This document shows positions 1 to 46,997 of a stretch of 46,997 nucleotides of DNA, one piece after another. How positions within the stretch are numbered: the first letter of the stretch is position 1; each line of letters opens with the position of its first letter. The position numbers and the translations under genes are program-made. Under the pieces are notes generated by a model, which did no database searches, had not been told where the DNA came from, and worked only from the letters and a program-made list of their open reading frames with translations. The stretch comes from Acidobacteriaceae bacterium (lineage in GTDB: Bacteria; Acidobacteriota; Terriglobia; Terriglobales; Acidobacteriaceae): contig JASHNS010000052.1 in NCBI GenBank assembly GCA_030041515.1, forward strand, positions 1 to 46,997, in the 5' to 3' direction.

Positions 1-322
1 GTCCCCACGCCGACATCCCCATCATGGCGGGCATGCTGCTGATCCCAAATGAAGCCAGATGCAACAACCGCGAGAAGCCCCGGGGATTTTTCGGGACCCA
101 CAACGGGCAGCGGAGAATCTTCACGCCCGCCGCAGACACCTCGTGCCGATAAGCCCACCACCGGTAGTCGTCCCGCACCTTCCAGGCGGGATAGTAAGGG
201 GGCGCGGTCACCACGCGCACCTCATGTCCGCGCGCCGCCAGCCATTCCATCATTTCGCCGGAGTACTTCCCGATACCCGTCAACTCCGGGGCGTAATTCA
301 GGCCGAGCAGCAAAATGCGCAC
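1..322 (-). CDS. WcaI-like glycosyltransferase, N-terminal part (runs off the window)
   Basis: The frame read on the minus strand from a GTG at 322-320 begins VRILLLGLNYAPELTGIGKY and stays open to base 1, giving about 107 residues. This opening, followed by an SGEMMEWLAARGHEV segment and a PPYYP motif, is the typical N-terminal Rossmann start of GT4 glycosyltransferases annotated as colanic acid/exopolysaccharide transferase WcaI. The C-terminal half with the donor-binding EX7E motif lies outside the window. The start is GTG and no ATG fits better. A sugar-nucleotide epimerase gene lies upstream on the same strand, which supports a role in surface polysaccharide synthesis. Family assignment is good; donor and acceptor cannot be told. 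Confidence 0.8.
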   Translation of the reverse strand, partial: MRILLLGLNYAPELTGIGKYSGEMMEWLAARGHEVRVVTAPPYYPAWKVRDDYRWWAYRHEVSAAGVKILRCPLWVPKNPRGFSRLLHLASFGISSMPAMMGMSAWG

Positions 323-493
323 TGGATTCTATTCCTTTGTCGAATCAAGAGCTTTTCCATCGTAGCGCGTGGAACCGGGCTCGCCGTGCGTGCCCCCTTC
401 AGGTGGGTCAGGGGCGTCACTCAGGTCAAAGCCTCTGCAAGGGTCGGGGGTCGCCTCGCGGGTGCGTGCCAGACCGACAGAAATCAACCCCCA
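323..493. other. intergenic gap, no feature seen
   Basis: A 171-base spacer separates two minus-strand genes. I see no convincing ORF, terminator with a T-run, or RNA gene in it. It presumably carries the promoter or leader of the WcaI-like gene. Confidence 0.4.
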
Positions 494-1492
494 TTAATGG
501 CTTCGGGAGCTATTCCCCGCCTGCATCTGCTCCGCAATCCACTGGTAGGTTATCGCCATCCCGTCCCTGAGGCGTATCGACGGCTCCCAGCCAAGCTCCT
601 GCAGGATCTTGGTGTTGTCGCTGTTGCGGCCGTTCACGCCCTTCGGCGCGTCCAGCTTGTAGTGGCGCTTCAACCTGACTCCTGCGATCTCCTCCACGAT
701 ATCAACCAGCTGATTGATGGTCACCAGCTCACTGGACCCCAGATTGATCGGATAGTGGATTTCGCTCTCGGTGATCGCAACCGTGCCCTTCAGGCAGTCG
801 TCAATGTACATAAAGCTGCGGGTCTGTTGCCCGTCGCCCCAGATTTCGATCTCGTGCTTTCCTGAGGCTTTGGCCTCGAGCACCTTGCGGCAGATGGCAG
901 CCGGAGCTTTCTCGCGGCCCCCGTCCCAGGTGCCATGGGGCCCGTAAACGTTGTGATAGCGGGCCACCCGGCACTCGAGGCCAAAGTCTTCCTCGAAATG
1001 GCGGCACATCCTCTCGCTGAAGAGTTTTTCCCATCCGTACCCGTCTTCTGCAAGCGCTGGATATGCATCTTCTTCCTTCAGGGGCACCACGTCGGCGCTC
1101 TTCTGTTTGTCGCCGTTGTACACGCAGGCCGACGAAGAATAAAAGAAGCGCTTTACCCCCGAGTCCTTCGCCGCCATCAGCATATGGGTGGTCGTCAGCA
1201 CGCTCAGCATGCAGAGAGCTTTGTTGTTCTCGATGAACCCCATGCCGCCCATGTCAGCGGCCAACTGGAAGACAGCTGTGGCGCTTTTCGCCGCCCGGTA
1301 GCAGTTCTCCTTATCTTTCAGGTCCGCGACCACGTTCTCGACGTCACCTGAAACCTGATACCACTCGTCGAGCGGCTTCACGTCGATCGCGCGTATGACT
1401 TCCACGCCGTTGGCCCGCAGGTATTGGACGAGGTGTCCGCCGATGAATCCGCCAGCCCCGCAGACCGCGACTTTTTCGCCTTTCAGATTCAT
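494..1492 (-). CDS. NAD-dependent epimerase similar to GDP-mannose 3,5-epimerase
   Basis: This is a 332-residue extended short-chain dehydrogenase/reductase. The chosen ATG at 1492 follows a GGAGG about 11 bases upstream and places the Rossmann GAGGFIGG at residues 12-19. An upstream in-frame start (1756) would add an Arg-rich tail unlike the family. The body resembles plant GDP-mannose 3,5-epimerase: an SSSACVY segment with Cys123, a YGWEK segment with Tyr152/Lys156, an HNVYGPHGTWDGGREKAPAA block with Lys195, and the GDGQQTRSFMYIDD and NGRNSDN blocks. The Cys and Lys correspond to the plant enzyme's acid/base pair. It probably makes an epimerised GDP-hexose for a glycan built by the adjacent glycosyltransferase. 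Epimerase family is secure; exact substrate is inferred. Confidence 0.85.
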   Translation of the reverse strand: MNLKGEKVAVCGAGGFIGGHLVQYLRANGVEVIRAIDVKPLDEWYQVSGDVENVVADLKDKENCYRAAKSATAVFQLAADMGGMGFIENNKALCMLSVLTTTHMLMAAKDSGVKRFFYSSSACVYNGDKQKSADVVPLKEEDAYPALAEDGYGWEKLFSERMCRHFEEDFGLECRVARYHNVYGPHGTWDGGREKAPAAICRKVLEAKASGKHEIEIWGDGQQTRSFMYIDDCLKGTVAITESEIHYPINLGSSELVTINQLVDIVEEIAGVRLKRHYKLDAPKGVNGRNSDNTKILQELGWEPSIRLRDGMAITYQWIAEQMQAGNSSRSH

Positions 1493-1683
1493 TCGAGGGG
1501 AGCCTCCGTGCTCCTGGGTTCCGGATCGCAACCACCCATCGCTCGATCGCGCACGGGTAGGGGGCACAGAAGCTGTCTTGTACTCAACGTGATAACAATT
1601 CTCAGGACCCTGAATCCCGGCTGTCAAGAGTCTGTACGCGCGCCGCCGAGCCGTGGGTAACCAGCGTTCGGCACTTTTGCCCT

Positions 1684-2604
1684 TTGGTAAACTCCTGGCA
1701 CGTGCCCTTGTTGACCGCGCCCGCGTCTCCTCCGTCTGCTTCGCGCCGCCGTCCAAACCTTTTTCACATGGCGGCCTCTCTGCGCGCGCAGCCCCTTGCT
1801 GCTTTGGGGCTGCTCTTTCTCGTGATTTTCGTCGTCCTGGCGGTCTTCGCGCCGTGGCTGGCGCCGTACAATCCCGCCAGTCTCGACCTGTTCAACCGGC
1901 TCGCGCCGCCCAGCCATGCTCACTGGCTTGGAACCGACGAACTCGGGCGCGATATTCTCTCCCGTCTGATTTATGGCGCGCGCCTGTCCCTCACGGTGGC
2001 TGTCTCGGTCGTCGCCCTGTCATTCCTGCTGGGACTGATCCTCGGCGGGCTGGCCGGTTATTACGGCCGCTGGATCGATGTGATCATCAATACCTTCCTG
2101 ATGAACGCGTTCCTGGCTCTGCCCGGCATTCTGCTCGCCATCGCATTCGTCGCTTTTCTGGGACCGGGGCTGCTGAACCTCATCCTCGCTCTGTCCATCG
2201 GCGGCTGGGTTGGCTACGCTCGCCTGGTTCGCGCTCAGGTGCTCGCCGTTCGCGAGCGCGAATTCGTTGAGGCGGCCCGCGCCCTGGGCGCCGGCGATTT
2301 GCGCATCTTCATCCGGCACATCCTGCCCAACATCCTTCAGCCCCTCATTGTCCAGGCGGCCATCGGGATGGCGGGCGCGGTCCTGGCCGCGGCGACGCTC
2401 AGTTTCCTCGGACTGGGCGTGCCCCCGCCTACCTCCAGCTGGGGACAAATGCTCAACGACGCGCGTCCTTACCTGTTCGATGCGCCGCATCTCGTCGTCT
2501 TCCCGGCCATCGCCGTTGCCCTTTGCGTGTTGTCGTTCAATTTTCTTGGCGACGCGCTGCGCGACTACCTCGATCCCCGCACGCGTCTGACCGTCGGTCT
2601 CTGA
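1684..2604 (+). CDS. ABC transporter permease, DppC/OppC type
   Basis: This is a 306-residue inner-membrane permease of the peptide/nickel importer family. The first membrane segment (about residues 38-58) is followed by FAPWLAPYNP and HWLGTDELGRDILSRLIYGAR, both hallmarks of the OppC N-terminal region. The cytoplasmic EAA loop for contact with the ATPase is EFVEAARALGAGDLRIFIRH, and the end of the domain carries LSFLGLGVPPPTSSWGQM. The longest frame begins at a TTG. A GTG at 1702 or an ATG at 1768 (MAASLRAQ, just before the first helix) are reasonable alternatives, and none has a clear ribosome binding site. No DppB partner, ATPase or binding protein lies nearby, so the rest of the transporter must be elsewhere or lost. 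Confidence 0.85.
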   Translation: MVNSWHVPLLTAPASPPSASRRRPNLFHMAASLRAQPLAALGLLFLVIFVVLAVFAPWLAPYNPASLDLFNRLAPPSHAHWLGTDELGRDILSRLIYGARLSLTVAVSVVALSFLLGLILGGLAGYYGRWIDVIINTFLMNAFLALPGILLAIAFVAFLGPGLLNLILALSIGGWVGYARLVRAQVLAVREREFVEAARALGAGDLRIFIRHILPNILQPLIVQAAIGMAGAVLAAATLSFLGLGVPPPTSSWGQMLNDARPYLFDAPHLVVFPAIAVALCVLSFNFLGDALRDYLDPRTRLTVGL

Positions 2605-2722
2605 GGCGGCGTCTGGTACCGGACATCGCGCACTCGGGTGCGGCCTTTCCGGCCCCATACCTTCGATGCCTGCCGACAACTGACCTCCCGCGGCGGCGCA
2701 TCCAACTGAGATTCCTGAGCAG

Positions 2723-5077
2723 ATGCAAGGGAGCATGGGCCCACGTTTCTGCCCGCCTCACCGGCCGTCAAAGATGTCTGGACAGCAGGGAATGCCGCCA
2801 AGCCTTTCCACAGCGATCGCGCAGTCCTGGACGGTGCCTTTGTGGCCGACGCTGGGCGTGCTGGCCGCCGGAATCCTGTATTGGCGCGGTTGGCGCGTGG
2901 CGCGCCGCACCCGACCCCGGGAGTTGCCGCCGTGGCGCGCCGTCTGCTTCTTTGCCGGTCTCTTCTCCTTCTGGATCGCGCTGGCCTCGCCGCTCGATGC
3001 GCTGAATGCGTTCCTGCTCACGGCGCACATGACGCAGCACCTGCTGCTCATGTCCATCGCTCCGCCGCTGCTGCTGCTCGGCAATCCGTCGGTTCCCATG
3101 CTTCGCGGCCTTCCCCGCAGTTTCGTGCGTGACGAGCTGGCCCCGTGGATGAGCACGCGCGCGGTTCACCGGCTCCAGCGGCTGTTCACTCATCCGGCTT
3201 TCGGGTGGATCGCGATCGACCTGGCGATTGTCGCCTGGCATCTGCCGCAGGCGTACGAGCTGGCGCTCCGCTCCAGCTTCTGGCACCAGATGGAGCACGC
3301 CTGCTTCTTCTGCACGGCGCTGTGTTTCTGGTGGTATGTGATCCGGCCGTGGCCCAACCGCATCCGCTCCTCACGCTGGCTGATCATTCCTTATGTCGTC
3401 TCGGCGAACATGGTTTTCTTCTTCGTGGGGCTGGTCATCACCCTCGACCAGCACGTCATCTATCCATCCTATGCGCGCGTTCCGCGCCTCTTCGGTATCA
3501 GCGCGCTGAGCGACCAGGCCCTTGCCGGCAGCGAAATGCTCCTTGTGGGATTCCTGGTGATCACTGCGACCCTGACTGGCGTTCTGGTCCCGCTCCTTTC
3601 GGACCATCCGCGACCCGCTGCTCAGCCCGCACCCGCCCCGATCTCCCCTCTGCCCGCGCCTCTCGACTTGCTCCACGCCCCGATCGCCGGGGCCGCCCTT
3701 CGCTCGCGGTACGGGCGCCGCGCTCTTCAGACCATCAGCGTCGCGGCGATGGCTGTGGTGATTGTCGAAGGCTTGAGCGGTGTGCAGTTCGCTCCCCTGA
3801 ATCCGGCGGGTGCATTCCTTTGGAACATATTCCGCCCGCTCACCCTGATCCTGCTCCTGCTGGTCGCCAACGTCTTTTGCATGGCGTGCCCGTTTACCTG
3901 GCCGCGCGAGCTGGCTCGCCGCTTCAGGATTCGGCAGTTCCGGTGGCCGGAGCATCTCTCCTCCAAATGGCCCGCGGCTTTACTCTTGCTCCTTTTCTTC
4001 TGGGCGTACGAGCAGTTCGCGCTCTGGAACTCGCCGCGCGATACCGCTCTGCTGCTCCTCGCCTATGTGGTAGCCGCAACGACCATCAACACAGTGTTCA
4101 CCGGCGCGAGCTTCTGCAAATACGTCTGCCCCGTCGGGCAGTTCAACTTCATCGCTTCTCTCTTTGCACCCCTGGAGCTGGGAGTCCGCAGCAGCCACGT
4201 GTGCTCGTCCTGCTCCACGCACGACTGCGTGCGCGGCAACGCGGTGAATCGTGGCTGCGAGCTCAAGCTCTACCTGCCCAATAAAGTCGGCAATCTCGAC
4301 TGCACGCTGTGCCTCGACTGCGTGCAGGCCTGTCCTTCCGACAACGTGTCGCTGACGCCCAGGTCCCCACTGCGCGAACTCCGCCGTGACCCCGTGCGCT
4401 CCTCGATCGGGCGCATCTCGGCGCGGCCGGACATCGCCGTGCTCATTCTGGTCGTGGTTTTCTCGTCGCTGGCCAATGCCGCCGTGATGACCGCACCGGT
4501 CGCCCGCGTTCTCTCCGATCTTCGACAGCATCACGCGTGGGCTGCGGGTTGGTTCGTTTCGCTGCTGGCTACCTGTTTCGCCTCCGGAATCCTGCTGCTG
4601 CTCTATGGGGCCGCGGTTCGGATGATGCAGTTGCTGGCGGTGCACGTGAACCTTCGTACGGTTTTCTGCCGATTCTCGATCGCCCTGTTACCGCTGGGAC
4701 TTTCGATCTGGCTCGGCCATCTCGCGTTTCACCTGGCCACGTCGTGGTCGTCAATTCCGGCGATGTTCCAGGACTCACTCGGCCATCCAGCCGGGCCCCA
4801 CGGAACAGCCATGGCGATGGCCGCTGCGTCGGCATCGATGTTCGCTCCGATCCTCGGGCCCAACGGCATCAGCCTCTTCGATCTTCAGGTTTGGATCGTG
4901 AATCTGGGCCTGTTTGTTTCCTGGTTTGCCGGATGGAAGCTCACTCGGGAATTGGGGGGCTCCTCCCGCCGTTTTGGGTCGATGGCAGCGATTTGGCTCG
5001 GCGGCAGCACAGCGTTCTATGCCGTCGCCATCTGGATCTTCACGCAGCCGATGTACATGCGCGGGACGGGAATGTGA
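2723..5077 (+). CDS. Fusion of CtaG-type oxidase assembly domain and NapH/CcoG-like polyferredoxin
   Basis: This is a 784-residue polytopic membrane protein. Residues about 30-300 match the Caa3_CtaG family, with PLDALNAFLLTAHMTQHLLLM and several membrane helices with conserved His (for example FWHQMEH). After a Pro/Ala linker near 300-320, the second half has new helices, then C465-KYV-C469-PVGQF. Two Cys clusters follow: C494, C497, C502, C512 and C527, C530, C533, C537-P, the latter a classic CxxCxxCxxxCP 4Fe-4S motif as in NapH, RdxA and CcoG. More helices follow. CtaG proteins deliver copper to haem-copper oxidases and CcoG reduces Cu(II) for cbb3 assembly, so a joint role in oxidase copper maturation is inferred. 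The start is uncertain: ATGs at 2774 and 2792 are possible. Confidence 0.8.
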   Translation: MQGSMGPRFCPPHRPSKMSGQQGMPPSLSTAIAQSWTVPLWPTLGVLAAGILYWRGWRVARRTRPRELPPWRAVCFFAGLFSFWIALASPLDALNAFLLTAHMTQHLLLMSIAPPLLLLGNPSVPMLRGLPRSFVRDELAPWMSTRAVHRLQRLFTHPAFGWIAIDLAIVAWHLPQAYELALRSSFWHQMEHACFFCTALCFWWYVIRPWPNRIRSSRWLIIPYVVSANMVFFFVGLVITLDQHVIYPSYARVPRLFGISALSDQALAGSEMLLVGFLVITATLTGVLVPLLSDHPRPAAQPAPAPISPLPAPLDLLHAPIAGAALRSRYGRRALQTISVAAMAVVIVEGLSGVQFAPLNPAGAFLWNIFRPLTLILLLLVANVFCMACPFTWPRELARRFRIRQFRWPEHLSSKWPAALLLLLFFWAYEQFALWNSPRDTALLLLAYVVAATTINTVFTGASFCKYVCPVGQFNFIASLFAPLELGVRSSHVCSSCSTHDCVRGNAVNRGCELKLYLPNKVGNLDCTLCLDCVQACPSDNVSLTPRSPLRELRRDPVRSSIGRISARPDIAVLILVVVFSSLANAAVMTAPVARVLSDLRQHHAWAAGWFVSLLATCFASGILLLLYGAAVRMMQLLAVHVNLRTVFCRFSIALLPLGLSIWLGHLAFHLATSWSSIPAMFQDSLGHPAGPHGTAMAMAAASASMFAPILGPNGISLFDLQVWIVNLGLFVSWFAGWKLTRELGGSSRRFGSMAAIWLGGSTAFYAVAIWIFTQPMYMRGTGM

Positions 5078-5628
5078 TGCTGACCGACTCCCGTGCTCTC
5101 GCCCGCGTTATTTTCCTGATACTCATGGTCGTCATCTGCGCCGAAGGCGCTCGCGCGGACGGCGGACGGCTGCGCTTCCGTCAGGCAGCCGGACCCTTCA
5201 TCGTTACGCTCTTCACCACGCCCGATCCGCTCACCGAGGGCGCCGCGGATTTCAGCGTCGCAGTTGAGCAGTCCGGACGGCCGGGTCTGGTTGAAGATGC
5301 GGACATCACGCTGGTTCTGACTCCCACGGGCCACGCTCAGCCGATCGTACTGCACGCAACACATGCCGGCGCCACGAGTAAGTGGCTGCAGGCTGCAAAC
5401 TTTTCGATTCCTTCTCGTGGGGTTTGGAACGTCACCGTGGTTGTTCGGCGCCGCAACCAGGTTGGGCAATGTTCCGGCCTCGTGCGCGTGGAAGCAGCCG
5501 GCACGCGGGCCCTGACATGGGACGTGCTGCCGGTGCCGCTGGCAGGGCTCTTGCTGCTGATACACCAGCGGCGGAAGCGCAGATATATCCGGGAGCGCCG
5601 CAATCGTCTCGCTGCGTCGGCTTGCTGA
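5077..5628 (+). CDS. FixH/YtkA-like membrane-anchored protein
   Basis: The start ATG overlaps the previous gene's stop by one base (TGATG), so the two are probably translationally coupled. The product has 183 residues: a signal peptide or N-terminal anchor (VIFLILMVVICAEGARA), a periplasmic beta-rich domain of about 110 residues, and one C-terminal hydrophobic stretch (LPVPLAGLLLLI) followed by a very basic Arg/Lys tail. The segments FIVTLFTTPDPLTEGAADFSV and FSIPSRGVWNVTVVVRR resemble the YtkA/FixH immunoglobulin-like fold found with copper and oxidase maturation genes. In rhizobia FixH is encoded beside the polyferredoxin FixG, which is the arrangement seen here. Family assignment is moderate and rests partly on context. 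Confidence 0.6.
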   Translation: MLTDSRALARVIFLILMVVICAEGARADGGRLRFRQAAGPFIVTLFTTPDPLTEGAADFSVAVEQSGRPGLVEDADITLVLTPTGHAQPIVLHATHAGATSKWLQAANFSIPSRGVWNVTVVVRRRNQVGQCSGLVRVEAAGTRALTWDVLPVPLAGLLLLIHQRRKRRYIRERRNRLAASAC

Positions 5629-5655
5629 CCAGCTGACGCCGGGGTCGAACAGGCG

Positions 5656-6690
5656 CTAGACGGGCCTGGCTTCCACGATGCCCATCTCGTTGCCGGCCGG
5701 AAACACACCAGCCAGGCGAAAGCCCGCAGCCTCAAGCAGCGCTTTCCACTCTGGCTCGCTGCGTTCGCGGCCGCCGGTCACTGCCAGCATGTTCAGGTCG
5801 CTCATCAGGCGGATCTCCAGATTCAGGTCGGCTCGAGTTACCCGTGGCGGCAGGATGAATTCGATGATCAGCAGAGCGCCGTTCTCCGGCATGACCGCAC
5901 GGCAATTCCTCAGAATCCCAATTGCCTTGGCATCGTCGCTTCCGTGCAGAACATGCTTCAGCATGTAAACGTCAGCACCGGGCGGAACGGACTGCGTGAG
6001 ATCCGCCGCAATCAACTCACAGCGCGAGCCAATTTCCCCGGTCGCGAAACGCGGCCCGGCCGCTTCAATGCTGGGCTCAAGATCCACCAGCATGCCGCGA
6101 ACCTGCGGATAAAGCTCGAGCACGGCGTGAATCAGCGCGCCGCCTCCGCCGCCAAGATCGGCGACCACCTTTGCACCGGAGAAGTCCCACGCCTTTGCGA
6201 TGGGAATGTAATCCTGCGCAGGCGCGGTCCCCATCACGGCGCGAAAGATGGCGTTGGCCTCCGGCTCCTGCGACCAGCGCGACAGGACGCCTGGAGGCCG
6301 CACCTCGCGCGCCGGCTTGCCCGCTCGCACGCATTCGGTCAGCAGCGACCACTCGTCCGCCAGCAGATCGCCCCAGAAGATGACAGCCGCCCATGCCGAT
6401 TGCGGATCGTCTTTACGCAGCGGCTGGCCCAGTGGAGTGAGCCGAAACCGGCCCGGCGTCGTCTCCTCGGTGATCCCGATGCCGGCGAGCGCCCGCAGCA
6501 GGCGATACAGCGCGTCGGCATCGGCCTGGCAGACTTCGGCCAGCTGATCGACGCTGCGCTCCTCGTTTTCCAGAGCATCCGCGACACCCAGCCGAGCAGC
6601 CGCGCAAACCATCCGGCTGCGCGCGTACGACATCGCCATCTGCACCAGTGCCGCGTTCGGCGCGACATTGCCAATGCCGGGCTGACTCAT
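5656..6690 (-). CDS. SAM-dependent O-methyltransferase (family 2, CrtF-like)
   Basis: This 344-residue enzyme starts at an ATG (MSQPGIGN) with GGAGG 6 bases upstream. A longer frame from 6714 has no better site. Residues about 15-100 form a winged-helix dimerisation domain (LGVADALENEERSVDQLAEV, ADALYRLLRALAGIGI). A Rossmann methyltransferase domain follows, with the SAM-binding glycine loop VVADLGGGGGALIHAVL, the acidic LVDLE strand end, and ADVYMLKHVLHGSDDAKAIGILRN, whose His in HVLH is in the place of the catalytic His of small-molecule O-methyltransferases. It resembles hydroxyneurosporene and antibiotic O-methyltransferases, but no biosynthetic cluster is present, so the substrate is unknown. 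It is convergent with the FixH-like gene and divergent from aconitase. Confidence 0.8.
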   Translation of the reverse strand: MSQPGIGNVAPNAALVQMAMSYARSRMVCAAARLGVADALENEERSVDQLAEVCQADADALYRLLRALAGIGITEETTPGRFRLTPLGQPLRKDDPQSAWAAVIFWGDLLADEWSLLTECVRAGKPAREVRPPGVLSRWSQEPEANAIFRAVMGTAPAQDYIPIAKAWDFSGAKVVADLGGGGGALIHAVLELYPQVRGMLVDLEPSIEAAGPRFATGEIGSRCELIAADLTQSVPPGADVYMLKHVLHGSDDAKAIGILRNCRAVMPENGALLIIEFILPPRVTRADLNLEIRLMSDLNMLAVTGGRERSEPEWKALLEAAGFRLAGVFPAGNEMGIVEARPV

Positions 6691-6967
6691 CGCACCCCTC
6701 CGAAATCTCGCCAAGGATATCAGGGAACCCCGGCGGCGGCCGGGAATGCGGCATAGACAGGCAAAGTCGTTCTACAATAACGGCGGTGACTGTGGATTCC
6801 GCATTCTCGGTGCCCCCAACGCTGCGGCGCTTCCGGCGCGGACGCCCGGATCGCGGACGACGCACTTCCGCATAACAAAAGCTTCTCCGATGCTCCGCTG
6901 TGCGCGAAGTTTGCCGCGGCGTCGAGCATAAGCCCGTGCGTCTCTCACCTACGAAAGGATTTGCCTC

Positions 6968-9763
6968 ATGAACACCTTCGGCAGCCAGTCCGAACTCCAG
7001 TCGGGCGGCAGGAGCTACTCCATCTTCCGTCTCGCCTCCCTTGAAAAGCGCGGCATCCGGCTCCAACGCCTGCCCTTCAGCCTTCGCATCCTGCTCGAAA
7101 ACCTGCTGCGTCACGAAGACGGCAAGTCCGTCACCGCCGACGACATCGAATTCCTCGCGAAATGGGATCCGAAAGCGGAGCCTTCCCGCGAAATCTCCTG
7201 GATGCCGGCCCGCGTGCTCATGCAGGACTTCACCGGCGTGCCCGCCATCGTCGACCTCGCGGCGATGCGCGACGCGATGAAGGTCCTGGGCGGCGATCCG
7301 AAGAAGATCGATCCGCTCCAGCCCGCTGAACTGGTCATCGACCACTCCGTCCAGGTGGATGAATTCGGCACCAACAACGCCTACTCCGTGAACGCGGCGC
7401 TCGAATTCCAGCGCAACCGCGAACGCTATGCGTTCCTCAAGTGGGGACAGTCGGCCTTCCGTAACTTCTCCGCGGTGCCGCCGGGGATGGGCATCTGCCA
7501 CCAGGTGAATTTGGAGCACCTCGCGCGCGTAGTCTTCACGACGAAGGACGGCAAGGCCTATCCCGATACGCTGGTCGGCACCGACTCCCACACCACCATG
7601 ATCAACGGCCTCGGCGTGCTCGGCTGGGGCGTGGGCGGCATTGAAGCCGAGGCGGCCATGCTCGGCCAGCCCGTCTCCATGCTGGTCCCGCAGGTCGTCG
7701 GCTTCAAACTGACCGGCAAGCTGCGCGAAGGCGCGACGGCGACGGACCTCGTTCTCACCGTCACCGAGATGCTGCGCAAGCTGGGCGTGGTCGGCAAGTT
7801 CGTTGAGTTCTACGGCCCCGGCATCGCCGAGCTACCGCTTGCCGATCGCGCCACCATCGGCAACATGGCGCCGGAGTATGGCGCGACCTGCGGGCTCTTC
7901 CCCGTCGATGCTGAAACGCTTCGCTACCTCCGACTCACCGGGCGCAGCGCGGAGCAGATCGCGCTGGTCGAGGCCTATTTCAAAGATCAGGGCCTCTTCC
8001 ACACGCCCGATTCGCCGGAAGCCGAATACTCGCAGACGCTCTCGCTCGATCTCGCGCAGGTCGAGCCGAGCGTGGCCGGACCGAAGCGGCCGCAGGATCG
8101 CGTGCTGCTGCGCGAGGCCGGCGCCAGCTTCAAAAAGCAGCTTCCTTCGTTGCTCGGACCGAACGCTGATAAAGTCGGCCAGCGCCAGGCTATCCGCTGG
8201 GAAGGCGAGGGCGGCCACATGTCCGCCAACGGCAATGTGCAATCCACGCACGCCGCCGCCGAGCCAGGCGGCAACGGACACATCGCGCACACGGTGAAGG
8301 AGCGTTTCGGCGTGGACGTCGAGCCGTACCTCGATCACGGCTCGGTCGTCATCGCGGCGATTACAAGCTGCACCAACACCTCGAATCCCTCCGTCATGGT
8401 CGCAGCCGGCCTGCTCGCGAAGAAAGCCGTCGAGAAAGGCCTCAGCGTTCCTCCGTGGGTCAAGACCTCACTCGCGCCCGGATCGCGCGTCGTGACCGAC
8501 TATTACGAGAAGTCCGGCCTCACTCCCTGGCTCGACAAGCTGCGCTTCAACACTGTCGGCTACGGCTGCACCACGTGCATCGGCAACTCAGGCCCGCTAC
8601 CGGAGGACGTGTCAAAGGCGATTGAGCAGCACGGTCTCGTCGCGGTCAGCGTCCTCAGCGGCAATCGCAACTTCGAGGGGCGCATCAACTCGGACGTGCG
8701 CGCGAATTATCTGATGTCGCCGCCGCTGGTCGTCGCCTATGCGCTCGCAGGGCGGATCGACCATGACTTCGACAAGGATCCGATCGGCAAGGACAAGGTC
8801 GGCCAGCCGGTGTTTCTGCGCGACATCTGGCCGTCGCAGCAGGAGGTCGCGCAGGTCATCGCGTCGTCGATCTCCTCCGAGAGTTTCACGAAGGAGTATG
8901 CGACGGTCTCTCAGGGCGATGCCAACTGGCAGAAGCTGAGCTTCCCGACCGGCGATGTTTATCAGTGGGAGCAGGACTCGACGTACATTCGCAAAGCGCC
9001 GTACTTCGACGGCATGAGCGCAAAGCCCGCGCCTGTCGGGGACATCACCGGCGCGCGCGTGCTCGCGGTCCTCGGCGACTCGGTGACGACGGACCACATT
9101 TCTCCGGCGGGATCGATCAAGACCAACGGCCCGGCCGGGAAATACCTGACCGAGCATGGCGTGAAGCCCGCGGATTTCAACTCCTACGGCTCGCGGCGTG
9201 GCAACCACGAAGTGATGGTCCGCGGAACCTTCGCCAACGTGCGTCTGCGCAACAAGCTCGCGCCGGGCACGGAAGGCGGCGTTACGCGGCTGTTGCCGGA
9301 AGGCGAGCAGATGTCCATCTTCGACGCGTCCGTGAAGTACGCCGAGCGCGGCACGCCGCTGGTCATCCTGGCCGGCAAGGAGTACGGATCGGGCTCGTCG
9401 CGCGACTGGGCGGCGAAGGGGCCGCGCCTGCTGGGCGTTCGCGCCGTCATTGCCGAGAGCTTCGAGCGCATCCATCGCTCGAACCTGGTCGGCATGGGGA
9501 TCCTGCCGCTGCAGTTCGCGCCGGGCGAGAACGTCGAGTCGCTGGGATTAACCGGTGAAGAAACCTACGACTTCCCCGGCCTGAAGGCGCTGCTCGACTC
9601 GAAGTTCGCCAACGGCCGCACGCTGAAAGTGCGCGCGACGGATGCCGGCGGCAAGTCAAAGACCTTCGAAGCGAAAATCCGCATCGACACGCCGCAGGAG
9701 ATCCTCTACTTCGAGCACGGAGGGATTCTGCAGTACGTGCTACGGCAGCTCGCGGTGAAGTAG
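6968..9763 (+). CDS. acnA: Aconitate hydratase A
   Basis: This 931-residue enzyme is the expected length for AcnA. It interconverts citrate and isocitrate in the TCA cycle. The three ligands of the 4Fe-4S cluster are present: Cys468 in TSCTNTSNP, and Cys534 and Cys537 in [14 protein letters not shown]. The C-terminal swivel domain has the active-site [16 protein letters not shown] motif. The ATG is preceded by AAAGGA about 7 bases upstream. The gene is monocistronic: a divergent methyltransferase lies upstream across a gap of about 280 bases and a strong hairpin follows. Residues about 395-425, between the N-terminal and catalytic blocks, look like a low-complexity insert rich in Ala, Gly and His. 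Confidence 0.97.
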
Positions 9764-9774
9764 TAAATCTGAAT

Positions 9775-9814
9775 CAAAGAACAATGGCCACCCCGGCGGG
9801 TGGCCATTTCTTTG
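9775..9814. terminator. Bidirectional rho-independent terminator
   Basis: ATGGCCACCC (9784-9793) pairs perfectly with GGGTGGCCAT (9798-9807) across a CGGC loop. The flanking CAAAGAA/TTCTTTG arms extend the stem and supply short T-rich runs on both strands. It lies between the convergent aconitase and DUF6580 genes, so it can end both transcripts. Confidence 0.85.
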
Positions 9815-9834
9815 TCCCTGCTGAACAGCGAATC

Positions 9835-10371
9835 CTACGCAGCCAGCCTGTGCTGGCGCTGCTGCGCCATGCGATGCGCCATGGCATCCACACCAAAAGC
9901 AACCGCCGTGACCGCAGCCGTCGAGATCAGGTCGTTGCGGTAGAAGGGCAGGCCGGCCACGTAGCAGGCGCCCAGCCCGGCCAGCGTGTGCGGATAGGTC
10001 GGCCATGCCGCCCACACGGCGAAGTTGCTGACCGCAAAGAATGAAGTCGACGCCAGCACGGGCGCAGCCACCAGCCGCCCGGCGCTCATCCTGCGGCGCA
10101 GCAGAATCGATCCCAGAGCAATCGCGGCCACATACCATCCCCACGTCACCAGATACTGGCTGGTGTGCCACGGATAGCCGTAGCAGCAGGTGGTCAGCAG
10201 GTAATCCGAGCCCATCATGGCCAGCACAGCCCATACGGATTCGCGCAGGGGGCGCCGCGCGCCAAAGTAGAGCAGGCTGCCGCCCACGGCGGTGAAGTTC
10301 AACCACGCCACGTGCGAACTCACGACCACGCGGCTCAGCACCGCAACGAGAATCAGCAGATATGCGCCCAT
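9835..10371 (-). CDS. DUF6580-family integral membrane protein
   Basis: The 178-residue product consists almost entirely of hydrophobic segments, about five or six. The start ATG (MGAYLLILVAVLSRVV) has a GGGGGAAG purine run just upstream, which is preferred over an ATG 14 codons earlier. The segments WLNFTAVGGSLLYFGARRP, FFAVSNFAVWAAWPTYP and LGACYVAGLPFYRNDLI match the signature pattern of DUF6580 putative transport proteins, which resemble ECF transporter S components. The substrate is unknown. It may share a transcript with the upstream YdjM-like gene, from which it is separated by about 85 bases. Confidence 0.75.
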   Translation of the reverse strand: MGAYLLILVAVLSRVVVSSHVAWLNFTAVGGSLLYFGARRPLRESVWAVLAMMGSDYLLTTCCYGYPWHTSQYLVTWGWYVAAIALGSILLRRRMSAGRLVAAPVLASTSFFAVSNFAVWAAWPTYPHTLAGLGACYVAGLPFYRNDLISTAAVTAVAFGVDAMAHRMAQQRQHRLAA

Positions 10372-10456
10372 TCTTCCCCCGCCCCGATCAGTCTGGCACC
10401 CGGCTCCTTCCATTCTGCGGACGCCCAGCAGCTGCGGTCAAGTTTTCCGAGCTCGA

Positions 10457-11530
10457 TCAGGGCTGCGCCTGCTCGTGGCTGGCCATGAACATGCCTTCGA
10501 TCTCGCCCCCTGGACCGACGTAAACCCATCCGCCCAGTGCCGGATTGGGCGGCGCTTCCGTGCGGTCGCCCTCGTTCGGCTCATAGCCGAAGCGCAGATC
10601 CTGGAACTCGACCGTGTGCCAGTTCGCGTCGGGAGCAAAGCCGGCCCCGGGGGTCCTGACCGCGCCGCGATCCTCGACCAGAGGCCACTTCGACCAGTCC
10701 AGATAGACGCGCCCCAGGTAGCTCTGCTTGGCTGCGGCGACGGCTGGCGTCACCTTCGGCTTGTAGATCACATCGGAGTAGTTGTTCGTGGTCACCTGGC
10801 CGGTGAGCGTGTCGACTTCCGCGATCTGGTACGTATTTGGCGTCTCCATCAGGATGCGCCAGGTGAAGGGGCTCCACATGCGAGGCTCTGCGGCCACCCG
10901 CAGCAGCGGCTGCGGCGTGGAGTCAGCATTCTCCACCAGCCCGATGGCCCGGCTGTGCTCGTAGCTGCGCAGCCCCCACCAGCCCAGCATGAAGACCAGC
11001 GCGGCGATGGCCCACCCGCGGCCGCGGAAGAGCTGCTTCCGCACGCCAATCTCGCGGTCCACCAAGCCCAGAAGCGCGGGAATGACCAGCGCGAGCAGCA
11101 GGGCCAGGAAGAGCCAGGGATCGAAGATGTAGACGATGTTCCAGGCGTGCCACTGATAGCTGAAGGGTAGAAAGGGCCGCAGCCCGTAGTTGTTGGAATA
11201 GTCGAGCGGCAGGTGGCTGAGGTCGGCGAGCATCGCGAAGAACCACACCCATCCCCAGCGAACGGGGATGGGAGGCCGCTTCTTCCGCACGCGGTCAAAC
11301 AGCCAGACGAAGCCGGTGACGGCCAGCGCCATGACCGGGGCAAAGATCAGCGTGTGGGTGATGCCGCGGTGGTGCTGGAGTTCGGCGACCGGGCCGCGGA
11401 AGCCCCAGAGGATGTCGATGTCGGGGGCCTCGGCGGCCAGTACCATGGCCAGGGTGGCATAGGCCGTCTTCCGATTGCAGCCGGAGCGGCCAAGGCAGGC
11501 GCCGGTCAGGAAGTGGGTAACGGGTTCCAT
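10457..11530 (-). CDS. YdjM-like membrane-bound metal-dependent hydrolase
   Basis: This is a 357-residue membrane protein starting MEPVTHFLTGACLGRSG. The His in the opening segment, the acidic AAEAPDIDIL and the LQHHRGITHTLIFAP motif (HRGxTH) are the conserved metal-binding residues of the YdjM/LexA-regulated inner-membrane family. Further hydrophobic segments lie around residues 62-78, 97-107, 139-160 and 183-195. The C-terminal 160 residues are a soluble domain, probably outside the membrane, with no enzyme signature that I recognise. Members are called metal-dependent hydrolases, but their biochemical role is poorly defined. The gene follows osmC on the same strand behind a hairpin. Confidence 0.8.
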   Translation of the reverse strand: MEPVTHFLTGACLGRSGCNRKTAYATLAMVLAAEAPDIDILWGFRGPVAELQHHRGITHTLIFAPVMALAVTGFVWLFDRVRKKRPPIPVRWGWVWFFAMLADLSHLPLDYSNNYGLRPFLPFSYQWHAWNIVYIFDPWLFLALLLALVIPALLGLVDREIGVRKQLFRGRGWAIAALVFMLGWWGLRSYEHSRAIGLVENADSTPQPLLRVAAEPRMWSPFTWRILMETPNTYQIAEVDTLTGQVTTNNYSDVIYKPKVTPAVAAAKQSYLGRVYLDWSKWPLVEDRGAVRTPGAGFAPDANWHTVEFQDLRFGYEPNEGDRTEAPPNPALGGWVYVGPGGEIEGMFMASHEQAQP

Positions 11531-11622
11531 TCAGGATCGAAACTCATATCGTAACGACTTCGTTAACTGATCTGAAACCATGGGCGTTAGCACAAGATTG
11601 ACATCGTATCCAGTAAGGCAAC

Positions 11623-11646
11623 TGGGGTGCCTTTGAAGGCACCCCA
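11623..11646 (-). terminator. Hairpin after osmC
   Basis: TGGGGTGCC (11623-11631) pairs perfectly with GGCACCCCA (11638-11646) around a 6-base loop. It sits 26 bases past the osmC stop codon. There is no long T-run, so it may be a weak or factor-assisted terminator. Confidence 0.6.
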
Positions 11647-11671
11647 TCTCCTGGCTGGCGAACGGTCGGGA

Positions 11672-12100
11672 TCAGACCAGCTGTGCATCCAGAGTGATCT
11701 GGGTGTTTCCCTTGAAGAGCTTCGAAATCGGGCAGCCGTTCTTGGCGTTCTGCGCCGCGGTCTCGAACTTCTCTGCGGTCGCGCCCGGCACTTTCGCGCG
11801 GGTGGTCAGGTGGATGGCCGTGATGGCGAAGCCGTCGTCGGTCTTCTCGAATTTGACCTCGGCGGTGGTCTCCAGCGACTCCGGGGTGAGGCTGGCGTTG
11901 CCGAGCTGGGCGCTGAGGGCCATGGTGAAGCAGCCGGCGTGCGCAGCCGCGATCAGCTCTTCGGGGTTGGTGCCGATGCCGTTCTCAAAGCGGGTTCCAA
12001 ACGAATACTGTGTCTCTTTCAGCACACCGCTCTGGCTGGAAATGGTTCCTTTGCCGTCTTTCAGGCCGCCGCGCCAAACGGCGCTCGCCGTGCGTTGCAT
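11672..12100 (-). CDS. osmC: OsmC-family peroxiredoxin
   Basis: This 142-residue protein matches the length of OsmC organic hydroperoxide peroxidases. The two redox cysteines are in place: Cys57 in AAAHAGCFTMALS (peroxidatic) and Cys123 in NGCPISKLFKG (resolving). The N-terminal SAVWRGGLKDGKGTIS and the GTNPEELIAAAHAGC core are standard. It should reduce organic hydroperoxides in the cytoplasm with a thiol donor. The ATG follows AAGGAGA with good spacing. The gene appears to be transcribed alone, with a hairpin downstream. Confidence 0.93.
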   Translation of the reverse strand: MQRTASAVWRGGLKDGKGTISSQSGVLKETQYSFGTRFENGIGTNPEELIAAAHAGCFTMALSAQLGNASLTPESLETTAEVKFEKTDDGFAITAIHLTTRAKVPGATAEKFETAAQNAKNGCPISKLFKGNTQITLDAQLV

Positions 12101-12170
12101 AGCTGTCTCCTTCTGATGAGTTGGAATGAAAGAATTTGGCCGGACTCAAGCCTCATGATACGCGAGTTGA

Positions 12171-13801
12171 GGCGGGCGAAGGAGCGGTCCGGGAGGCTGG
12201 GCGATCGTCACCGACGGCACGCGGATTTATTTTGGGGTCAATAGTGGGCTCGCCCAGGTTTCCACGGAAGGAGGCGAAGCAGCTCTCGTGCCGGTGCCCC
12301 CCTGGTACTATGGCCTTCACCCGATTGCGCCCAACCGCCCTGAATTGCTGATCGCCGGGCCTCCCGTTTCCGCGGACGGGCTCCGCGCCAGCGTCTGGAC
12401 CCTCCCGCTTCCCGCCGGGCAGCCGCGCCGCCTGGGCGACATGGAAGTATGGGACGCAGCGTGGTCGCGCGACGGTGCGACCCTCTACTACGGCATGAAC
12501 GGCGCTCTCTTTGCGGCCGACGCGGACGGCAACCACGGGCGGAAACTCCTGGCGGTCCTTTCTGGATCAGAGAATCACCCGACGGACGCCTGCTGCGCTT
12601 CAGTCTCCTCCAGAACGGGAAAGACGCCAGCTCGCTCTGGGAGGCGCGCACCGACGGAAGCAGTCTGCACCGGCTGCTGCCGGGCTTCACCACGCAGCCC
12701 AGCGACTGCTGCGGCAACTGGACTCCGGATGGCAGGTACTACATATTTCAGGCCACGCGCAGCGGCGTGACGGCCATCTGGGCCATGCGGGACGCGGGCG
12801 ACTGGTGGCATCGCGTCAGCCATGCTCCCGTGCAGCTCACCCCGGACCTGATTCGCGCCGAGCGGCCGGAGCCCAGCCGGGACGGAAACAGAATCTTCTT
12901 TGTCGGCACGGCGCAGCGCGGCGAACTGGCGCGCTACGATCCTAAGACGAAAACCATCGGGTCTTTTCTGCCGGGCGTCTCCGGGCGGTTCCTCACCTTC
13001 ACCCGAGGCGGAAAGCACGTTGCCTGGATTTCCTGGCCGGAAGGCAAGCTCTGGTACGCACGCAGCGACGGCAGCGACCAGCGCCAGCTCATCTTTGCCC
13101 CCATGGACGCCGATTTTCCACTTAGCTTCTCGCCTGACGGCTCCCAGATCGCCTTCGTCGCCCACAATCCGGGGTCGTACTGGCAGGTCTATCTCGTCCC
13201 GGTGGACGGGGGCGACCCGCAGCCCGTCACGCAGGGAAACGTGGACAGCGTGGATCCGACCTGGTCGCTCCCCGGGGACGCGCTCGCTTATGGACCCAGC
13301 TCCGTCGACGCCGGCAACGGGAATACTGCGCTTCACATCGTGAATCTGCGGACGCATGAAACCACCGAAGTCCCGGGCTCACGAGGACTTTTCTCTCCCC
13401 GCTGGTCGCCCGACGGGCGATATCTGCTGGCGCTGACTGCGGACGGCGTGGACCTCAGGCTCTACGACTTCAAAACCGGCACGTGGCAAACGCTGGCCAG
13501 TGCAACCGAATCTCCGGTGTCGAGCTACGGGATTGATATCGGCAAGTTCGAGTCTCCGAACTGGAGCGCGGATGGGAAATGCGTCTACTTTGCGGTGCGG
13601 GATGGCCCGAAGGAGCCGGTTGATCGGATTTGCCTCGCGGACCGGAAAGTGACGACCATCGTCGACATGGCGAGCGGCGCGAATCTTGTCTACAGCATCA
13701 TCTCGAATATCTGGACCGGCGTCGGCCCCGACGACTCGCTGTACACCCTGCGCGACATCAGCAACGAACAGATTTACGCGCTGAACATGAAGTTTCCGTA
13801 G
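12171..13801 (+). pseudogene. Degraded PD40/TolB-like beta-propeller protein: truncated and frameshifted
   Basis: Coherent propeller sequence first appears just after a stop at 12168 (WAIVTDGTRIYFGVNSGLAQ) in the frame of base 12204. It continues through VWTLPLPAGQPRRLGDM and LYYGMNGALFAADADGNHGR. Near 12550 it switches frame, and the family sequence resumes as GGPFWIRESPDGRLLRFS, running to a stop at 13801 with repeated SPDG-type PD40 blades. Typical acidobacterial relatives carry an N-terminal winged-helix DNA-binding domain and a membrane helix before these blades. Here that part is missing: the sequence abuts the osmC promoter. A gene caller would report 12449-13801, but its first 35 or so residues are out-of-frame Arg-rich sequence. 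A sequencing error could explain the frameshift, but not the missing N-terminus. Confidence 0.75.
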
Positions 13802-13912
13802 CTGCGCCTCTGCGGCTCCGTCCGTGCTCCGCTTTGAAGGGTGACGCGGGGGCCAGGATCGCATTTTCGTGGACAAACTATCGGCAGCGTATGATGAAGA
13901 TTCCTTTCGGCC

Positions 13913-14908
13913 ATGCAAGCCTTTTCCATCGGCGTTGATTTAGGCGGCACCAACCTTCGCGCCGCCGCGGTCACGCCGGAAGGCGAGCGCCTGGAAGCCG
14001 TCAGCCAGCCCACGCGCCTGCACGCCGGACCCCAAACGGTCCTCGACGATATCGCCGGCGCTGTCCGAAAGCTGATGGAACGTTCGGGCGGCGCGGATGC
14101 GCTGGTGGGCATTGGCGTGGGCAGCCCCGGGCCGCTGGAATTGCCCGCCGGCATCCTGCACCACCCCCCGAATCTGCCGGGATTTGACGGCCTTCATCTC
14201 CGCGCTGAACTGGAACGGCGGCTCGGGCGCTGCGTTTCCGTCGACTCGGATGCAAATTTGGCGGCCTTCGGCGAGCACTATCTGGGAGCGGGGCGGGCTC
14301 TCGGAACCGATTCGCTGTGCATGCTCACGCTGGGAACGGGTGTGGGCTGCGGCATTGTGCTCGAGGGGCGCATCTGGCACGGGATGCAGGGGGCGGCTGG
14401 CGAATCGGGACACGGGCCGCTCGATCCCAATGGTCCCCTCTGTCCCTGCGGCGCGCGCGGGTGCCTCGAAATGTATGCCTCGGCGACGGCGATTGTACGG
14501 CGGGCGGGGCAGCTGGGGCTGGGATCCGATTCAACGGAGGGCAATGGCTCCTCGGGGCCACTCAGCGCTTCCAGCATTGCGGAACTGGCGACCGCGGGCG
14601 ATGCTCGGGCCCTGCAGGTTTTCGACGAGATGGGCCGGGCGCTGGGGCTCTCGCTCGCCAACCTGATCAATGCACTGGATCTGCCGCTGTATGTGATCGG
14701 AGGGGGCGCGGCGGCAGCCTGGCCGCTGTTTGCGCCGCGCATGTTTGCGACAGTGCGGGAGATGAGCTACGTCTACCGGCTCTCCATGCCGGACGATCCG
14801 GTTGTTTTCCAGCCTGGGCGCACGCACATCGCCCCGGCACAGCTCAGCGACGCCGGGTTGCTGGGCGCGGCGCTGCTGCCGGTGCACGCGCATGACACCG
14901 TCGCTTGA
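13913..14908 (+). CDS. ROK-family sugar kinase (glucokinase-like)
   Basis: This 331-residue kinase has the ATP-binding DLGGTNLRAAAV at residues 9-20. It also has a sugar-binding ESGHGPLDP block and the zinc-binding CPCGARGCLE motif that defines ROK proteins. GVGSPGPLE and TLGTGVGCGIV are further family blocks. It should phosphorylate glucose or another hexose such as an N-acetylhexosamine in the cytoplasm. The ATG lies at 13913 without a strong ribosome binding site. The next gene starts 17 bases before this one stops, so the two form an operon. Confidence 0.9.
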   Translation: MQAFSIGVDLGGTNLRAAAVTPEGERLEAVSQPTRLHAGPQTVLDDIAGAVRKLMERSGGADALVGIGVGSPGPLELPAGILHHPPNLPGFDGLHLRAELERRLGRCVSVDSDANLAAFGEHYLGAGRALGTDSLCMLTLGTGVGCGIVLEGRIWHGMQGAAGESGHGPLDPNGPLCPCGARGCLEMYASATAIVRRAGQLGLGSDSTEGNGSSGPLSASSIAELATAGDARALQVFDEMGRALGLSLANLINALDLPLYVIGGGAAAAWPLFAPRMFATVREMSYVYRLSMPDDPVVFQPGRTHIAPAQLSDAGLLGAALLPVHAHDTVA

Positions 14909-15446
14909 GACGCCGCGGCTGCTGCTGCTGCCGCTCGAGCTGGAAGACGCGGAGCAGGTCGAGCGCCGGTTTCCGCGCTGGGAGATCGTTCAATATCTCA
15001 ATGCCATCGTTCCGTGGCCGTTTCCTGAGGGCGCGGCGCTGGCGCATATCCGCGACGTCGCCCTCCCGTCGGTGGAGCGCGGCGACGCGTGGCACTGGAC
15101 GCTCCGGCTCCGCACAGCGCCCGATCAGCTGGTGGGCAGGATTCACCTCTCCCGTGAGGCGGGCAACAACCGCGGCTTTTGGATTGTGCCGGAGCTGCAC
15201 GGCCAGGGTCTGATGACCGAGGCCGTCGTCGCGGTGAATGACTATTGGTTCGACGTGCTGGGATTCCCGGTTCTGCGCGCGCCGAAGGCGGCGGCGAATG
15301 TCGCGTCGCGCCGGATTTCTGAGAAGACCGGGATGCGGCTAGTGGGTGCGACGGAGAAGGATTACGTCTGCGGCCGGCTGCCGACCGAGATCTGGGAGAT
15401 CACGGCGGAAGAGTGGCGGGCAGTGCGCACGCGCTTCCCGAGGTAG
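14892..15446 (+). CDS. GNAT-family N-acetyltransferase (RimJ/RimL type)
   Basis: The 184-residue product begins MTPSLETPRLLLLPLELEDAEQ, the usual ETxRLxLRP-type opening of RimJ/RimL-like acetyltransferases. The acetyl-CoA binding region is RGFWIVPELHGQGLMTEAVVAVNDYWF, with the GQGLMTEA loop, and the RAPKAAANVASRRISEKTGM segment completes motif B. The start inside the ROK gene is chosen because an in-frame upstream start (14802) would lie deeper in the kinase. The 17-base overlap implies translational coupling. The substrate is unknown: ribosomal-protein and small-molecule acetylation are both possible. Confidence 0.85.
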   Translation: MTPSLETPRLLLLPLELEDAEQVERRFPRWEIVQYLNAIVPWPFPEGAALAHIRDVALPSVERGDAWHWTLRLRTAPDQLVGRIHLSREAGNNRGFWIVPELHGQGLMTEAVVAVNDYWFDVLGFPVLRAPKAAANVASRRISEKTGMRLVGATEKDYVCGRLPTEIWEITAEEWRAVRTRFPR

Positions 15447-15515
15447 AAGGCCCATCGCTCGCCTGCCGGCTCGGCTGTTGCCCATGGCCCCGCGCAGGCG
15501 GCGCGACCCCAGGAG

Positions 15516-15535
15516 CGCCAGGTTTTAACCTGGCG
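15516..15535. repeat. Short perfect palindrome (CGCCAGGTT/AACCTGGCG)
   Basis: Nine-base arms surround a TT centre, in the gap after the GNAT gene. There is no T-run on either strand, so this is not a classic terminator. It could be a REP-like element, a protein-binding site or an RNA stem at the end of the kinase-acetyltransferase transcript. Confidence 0.5.
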
Positions 15536-15635
15536 AACTCCGGGCCGAGACAAGCGCGGGCCTCAGCCCCGGATCGCACTCTCCGCAATGCCGCGGGGAC
15601 GCTCGAATAAAAAGCCGGAATCGCGAGAATAGCCC

Positions 15636-15663
15636 TTGACATTCAGGGGAAATTCACTACCAT
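15636..15663 (+). promoter_or_regulatory. Candidate sigma70-type promoter of the ArsR/SRPBCC operon
   Basis: A perfect TTGACA (15636-15641) is followed after 16 bases by TACCAT (15658-15663), a 4-of-6 match to the -10 consensus. The -10 touches the ATG at 15664, so if real the transcript would be leaderless or translation would start further in. A weak purine run (AGGGGA) at 15645-15650 is an alternative ribosome binding site. Confidence 0.4.
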
Positions 15664-16002
15664 ATGGTTGTGGATTGCCTGGATACAACATTTGCGGCTT
15701 TGTCCGATCCAACCCGCCGGGCGATGGTTGAGAGGCTCTCCCGCGGGCCGGCCTCCGTGCATGGCCTGACGGAACCGTTCGGGCTCTCGCAGCAGATGAT
15801 TTCAAAACATGTTGCCTGCCTGGTGCGTGCGCGGATTGTGATCAAGAAGAAGCGTGGACGAGAGAGTATCTGCACGCTCAGGCCGGAGGCGATCAAAAGG
15901 GTCAGCGACTGGGCGATCAGCTATCGCCAGTTCTGGGAAGAGAGTTTCGACAAACTCGATGCAGTTGTGAACCGAATGAAAGAAGAGGAGAACAAGAGAT
16001 GA
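15664..16002 (+). CDS. ArsR-family winged-helix regulator
   Basis: The 112-residue protein opens with FAALSDPTRRAMVERLSRGPASVHGL, the ArsR signature for the first helices. Recognition helix residues follow in FGLSQQMISKHVACLVRARIVIKKKRGRE. No Cys-rich metal site is obvious: Cys5 and Cys56 are isolated. It belongs to the group paired with SRPBCC proteins, where the regulator usually represses its own operon. Its TGA overlaps the ATG of the next gene (ATGA). The C-terminus is a short helix rich in Glu and Lys. Confidence 0.9.
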   Translation: MVVDCLDTTFAALSDPTRRAMVERLSRGPASVHGLTEPFGLSQQMISKHVACLVRARIVIKKKRGRESICTLRPEAIKRVSDWAISYRQFWEESFDKLDAVVNRMKEEENKR

Positions 16003-16508
16003 CACAAAGCACGGTGAATGAGACAGAGCGGCTGGTTATTACGAGAGTTTTCGATGCCCCACGCGAACTGGTTTGGAAGGCGTGGACCGACCCGAAATAC
16101 GTGATGCAGTGGTGGGGGCCGAAGGGTTTTACCTCGCCTTTCTGCGAGATGGATTTTCGCGTGGGAGGCAAGTTCCGCTGCTGCATGCGAACGCCGGATG
16201 GGCAGGATTTCTGGAACGCCGGTGAATACCACGAAATCGTCCCACACGAGAAGATCGTCTCTTCGATGTACTTTTCCGACTCGAAGGGAAACAAGGTCGA
16301 TCCTGAGCACTACGGAATCGAGCATGAGGCGATCGAGGGCGCGCACGACACGGTCCTTTTTGAGGATCTTGGAAACGGCCGGACGAAACTCACCTTCATC
16401 GGCAACGAGACCATGCAGCAGGGAATCGAGAGCGGTCAGCTGGAAGGCTGGAAGCAGGTCCTCGATAAACTTGCTGCGGTGATTGAGGGGCTCGTGCAGG
16501 CGAAGTAA
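15999..16508 (+). CDS. SRPBCC (AHSA1-like) domain protein
   Basis: The 169-residue protein has the typical opening RLVITRVFDAPRELVWKAWTDPKYVMQWWGPKGFT. The downstream blocks DFRVGGKFRCCMRTPDG, YHEIVPHEKIVSSMYFSD and QGIESGQLEGWKQVLDKLAAVIE are those of the Aha1 C-terminal-like START superfamily. These proteins form a hydrophobic ligand pocket. The ligand is unknown. A 4-base overlap with the arsR-like gene means the two are almost certainly co-expressed, and a strong terminator closes the operon at 16629-16660. Confidence 0.9.
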   Translation: MTQSTVNETERLVITRVFDAPRELVWKAWTDPKYVMQWWGPKGFTSPFCEMDFRVGGKFRCCMRTPDGQDFWNAGEYHEIVPHEKIVSSMYFSDSKGNKVDPEHYGIEHEAIEGAHDTVLFEDLGNGRTKLTFIGNETMQQGIESGQLEGWKQVLDKLAAVIEGLVQAK

Positions 16509-16628
16509 GAAGCTGAGACTCGAAGGATCGCCCTGCGCCGGAACCTTCGGCGCACCCTTACCTTCGTACTCCCGGCGGCGCCGATTCTCTTGCGGTCACG
16601 TCGGCGCGGACCTGGCCTGAAAAGCAGG
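16509..16628. other. Spacer with a GCGCCG/CGGCGC stem
   Basis: GCGCCG at 16535-16540 pairs with CGGCGC at 16548-16553 across 7 bases, in the presumed 3' untranslated part of the ArsR/SRPBCC transcript. Nothing else is recognised here. Confidence 0.35.
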
Positions 16629-16660
16629 AAAGCTCTGTTCCTCGCGAACAGAGCTTTTTT
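16629..16660 (+). terminator. Rho-independent terminator of the ArsR/SRPBCC operon
   Basis: AAAGCTCTGTT (16629-16639) pairs perfectly with AACAGAGCTTT (16647-16657) around a 7-base loop. A run of six T ends at 16660. Confidence 0.9.
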
Positions 16661-16765
16661 GTTGGCGCTCCCAGGGGCCAAACCAGGGCTTTTCTCAGGC
16701 CGTCGGCATTCGCCTGGCAGGCCGGCTCCGCTGCGGCGGATTCCGGCGAAGGGCGAGCGAAAAAG

Positions 16766-16793
16766 GGGGTAATACCCTCCAGGGTATTACCCC
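16766..16793 (-). terminator. Rho-independent terminator of the minus-strand VWA gene
   Basis: GGGGTAATACCCT (16766-16778) pairs perfectly with AGGGTATTACCCC (16781-16793), leaving a 2-base centre. Read on the minus strand it is followed by CCTTTTTCGC. It lies about 70 bases past the VWA stop codon, back to back with the plus-strand terminator. Confidence 0.8.
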
Positions 16794-16860
16794 TCATCCT
16801 GATTTGATTGAAGTAGACGCACCCACGAGCCCTCAAAAAAATTTCTTCCCGGGTCAGGGG

Positions 16861-17952
16861 CTACTGGTCGTTGTCGTTACTGGGGATGGAGAAGTAGCCT
16901 TTGCGGGCCTCGACCTTCAGTTTCGGGTCGCCGGGATCGTGGCAGGCGACGTCGACGGGGTGGAAGCTGCCGTTCAGAGGCGTGGTGGGAACGTATTGGG
17001 CTTCGTACTGGGTGCGAAGCTCTTCTTCGATTTCGTCGAAGGCGTCCTCGAGCTTCCTGCCGTTGTGGCCGACGTTGATGACGTGGCCGCCGGTGGGCAG
17101 GGTGAGGTCGTGCATGGCGGCGGCGCCGGAATAGCCGAGGGGGATGTAGCCCTGCTGGTAGTAGAAGGCGGGGTCGGCGATCAGGATTACGTAGACGATG
17201 GCATCGGCATTCTGGGCGGCGGCGATGGCCTGGCCGATTTTCCTGTCGCTGCCCTCATCCTCGCCGTCGGTGAGGAGGATGAGCGCCTTGCGGCCGATCT
17301 GGTTGTCCATCTTGTCGTTGGAGGTCTGGAAGACGGCGTCGTAGAGAACCGTTCCCTTGGGAGTGCCCTGGGTGGGGATGGGTCCTTCGCCGATGCCCGG
17401 CACGCCTCCCTGGCCGCTGCCGCCGCCGGTGTTGATTTCGACGTGGTTGATGGCTGCCTCGAGGGCACGGACATTGCTGGTGAAGTCCTGCTCGAGATTG
17501 ACGCCGATGTCGAAGCTGACGACGAAGGCCTGGTCCTTCGGGCGGATGACCTGCTTCAGAAACTCGTCAGCGGCCTGCTGTTCCAGGGGCAGGACGTATT
17601 GCTGGCTGCCGCTTGTATCGATGAGGATGCCGAGGGTGAGAGGCTGGTCTGCCTGGGCATGGAAGCTCACGAGCTTCTGGGGCTGGTGATCGTCAAAAAC
17701 CGAGCAGTCATCCCTTGTGAGGTTGGGGATCAGGGCGTTGTGTTTGTCGCGGACCGTAAAGTACTCGGTGACGAGGTTGGAGGTAACGTGGAGCGTTTCC
17801 CGAGGGGGGAGCGGAGCATTATCGTTGCTGGGGGGAACGGTGCTAACCGGCGGGGCGTCGGGTGACGGAACATCCTGGGCGCGCGTCAGAGGGACAGCGG
17901 AGAGCGCCAGGATGACCGGGATGAGAAAAAAGCGCAGGAACCGCACGGGCAT
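16861..17952 (-). CDS. Secreted VWA-domain protein (acidobacterial VWFA-related family)
   Basis: This 363-residue protein has a signal peptide (VRFLRFFLIPVILALSAVPLTRAQD) and a Pro-rich linker. It then has the pre-VWA segment LVTEYFTVRDKHNALIPNLTRDDCSVFDD that is typical of the acidobacterial VWFA-related domain. The metal-ion adhesion site is intact: D112-T-S-G-S116 (DxSxS) and LTDGEDEGSD. The C-terminus ends in the common LKVEARKGYF strand. It is probably exported and acts in protein-protein contacts. The gene is divergent from a second VWA gene across about 170 bases, and its terminator lies at 16766-16793. Confidence 0.88.
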   Translation of the reverse strand: MPVRFLRFFLIPVILALSAVPLTRAQDVPSPDAPPVSTVPPSNDNAPLPPRETLHVTSNLVTEYFTVRDKHNALIPNLTRDDCSVFDDHQPQKLVSFHAQADQPLTLGILIDTSGSQQYVLPLEQQAADEFLKQVIRPKDQAFVVSFDIGVNLEQDFTSNVRALEAAINHVEINTGGGSGQGGVPGIGEGPIPTQGTPKGTVLYDAVFQTSNDKMDNQIGRKALILLTDGEDEGSDRKIGQAIAAAQNADAIVYVILIADPAFYYQQGYIPLGYSGAAAMHDLTLPTGGHVINVGHNGRKLEDAFDEIEEELRTQYEAQYVPTTPLNGSFHPVDVACHDPGDPKLKVEARKGYFSIPSNDNDQ

Positions 17953-18122
17953 GCCCTCTTAGACGGAAGACGGGGACGATGGGTTACAGCCAACAGGCGT
18001 CCCGAAGCTCTGGTAGTCTTGAGAATACGCTGCGGATACGCAGGGCGGCGCATCTCAACAGCATGGATGCACCGGGCTGGTGCCGCGGTGGCGAAAGGCG
18101 TATGTTGCGGGTTCGGGGAAGA

Positions 18123-19514
18123 ATGGGAATTCTGATGCGCGGGGCAGGATTCAGCGCGCTCTTTGTGTTGGCTTCGGGAATCGCGTTGGGGCAGAGTGTT
18201 CCCAATGCGCCCGCGCCGCAGCAGCAACAGACCCAGGCGCCCGCGCCAAACGCACCGGCTCCCAGCGCGCCGGCGGCGAAGGCACCTCCGCTTTCGCAGT
18301 TGAAAAATAATATAGTTCCGGGCAAGGGCGCCGGGGTTCCCGACGACCAGAGCCTGGGTGCGGCCAGTGCTGGGCAGACCGCTCCGCAGGTGGAGAACGG
18401 CACGGTGCAGCAGCCGACCGTGGTGCAGGCACCGCAGGGGACCGAGCCCCCGGATCAGTTCCAGAAGACTCCGCCGGTGATTCTGAAGCCGGGGGAGACG
18501 CCGGAACAGCAGCCGGTCACGACGTTCCACGTGAGCACGACCGTGGTGGATGTACCGGTAACGGTGATGAACAAGCATCACCAGCTGATCGGCGGGCTGC
18601 CGTGGTGGCGATTCCGGGTGTATGAGGACGGCGTTCGGCAGCGAATCGCGTTTTTCAGCGCTGACGCTTACCCCATTTCCATCGCGCTGGTGATCGACGA
18701 TACATTGCCTGCGGACGTGATGCAGAAGGTGAACCAGAGCTTGTCGGCGATCGCCGGCTCGCTGACTCCGGCCGACACCATGGCGATTGTTACGTATGCC
18801 GAAACCGCTCCGGAGCTGGTGACGGATTTTACAGGGGCGGAGGGGGCGCGGCTGCCCGCGGCTCTGGCGATGGCGCAGAAGCCAGGGCAGGAGATGGGCG
18901 TTCCCGTGGTGGACGGGCCGTTTGCGGAAGGGCCGACGGTGAATGGACAGCCGGCGGATCCGACGCTGGAGCCGCAGCCAGGGAATATGAGTGGATTCCT
19001 TGTCCTGCCGCATGAGGCGCACCCGCTCAACGATGCGATTCTGTACGCCGCGGAGCAACTGGCGAGCCAGCCGCGCGGGCGTCGCCGGATCATCTACGTC
19101 GTCAGCGACGGCCGGAACGTCCGGAGCAAGGCGACTTACAAGGAAGTCGTCCAGTACCTGCTGACGAATAACATTTCGGTTTACGGAGCGGGAGTCGGCG
19201 ATGCTTCGCTGTGGGGCATCGGCTATCTGGACCGCAAGAAGATTCCGTTCCTGCAGCCGGATGATGTTCTGCCGCGCTATGCCGCAGAGACCGGCGGCGA
19301 CGTGCTGAACGAATTCAGCGAAGAGGGCATGCAGAATGCCTTCACGCAGATTGCGGCTTCGGTGCGAACGGCATACACCATCGACTACATCAGCCATCAA
19401 CCGACGCTGGGCGGCAACTACCGTCACATTGAGGTGCGTGTGGAAGGTATTCCGGACCTGATTGTGAACGCGAAGCAGGGGTACTACCCGACGCCGGCGC
19501 CGAACGAGTATTAG
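18123..19514 (+). CDS. Secreted VWA-like protein with a degenerate metal site
   Basis: The 463-residue product starts at an ATG preceded by GGGGAAG (18115-18121). An ATG at 18102 and an earlier one at 17979 are possible but less likely. A signal peptide (FSALFVLASGIALGQS) leads into a long Pro/Ala/Gln linker, then VVDVPVTVMNKHHQLIGGLPWWRFRVYEDG, as in the acidobacterial VWFA family. Where DxSxS should be, the sequence reads D192-D-T-L-P196, so the serines that help bind metal are missing. VVSDGRNVRSK stands at the later acidic loop. The C-terminus GNYRHIEVRVEG..VNAKQGYYP matches the family end. It is exported and likely non-metal-binding or divergent. Confidence 0.85.
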   Translation: MGILMRGAGFSALFVLASGIALGQSVPNAPAPQQQQTQAPAPNAPAPSAPAAKAPPLSQLKNNIVPGKGAGVPDDQSLGAASAGQTAPQVENGTVQQPTVVQAPQGTEPPDQFQKTPPVILKPGETPEQQPVTTFHVSTTVVDVPVTVMNKHHQLIGGLPWWRFRVYEDGVRQRIAFFSADAYPISIALVIDDTLPADVMQKVNQSLSAIAGSLTPADTMAIVTYAETAPELVTDFTGAEGARLPAALAMAQKPGQEMGVPVVDGPFAEGPTVNGQPADPTLEPQPGNMSGFLVLPHEAHPLNDAILYAAEQLASQPRGRRRIIYVVSDGRNVRSKATYKEVVQYLLTNNISVYGAGVGDASLWGIGYLDRKKIPFLQPDDVLPRYAAETGGDVLNEFSEEGMQNAFTQIAASVRTAYTIDYISHQPTLGGNYRHIEVRVEGIPDLIVNAKQGYYPTPAPNEY

Positions 19515-19527
19515 CTCTGGGCTGAAA

Positions 19528-19556
19528 CAGCCGGAGAGGCGGGGGCCGTCCGGCTG
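19528..19556 (+). terminator. Possible hairpin after the second VWA gene
   Basis: CAGCCGGA (19528-19535) pairs with TCCGGCTG (19549-19556) across 13 bases, 14 bases past the stop codon. There is no T-run, so terminator function is uncertain. Confidence 0.4.
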
Positions 19557-19690
19557 GATGCGGCTGGTATTCTGTCCTTTGCACGAACGTATCTCAGCAT
19601 CCGCATTCCGGATCGGAAAGAGCTTTCCAGCCGCACCGCTCCCTTTGCTTTCCTGACAAAGCTGCCGGAGCGGGCCACAGGCGGAATTTC

Positions 19691-21352
19691 ATGGCCGACG
19701 CAAAACTGCAAGTGATTCCTCTGGGGGGCCTGGGCGAGTTCGGGATGAACTGCCTGGCACTCCGTTATAAGGACGACATCGTTGTGATCGATGCCGGGCT
19801 GATGTTCCCGGAATCGGAGCTGCTGGGTGTCGACATCGTCGTCCCGGACATTACGTACCTCATCGAGAACAAGGACAAGGTTCGCGCGATTATCCTGACG
19901 CACGGGCACGAGGATCACATCGGCGGACTGCCGTGGATCCTTTCGGAGCTGAACGTGCCGGTGTACGGGACGGAGTTCACGCTGGCGTATGTGGAAGGGA
20001 AGCTGGAAGAGCATGCGCTGCTGGACGACTCAGAGCTGATCGAGATGGCCCCGGGCGCACGGTTCACGCTGGGGGCGTTTACGATCGAGCCAATCCGCGT
20101 GACGCATTCGCTGGTAGACTGCGTGGCGCTGGCGATCGAGACGCCGGTGGGGATTGTGGTCCACACCGGGGACTTCAAGATCGACCTTTCGCCGCCGGAC
20201 GGGAAGGCGTTCGATCTGCATCGGTTTGCGGAATTCGGGCAGCGCGGGGTGCTGGCGCTGCTGCAGGATTCGACGAACGTCGACCGGCCCGGATACACGC
20301 CGAGCGAATGGGCGGTGAAACCGCGCCTGGATGAGATTTTTTCGCGCACGAAGAAGAAGCTCTTCTTCAGCTGCTTCTCGTCGTCGATCTACCGGATTCG
20401 GATCGCGATGGAGCTGGCGCGGCTGCATGGGCGCAAGGTGGCGGTGGTGGGGCGGTCGATGCTGGAGTCGTCGGAGATTGCGCAGGATCTGGGCTACCTC
20501 GACATCCCGCCGGGGCTGCTGATCCACCCGGGGCAGATCGCCGATCATGCGCCGGAAGAGGTGATGGTGCTGATCAGCGGGACGCAGGGCGAGCCGATGT
20601 CGGCGCTGAGCCGGGCGGCGGTGGACAACCACAAGCACGCCCGCATCGCCGCTGGGGACACGGTGATTCTGAGCTCGCGCGTGATCCCGGGCAATGAGAA
20701 GTCGATCTTCCGGGTGATCGACCATCTGTGCCGCCGCGACGCCCACGTGATTTACGACGATGGGGCCTCGGGGCTGATCCACGTGAGCGGCCATGCGAGC
20801 CAGGAAGAGCAGCGGCTGATGATTAATCTGCTGCGGCCGAAGTTCTTCATTCCGATTCACGGCGATTACCGTCACCTGAAGAAGCACGCGGAAGTTGCGC
20901 AACGGCTGGGCGTGGTGGATCTCTCGCTCACCATCGAGAATGGCGACGTGCTGGAACTGGACAGGAACGACGCGCGCAAGGCAGGCAAAGTCACGGCGGG
21001 CCGGGTGTGCATCGATTCGGGTTCGACGGCGGATGTCGTCGAGGATCTGGTGATTCGCGACCGGCGGCATTTGTCGGAGGACGGGATTGTGCTGCCGATC
21101 CTGACGATCAATAAGCTCAGCGGCAAAGTGGAGCGCCAGCCGGAGCTGGTGAGCCGCGGGTTTGTGGGGGGCGAGCCGGACCTGATGGAAGGCGCGCGCC
21201 AGGTGGTGACGCAGACGCTCGACAACTCCAGCGCCGAAGAGAAGGCGGATTACGGGGTGATCAAGGAGAAGATCCGGATCGACCTGAAACGATATATCCA
21301 GAAAAACACGAGCCGGCGTCCGCTGATCATGCCGGTGATTCTGGAAATCTAG
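19691..21352 (+). CDS. rnj: Ribonuclease J
   Basis: This 553-residue metallo-beta-lactamase/beta-CASP nuclease processes and degrades RNA from 5' ends and internally. The metal-binding HGHEDHIGGLP is at H71-H76, with VTHS and VVHTGDFKID further on. The beta-CASP motifs HVSGHASQEEQ and PIHGDYRHLKKHAEVA follow. QDSTNVDRPGYTPSE and the C-terminal KIRIDLKRYIQKNTSRRPLIMPVILEI are characteristic of RNase J. The usual ASN(I/V)HR segment is replaced by F229-SSSIYR235. The ATG at 19691 opens with KLQVIPLGGLGEFGMNC, exactly the family start. A LolA-like gene begins 9 bases after the stop, so the two may share a transcript. Confidence 0.95.
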   Translation: MADAKLQVIPLGGLGEFGMNCLALRYKDDIVVIDAGLMFPESELLGVDIVVPDITYLIENKDKVRAIILTHGHEDHIGGLPWILSELNVPVYGTEFTLAYVEGKLEEHALLDDSELIEMAPGARFTLGAFTIEPIRVTHSLVDCVALAIETPVGIVVHTGDFKIDLSPPDGKAFDLHRFAEFGQRGVLALLQDSTNVDRPGYTPSEWAVKPRLDEIFSRTKKKLFFSCFSSSIYRIRIAMELARLHGRKVAVVGRSMLESSEIAQDLGYLDIPPGLLIHPGQIADHAPEEVMVLISGTQGEPMSALSRAAVDNHKHARIAAGDTVILSSRVIPGNEKSIFRVIDHLCRRDAHVIYDDGASGLIHVSGHASQEEQRLMINLLRPKFFIPIHGDYRHLKKHAEVAQRLGVVDLSLTIENGDVLELDRNDARKAGKVTAGRVCIDSGSTADVVEDLVIRDRRHLSEDGIVLPILTINKLSGKVERQPELVSRGFVGGEPDLMEGARQVVTQTLDNSSAEEKADYGVIKEKIRIDLKRYIQKNTSRRPLIMPVILEI

Positions 21353-21360
21353 AAGCGCGG

Positions 21361-22164
21361 ATGACCGCGCCGGATGGAAGTAGCGACTTGGACCCTAGAT
21401 CCTGCGTGAAGAGCGCACCGCTGTGGCTGTTCGCTCTCGTTCTCCCCGTCAGTTTCGCAGCGGCACAGAAATCGGATGCCGGGGTGGCGACAGGAGCACC
21501 CGCCGCCAGCGCAGCGCTCACAGCGGTCCGTGGGCATCTCGATGCGAGCGCGATCGTTGGGAAGATGGAGCAGGAAAACCGGCTCCGCGCCGCGGAGCTG
21601 GTTAGTTATACGGACCGGCGCCACTACACGGTCACCTATCACGGGTACGATCTGCATCTGGCAGCCAGCATGGTGGTGGAAGCGACGTACGACTCTCCTT
21701 CGACGAAGGAGTTCCACATCCTCTCAGAGAGCGGATCGAAACTCCTGGTCAACCACGTTCTGAAGAAGCTGCTGGAAGCGGAGCAGGAAGCGGCCGAGGA
21801 TCCAGGCGGAGCCCAGATCGACCAGGCGAACTACACTTTCACTTTGCTGGGGATGCAGAACACCGGCGGCCGGGCCTGCTATGTTCTGCGGGCGGAGCCC
21901 AGGTCCAACTCCCGCCTGCTGTTTCGCGGGCGCGTCTGGATCGACGCGAAGGACTTTGCGGTCTCGAAAGTCGAGGCAGAGCCAGCTGAGAATCCGTCCT
22001 TCTGGATCAGGGATACCCATATTCATCACGTCTACGGAAAGACGGGCCCATTCTGGTTTCCGGAAAGCGACAGGAGCGTGACCGATGTGCGGCTGGGGGG
22101 ATCGGCGGTGCTCACCATCGACTACGGCGTTTACCATCCTGTTTCCCGCAATCCAGGACGCTAA
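21361..22164 (+). CDS. LolA/RseB-like periplasmic lipoprotein-sorting domain protein
   Basis: The product is 267 residues, or 252 if translation begins at the GTG at 21406, which sits closer to the signal peptide (APLWLFALVLPVSFAAAQ). After an Ala-rich linker, DASAIVGKMEQENRLRAAELVSY resembles the N-terminal helix of outer-membrane lipoprotein-sorting (LolA/MucB-like) domains. GRVWIDAKDFAVSKVEAEPAENPSFWIRDT is the conserved strand pair. It should be exported and bind lipid or acyl chains. The start sits only 9 bases after the RNase J stop, within a small GCGCGG/CCGCGC stem. Function is inferred from fold resemblance only. Confidence 0.65.
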   Translation: MTAPDGSSDLDPRSCVKSAPLWLFALVLPVSFAAAQKSDAGVATGAPAASAALTAVRGHLDASAIVGKMEQENRLRAAELVSYTDRRHYTVTYHGYDLHLAASMVVEATYDSPSTKEFHILSESGSKLLVNHVLKKLLEAEQEAAEDPGGAQIDQANYTFTLLGMQNTGGRACYVLRAEPRSNSRLLFRGRVWIDAKDFAVSKVEAEPAENPSFWIRDTHIHHVYGKTGPFWFPESDRSVTDVRLGGSAVLTIDYGVYHPVSRNPGR

Positions 22165-22185
22165 ACTTCGGAGCCGCAAACCGGG

Positions 22186-23388
22186 TCAGGGGAGGGCGCG
22201 ACGGAGCACGGCGAGCGCTGTTTCGCGGGCCAGCCGCTCCGCGGTGCGAGGCCGGGTTCTGGCCGGCTTCCGCTGCCACTCGGCGATGGCCTGCTGATAG
22301 TGGACTCGAAGCAGGTCTGTAGCGTGATGCCAGGTTCGCTGTTGCACGTCTTCTCTGGCTCTGGCTCGAACGGCCTCCAGTTCCTCGCCGGAGGTCAGTG
22401 CGCGCCTGACGGCACGGGGCAGGCCGCCATGATCTGCCGGCTCGAACAGAAATCCGGTAACCCCATCTTCGACCGCGTCCGGAATGCCACCTGCCCGGCA
22501 CGCCACGACAGGACAGCCTGCAGCCATGGCTTCGAGGATGACCAGTCCCAGCGTCTCAGTCCGCGAGGGGATGACGAACAGGTCGGCAGACGCATAGGCG
22601 GCGGCGAGTTCCTCGCCCTGGAGATATCCGGCAAAATAGGTGCGGGTCCCTGCGAAGTGTTTCTCCAGGTGGAGGCGCTCCGGCCCGTCCCCGACGATGG
22701 CCAAACGCGCCTGCGGGAGAGCGGAGATGACGGCACGCAGGCTGGCAACATCCTTCTCGGCCGAAAGCCGACCGACATGAAGCAGCAGAGGGCCGGTGGT
22801 TTCCCCCTGACTGAGGCGGGCCCTCATCCGCGGGCAGCGTTTGGAGGGATGGAAGCGCTGGGCATCGACCGCTCGCTCCCACAGGGCGAGGTGCTCGATT
22901 CCGTGGGACTGCAGGTCGCGCATGGTCAGAGTGGACGTGCACAGATTGAGCTCCGCGCCGCGATGGCGCACACGCATCAGGCTCCAGACTGCTTCTTCGA
23001 GAAATCCGAGCCGGTAGTAGTGCACGTAGGCAGGCAGGTTTGTGTGGCAGGAAACAACGACCGGCACGCCCATGGCACGCGCGTAATAGAGGCCGCCGAT
23101 GCCGAGGAGGGAAGGCTCGAACAGGTGGAAGAGATCGGGCTGAAACTCCTCGAGGTGCTTACGCATGGAGGCGCGGGGCAACGCGACGCGCAGCTCCGGG
23201 TAAAGGGGGAAGCGCAGGGCCGGCATCCCGATCACAGGAGCTCCGAAGATCTCCGCAGGGCCACCCTGGGGAGCGAAGACCCGGACTTCGTCGCCGCGGG
23301 CCTGCAGGCAAGCGACCGTATTGAGGACCATAGTCACGATCCCGTCGATTTTCGGCAGAAACGTCTCGGTCACGATGGCAATTCTCAA
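22186..23388 (-). CDS. GT4 glycosyltransferase resembling SQD2/MgtA
   Basis: This is a 400-residue retaining glycosyltransferase. It starts at a TTG (read as Met in [17 protein letters not shown]) preceded by GAGGG about 10 bases upstream; a nearby ATG is out of frame. The N-terminal Rossmann half contains [21 protein letters not shown] and [18 protein letters not shown]. The C-terminal half contains [40 protein letters not shown] and the donor-site [21 protein letters not shown] (EX7E). The whole pattern is very close to plant and cyanobacterial sulfoquinovosyl transferase SQD2 and actinobacterial mannosyltransferase MgtA. It probably glycosylates diacylglycerol or another lipid at the membrane. 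No SQD1 partner is nearby, so the donor is undetermined. Confidence 0.85.
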
Positions 23389-23558
23389 GGCATGCCGGCC
23401 CTCAAACCGGCGCGTGACAAGTTCAGCTCCGTGGTCGCGTGCTTTTTCAACAACAGTGGAGATTCTGCCGCAATCTTACGTCTCCATCGCTTGTGCGTCC
23501 ATGCCTTTCCATGCGGTGCTACACTACCGGTTTCATCCGGGTCCCACCAGGAAAATCT

Positions 23559-26500
23559 ATGAACCTTTGCCGCCGCTTTCGCTTCGGGGCGTTCGCTGTG
23601 TTGTTCGCCTGTGTCTCCACGCTTGTTGCCTTCGCCCAGCAGGGCGCTCCGTCGAATGAACCGTATGCCGGACCTGCGGGTCCGCAGCAGGCGAACCGGG
23701 AGGGGCGCAGCGAGCTGCCGATGGTGGTCCGCAAGAGCATCGCATTCCGGGAGATTGGTCCTGCCGTCTCCGGCGGGCGCGTGACGGCGGTGGCGGGCGT
23801 TGCCGGCGATCCCGATATTTATTACGTGGGTGCGGCCGATGGCGGCGTGTTTCGCACCGATGACGGCGGGATGACGTGGAAGGCATACTTCCAGCACCAG
23901 CATGTCGCATCGATCGGTGCGCTGGCTGTAGATCCGCGGAATCCGGATGTGGTGTGGGTGGGCACGGGCGAGGCCAACGTGCGCAACGATGTGTCATTTG
24001 GCGACGGCGTCTACAAATCCACGGACGGCGGCAAGACGTGGGAGCATCTGGGGCTGGACCGGACCTTTCAGATTTCCGCGATTGCGATTGATCCGCTCAA
24101 TCCGGATACGGTCTTCGTCGCGGCGATGGGCAGCCCGTGGCAGGACAATGCGGAGCGGGGCGTGTTCCGCACGACCGACGGCGGCAAAACCTGGCAAAAG
24201 GTGCTCTACCTCGGCGCCGGCGTGGGCATCTCCGACCTGGCAATGAACCCGAAGAACCCGCAGATTCTTTTCGCCGGCGCGTACAAATACCGCAGGACGC
24301 CGTGGAGCTATTCAGAAGGCGGGCCGGAGGACGCAATCTATCGGTCGGTCGATGGCGGCAACACGTGGCAGCGGCTGATCGGGCATGGGCTGCCGACGCA
24401 GCCGGTCACGCGGATTGGCCTTGCAATCGCGCCGAGCATGCCGAACCGAGTTTATGCCGTGATCGGATCCACCGCAGGCGTTCTGTGGCGCTCGGATGAC
24501 AGCGGCGATCACTGGACGCTGGTGAGCAAAGACCAGGAAGTGGACTCGCGGCCGTTCTACTTCTCGCACCTTGCGGTTGATCCCAAAAACCCGGACAAGG
24601 TGTTCGCGCTCTCGAATGATTTTGAGCTTTCGACGGATGGCGGGCACAGCTTTCACGCGATCGCGCACCAGATTCATGTGGATAACCATGCCATCTGGAT
24701 CGACCCGGCGGGGAGCGGGCGCATCATCGAAGGCAACGATGGCGGCGTGACGATCTCGAATGACGGCGGGGCGCACTGGCGCTTTGTCGGCAACATCGCG
24801 ATCGGGCAGTTCTACCATGTGGCCGCGAGCGATGCCTGGCAGTATCTCGTTTGCGGGGGCTTGCAGGACAACAGCGGGTGGTGCGGACCGAGCCGCAGCA
24901 AGAATCCGTCGGGAATCCTGAGCCGGTCGTGGTTCTCGGTGAACGGCGGCGACGGCATCTTCACGGTTCCGGCTCCGGACAATCCGAACATCATCTACAA
25001 CAGCACGCAGAACAGTTCCATCGCCGTGTTCGATCGCGCCTCAGAACAGTCGCGCGACATCGAGCCGTATCCGCAGGACTTCACGGGCATGGGCGTCGCC
25101 GGACTGAGGTATCGCTTTGCGTGGGACGCGGCGTTTGCCATCAGCCCAGAGAATCCGGCGGTTCTCTACGTGGGTGGCAACGTGGTGTTTGAGAGCGAGG
25201 ACCACGGGCACACGTGGAAGCCGATCAGCGGGGACCTGACGCGCAATGACAAAGCGAAACAGCAGTCGTCGGGCGGCCCGGTGATCAAGGACAATTCAGG
25301 CGCCGAGGTGTACGACGCGATCCTCGTCATTGCCCCCTCACCGACGGATGCGAAGACGATTTGGGTGGGTACCGACGACGGCGAGGTGCAGGTGACGCGG
25401 GATGGCGGGGCGCACTGGAGCAACGTCACGGCCAATATTCCGAACCTGCCGGAGTGGGGACGCGTGGAAGCCATCGACGTCTCCGCGAAGAATCCTGGAG
25501 AAGCGTTCATCGCGGTGGATCGGCATTTCAGCGGAGACTTCAAGCCGTACCTCTTCCAAACGGCGAATTACGGAGCCTCGTGGCAATCGATCAGCGGCAA
25601 TTTGCCGGCGGATGTTTACGCGCATGTGGTTCGGCAGGATCTGCACAATCCTGGGCTTCTGTACGCGGGACTGGAAAATGGGCTGTATGTGTCGTGGGAT
25701 GGCGGGCAGCGCTGGTATCTCTTCGGGCTGGGGCTACCGAATGCGTCGGTGTATGACATTCAGCTGAGCGCGAAGGATAACGACCTGATCGTGGGGACTC
25801 ATGGGCGGTCGATCTGGATTCTCGACGACCTGACGCCGTTCGAGCAGTTCACGCCGCAGGTGGCCGGGGAGAGGGCACATTTGTTCGCACCGGAGCCGGC
25901 GCTGCGGTTCCAGCGGTACTCGCCGGTGGAAGAGCTGGGGGACAGTGCCTTCTATGGCAGGAATCCGCCGTATGGCGCGGTGCTGAGCTATTTCGTGGCG
26001 CCGGGCGTGAAGGGATCCGGCGAGCTGGTGATTACGAATGCGAAGGGGCAGGTGGTGCGCACGCTGAAGGGGACGCATCCGCTCATGCCGGGACAGGCGT
26101 TGCCGGGGGAATCGGATCTGCCTCCGGCGGCCACGATGGCTTCGCAGGCGGCCGCTCCGCAGCAGCCGGAACAGCAGGAGGCGAAGCCTGGGCAGCCGGC
26201 AGTGTCCACACAGACGCAGGAACAGCCTCCTTCGGAGAAGGCTGCCGCGGAGACGGCGCCGAAGACGGTACCCTGGGTTTCAACCGAGCCCGGACTGCAG
26301 CGCATCGTGTGGGATCTGCATGCCGATGGGCCGGTTCGGTGGAACAGCGGCAAGTCGTTTCTGAAGGGCCCGCGGTTCGGGCCGTTGGTGCCTCCAGGCA
26401 GGTATACGGCGGCGCTGACGATCGGCGGTCAGACGGTGAAGCAGACGATCGAGGTGGTGAACGATCCATCCTCGACGGGGACACTGGCGGAGATTCAGCA

Positions 26501-26957
26501 GCGCTACGACGCGGCTGAATCCGCGATGCGCGAGCTGTCGCAGCTGGACAGCGCGCTGAACCGGCTCGACACCATTCACGGGCAGCTGGAGGCGCTGCGG
26601 GCGGCGGTGAAGGGCACATCCGACGAGAAGGCGGCCGGCGAAGCGATTGACGCGCTGGAGAAACAGAGCAAGACCGTGGAAGGGCAGATCACCAGCAATC
26701 CCGGTGCGGCGGAATCGACGCTGCGGGTCCCGGACCAGATCCACGAAAAGATCTTCATGATGATGTTCGAGCTGGAGGGCGAAGACGATGCACCGAGCGC
26801 GGCGATGCTGGCGCAGGAACAGCGCCTGCAGCCAGCGTATGAGGCGGCGATTCACGCCTTCAACGACTTTCTGGGGACGGATGTGGGGGCGTTCAACCGG
26901 AAGATGGCCGCGGAGAAGCTGACCGGGGTGGTCGCGGGGGAGACGCTGAAGCCATAG
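23559..26957 (+). CDS. Large secreted BNR/Asp-box repeat protein (sortilin-like, first copy)
   Basis: This 1132-residue exported protein starts at an ATG with AGGAAA upstream and a signal peptide (FGAFAVLFACVSTLVAFAQQ). Asp-box repeats of the SxDGGxTW type recur throughout the first 750 residues (TDDGGMTW, STDGGKTW, TTDGGKTW, SVDGGNTW, SNDGGAHW, TRDGGAHW), indicating beta-propellers like VPS10/sortilin and exo-sialidase folds. WILDDLTPFEQ closes the propeller. A region of Gln, Pro and Ala (around residues 850-900) leads into an FnIII-like domain with VPPGRYTAALTIGGQTVKQTIEV, then a helical C-terminal segment. Such proteins are often annotated glycosyl hydrolase, but no catalytic residues are evident. 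It is one of three related genes in this window. Confidence 0.88.
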   Translation: MNLCRRFRFGAFAVLFACVSTLVAFAQQGAPSNEPYAGPAGPQQANREGRSELPMVVRKSIAFREIGPAVSGGRVTAVAGVAGDPDIYYVGAADGGVFRTDDGGMTWKAYFQHQHVASIGALAVDPRNPDVVWVGTGEANVRNDVSFGDGVYKSTDGGKTWEHLGLDRTFQISAIAIDPLNPDTVFVAAMGSPWQDNAERGVFRTTDGGKTWQKVLYLGAGVGISDLAMNPKNPQILFAGAYKYRRTPWSYSEGGPEDAIYRSVDGGNTWQRLIGHGLPTQPVTRIGLAIAPSMPNRVYAVIGSTAGVLWRSDDSGDHWTLVSKDQEVDSRPFYFSHLAVDPKNPDKVFALSNDFELSTDGGHSFHAIAHQIHVDNHAIWIDPAGSGRIIEGNDGGVTISNDGGAHWRFVGNIAIGQFYHVAASDAWQYLVCGGLQDNSGWCGPSRSKNPSGILSRSWFSVNGGDGIFTVPAPDNPNIIYNSTQNSSIAVFDRASEQSRDIEPYPQDFTGMGVAGLRYRFAWDAAFAISPENPAVLYVGGNVVFESEDHGHTWKPISGDLTRNDKAKQQSSGGPVIKDNSGAEVYDAILVIAPSPTDAKTIWVGTDDGEVQVTRDGGAHWSNVTANIPNLPEWGRVEAIDVSAKNPGEAFIAVDRHFSGDFKPYLFQTANYGASWQSISGNLPADVYAHVVRQDLHNPGLLYAGLENGLYVSWDGGQRWYLFGLGLPNASVYDIQLSAKDNDLIVGTHGRSIWILDDLTPFEQFTPQVAGERAHLFAPEPALRFQRYSPVEELGDSAFYGRNPPYGAVLSYFVAPGVKGSGELVITNAKGQVVRTLKGTHPLMPGQALPGESDLPPAATMASQAAAPQQPEQQEAKPGQPAVSTQTQEQPPSEKAAAETAPKTVPWVSTEPGLQRIVWDLHADGPVRWNSGKSFLKGPRFGPLVPPGRYTAALTIGGQTVKQTIEVVNDPSSTGTLAEIQQRYDAAESAMRELSQLDSALNRLDTIHGQLEALRAAVKGTSDEKAAGEAIDALEKQSKTVEGQITSNPGAAESTLRVPDQIHEKIFMMMFELEGEDDAPSAAMLAQEQRLQPAYEAAIHAFNDFLGTDVGAFNRKMAAEKLTGVVAGETLKP

Positions 26958-27024
26958 GGAAATCGCAAAACACTCCTGCGAGGATGATGCGTGGTCCTTG
27001 AAGGTTCTTGGGGGCGATTTTCTT

Positions 27025-27561
27025 CTACTGGGCGGGCTGCCAGGTGAGGTCGACGCTGACGGGAATGCCGTTCTGGATGGGCATCATGAGAAATGAGGGT
27101 GGTGTGATCCTGAAATCGGTACAGGTCGCGGGGATGGTCCCCTTGATCTCAACGTCGTTGCCCTGCTGGGTGCGCTGAAACGGGACATCCTTATACTGGA
27201 CGGTTTGGCCGGCGAACTGAATGGTGAGATTGGCCTGGACCGTGGGCTGGTTGAGCTCTGACTGGGGCAGCTGGGTACGGACGACGACCATGGGATATTG
27301 CGCGCCGCGAACGATTTCGAGCATGTGGAGATCGCGGTTGGCGTCACCGGATTTGAAAGTGTTCAGCGGGACGGCAATGAGGAAGTCGCAGCTCCCGTTG
27401 CCGCACACGCCCTTGCCGCGGGCGTCGTGGCTGGTGCCCTCAGCAGTGTGCACGGGATGAACGATGTGCCAGGTGAGGCTGGACCTGACCAGCGCCCACT
27501 GGCTTTGTGCGTGAACCGGCAGAGAGGCGGCAGCAAGCAGCAAGGCAACAACGAACTTCAT
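27025..27561 (-). CDS. YceI-family periplasmic protein
   Basis: The 178-residue product starts MKFVVALLLAAASLPVHAQ (signal peptide), preceded by GGGAGC. The ATG overlaps the TGA of the upstream gene by one base. The body fits the YceI lipocalin-like barrel, which binds long isoprenoids: SSLTWHIVHPVHTAEGTS at the front, VPLNTFKSGDANRDLHMLEIV in the middle (the D-HM/L motif) and IKGTIPATCTDFRITPPSF near the end. One internal Cys pair (CGNGSC) is unusual. Its tight coupling to a His-rich four-helix membrane protein echoes the E. coli yceJ-yceI pair, in which YceJ is a cytochrome b561. Confidence 0.8.
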   Translation of the reverse strand: MKFVVALLLAAASLPVHAQSQWALVRSSLTWHIVHPVHTAEGTSHDARGKGVCGNGSCDFLIAVPLNTFKSGDANRDLHMLEIVRGAQYPMVVVRTQLPQSELNQPTVQANLTIQFAGQTVQYKDVPFQRTQQGNDVEIKGTIPATCTDFRITPPSFLMMPIQNGIPVSVDLTWQPAQ

Positions 27562-28394
27562 CAACGATGCTCCCAGAATTTCCAGTGAATGGGCCACGAT
27601 GCCGCAACGATGGACGCAGCATAGGCACCGATGGTGATACCCGCCACCGTGCCGTGCAGGGAGGCGATGCCGTGAACTTTTTCACCCTGATTTTCCTGGT
27701 TCAGGGCCATGGATCCCAGGATCGGAATGAGCACCATGCCAGGGGCGTGGATGAAGGCGAGGTCGCGGTGCAGTTTGATGGCTCCGGTCACTTTTTCTCC
27801 AGGAATCCTTGGGGCAGCGATCGCGTAGTAAGCCGTGGCGCTGTACATGGCGACGGTGAGGGATCCAAGAGCCACATGCAGATCCACGCCGGATGAGCTG
27901 GGCTCGGTGGAAGTTCCCGTCAGCTTGTCGTGCTTTTGACTGGCGCCGCTGGAGACGAGCACGGTGGCCAGCATCGGCGCGAGCGTGATGAGCCCCAGTT
28001 TCTGGTGAATCTGGAGCATGTGGGTGCGCTTGTTCAGGCGCGCCTGAAGCCTGGCGTTGGCCTGGGTTTGTGAGGGACTGAAGCCCAGATCCTGGAGGGT
28101 GAGGCCGTTGTTCTGATTGGGGGGAGCGGATTGTTGCCGGCTCGATTTGGGGTTCTGCGCCTGGCTGGTGCTGTTCTGCTGGGCGGCGGGATGAGGCGCG
28201 TCGGGCAGATTCAGCGAAGCCTCGATCAGCGCTGAAGAGCTGGAAGAAGAAGTGGAAGGCGCGGCGATGACAGGAGCATGACCGGATTGTTGCGCGGATG
28301 TAAGAAGGGGAACCGTGAGCAGGCAGGCATAGGTCACAGCCCTTCTGCCTGCGGCGAATCTACTCAAACTGCCCTGCCCCTCCTGGAACTGCAA
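27561..28394 (-). CDS. Four-helix His-rich membrane protein, possible b561-like cytochrome
   Basis: The product has up to 277 residues. The TTG at 28394 has no ribosome binding site, and a TTG at 28367 follows GGAGGGG and is a good alternative. A signal or anchor segment (VTYACLLTVPLLTSAQQ) is followed by about 80 low-complexity residues rich in Ser, Gln, Asn and Pro. The last 150 residues hold four hydrophobic segments (roughly 131-150, 174-195, 213-231, 248-267). Each is led by histidine: H125/H130, H173, H209/H216, H241/H247. That spacing is what a b-type diheme cytochrome needs. I do not recognise a named family. It is coupled to a YceI gene downstream, which fits a b561-like role. Confidence 0.5.
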   Translation of the reverse strand: MQFQEGQGSLSRFAAGRRAVTYACLLTVPLLTSAQQSGHAPVIAAPSTSSSSSSALIEASLNLPDAPHPAAQQNSTSQAQNPKSSRQQSAPPNQNNGLTLQDLGFSPSQTQANARLQARLNKRTHMLQIHQKLGLITLAPMLATVLVSSGASQKHDKLTGTSTEPSSSGVDLHVALGSLTVAMYSATAYYAIAAPRIPGEKVTGAIKLHRDLAFIHAPGMVLIPILGSMALNQENQGEKVHGIASLHGTVAGITIGAYAASIVAASWPIHWKFWEHR

Positions 28395-28476
28395 CGACGA
28401 AGGTAAAGCTCAGCATGGCATATTTTCGCGCTGGATGTCGAGGTGCGGAGCATGGAGACCAACTGACGTCGTCGGG

Positions 28477-29982
28477 TCAATGGGATGGCGGGCGCGGCTC
28501 TGCGGATACGGGCGGATTCTTCGCTGAGGCGGGCTCCTCGGGTTGGGAGGGCTCGAAGACGAAGGCGGCGCGCTGGCGCGGGCCGGATTTGGCGTAGGGA
28601 GGCTCGGGCTCGGGCGACTCCGCAATCGGGGCAGGGGCATCCGGCGTAATCATGCGCTGCGGCGTCGATCGCAAGTCGGGATAGATGTCGTCGGCAGAAC
28701 CGCGGCGGCAGGCGATCGCGGCGATGCCGAGGTAGAGCAGGCCGCAGAGAGCGCCGGCCACAAACGCGGGCCAGAGCGGCGGGCGCGGCGCGGGCCCTGC
28801 GAGATGCACGACGGTCCACGGCGTCTGCGTGGACTGCGGGGGAGCGGAAGCGGCTCCGGGCGGAATGCTCTGTTCCTGAACCGCCGGGGGATTGGAAGGC
28901 GCTGGTGTTGGCTGAGCAGCGGGCGGGGCCGATTGCGCGGAGGATTGCGGGGCCGGTGGCGCAGCGGTCGTGTCCGGTGTGTGCGCAGGGTTGGACGCGG
29001 CGGGCTGCGGGTTCCAGGCGGGGTGCGCTGCTTCTTCGGCCTGCACGCCCTTTGACTCTCGATCCACGATACGGATGGCCTGGCGCAACTCGGAGCGTTC
29101 GTTCAGGAGCTCGGAGGTGCTGACGCCGACGGCATAAAGGCCGGTGGGAAGGATGGAGCCGAGAGCCTGGTGGATTTCATTCAGGCGGGCATGTATGCCG
29201 GGGTCGGTTGCTTCGTGCGGATACCGGCGCTGAAGGCTGCTGAGGGTTCTCTGCGCGGCGTGGACCTGGTTTCTGAGCAGGGATTGCTGGCTCGATTCGG
29301 TGTAGGAGGAGGGTCCGATGCGGTCGAGTTGCAGATTCGTGGACGAGAGCTGCGCGTCGATTTTTGTGAGAGCCTGGGACAAGGGATGATCGGGCGGCGT
29401 GGATGCGGCCGCGGCCTCCGGCGATGGGCTCGGCGACGCGGCAGGATGGGACTGACCCTGAACAGAGGGTACGGGCTGCGTTGCGGGCGCCGCGGAGGGA
29501 GCTGGCGATTGCGCGGGAGCGGGGGGAATAGAGGCGCCAGCAGGGGCGGGTGTCCACGCGGTTAAGGCGTGGGCGACGGCGTTGGCAATAGACATGGATT
29601 GGGAGGCGTCCGCGTCCATGAAGCGCACACGAAGACGATGGGGAGACGCCTCACTCAGGTGGAGGCTGGAGCGGAATTCGCCGATCTGGCCGGCGGGTGT
29701 GGAGGACGCCAGATGCCCCTGCTTTGCCAACTGCGCGACGGCCTGATCGCTGAGCATGGTGTCGGCGAGAGCGACGGCAGGTGTTTTTGCGGAGGAGATG
29801 CCGGGGTCGATTTGCTGAGCCTGGGTGGGATTGAACGCGAGTACGGCGGCGGAAGACGAGCGGCCGGAACGGTAGATGAGCCAGGCACATCCCGCGCCAG
29901 CGACGGCCAGGGCCAGCAGGATGGCGAGGAATTTATGTCCCACAGGGATTCCGGAGTGAAACCGGACGTCAGAATCTTCCAT
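28477..29982 (-). CDS. Membrane protein with Wzz-like topology
   Basis: The 501-residue protein has one membrane helix near the N-terminus (FLAILLALAVAGAGCAWLIY). A long periplasmic stretch contains two Pro/Ala-rich low-complexity linkers flanking a helical block (SLLRNQVHAAQRTLSSLQRRYP). A second helix (LWPAFVAGALCGLLYLGIAAIA) comes before a cytoplasmic Pro/Glu tail. Segment 75-140 (MLSDQAVAQLAKQGHL, LRVRFMDADASQSMSIANAV) looks like the start of chain-length determinant (Wzz/PCP) proteins, and the two-helix topology agrees. No kinase domain or clear PCP signature is seen, and no polysaccharide genes adjoin it, so the family call is tentative. Confidence 0.45.
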   Translation of the reverse strand: MEDSDVRFHSGIPVGHKFLAILLALAVAGAGCAWLIYRSGRSSSAAVLAFNPTQAQQIDPGISSAKTPAVALADTMLSDQAVAQLAKQGHLASSTPAGQIGEFRSSLHLSEASPHRLRVRFMDADASQSMSIANAVAHALTAWTPAPAGASIPPAPAQSPAPSAAPATQPVPSVQGQSHPAASPSPSPEAAAASTPPDHPLSQALTKIDAQLSSTNLQLDRIGPSSYTESSQQSLLRNQVHAAQRTLSSLQRRYPHEATDPGIHARLNEIHQALGSILPTGLYAVGVSTSELLNERSELRQAIRIVDRESKGVQAEEAAHPAWNPQPAASNPAHTPDTTAAPPAPQSSAQSAPPAAQPTPAPSNPPAVQEQSIPPGAASAPPQSTQTPWTVVHLAGPAPRPPLWPAFVAGALCGLLYLGIAAIACRRGSADDIYPDLRSTPQRMITPDAPAPIAESPEPEPPYAKSGPRQRAAFVFEPSQPEEPASAKNPPVSAEPRPPSH

Positions 29983-30121
29983 TCGCCTGGGTTGGATGGC
30001 AGGTTCAGGGATGGGGTGGCCGGAGGAGGCGGCGAATCGGAGCTATTCGGCTGCGCGATTGGCTAAAGCTCAGTGAATCAGAGGGTTCGGCCCGTCGGGG
30101 CCGCGACGGAAAAGCTAGGGA

Positions 30122-32308
30122 TCACTCTCCAAAGCGGAGGCGGATGCCGCCGCGAACGAGCTGCGGCGTGCCGAGGGTGAGAATCGGCGTCTTCCCCACT
30201 TCAATGTTGCGGTTGAGGAGGTTCTCGCCGGAGACGAAGGCGACGACGTGGCGGCCGAAGCTGCGCTGTGCATAGGCGTCCAGTTCGAAATAGCCGTGCA
30301 GGAGCAGGGTGTTCTCGTCGTTATCCCAGGTGCGGCCGTTGATGAGCCCCTGGAAGCTGACGAGGCCGAGTTTCGGGCGCGACAGGCGCAGTTGGGCAGT
30401 CGCGGTGTTGCGGGGCACTTCAGGAATCCATTTGCCGATGAGGTAGGGTTCCGGTGCGGCCTGGGTCACGATTGCATCAGCGTATTGATAGCCGCCGGAG
30501 ACGCCGATCCACTCAGCTGGCTGCATGGCGTAGTCCAGCGAAACGCCGCGGCTCTCGATCTGGCCGAGGTTGGCACGTTGCAGCAATTCTTTCGTGGGGG
30601 TGAGGCTGAGGATCAACGAGCTGATGGGGCGGTTCACCTGGGTCCAGAAATAGCTGGCGCGGAGGCTCGATCCCCAGCGGCGCAGATCGGTCTGCAAGCC
30701 GGTCTCCCAGCCTGTGGCGCGTTCGGATTGCAGGCTGGGATTGGCTTCGGTGGTTTCGTCGCCCACCTGAAACGAGCGATAGAGCTCATTTTCAGTGGGC
30801 GCGCGAAAGGCACGAAAGGCGGAAGCGCTGAGGGCGACGGTGGGCGTGATACGCCGAACCACGCCGACGCGCGGATCGAAGACTGTTTCGGTGGTATTGG
30901 GGAGATTCGATTCGACTCCGGGGGCGCTGAACTGGCGAGCGTTGAAATTTGAGAAATGGTCGACGCGTGCGCCGGCGCTGATCGTCCAGTTTGGCGGGGT
31001 GTAGAGCACCTCGCCCCAGGCGCCGGTCTGGCGCTGCTGCGCGGACGTGGTTTTGGTGCCGCCGGCACCTACGAGGAGGGTTTCGTCGTCGCTGGCACGC
31101 ACGTCGAGCGTGTCCACGCCTGCCAGGACGATGGCGGCGTGAGCGACGGGGTGATGCCAGCGCAGGGCGGCGCCGGTTTCCATGACCGGGTTGAACTGAA
31201 AATCGACGGGGGTCTCCGCAGTACGCGCTGTGTTGACGCTCGAAAAGGTCTGACGGAAATGCTCGCCGACACCGTAGAGGCGCAGGGTCCAGTTTTGCCA
31301 GTCGGCGCCGGCGGCAAGGCGTGCGAGGCGGGTTGAGTTCCACGTGGCGGGCGTGCCATTATGCCGGCTCTCGTTGAGGGCGTCGCTGCGCAGGAAGAGG
31401 GTACCTGCGTGGGGCAGGGTGCGCTGGACATCTGCGAGCGCGCTTTGTGCATGTACGTTTGAGGGCTGATCGATGGGGCCGCGCTGAGAGGGGGCGATCA
31501 TCGTGTAGCCGTCGGTTCCGATCACGCCGCCGCTGAGCAGGCCGGCCCAGCCGCCGTGCATCAGAGTAGCCAGGATGCCGTTGTCGAGGGTGCTTTCCTG
31601 GCCGCCGCTCAATATCAGCTGCAGGCCTGAGGCTGTGGGCCGAACAGGGATGACGCTGATGACGCCGCCGATGGCGCTGGATCCATAGAGGTCCGACGCT
31701 CCGCCGCGCACGACTTCGACGGAGCGAACGGCCAGCTCCGGCAATTCTTCCCAGTGGATCCATCCGCCGTAGGGGTCATTGAGAGGAACCTCGCCGAAGA
31801 GCACGAGCGAGCGGCTGGCGGCGGTGGAACCGAGGCCCCGGAGCGAAACGCCTTCGGTGGTCGGGTTGGCTTCCAGCGAGCTGGAGCGGCGATAAAGGCC
31901 GAATCCAGGAATTTCCGTGAGCTTGCCGTCGAGGGTGACGGGCGCGGCGTGTTCGAGTTGCTGCCGGTTCATAGTGCGAGTGCTGGCCGGGCTGTCGAGG
32001 GAGGCAAGCGGCGACTGGTAGGCCGTGACCACAACGGTTTCCATGGGCTGACGGAGGACGACGTGGAGAGCTTGCCCAGCGACAACGGGGACCACCACGG
32101 CGACGTAATGCGGGGCGACAATTTCGACCCGGCGTACGGTCGTGCGGAGGGTGAATTGGCCATTTTGGCTGGTGGTGGCCAGCGAATGGCCAGCCATGTC
32201 GCGAATGGATGCGTTTGAGAGGGGTTCGCCTCGGGCGTTCAGCACCGTACCCCGCGTTTGCGCGGAGGCCGCAGCGACGGCGAGCAGAAGCAGAAGCAGG
32301 ACTTTCAA
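30122..32308 (-). CDS. TonB-dependent outer-membrane receptor, BtuB-like
   Basis: This 728-residue receptor starts at a TTG (an in-frame stop lies just upstream) with the signal peptide KVLLLLLLAVAAASAQ. A short carboxypeptidase-regulatory-like domain (residues about 17-90, RGTVLNARGEPLSNASI) precedes the plug domain with VVVTAYQ, EGVSLRGLGSTAASRSLVLFGEVPLNDPYGG and VEVVRGGASDLYGSSAIGGVISV. The remaining 500 residues are beta-barrel strands ending GGIRLRFGE. The plug resembles BtuB-type receptors for cobalamin and siderophores. Substrate is unknown; no riboswitch was recognised upstream. The gene probably has its own promoter, since folK lies behind it on the same strand with a 43-base gap. 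Confidence 0.88.
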   Translation of the reverse strand: MKVLLLLLLAVAAASAQTRGTVLNARGEPLSNASIRDMAGHSLATTSQNGQFTLRTTVRRVEIVAPHYVAVVVPVVAGQALHVVLRQPMETVVVTAYQSPLASLDSPASTRTMNRQQLEHAAPVTLDGKLTEIPGFGLYRRSSSLEANPTTEGVSLRGLGSTAASRSLVLFGEVPLNDPYGGWIHWEELPELAVRSVEVVRGGASDLYGSSAIGGVISVIPVRPTASGLQLILSGGQESTLDNGILATLMHGGWAGLLSGGVIGTDGYTMIAPSQRGPIDQPSNVHAQSALADVQRTLPHAGTLFLRSDALNESRHNGTPATWNSTRLARLAAGADWQNWTLRLYGVGEHFRQTFSSVNTARTAETPVDFQFNPVMETGAALRWHHPVAHAAIVLAGVDTLDVRASDDETLLVGAGGTKTTSAQQRQTGAWGEVLYTPPNWTISAGARVDHFSNFNARQFSAPGVESNLPNTTETVFDPRVGVVRRITPTVALSASAFRAFRAPTENELYRSFQVGDETTEANPSLQSERATGWETGLQTDLRRWGSSLRASYFWTQVNRPISSLILSLTPTKELLQRANLGQIESRGVSLDYAMQPAEWIGVSGGYQYADAIVTQAAPEPYLIGKWIPEVPRNTATAQLRLSRPKLGLVSFQGLINGRTWDNDENTLLLHGYFELDAYAQRSFGRHVVAFVSGENLLNRNIEVGKTPILTLGTPQLVRGGIRLRFGE

Positions 32309-32351
32309 GTTCAGGTGCGCTTAGATGGTGCTTCGACAGCGCTCGTTGCCA

Positions 32352-32867
32352 TTATCCGATTCGGCGGACGGCTTCCTGACGATTTGGGCCAACATTTGGC
32401 AGGGCTGCGAGCAAGTCGTTCACCGTTCCGGGCAGGCCGGGAATGCACAAATCGGGAGCGATCTCAGCCAGCGGCACGAGGACAAATCGACGTACGGCGA
32501 GACCGGGATGCGGCAGGGTGAGCCTCTCTGAGGCCACGGTTTGTTCGTCGACCAGCAGAAGATCCAAATCGAGGGTGCGGGGGCCGTTGGGAGGGTCAAG
32601 GGTGCGGTTACGCCCATAGCGGCGTTCGAGGGCCAGGAGAAAGTCGAGGAGGGGCCGGGGCTCGAGATCGGTATCGAGTTGCGCGACGGCGTTCACAAAG
32701 GGGGGCTGGGATTCAAAGCCGAGGGGCTCGGTGCGGTACAGGTGGGAATGGGCAGTGACTTGTCCGGCGGCAGCGAGGCCGTCGATCGCCTGGCAGAGCG
32801 TCTGCTGCGGGGAGCCGGCCGGAGAGGGGAGGTTGGCTCCGAGGCCTATATATGCGCAATGCTTCAC
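32352..32867 (-). CDS. folK: 2-amino-4-hydroxy-6-hydroxymethyldihydropteridine pyrophosphokinase
   Basis: The 171-residue FolK transfers pyrophosphate from ATP to 6-hydroxymethyl-dihydropterin in folate synthesis. A GTG start is chosen (VKHCAYIGLGANLPSPAG). An in-frame ATG at 32990 would run into nadD and add unrelated sequence. Signatures are YIGLGANL, YRTEPLGFESQPPFVNAV, LERRYGRNRT and the Mg-binding NGPRTLDLDLLL, followed by LPHPGLAVRRFVLVPLAEIAPD. It diverges from nadD with only 49 bases between the two start codons. The other folate genes are not in this window. Confidence 0.92.
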   Translation of the reverse strand: MKHCAYIGLGANLPSPAGSPQQTLCQAIDGLAAAGQVTAHSHLYRTEPLGFESQPPFVNAVAQLDTDLEPRPLLDFLLALERRYGRNRTLDPPNGPRTLDLDLLLVDEQTVASERLTLPHPGLAVRRFVLVPLAEIAPDLCIPGLPGTVNDLLAALPNVGPNRQEAVRRIG

Positions 32868-32916
32868 ATTGTCACAGTACCGGATTTCGTGGGGTGGGGC
32901 GTTATGCTCAGAAGCG

Positions 32917-33597
32917 ATGAAGATCGGGTTCTTTGGGGGCAGCTTTGATCCGCCGCACCGCGGCCACATCGCGCTGGCGCGGCTGGCCATGGAGCGGCTG
33001 GGACTGGACCGCGTGCTGTTCGCGCCGGTTGGGATCCAGCCTTTGAAGCGCGATCGCGCCCAGGCTGGATACGCCGATCGGGTGGCGATGACGCGCCTGG
33101 CGATCGAGCATGTGCCCGGGTTTGAGGTTTCGCCCGTGGACGCGCCTCGTGCCGACGGACGCCCGAACTACACCGTTGATACGCTGCGCTCGTTGCGGGC
33201 TACGCTCGCGCACGACGACCAAATCTTTTTTCTGATGGGCGCCGACTCTTTTCTCGGCATCGACAAGTGGTATCGAGCGGCCGATCTGCTGATCTCATGC
33301 GATTTTGCTGTGGCGGCGCGTCCGGGGTTCGACCTGGGACGGCTAACAGGCGCGTTGCCTGGGGCGATTTCTGTGGCCTCCTGCGATGCCGAACAGTCCG
33401 ACGTGCTGGTCCTGTGCCTGCGGAGCGGCTCGCGAGGAGAGTCGCGGCTGTATCTGCTGCCCGATTTGGACGAGGAAGTATCCGCGAGCAGCGTGAGGGC
33501 GATGCTGCACCACGGGGCGGACGCCGTGAGGGTGCTCGATCCCGCGGTGGGCGGGTGGATTCGCAAGCACGGCCTCTATCGCGAGAAGAAGGACTGA
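32917..33597 (+). CDS. nadD: Nicotinate-nucleotide adenylyltransferase
   Basis: The 226-residue NadD joins nicotinate mononucleotide and ATP to form deamido-NAD. The start MKIGFFGGSFDPPHRGHIALA gives the nucleotidyltransferase GGxFDPxHxGH motif exactly at the N-terminus. RPNYTVDTLRSL and FFLMGADSFLGIDKWYRA are the nicotinate-binding blocks, and EEVSASSVRAML is the C-terminal ISSTxIR-like motif, here SASSVR. The order nadD-rsfS is conserved in many bacteria and is present here with a 72-base gap. Confidence 0.93.
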   Translation: MKIGFFGGSFDPPHRGHIALARLAMERLGLDRVLFAPVGIQPLKRDRAQAGYADRVAMTRLAIEHVPGFEVSPVDAPRADGRPNYTVDTLRSLRATLAHDDQIFFLMGADSFLGIDKWYRAADLLISCDFAVAARPGFDLGRLTGALPGAISVASCDAEQSDVLVLCLRSGSRGESRLYLLPDLDEEVSASSVRAMLHHGADAVRVLDPAVGGWIRKHGLYREKKD

Positions 33598-33669
33598 TCG
33601 CCGGCGCTTTTCGGTTCCCCAATCCGGGGCCAATTCTCGTATGCTCGAAGCTGGAGCGCTCACCGACGC

Positions 33670-34179
33670 ATGGCATCGACCGAAACGCGCAGGATGGTGC
33701 AGGCCGCCGCCGCGGCCTGCGAAGACAAGAAAGGCGAGGACACGCGGGTTCTGGAACTGGACCCGGCGGACTCCGCCTTCACCGATTTCTTTCTGATCAC
33801 CAGCGCCACGAACGAGCGGCAGTCGCAGGCCATCGCCGATGAAGTGGAGCTGCGGCTGAAGCGAGAGTTCGGGGTGTATCCGAATTCCGTGGAGGGTCGG
33901 CGAGTCGGCGAGTGGGTGCTGCTGGATTACGTGGATTTTGTCGTGCACATCTTTCTGCACGAGCGGCGCACGTTCTACGACATCGAGCGGCTGCGCAAGT
34001 CGGCGCGGCCGGTGGCCGTGTCAGAACTGACGGAGACGCTGAAGAGGAAGACACTGGCGGCGCGGAAGAAGGCTCCGGCGACAAAGGGAGCGAAGGTGGC
34101 GACCAAGGCGAAAGCTCTCCCAAAGAAGGCCTCAGCTAAGCGCTCAGTAAAGCCAACGAAGCCCAAAGTCAAACGCTAA
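33670..34179 (+). CDS. rsfS: Ribosomal silencing factor RsfS with a basic tail
   Basis: The 169-residue protein begins with a normal RsfS domain (residues about 1-118): EDTRVLELDPADSAFTDFFLITSATNERQSQAIADEV, GRRVGEWVLLDYVDFVVHIFLHERRTFYDIERL. RsfS binds ribosomal protein uL14 and blocks subunit joining under nutrient limitation. The last 45 or so residues are an Ala/Lys tail (KKAPATKGAKVATKAKALP and onward) absent from typical members, which are about 105-130 residues. The tail stays in the same frame with the local codon style, so it is probably real rather than a frameshift. Confidence 0.9.
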   Translation: MASTETRRMVQAAAAACEDKKGEDTRVLELDPADSAFTDFFLITSATNERQSQAIADEVELRLKREFGVYPNSVEGRRVGEWVLLDYVDFVVHIFLHERRTFYDIERLRKSARPVAVSELTETLKRKTLAARKKAPATKGAKVATKAKALPKKASAKRSVKPTKPKVKR

Positions 34180-34241
34180 GCGCCATGCGGTGGCCGAATT
34201 GGTACGTGCTTTCCACAGGGGTGAACAAAAATCGAATCTAT

Positions 34242-34287
34242 CGCTGGGAATTTCTGCTAGCATCCGTGCTAGCAGTTTTTCCCAGCG
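34242..34287 (+). promoter_or_regulatory. 46-bp perfect dyad, candidate operator of the restriction-modification operon
   Basis: The outer arms CGCTGGGAA (34242-34250) and TTCCCAGCG (34279-34287) and the inner arms CTGCTAGCA (34254-34262) and TGCTAGCAG (34267-34275) are both perfect inverted repeats on one centre between 34264 and 34265. TTT lies between arms on each side and TCCG in the middle. TGCTAGCA is itself a palindrome, so it also forms a 12-base direct repeat. The dyad ends 7 bases before the ATG at 34295, with the GAGG ribosome binding site at 34287-34290 touching the right arm. Confidence 0.8.
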
Positions 34288-34294
34288 AGGTTGA

Positions 34295-35515
34295 ATGTCG
34301 AGTCAGTTAAATATCAGGAACGTGCCGCCGGATGTGCGTCACTGGATTCGACGCGAGACCGAGCGGACTCAACAAAAGCAGAACGAATTCCTCATCGGCA
34401 CTCTGCGTCAAGCTGCGCAGCTGAGCTATACACCAGCGCTGCCCTTCGATTCTCCCCAAATCCGCCCATCCCCACGCGACCATCGGCTCCCGTTCTCATT
34501 TATTGATCTCTTTGCGGGTATTGGCGGGTTCCGTATTGCCCTAGAGGAAAACGGCGGAAGTTGTGTTTTCACGTCTGAATGGGATCGCTACTCGCAGCGA
34601 ACCTACCACAAGTGGTTTGGAGAATTGCCGCGTGGTGACATAACCAAAATCCATCCCAGCGAAATCCCTGATCATGACATTCTGGCTGCGGGATTTCCCT
34701 GCCAGCCATTCTCGATTGCGGGAGTGTCCAAGAAGAACAGTCTGGGTAGGCTTCACGGTTTCGACTGTGTGACGCAAGGAAATCTGTTTTTCAATATCGC
34801 CACGATCGCGCAAATAAAGAGACCCCCCGTTCTTCTGCTAGAGAATGTGAAGAACCTCAAATCACACGACCAGGGTCGCACTTGGAAAACAATCTATGCG
34901 ACATTGGACGGTCTGGGCTATTGGATATTCGCCGAGATTATCGATGCTGCTGGGTGGGTTCCTCAGCACCGCGAACGCGTTTACATCGTGTGCTTCGACA
35001 AGCAAGTGTTCCGCACGCGACCTGCGTTTCAATTCCCCGCGTCGCCCACAAACGGTCCCGCGCTTCAAGACATACTTGAGTCCAATCCGGATCCAAAGTA
35101 CACGCTAACGGATCACTTATGGAAATACCTGCAGGAGTACGCTGAAAGGCACAAAGAAAAGGGCAATGGTTTTGGGTTCGGCTTGGCTGATCTGCGTGGC
35201 GTCACACGCACACTGAGTGCTCGCTATTACAAGGATGGTTCAGAGATACTCATCCCTCAGCCAAGAAAGACTCCCCGTCGCCTCACTCCGCGCGAGTGTC
35301 AGCGGTTGATGGGATTTCCGGATGACCCGGATCGATACCCCATCGTCGTATCGGACACGCAGGCCTACAGACAGTTCGGAAATGCTGTTGTTCCCAAGGT
35401 GGCCGCAGAAGTAGTGCGCTCTATCCTGGTTGTCCTCCGCAGCGAGTGGGAGAGACGAAATAAGGGCTGCCTGCTGAAGTGCGCAATTCCTGAATTGGAG
35501 CAGGCCGCAGTGTAA
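34295..35515 (+). CDS. EcoRII/Dcm-type cytosine-C5 methyltransferase with N-terminal ribbon-helix-helix domain
   Basis: The 406-residue enzyme has two parts. Residues 1-45 (SSQLNIRNVPPDVRHWIRRE, then KQNEFLIGTLRQAAQ) read as a beta-strand plus two helices like FitA/Arc antitoxins. Residues 67-390 are a C5 methyltransferase: FSFIDLFAGIGGFRIAL (SAM site), GFPCQPFSIAG with nucleophile Cys136, ENVKNLKSHD with Glu183, QHRERVYIV, then RRLTPRECQRLMGFP and RQFGNAVVP. The block HGFDCVTQGNLFF and the ENVKNLKSHDQG run place it in the M.EcoRII/Dcm group, which methylates the inner C of CCWGG. The start ATG has GAGG upstream. The stop overlaps the endonuclease start (TAATG). Its codon use looks less GC-biased than flanking genes, suggesting acquisition. 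Confidence 0.93.
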   Translation: MSSQLNIRNVPPDVRHWIRRETERTQQKQNEFLIGTLRQAAQLSYTPALPFDSPQIRPSPRDHRLPFSFIDLFAGIGGFRIALEENGGSCVFTSEWDRYSQRTYHKWFGELPRGDITKIHPSEIPDHDILAAGFPCQPFSIAGVSKKNSLGRLHGFDCVTQGNLFFNIATIAQIKRPPVLLLENVKNLKSHDQGRTWKTIYATLDGLGYWIFAEIIDAAGWVPQHRERVYIVCFDKQVFRTRPAFQFPASPTNGPALQDILESNPDPKYTLTDHLWKYLQEYAERHKEKGNGFGFGLADLRGVTRTLSARYYKDGSEILIPQPRKTPRRLTPRECQRLMGFPDDPDRYPIVVSDTQAYRQFGNAVVPKVAAEVVRSILVVLRSEWERRNKGCLLKCAIPELEQAAV

Positions 35516-36693
35516 TGATCTCGGCCAACTGCGAAGCGGCCATCGCCGCAGCTCAGGCCAGCGGCAATGCTCTCCTCAAGTTCATATCGCCTAACGACGT
35601 GGGCATAACGGGTTCCCATCAGTGTGGCTTCTATCTCCCAAAAGAGGATGGCGTCTGGCAGCTCTTCTCGTCACAGCCTCCAAGCAAGGGTCAATTCGCA
35701 AAGCAGCTCGTCACGATCCACTGGGGGATAGAAGACTACCAAACTCAATCTGCGATCACCTGGTATGGGCAGAAGACCCGCAATGAATATCGGTTGACGA
35801 GGTTTGGCCGAAACTTCCCTTATCTCACGCGTGACTCAGTCGGGGATCTGCTGGTCTTAATACCGACGGTGGAGGGCTCCTTTCGGGCGTTCTTGCTCGA
35901 TCTTGAGGAAGATTTCGACGAAATTCAGGCTGCGCTCGGAACGCGATTTGCCCGACATTGGGCGATTTACAGCAATGGTGCGCCGAGAGAAGAGACCGAG
36001 GAGGAGTGCATTGAGCGGAAATTCCGTCGGTTTACTGAGGGATTGACTTCATTCCCTGCGGGGGAAACTTTCTCAAGCATCGCGCGACAGGCTGCCACGG
36101 ATTGCATTCGAGAGTTTGCGGAGTACGACCTCGATGGAGCTCTGCTGAGGCTGGTGGATTGCGAGTACCGACTGTTCCGCATGGTCGAGCGGGCTCTATG
36201 CAACGCCGAAGTTGTGCGGCTGTTCTCAGATATCGACGACTTCCTGCGGACCGCTGCAACGATAATGAATCGACGGAAGTCTAGGGCGGGCCGATCTCTG
36301 GAGAATCATGTGGCCGCATTGCTGACCATGAGCGGCGTTCCACACACGATCCGCCCAGCAGAGATCGACGGCAGGCCTGACATTGTCATCCCCAGCGAAG
36401 CCGCCTACTTTGACGAGATTTGGCCGAAAGAGCGACTTTTTATTGTGGGTGTCAAGACGACTTGCAAGGACCGCTGGCGCCAGGTCCTTAACGAGGGCCG
36501 GCGCATCGAGCGAAAATACATCCTCACCATGCAGCCTGGAATATCGGAAGATCAGCTTCGGGAGATGCGCAACGCCCGTGTTTCCCTGGTGGTCCCTCAG
36601 CCACTTCACTCACACTACCCCATCTCCAGTGGTATTGAGATTCTGAGTCTCAAAGAATTCGTCTGTCGCGTTAAGGATGCGCTCGGAATATGA
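35515..36693 (+). CDS. EcoRII-family type II restriction endonuclease
   Basis: The 392-residue protein aligns by eye with EcoRII over both domains. The N-terminal B3-like effector domain (residues about 15-120) has LLKFISPNDVGITGSHQCGFY and TRNEYRLTRFGRNFP. The C-terminal PD-(D/E)xK domain has NRRKSRAGRSLENHV, RPDIVIPSEAAYFD and VGVKTTCKDRWRQVLNEGRR. Asp289, Lys314 and Lys318 have the same spacing that I recall for the EcoRII catalytic residues (25 and 29). EcoRII cuts before CCWGG and needs a second effector site (type IIE), and this is inferred here. The start overlaps the methyltransferase stop by one base and the stop overlaps vsr by four, so the three are translationally coupled. Confidence 0.93.
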   Translation: MISANCEAAIAAAQASGNALLKFISPNDVGITGSHQCGFYLPKEDGVWQLFSSQPPSKGQFAKQLVTIHWGIEDYQTQSAITWYGQKTRNEYRLTRFGRNFPYLTRDSVGDLLVLIPTVEGSFRAFLLDLEEDFDEIQAALGTRFARHWAIYSNGAPREETEEECIERKFRRFTEGLTSFPAGETFSSIARQAATDCIREFAEYDLDGALLRLVDCEYRLFRMVERALCNAEVVRLFSDIDDFLRTAATIMNRRKSRAGRSLENHVAALLTMSGVPHTIRPAEIDGRPDIVIPSEAAYFDEIWPKERLFIVGVKTTCKDRWRQVLNEGRRIERKYILTMQPGISEDQLREMRNARVSLVVPQPLHSHYPISSGIEILSLKEFVCRVKDALGI

Positions 36694-37133
36694 CCGACGT
36701 GCATACCCGCGAACAGCGCTCTCGGAACATGGCGGCGATACGATCGGCCAATACCAGGCCGGAGGTGCGGGTTCGGTCGGCGCTGCACAAGCTTGGGTTT
36801 CGGTTCCGGCTGCATCGCAAAGACCTGCCGGGACGGCCGGATATCGTGCTGCCGAAGTACCGGACTGTTCTGTTTGTGCACGGATGTTTCTGGCACTGTC
36901 ATCGTTGCAAATATGGATCGGTGATTCCGGCGACGCGGGCGGAATTCTGGGCGGCCAAGCGTGGCGGGAATGTCGAGCGGGACCGGAGAAATGCCGCGGC
37001 GCTGCGGAAGCAGGGCTGGCGGGTGCTGGTGCTGTGGGAGTGCGAGGTGCGGACGGAAGAGGCGGCGCTGGCGCGGATCGAGAGATTTCAAATTGGAGCA
37101 CCGCGGCCGGGGCGCAGGAGCGCGCAGGGCTAA
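36690..37133 (+). CDS. vsr: Very short patch repair (Vsr) endonuclease
   Basis: The 147-residue Vsr nicks 5' of the T in T:G mismatches made when 5-methylcytosine deaminates at CCWGG-type sites. The family core is unmistakable: SANTRPEVRVRSALHKLGFRF, PGRPDIVLPKYRTVLFVHGC with the catalytic Asp in PDIV, FWHCHRCK, ATRAEFWAAKRGGNVERDRR and GWRVLVLWECEV. The four zinc ligands known from E. coli Vsr (Cys, His, Cys, Cys) are all present. The ATG overlaps the endonuclease TGA (ATGA). Its GC-rich codon use differs from the two genes before it. It completes a methylate-cut-repair operon. Confidence 0.95.
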   Translation: MTDVHTREQRSRNMAAIRSANTRPEVRVRSALHKLGFRFRLHRKDLPGRPDIVLPKYRTVLFVHGCFWHCHRCKYGSVIPATRAEFWAAKRGGNVERDRRNAAALRKQGWRVLVLWECEVRTEEAALARIERFQIGAPRPGRRSAQG

Positions 37134-37170
37134 AGCGACTGCTGCAAAACACGGTTTACCATCATTATGA

Positions 37171-38079
37171 ATGTCCGACTTTTCTCAAACCTCTTCTCTG
37201 GCTGACCTTTCCACTGAGGCGCGGAATCCGGCGTCGGAACATCTGGATGAGCTTTCTGCCCTGGACGTGCTGGAGGTGATCCACGCCGCGGATCGTGAGG
37301 CCGTGGCGGCGGTGGACAGCGAACTGCCTCGCATCGCAGCAGCCGTTGAAGCGATCGCCGCGCGATTGTCTGGAGGCGGCCGCCTGTTTTATATCGGAGC
37401 GGGAACCTCGGGACGGCTGGGAGTGCTGGATGCGTCGGAATGTCCACCCACGTACAACGTGCCGCCGGACCTGGTTCAGGGCGTGATCGCGGGCGGAGAC
37501 GTGGCGCTGCGCCGCTCGACGGAGCGCGCGGAAGACGATACGGTGCAGGGTGGGTGCGATCTGGAGGCTCGCGGATTTTCCGCGCGGGACGCGCTGGTGG
37601 GCATCGCGGCCAGCGGGCGCACGCCGTATGTGCTGGGCGCGCTCGAGTATGCGCGGCAACTGGGCGCGCTGACGATTGGCCTCGCGTGCGTTCCGGGGTC
37701 GCCCGTCGCGACAGCGGCGGAGATGGCGGTCACGCCGGACACGGGACCCGAGGTGGTGACGGGGTCTACGCGCATGAAAGCGGGCACGGCGACGAAGCTG
37801 GTGCTGAATATGATCTCGACCGGAGTCTTTGTTCGGCTGGGCTACGTGTACGGGAATCTGATGGTGAACGCGCAGCCGACCAACTCCAAGCTTGCGGACC
37901 GAGCAGCGCGGATTGTTGCGACCATTACGGGGCTCACGGCGAGCGAAGCGCAGGAGCTTCTGGCGCAGGCAGGCTCCGTGAAGACTGCCGTAGTGATGCA
38001 TCGGCTGGGCGTGAGCCGCGAGGAGGCGGATCAGCGGCTGGCTGCGGTTCGCGGACGGCTGCGGAATGCGCTGCAATAA
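37171..38079 (+). CDS. murQ: N-acetylmuramic acid 6-phosphate etherase
   Basis: This 302-residue MurQ has the normal length. It cleaves the lactyl ether of MurNAc-6-phosphate to give GlcNAc-6-phosphate and D-lactate in cell-wall recycling. Its SIS domain begins with GGRLFYIGAGTSGRLGVLDASECPPTY. The catalytic GGDVALRRSTERAEDD block (Glu) and ASGRTPYVLGAL follow. VVTGSTRMKAGTATKLVLNMIST and YGNLMVNAQPTNSKLADRA are further signatures. The ATG lies 37 bases after vsr. The ROK kinase at 13.9 kb could serve the same pathway, but this is only a guess. Confidence 0.95.
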   Translation: MSDFSQTSSLADLSTEARNPASEHLDELSALDVLEVIHAADREAVAAVDSELPRIAAAVEAIAARLSGGGRLFYIGAGTSGRLGVLDASECPPTYNVPPDLVQGVIAGGDVALRRSTERAEDDTVQGGCDLEARGFSARDALVGIAASGRTPYVLGALEYARQLGALTIGLACVPGSPVATAAEMAVTPDTGPEVVTGSTRMKAGTATKLVLNMISTGVFVRLGYVYGNLMVNAQPTNSKLADRAARIVATITGLTASEAQELLAQAGSVKTAVVMHRLGVSREEADQRLAAVRGRLRNALQ

Positions 38080-38124
38080 TCCCTGCTGGCCAGGGAGCGC
38101 GGGACGTTCTACCCTAAGCTTTCC

Positions 38125-38859
38125 ATGAGAGCCACAGCGTTCGAGTTCCGATTTCGCATGTTGATCGCGATACTGCTGTACGTCCTCGGGTTTTGGGCGC
38201 CCTGGACGCGGTACGGCAACGTTGCCCCCGACACGACGGCATGGCTGGCGCTGTCAACGACGATGGCAGGAACCGGATGGCTCACCGTGAGCCAGGCCAC
38301 GCTGCTGGTGACGTGGGTCGCGATTGCGTTCGCGTTTGCGGGAGCATCTCTGCGCATCTGGGGTACAGCGTACCTGGGGTCTTCGGTCGTGCATTCAGGA
38401 GCGATGAAGGCCGGGCAGGTGGTTGCGTCGGGGCCTTATCGATTCGTGCGCAATCCGCTGTACCTGGGGACGTGGCTGTTCTCTTTGGGTGTTTCCATTC
38501 TGATGCCGCCCAGTGGAGCGATCTTTTTTCTTGTGGCGACGGTGTTCTTTTATCTGCGGCTGATCCTGGGGGAAGAACAGTATCTCGCGACGCACCTGGG
38601 AGAGCCGTATCTGGAATATGTCCGGCGGGTGCCGCGCATTGTGCCGAGCCTGCGGCCGCTGCTGGCGGCTTCAGGGCTGCGGGCGCAGTGGATGCAGGGA
38701 TTCGTGGGGGAGATCTTCCCCTTCACCTTCGCGTGCTGCCTGGCGGCGGCAGCGTGGGATTACAACGCCCACCTGCTGATCCGGTGCCTGCTGGTATGTT
38801 TCGGGGCGTCTCTAATCGCCCGAGCGGCCTTGCCGAGGCCGCAGCTGGCCGGTCACTAA
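38125..38859 (+). CDS. ICMT-like integral membrane methyltransferase
   Basis: The 244-residue polytopic protein carries the isoprenylcysteine carboxyl methyltransferase/PEMT signature GPYRFVRNPLYLGTWLFSLG, then LILGEEQYLATHLGEPYLEYVRRVPR, which forms the SAM-binding region at the membrane face. Hydrophobic segments lie at about 11-28, 55-75, 108-150 and 190-235. Bacterial members methylate lipids or isoprenoid-linked substrates, but their targets are mostly unknown. The gene lies 46 bases after murQ and may be co-transcribed with it. Confidence 0.8.
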   Translation: MRATAFEFRFRMLIAILLYVLGFWAPWTRYGNVAPDTTAWLALSTTMAGTGWLTVSQATLLVTWVAIAFAFAGASLRIWGTAYLGSSVVHSGAMKAGQVVASGPYRFVRNPLYLGTWLFSLGVSILMPPSGAIFFLVATVFFYLRLILGEEQYLATHLGEPYLEYVRRVPRIVPSLRPLLAASGLRAQWMQGFVGEIFPFTFACCLAAAAWDYNAHLLIRCLLVCFGASLIARAALPRPQLAGH

Positions 38860-38862
38860 GCG

Positions 38863-39006
38863 CTACGACGGCTTCCCGGGCGCCTGCAGGTCCTCTTCTT
38901 CGGAATCGTGCAGTCCGGTAGTCCCGCGTGTCGCCCATCCAATGCAGGCTGCGAATAGACCGACAAACAGCAACACAACGCCCCACGTATTCGGTGTCGC
39001 GACCAT
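38863..39006 (-). CDS. 47-residue single-pass membrane microprotein
   Basis: On the minus strand an ATG at 39006, preceded by GGGAGAACTC (a good ribosome binding site), opens a 47-codon frame ending in TAG at 38863. It begins MVATPNTWGVVLLFVGLFAA, with one hydrophobic helix (about residues 9-25), a Cys and a Trp at its end. An acidic cytoplasmic-type tail (HDSEEEDLQAPGKPS) follows. No family is recognised. It is convergent with the ICMT gene, only 3 bases past its stop, and lies upstream of nothing obvious. The ribosome binding site and clean signal-anchor design argue that it is real. Confidence 0.55.
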   Translation of the reverse strand: MVATPNTWGVVLLFVGLFAACIGWATRGTTGLHDSEEEDLQAPGKPS

Positions 39007-39093
39007 GAGTTCTCCCTCTTATCCAAGAGAAGAGCGAGGTGCGGGATCGCGTTGTCCGGGATCGTGGAAATTTCGAGGTGCAGAGGGGAATTG

Positions 39094-39124
39094 GCCGCGC
39101 CGGCACAGGGGGAGCCGGCGCGGC
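39094..39124 (-). terminator. GC-rich hairpin at the end of the second BNR gene
   Basis: GCCGCGCCGGC (39094-39104) pairs perfectly with GCCGGCGCGGC (39114-39124) across 9 bases, 5 bases past the stop codon of the minus-strand BNR gene. No T-run follows, so it may stabilise the 3' end rather than terminate by itself. Confidence 0.6.
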
Positions 39125-39129
39125 TTCGG

Positions 39130-42100
39130 TTATCGGGTCATTGCGTAGTGCACAGCCGCCTCGATCCCGGCGATTTGCAGTGGCGGGCGATTAGCGCGCT
39201 GGAGCGCCGCGTTCAGCGCCGGTATCTGGGTTCGTTTGAACTGCTCCCATGCGGCGATCTTCGCCTGGGCGGTTGCACTCATTTGCTGATCGATGGTGAC
39301 GGCGACGGCGGGAGCGGTGCGGTCGCCGCTCTCGACGACGCGAAGAGCGGCGCCGAGGCCGGAGGCCGCCTGCGCCAGGCCTGGGTGGTTTGGATCGTGT
39401 CCGCCGCGGATGGACGCCAGACTGGCTTGCGCCTTGCGAATGGCAGCGGCCAGCTCAGCGGACGTGCCGGGTGCGGCGGCGCTGAGCTTCGATAGCTGAC
39501 TCTGGACGCTTTCCATCTCTGCCATGGCTTTCCGAGCGGCGATGGCCTGCGCGTAGATGGAGTTCGCGAGGGTGTACTGCTGTTCCAGCACAGCCTGCGT
39601 GCACGAACAGCGCGGGTCCATGATGACGCGGAGGGGGCGATCTATCTGGACTGAATCCTCCGGCATCGACGCTGCAACGATCAGCCGCACGGTGTAGGTT
39701 CCGGGAGGAACGCGCGGGCCGGAGGGTGCGCCGAATCCTTCACCACCGCCTGTGCCGCCGGAACTGCCGGTGTGCAGATCCCATACGAAGCGATGCTCGC
39801 CGGGGGCGGTCTCCAGGACCTGGGGTTTGGGGAACCAGCGTTCCGCAATGGGCAGCAGCATACGGCGGACGGGCGGCTTCTGGTCGCTCGCGTAGTGGCG
39901 GATCACGTGACCCTGCGCGTCGAGAATCTGCAGCGTGACTTTGGCTGCGCTCTGGCCCAGGTAGTAGTCGAGGATCGCTCCGTCGGGCGGATTCTTCGCC
40001 TGCGGCTCTTCGGGCGGCAGCGGTGTGCCGAGGAAACCGTCGTTGTCGACGCGAACGGCCGTAGGCGGCGCGTAGAGGTAGGCGCTGGACAGGTGTTCCA
40101 CGGCGGCCGCGGCCTGGCGCAGCGGGTTGATGTCGTCCAGCACCCAGAAAGAACGGCCGTGGGTGGCGACGATCAGATCGCTGCCATTGATGTTCATGTC
40201 GCGGATGGAAGTGACGGGGAGATTCAGTTGGAGCGGCTCCCAGTGGCTGCCGTCGTCGAAGGAGACGTAGAGGCCGAACTCGGTTCCTGCGAAGAGGAGG
40301 TTCTTCTGCTTCGGATCCTCGCGCACGGCGCGGAGGAAATCCGGCGCGGCCAGGCCGTCGACGGAGAGGGTCCAGGTCTTGCCGTAGTCGTGGGTGATGA
40401 AGATGTAGGGATTGCGATCGCCCATGCGGTGACGATCGACGGCGGCGTAGGCGGTTGCGGGATCGAAGTACGAGGCTTCGATCAGCGAGATTTTGCTCCA
40501 GGGTCCAAGCGCGGTGATGGCAGGAGGCGTGACGTTGTTCCAGGCCTTGCCGCCATCGAGGGTGAGATGGATCAGACCGGTATCGCTGCCGGCCCAAATC
40601 TCGTCGGCGCGGAGCGGCGAGGGAGCAATGGTGTAGACGACGCCGTAGCCGCGCTGCGTCGCATTGTCGGGAGTCGTGGGGCCAGTGGCGCTGGTTCCCT
40701 TCACCGCGCCGGTCAGATCCGGGCTGATCTTCTGCCAGTGCAGGCCCCCGTCGGTGGTCTTCATCACGTACTGCGTGCCGAGGTAGAGCGACGTGTGGTC
40801 CGCCTGGGAAAAGACGAGCACCGGCGTCCAGGGATCGCGGTACCTGCGCTGGTCGGCGGGCGTCCCGAAGCCGCTCAGCGGCCACGGCGCGATGTCCTGG
40901 CTGAAAGAAGTGCGGAGGTCGTGGCGTTCCACGCCGCCGTAGGTATCGGTGTAATAGACGATGTTCTCGTCCTTCGGATCGACGGCGATGTAGCCGCTTT
41001 CGCTGCCGCCGGGCAGGTACCAGTCACGCGTGTCAATGTGCCCGTGATCGGAGCGGCTGTGTACGGCGATGGCTCCGGAGTCCTGCTGCGCGCCGTAGAT
41101 GTCGTAGGGAAATTTGTGATCGGTGGTGACGTGGTAGAGCTGGGCGGTGGGCTGGTTATACCAGGTGCTCCAGGTTTTGCCGTCGTCGAGACTGACGCTG
41201 GTGCCCTGGTCGACGCCGAGGACGAGGTGATTCGAGTCTTTCGGGTCAACCCAGATTTGGTGATAGTCGTCGCCGCCGGGCGCGCCGCGGACGATCTGGA
41301 TGGTCTTGCCGCCGTCGGTCGTGCGGTAGAGCGCGACGTTGGGGATGTAGAGAACGTCTGGATTGGACGGGTCGATGGCCAGCTGCATGAAATACCAGGC
41401 GCGGCTGGTGAGGCGGGAATCGCTGTTGATCAGGTGCCAGTTGTCGCCGCCGTCGTCGGAGCGGTAGAGGCCGGGTCTGCAGCCGGGAATGGCAGGGCCT
41501 CCACCGGATTCCTCGTCGGTGCCACAGTTGATGGTGACGTAGACGCGCTGCCCATCCGCGCCGACGGCGACGCCGGTGCGCGTCCAGCCGGCGGTGGGCA
41601 AGCCGTGGCCGGCAATTTGCGTCCAGTGGGCGCCGCCGTCAGTGGAGCGATAGAGTGCGTTGCCGGGGCCTTCAAGGGGCGCGTAGGTGCTCCATGGTGG
41701 GCGATGGGCGTTCCACGTCGTGGCGAAGAGGATCTGGGGATTGGCGGTGGCCATGGCGATGTCGGCGATGCCAACGTCGGGGCCTTTGTCGAGGACGCGC
41801 GCCCAGTGCGCGCCGCCGTCGGTGGATTTGTAGACACCGCGCTGATTGCTGGGGCCGTAGGGATGCCCGAGCACGCCGACATAGACGGTGTGAGGATCGG
41901 TGGGATCGACGAGGATGCGGCTGATCTGCATGGAGTCGTCGAGGCCGATGTGCTGCCAGGTCTTTCCCCCGTCGTCGCTGCGATACATGCCGTCGCCGGA
42001 AGCGAGATCGGAGCGGATGTCGGACTCCCCAGTGCCGACGTACATCACGTTGGGATCGGAGGGCGCGACGGCGATGGCGCCGATAGAGGCGACCGGCTCA

Positions 42101-42378
42101 TGGTCAAAGATGGGCTTCCACACTGTGCCCGCGTCGGTGGTCTTCCAGACGCCGCCATCGACTCCGCCGAAGTAGAAGGTGGCGCCGCCGCCGGGCACGC
42201 CGCTGACGGCAACCACGCGGCCGGCGCGGAAGGGTCCGACCAGCCGCCAGTGCAGCCCGTTGAAGAGCTGCGGTGGAACCGTCTGGGTGCGGGCAGGGGC
42301 GGGCGCCCAAAGGGCGAACAAGAGAGGGAACAGCAGGAAGGTTGTGCGAGCCAGAGTAGAGACTGGGGCTGGTTTCAT
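39130..42378 (-). CDS. Large secreted BNR/Asp-box repeat protein (second copy)
   Basis: The 1082-residue exported protein has a signal peptide (TTFLLFPLLFALWAPAPART). It opens with the family start LHWRLVGPFRAGRVVAVSGV. Asp-box repeats recur (TTDAGTVW, SDDGGKTW, STDGGAHW, SDDGGDNW, TTDGGKTI, TTDGGLHW, LDGGKAW) across two predicted beta-propellers. WVLDDINPLRQ ends the propeller region. The C-terminal third has an FnIII-like segment (VPPGTYTVRLIV) and a helical end. No glycosidase catalytic motif is visible. A long open frame on the opposite strand (39772-42486) is a composition shadow. It diverges from an Oar-like receptor gene. Confidence 0.88.
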   Translation of the reverse strand: MKPAPVSTLARTTFLLFPLLFALWAPAPARTQTVPPQLFNGLHWRLVGPFRAGRVVAVSGVPGGGATFYFGGVDGGVWKTTDAGTVWKPIFDHEPVASIGAIAVAPSDPNVMYVGTGESDIRSDLASGDGMYRSDDGGKTWQHIGLDDSMQISRILVDPTDPHTVYVGVLGHPYGPSNQRGVYKSTDGGAHWARVLDKGPDVGIADIAMATANPQILFATTWNAHRPPWSTYAPLEGPGNALYRSTDGGAHWTQIAGHGLPTAGWTRTGVAVGADGQRVYVTINCGTDEESGGGPAIPGCRPGLYRSDDGGDNWHLINSDSRLTSRAWYFMQLAIDPSNPDVLYIPNVALYRTTDGGKTIQIVRGAPGGDDYHQIWVDPKDSNHLVLGVDQGTSVSLDDGKTWSTWYNQPTAQLYHVTTDHKFPYDIYGAQQDSGAIAVHSRSDHGHIDTRDWYLPGGSESGYIAVDPKDENIVYYTDTYGGVERHDLRTSFSQDIAPWPLSGFGTPADQRRYRDPWTPVLVFSQADHTSLYLGTQYVMKTTDGGLHWQKISPDLTGAVKGTSATGPTTPDNATQRGYGVVYTIAPSPLRADEIWAGSDTGLIHLTLDGGKAWNNVTPPAITALGPWSKISLIEASYFDPATAYAAVDRHRMGDRNPYIFITHDYGKTWTLSVDGLAAPDFLRAVREDPKQKNLLFAGTEFGLYVSFDDGSHWEPLQLNLPVTSIRDMNINGSDLIVATHGRSFWVLDDINPLRQAAAAVEHLSSAYLYAPPTAVRVDNDGFLGTPLPPEEPQAKNPPDGAILDYYLGQSAAKVTLQILDAQGHVIRHYASDQKPPVRRMLLPIAERWFPKPQVLETAPGEHRFVWDLHTGSSGGTGGGEGFGAPSGPRVPPGTYTVRLIVAASMPEDSVQIDRPLRVIMDPRCSCTQAVLEQQYTLANSIYAQAIAARKAMAEMESVQSQLSKLSAAAPGTSAELAAAIRKAQASLASIRGGHDPNHPGLAQAASGLGAALRVVESGDRTAPAVAVTIDQQMSATAQAKIAAWEQFKRTQIPALNAALQRANRPPLQIAGIEAAVHYAMTR

Positions 42379-42589
42379 CGGTTCATCGATTGTGAGGGCG
42401 AAGAGGAGGAATTCGCAAGAGATGAGGCAGCGGGCGGGCGCGAAAGGGGATTTGGAGGTCCAGGGGTTTTCCCGTTCAGCACGTAGTTCCTACTACGGCT
42501 GGTAGTAGTTGCAGCAGGCAGATACGCTGGACGACAAATGGCCTGCTGTATCGCCTGATCCCCGCCTTTGATTGCAGTGAGGGCTGCCC
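42379..42589. other. Divergent promoter region
   Basis: This 211-base gap separates the start codons of the BNR gene (minus) and the Oar-like receptor (plus), so it must hold both promoters. Apart from the TACTAC/GTAGTA dyad I can assign no -10 or -35 box with confidence. Confidence 0.5.
42490..42508. promoter_or_regulatory. TACTAC/GTAGTA inverted repeat, possible repressor site
   Basis: CTACTAC (42490-42496) and GTAGTAG (42502-42508) are perfect inverted arms around GGCTG. The half-sites match those I recall for MecI/BlaI operators (TACTAC and GTAGTA around a 4-base centre), here with 5 bases. It lies 82 bases before the receptor start and 112 bases from the divergent BNR start. Confidence 0.45.
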
Positions 42590-45500
42590 ATGCTGGTTCG
42601 GTTATTGCTGTCCGGGGCTGAGAAGCCGCGCGCGCGGCTCGCCTTGTTTTTCTCAACCGCGGTTTTCGTGCTCGTTCTGGCGTCCGGTTGGCCGGTGCGC
42701 GCCCAAAATCTGAATGGTGGGCTGCGCGGAACGGTGCAGGATTCCACCGGAGCGCGGGTGGCGGGCGCGCACGTCGTTGCTCGGGCCACGGGAACGTCCT
42801 TTACCCGCACGGGAACGACTGACGGAGAGGGTGAATTCTTCCTGGGGGGATTACTTCCGGGCTCTTATCAGGTCAACGTCATGGCTCCGGGATTCGCTCG
42901 GGCAACAAGCTCTGTGGATGTCACGGTCAGCCTGACGCGCGATCTCCGCGTCATCCTGAAACCGGGCGGCGCCACGCAAACCGTCAAGGTCGAGGCAAAT
43001 CCATCGTCGATTACAGCGGCAACGCTCGACACCTCCAGCGCGGTGCGTGGCGGCGTGGTCAGCAGCAAGGACCTCGAGACATTTCCGCTTCCCGACCGCA
43101 GCTTCGCCAACATTGCATACCTGGTCCCGGGCACCGAACCGGTGGAGCCGTCAGATCCGACCAAGGCACGCATCACGGCAGTTTCTACGGGGGGGAGTTC
43201 GGGCCTGAACAATGAGCTTTCAGTGGACGGGGCGGACGATTCCGACGACTGGATCGGCGGGTTCCTGCAGAATTTCTCGCCGGACGGGATCCAGGAGTTC
43301 GCGGTGCGGACTTCGAATGAGAACGCCGACACCGGCTGGACTACGGGGGGCTCGGTCGTGATCACCACGAAGCACGGGACCAACCAGTTCCACGGCGATG
43401 CGGCCTTTTACGAGCGAGCAGCGGCGCTGAACGCGCGTTTCCCGATAGAGAATCCCGCTGAGAGCTGCACGAACGGAGTCTGCGTGCACAACCCCAAACA
43501 GCCGTTCTCCCGCCAGAATTATGTCGGCACGCTGGGTGGCCCGATCGCGAAGAACAAGGTGTGGTTCTTCACGTCGTTCGAGAACGTTCACGAGGATGCC
43601 AGCATCGCGTACAGTCCCGCGAGCATGCAACAGTTCAAGGCGATGAGCCAGATTGCGGCGGAGGGCCTGATCGCCGGGGTGCCGTCGATCGCAACGCCTC
43701 CGAACGTCCCCATTCCGTTTCTCGACGATCTCGGTTCGCTGCGATTCGACTGGGCCCAGTCGAATCGGTCGCGGTGGTTTCTGCGCACGTCAGAGGATTC
43801 CTACACGACGCACAACGCGCTGGTGGAACAGGGAACGCTGCCCTCCACCGGGTTGCTGACGCACAACAACTACTGGAACTCGGTGATCGGCAACTCATTT
43901 ACCTTCAGCCCGTCGTGGCTGGGCAATCTGGTGCTGGCATCGAGTCTTCTGCATCTGACGCAGACACGGAATTCCGATTATGGCTTTGCGCTTGCCTTTC
44001 CATTCAGCTCCACGGCACTTACCGTCTCGGGGTTTGAAACGTTCGGCGACAATCAGTTCTCCACGCCAATCACTTTTTTCCCCTCCCTGCGCAACCAGGA
44101 GAAATACCAGGCGCGCTACGACCTGAGCCACGTCACGGGAAATCATGACGTTCAGTTTGGGGTGGATTTCATTCACGAGCCTGTTCTGAGCGGCGCCTTT
44201 GCCTCTACAGCCGAACAGATCATCCAGTACCCATCGAATCCGGACTGCTACGTGAATCCTGTCGGATCGGATTGCGGGGGTCTGACGAGCCCGTTGCCTT
44301 TCTACTTCGTGCCGCCGACGTCGCAGTGCAGTCCCGGTCCGAGCGCAGCTTCGGGCATCACGTGCACGTATACTCCGGCGGGGGATGGCAGCTTTTCGCA
44401 GGACGTTCAGCGGCTGGCGCTGTATGCGGAGGATTCGTGGCGAGTCTCCCGCCGTATAACGGCCAATTACGGAGTGCGCTACCAGACCACTTTCGGATTA
44501 TTCGAGGCGTCCTCTGGACGCAGCCAGGCCGAAAATGCTGCGTACATCACATTGCAGGCGCTGCAGATTCCGATTGTGCCCAGTGTGCCCCACGACGATC
44601 GTCACCAGATTGCGCCGCGCCTGGGGTTCGTCTATGCCCCTGGGAGCCACCAGAACACGGTGATCCGCGCCGGATTTGGCCTCTTCTACGAGGACCTGGC
44701 GCAGAATGGCTGGGCCACGGCCTTCCAGGGAGTGAATGACAGCAACGCGACCACCGGTACGTGCGCGCTGACGGGTTCGCCCGGGACGTATGCGCTGACC
44801 GGCTCCGGTTGCCTGCAGGGAGGCGCCGGTGTCACGGGGAACCTGATTGGGTCGGTTTATAAGACTCCCTATGCGATTCAAGTGACCGGGGGAGCGCAGC
44901 ACGCGTTCAACGAGCGCTGGCTGGCCAGCGCCGACTACGTGCACGTTCAGGGGAATCACGGTTATCGCGCCTTCCCGTACACCAGCGGAGTGAATTTGTT
45001 GACGCCTGAAATCCCGGCGGGCGATCCGAACTATGCGTCCGATGAGATGTCGGTGGTGCCGAGCGTCAACGTATTCCAGTCGGACAATCGATCCAGCTAC
45101 AACGCCCTGATGCTGCATGCGCAGGGAAATATGCGGCGCTTCAGCCTGGTCGCCAACTACCAGTTCTCGAAGGCGCAGACCTGGGGCTGCCTGCTCGGCG
45201 AGCTTTTTGATTATGTCGATGGCGTGTGCCCGCTGCAAACGGGAGCTCATGCCGGGGAGCTCGACGCGTTCGGGCCGGGCGACTATGGGCCATCGGGCGA
45301 AGACGTACGGCATCGCTTTGTTCTTGCCGGGATCCTACACGTGCCGGCGGGTTTCGAATTGAGCGGCCTCGCTCAACTGGAAAGCGCCCGCCCGATCACC
45401 ATCACAAGCGCCGACAACACCAACCGCATCTGGGTGAATGGCGTTTACACAAGCCTCGACGAATTTCGCGGAACCCCCTACATGCAAACCGACCTGCGCG

Positions 45501-45826
45501 TGGAACGCCCGTTCCAGGCAGGGGAGCGGTGGCAGATTAATCCCTTTGTGGAGTTCTTCAACCTCTTCAATCGCAACAATCCCGGAGCCAACTATGCTGT
45601 GAATGTGGCGCAGCTTCCGGTTCCGGCTGCGCAGATGCAGCCCAATGCGCAGGGCATCACAAACGTTACGTCGATTTGCAGCAATGCCGACTGCTCCCAA
45701 ACCGAGCCGATCACCAGCCTGAAGCAGTTGGAGATCCCCGAGGGCGCGCTGGGCGATTTCTTTGGGCCGGGCACGACGGTGGGGATTCCATTCGCGGCGC
45801 AGGTGGGCCTTCGGGCAACGTTCTAG
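42590..45826 (+). CDS. Oar-like TonB-dependent receptor with carboxypeptidase-regulatory domain
   Basis: This 1078-residue outer-membrane protein has a signal peptide (LALFFSTAVFVLVLASGWPVRAQ). A regulatory-like domain follows (residues about 42-125, LRGTVQDSTGARVAGAHVVA, GSYQVNVMAPGFARA), then a plug (FPLPDRSFANIAYLVPG, GLNNELSVDGADDSDDW, ADTGWTTGGSVVITTKHGTNQFHGDAAFYER). The remainder is a large beta-barrel ending in PFAAQVGLRATF, with a terminal Phe as usual for barrel insertion. These Oar-like receptors are expanded in Acidobacteriota and are thought to take up oligosaccharides or peptides. Substrate is not known. It diverges from one BNR gene and is followed by another, so the three may be functionally linked. 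Confidence 0.9.
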   Translation: MLVRLLLSGAEKPRARLALFFSTAVFVLVLASGWPVRAQNLNGGLRGTVQDSTGARVAGAHVVARATGTSFTRTGTTDGEGEFFLGGLLPGSYQVNVMAPGFARATSSVDVTVSLTRDLRVILKPGGATQTVKVEANPSSITAATLDTSSAVRGGVVSSKDLETFPLPDRSFANIAYLVPGTEPVEPSDPTKARITAVSTGGSSGLNNELSVDGADDSDDWIGGFLQNFSPDGIQEFAVRTSNENADTGWTTGGSVVITTKHGTNQFHGDAAFYERAAALNARFPIENPAESCTNGVCVHNPKQPFSRQNYVGTLGGPIAKNKVWFFTSFENVHEDASIAYSPASMQQFKAMSQIAAEGLIAGVPSIATPPNVPIPFLDDLGSLRFDWAQSNRSRWFLRTSEDSYTTHNALVEQGTLPSTGLLTHNNYWNSVIGNSFTFSPSWLGNLVLASSLLHLTQTRNSDYGFALAFPFSSTALTVSGFETFGDNQFSTPITFFPSLRNQEKYQARYDLSHVTGNHDVQFGVDFIHEPVLSGAFASTAEQIIQYPSNPDCYVNPVGSDCGGLTSPLPFYFVPPTSQCSPGPSAASGITCTYTPAGDGSFSQDVQRLALYAEDSWRVSRRITANYGVRYQTTFGLFEASSGRSQAENAAYITLQALQIPIVPSVPHDDRHQIAPRLGFVYAPGSHQNTVIRAGFGLFYEDLAQNGWATAFQGVNDSNATTGTCALTGSPGTYALTGSGCLQGGAGVTGNLIGSVYKTPYAIQVTGGAQHAFNERWLASADYVHVQGNHGYRAFPYTSGVNLLTPEIPAGDPNYASDEMSVVPSVNVFQSDNRSSYNALMLHAQGNMRRFSLVANYQFSKAQTWGCLLGELFDYVDGVCPLQTGAHAGELDAFGPGDYGPSGEDVRHRFVLAGILHVPAGFELSGLAQLESARPITITSADNTNRIWVNGVYTSLDEFRGTPYMQTDLRVERPFQAGERWQINPFVEFFNLFNRNNPGANYAVNVAQLPVPAAQMQPNAQGITNVTSICSNADCSQTEPITSLKQLEIPEGALGDFFGPGTTVGIPFAAQVGLRATF

Positions 45827-45952
45827 TGCGATTGCAGCGGAGACAGGGCGGCGCTTTTAACAGAGGCGGCCCGGTCGGCGGATTTGGCTCGCGCGCCGTT
45901 ACAATGTCGGCTGGATAAAACGCCGGCCCTGGCGCGGCGTGAAAGGAAACCC

Positions 45953-46997
45953 ATGAAGAGCCGCTCCGTCCTGGTTTTCGCAGCCGCGCTGCTGCTGGCT
46001 GCGCCGATCGTTGTTGCGCAAAGCACCAGCACGATGCCCGATCTGCACTGGCGCATGATTGGACCGTTCCGCGGCGGGCGCACGCGTGCGGCGTGCGGCG
46101 TGGCTGACCAGCCGAACGTGTTTTACGTGGGGCAGGTGGACGGAGGGGTGTGGAAGTCGAACGACTACGGCCGCACGTGGCATCCGATCTTCGATCACGA
46201 GGATACGCAGTCGATTGGGGCGATAGCAGTGGCTCCGTCGAATGACAACATCGTTTACGTAGCCAGCGGCGAGGGACTGCACCGGCCCGACCTTTCAGTA
46301 GGCGATGGGATTTATCGCTCCGACAATGCGGGGAAGACGTGGGTGCACCTGGGGCTGCGCGACGGGCAGCAGATTCCTGCGATTGCGATTGACCCAACCA
46401 ATCCGGATCGCATCTTCGCCGCGGTGCTCGGCCATCCCTATGGGCCGAATCCGGAACGGGGGATCTTTCGTTCGACGGATGGCGGCAAGACGTGGGAGAA
46501 AGTGCTGTACAAAGGCGATCGGATCGGCGGGTCGGATGTGGTGATTGACCCGAAGAATCCGCAGATTGTGTACGCGTCGTTGTGGGAAGAGACGCTGGGG
46601 CCGTGGGAAGACGGAAATGAGTACTTCGGGACCGGCGGCGGCCTGTTCAAGTCGACAGACGGGGGAAGCACCTGGACGAAGCTGACCAACGGACTGCCCG
46701 ACAATCTGGTGCAGATCAACGTGGCGGTGGCCCCGAGCGATCCGAACCGCCTGTATGCCTCGGTCGCCACCACGCAGCAGAGCGGCTACACGAATCCCAA
46801 AGGGCTGTTTTTCTATCGGTCTGACGACGCCGGAGCGAGCTGGCGCAAAATCACCGACGATCCGCGGCCGGCGATGAAGATTGGCGGCGGCGATCTTTCC
46901 GTCCCGGTCGTCGATCCGCAAAATCCCGACACGGTTTATGTCACCAGCATTGTTACAGTTCGGTCTGAGGACGGCGGCAAGACGTGGATCAGTCTGC
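45953..46997 (+). CDS. Large secreted BNR/Asp-box repeat protein (third copy, cut by the window end)
   Basis: The ATG at 45953 follows AAAGGA. The frame stays open to the end of the window (348 residues visible). A signal peptide (VLVFAAALLLAAPIVVAQS) precedes LHWRMIGPFRGGRTRAACGV, the same opening block as the copy at 39130-42378. SNDYGRTW, SDNAGKTW, STDGGKTW, STDGGSTW, SDDAGASW and SEDGGKTW are successive Asp-box repeats of a beta-propeller. The C-terminal part lies outside the window. It lies 127 bases after the Oar-like receptor. Confidence 0.88.
   Translation, partial: MKSRSVLVFAAALLLAAPIVVAQSTSTMPDLHWRMIGPFRGGRTRAACGVADQPNVFYVGQVDGGVWKSNDYGRTWHPIFDHEDTQSIGAIAVAPSNDNIVYVASGEGLHRPDLSVGDGIYRSDNAGKTWVHLGLRDGQQIPAIAIDPTNPDRIFAAVLGHPYGPNPERGIFRSTDGGKTWEKVLYKGDRIGGSDVVIDPKNPQIVYASLWEETLGPWEDGNEYFGTGGGLFKSTDGGSTWTKLTNGLPDNLVQINVAVAPSDPNRLYASVATTQQSGYTNPKGLFFYRSDDAGASWRKITDDPRPAMKIGGGDLSVPVVDPQNPDTVYVTSIVTVRSEDGGKTWISL

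Follow-up and report, generated by a model that had tools for sequence, protein, structure and literature searches.

The R-M Operon and Its Methyltransferase

An old question about R-M operons is how the new host comes to be protected before its DNA is cut, and it is posed in concrete form by a large dyad standing directly in front of the methyltransferase gene of such an operon in the window (the whole stretch of DNA analyzed, 46,997 nucleotides): what binds this dyad, and with what effect on the genes behind it? The operon comprises genes for a C5-cytosine methyltransferase, an endonuclease and a Vsr protein, whose ends overlap (Table 1). Matches to PF00145 (4.1e-81) and TIGR00675 (5e-87) place a C5-cytosine methyltransferase domain in the first product, and the EcoRII-N and EcoRII-C domains of the second mark the operon, by homology, as an EcoRII-type R-M system. 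CCWGG is the target presumed, from the same homology, to be both methylated and cut. Among related loci an EcoRII-type restriction endonuclease gene adjoins that of the RHH-bearing methyltransferase in 11 of 12 tested. The R-M-Vsr cassette (window 33670-37171) lies between rsfS and a gene for N-acetylmuramic acid 6-phosphate etherase, as if inserted.

Table 1. Features of the R-M operon and of the dyad preceding it, in window coordinates.
Feature	Position	Strand	Basis or remark
rsfS, upstream neighbor, outside the R-M system	33670..34179	+	
Whole dyad: two inverted units CTGGGA-N5-TGMTAKCA, 4 nt between octamers	34241..34288	.	
Left outer arm CTGGGA (here GCTGGGA, near-match to CCWGG); proposed methyltransferase-domain contact	34244..34249	+	arm also found beside HTH operators
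Left octamer TGCTAGCA, proposed RHH dimer site	34255..34262	+	conservation; FitA-like antitoxin octamers
Proposed extended -10 TGCTAGCAT (TGn-TAGCAT), overlapping left octamer	34255..34263	+	inferred
Right octamer TGCTAGCA, proposed second RHH dimer site	34267..34274	-	
Right outer arm TCCCAG	34280..34285	-	
Shine-Dalgarno-like GCGAGG	34285..34290	+	read from sequence
C5-cytosine methyltransferase (dcm/EcoRII group) with N-terminal RHH-like domain	34295..35515	+	
N-terminal RHH-like domain of methyltransferase	about residues 1-45, 34295-34429	+	
EcoRII-type restriction endonuclease	35515..36693	+	EcoRII-N 2.7e-17, EcoRII-C 1.3e-52
Vsr mismatch endonuclease	36690..37133	+	

The first ~45 residues of the window methyltransferase are unmatched by Pfam, its RHH models giving no match in the window protein at E 1. 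HTH families gave none either, in contrast to the HTH matches in the related loci L203, L204 and L098, and the N-terminal helix-turn-helix of SsoII/EcoRII-type autorepressing methyltransferases was accordingly not found. PF22513 (FitA-like_RHH) matches 3 of 14 homologs (best E 0.0039), and a profile built on the N-termini of the 14 finds the antitoxin chain 7e4j (1.9e-5). Because the family model finds no match in the window protein, the N-terminus of this protein is described here as resembling the FitA type rather than as a member of PF22513. Structure models place helices at residues 12-25 and 29-42 after a short N-terminal stretch, the N-terminal strand not being formed in the monomer model. 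A Foldseek search with the N-terminal model returned mostly RHH proteins, none significant (best E 3.2); TacA1, Arc, AtaR, Rv0300 and others are the matches that we take to be of this fold. The RHH domain that the earlier note had read into this N-terminus is supported at the level of sequence as a FitA-type resemblance, by the PF22513 matches in homologs and the 7e4j profile match. A different RHH N-terminus, NikA-like (VHFRVDDDVYQQL), is carried by two other EcoRII-group methyltransferases, L202 (1426-1580; PF21983, 0.0013) and L085 (719 onward; judged by eye).

The Dyad and its Chance Level

The dyad, TCGCTGGGAATTTCTGCTAGCA-TCCG-TGCTAGCAGTTTTTCCCAGCGA, has 22-nt arms, paired at 19 of 22 positions, around a 4-nt centre. 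Its outer arms TCGCTGGGAA/TTCCCAGCGA (10 bp) and inner arms CTGCTAGCA/TGCTAGCAG (9 bp) are perfect, share the same centre and are separated by three mismatched positions. The two nested perfect inverted repeats about one centre reported in the earlier note are therefore real features of the sequence, each side of the dyad extending one base further than claimed, and so are the paired 8-bp palindromes, the TGCTAGCA octamers, which stand 12 bases apart start to start with 4 nt between them. The right arm does, as had been said, touch the ribosome binding site, reaching the Shine-Dalgarno-like GCGAGG that ends 4 nt before the ATG at 34295. The octamer TGCTAGCA occurs in the window in these two copies only, with 0.33 expected and two reached in 4 of 100 shuffles; the dyad score of 14 is the best in the 47-kb window, the best of 20 first-order random windows being 13. 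Plain dyad strength is only just above chance, and the dyad is taken as real because its two-unit pattern is conserved, not for its strength.

Conservation of the Two-Unit Element

Homologs of the methyltransferase were collected from relatives, genome contigs and viral contigs, and from plasmids (the last without the RHH domain; searching plasmids with just the N-terminus gave no match). From 157 loci, 4 whose reading frame is open at the 5' end were removed, along with 23 duplicates, recognized by identity over the last 300 residues; this left 130, namely 20 with the RHH-like domain and 110 others, the latter divided into 44 close (at least 45% identity) and 66 remote relatives. The profile used for this division was derived from RHH loci of the same set, 14 in number, and its scores over the 157 frames split cleanly (at least 41 bits versus at most 0.4). 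Two inverted CTGGGA-N5-TGMTAKCA units lie upstream of all 20 distinct RHH-methyltransferase loci, with one unit intact in L033, and the element is absent in all 110 relatives lacking the domain; the conservation in homologous loci by which the earlier note proposed to judge the dyad is thus found precisely where the domain occurs. Out of 28 positions, mismatches number 0 in 10 RHH loci, 1 in 4, 2 in 4 and 3 in 1, with 6 in L033, where only the right unit is intact; the 110 others have 7-13 and shuffles 8-13. The motif was read from 12 of the 20 loci, and seven outside these 12, obtained from protein searches (L048, L049, L084, L164, L165, L171, L172), have 0-3 mismatches.

The operator pattern was also used as a query. 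In 2.9 million viral contigs it occurs at four places, two of them directly upstream of RHH-methyltransferases; the other two lack the right arm and are followed by no reading frame of at least 40 aa starting within the next 200 nt. One of these two RHH-methyltransferase loci, L045, is absent among the matches listed by the two protein scans, of which the second listed up to 80 loci. Of 396 genomes making up a phylum sample, a single one, that of the window, has the two-unit pattern, a figure that measures background and not spread, since the sample omits the carriers G002, G006, G008, G032 and G094. Contigs bearing the RHH-methyltransferase system are labeled Acidobacteriaceae, Planctomycetota, Phycisphaerales, Anaerolineales and Thermoanaerobaculia, in addition to the viral ones. 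At 70% protein identity the 20 RHH loci reduce to 10 clusters, as do 26 HTH loci considered below, and the locus counts are therefore not counts of independent events.

Across the RHH loci the distance between the octamers ranges from 0 to 11 nt and that from arm to octamer is fixed at 5 nt, so that the conserved object is the CTGGGA-N5-octamer unit. Of the proposal of two adjacent RHH half-sites, the conserved octamers stand, but their 12-base spacing is not kept across the loci.

Octamers Shared With FitA-Like Antitoxins

TGMTAKCA-like octamers also occur before free FitA-like antitoxin genes of relatives, single, paired or arrayed at 9-bp steps. Of 30 FitA-like antitoxin loci, the first 20 include 14 with two or more octamers in the 90 nt upstream, counted with up to one mismatch (the other 6 lacking two), and the 10 weaker ones include none; the control level is 0.18% of 5502 segments. 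One such antitoxin, L053, matches the PDB Trafficking protein A chains 2h1o and 2bsq (E 0.007), both presumably FitA. The window operator carries octamers of the TGMTAKCA type found beside PF22513 antitoxins, and given this recurrence before free FitA-like antitoxin genes, it is very probable that the RHH-like domain binds at the octamer, in keeping with the TGCTA-like half-sites that the earlier note gave for FitA-type operators. CTGGGA itself was considered as a further RHH half-site and rejected: it is absent at 5 nt from the octamer upstream of all 30 FitA-like antitoxin loci.

Two further patterns were seen before antitoxin genes. Up to six TGMTAKCA-like octamers stand at 9-bp steps before those of L053-L066 (L053, for example). 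Several MVQIRNVP-type antitoxins among L074-L082 lack octamer pairs and have, by eye, CATGTG/CACATG-like repeats instead, which suggests a second operator class.

Overlap With the Probable Promoter

The two octamers are not equivalent. The base next after the left octamer is T in 19 of the 20 RHH loci; next after the right one, read on the other strand, it is T in 3 of 20 (Fisher 4e-7). On the left this T yields TGnTAKCAT, an extended -10. The left octamer thus probably doubles as an extended -10, and transcription would be expected to start about within the right octamer. The -35 match varies, being 6/6 in L084 at 18 nt and poor in the window, and a consensus promoter scan, which requires a -35, found no promoter at the window dyad. 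CTGGGA as a -35 was ruled out, since its first base lies 14 nt upstream of the -10 hexamer. To judge from its letters, then, the site is a palindromic operator overlapping the predicted promoter of the gene it precedes, as expected if bound protein blocked transcription, one of two mechanisms proposed earlier. Because the left octamer probably doubles as the -10, the dyad is read as an autorepressor operator, and it is very likely that the methyltransferase represses its own R-M operon through it.

The other proposed mechanism, an RNA hairpin over the ribosome binding site that controls translation of the methyltransferase, is weakened as the main one and now appears highly improbable. RNA of 34200-34320 does fold into the full hairpin (z -3.6), with its right arm abutting the Shine-Dalgarno sequence, but with the left octamer resembling a -10, mRNA made from the operon's promoter would begin within the dyad and be without the left arm. 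Moreover, when octamer spacing changes it is the arm-to-octamer distance that stays, and the outer arms recur with unrelated inner cores (see below). Read-through RNA from rsfS could still fold into the hairpin.

The same strong fold has been weighed as an intrinsic terminator of rsfS, an unlikely reading in which the inner 9-bp stem, a UCCG loop and a U5 tract lie 75 nt downstream of the rsfS stop. A terminator scan flags this very stem (one found, 1.3 expected from shuffles), and stem-loop and U tract are both present in the window, but they are not kept together in relatives: the T run is not conserved, 3 of 20 loci having TTTT in the 5-nt spacer that follows the right octamer, and the distance between octamers varies. 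A terminator would also leave the CTGGGA arms and the tie to the RHH-like domain unexplained. Terminator activity may be a secondary effect at the window dyad.

HTH loci such as L092 and L184 show, by eye, TTGACA- or CTGGACA-like sequences just outside the left arm and a CATAAT-like one in the core, suggesting a promoter layout like that of the RHH type.

Outer Arms Common to RHH and HTH Operators

The flanks of the RHH set are most conserved at distances 6-11, which is CTGGGA. CTGG, the last four letters of CCWGG, is present in 35 of 40 arms (17/20 left, 18/20 right); a preceding C, which completes a true CCTGG, is found in 4/20 arms on the left and 0/20 on the right. Because CTGG is so frequent and true CCTGG rare, the methyltransferase domain is proposed to recognize the arm as a near-match to CCWGG. 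The four true CCTGG left arms (L170, L035, L171, L172) could themselves be methylated.

HTH relatives of the same methyltransferase group have unrelated cores and the same outer arms, here 8 nt from the core. A search with the core alone (GGAC-N4..6-GTCC) found 11 places, nine in the same methyltransferase group and two in remote methyltransferases; GGGA stands 8 nt left of the core in 9/9 of the former versus 0/2 of the latter. In 18 HTH loci with two kinds of core, G occupies distances 10/11/12 in 17/18/18 loci on the left and 18/17/14 on the right, although this set was partly chosen after the arms had been noticed, and the core-only search and the plasmid loci provide fairer counts. For the latter, 12 loci were hand-picked from 100 matches listed, before their upstream regions were read, and 10 of them were scored together with the earlier-seen L098. 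Eight belong to the CCWGG group and have a 13-bp core, with GGG on the left in seven and on the right in six; the EcoRII-type endonuclease was checked for L205, L206, L208, L210, L212 and L213, and taken from annotation for L207 and L214. One of these, L210 (HTH, EcoRII-type endonuclease), lacks GGG arms on both sides. In the three scored loci of other specificity 1 of 6 arms has GGG: none in the SsoII-like L203 and the LlaJI-type L098, and one of two in L204, beside a LlaMI-family gene. L209 and L211, with 11-bp cores and outside the scored set, both show by eye a right ACCCAG, with AAGGAA and GCGGGA, respectively, on the left. The operator of L194, one of the 18 HTH loci, whose N-terminus we take to be that of M.EcoRII, reads CTGGGT-N8-TGATACAGTTTCA-N8-ACCCAA.

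The arms are, on these sequences, not universal in the CCWGG group. The two loci with a NikA-like RHH N-terminus, L202 and L085, which have an EcoRII-type endonuclease, show no CTGGGA or GGG arms; no recognizable core or arms were found in the RHH-less CCWGG-group loci L037, L038 and L102 or in the solo enzymes L197 and L198. Arms are also missing, by eye, from the SpyI-like L192, which is not assigned to that group. Nor is the arm idea general to all such enzymes, since the SsoII-like L203 is without arms. A core-free scan for CTGGGW/WCCCAG pairs (0-1 mismatch) matched 6 of 29 RHH-less loci that carry an N-terminal extension and 0 of 16 that lack one, 1 of 66 remote loci and 2.6% of shuffles of the N-terminal-extension group, but was given no weight, some of the six matches (L179, L191) lying off-core.

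Because the arms recur beside helix-turn-helix operators of the same methyltransferase group, they do not look like extra RHH half-sites. If the dyad is an autorepressor operator, a contact between its arms and the methyltransferase domain appears reasonably likely. It is a doubtful but non-exclusive variant of the same operator that the DNA-binding part, or some other factor, recognizes the arms. In favor of this variant, the published SsoII work, in the passages bearing on the point, puts specific contacts in the core only. Yet the same arms stand beside RHH octamers and two kinds of HTH core, are missing beside free FitA-like antitoxins, and hold their distance to the octamer rather than to promoter or ribosome binding site.

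A Model for Autorepression

From domain architecture, operator conservation, promoter asymmetry and arms common to unrelated DNA-binding domains, all established by comparing loci, we infer binding, repression and an outer contact made by the methyltransferase domain. RHH dimers would occupy both TGCTAGCA octamers, of which the left one probably overlaps the -10, and the methyltransferase domains joined to these dimers would reach outward onto the CTGGGA/TCCCAG arms, which are like the presumed target CCWGG without being identical to it. The bound RHH-methyltransferase would exclude RNA polymerase, turning down M, R and Vsr together. With few enzyme copies, as when the system has newly entered a cell, the promoter would be open and methyltransferase made; as the methyltransferase accumulated, the promoter would close. 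The earlier note had thus anticipated the RHH-like domain, the octamers, their conservation and the promoter site, while its other suggestion, the hairpin, is weakened as the main mechanism; it had missed the variable octamer spacing and the recurrence of the outer arms beside helix-turn-helix operators.

A bolder idea, offered tentatively, is that the outer arms act as decoys for the site that the enzyme methylates, that the genome has to be methylated before repression begins, and that an HTH core has been swapped for an RHH one. Before it could clamp the arms, the methyltransferase domain would have to be released from genomic CCWGG sites, so that free enzyme would be split between unmethylated genomic sites and the operator, and unfinished methylation would be measured by substrate titration. 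The module would be portable, a helix-turn-helix core having been exchanged for one of toxin-antitoxin type, with the arms kept.

Relation to Known Systems

Autorepression by M.SsoII-type methyltransferases is described in passages of two publications (PMC3978073, PMC3695355), which provide the nearest parallel: in M.SsoII and M.Ecl18kI, as proposed here, a C5-methyltransferase with an N-terminal DNA-binding domain represses its own gene through a promoter palindrome. These enzymes differ in having an HTH rather than an RHH domain, the target CCNGG, the core GGACAAATTGTCC and a divergent R gene, and the SsoII-like locus L203, unlike the window operator, lacks CTGGG arms. The N-terminal domains of M.SsoII are described as sitting on the core and its methyltransferase domains on flanking DNA (PMC3978073, PMC3695355, PMC6100179), in passages that call the flanking contacts non-specific and give footprints of 48 and 52 nt (PMC6100179). 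The arms described here stand where M.SsoII-like methyltransferase domains would be expected on flanking DNA. M.EcoRII shares the CCWGG group and represses its own gene, according to work cited in PMC3978073; it differs in the lack of an RHH-like N-terminus, a convergent R gene and a different inner core.

FitA, of FitAB, resembles the window system in its RHH domain and its TGCTATCA-like octamers. Its operator we take to be TGCTATCA-N12-TGATAGCA. FitA-FitB is described as assembling on 36-bp DNA (PMC3920265). Compared with FitA, the window RHH-like domain is fused to a methyltransferase rather than toxin-binding, and CTGGGA arms are added. The C proteins of R-M systems likewise exert feedback control on an R-M operon (PMC3874152, in the passage concerned), but as separate HTH proteins, none of which was noticed beside the window operon.

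Where two reviews treat R-M autoregulation by a fused DNA-binding domain, that domain is a helix-turn-helix (PMC3874152, PMC12707154), and no description of an RHH-fused methyltransferase was found among the titles and abstract openings of the papers listed. Autoregulation by a fused DNA-binding domain is already known, and the RHH version and the common outer arms are new as far as those titles and openings extend. An antitoxin-type DNA-binding domain has apparently taken over R-M control. If the proposed contact is real, arms in the CCWGG group, including those of an M.EcoRII-like promoter, would mean that both domains of the enzyme take part in reading its promoter, and would open a direct route to asking whether the feedback senses unmethylated sites. 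In the viral contig L050 (about 2100-2420), separate RHH-like frames, recognized by eye, lie just upstream of a methyltransferase gene without the fused domain, possibly an unfused version of the same arrangement.
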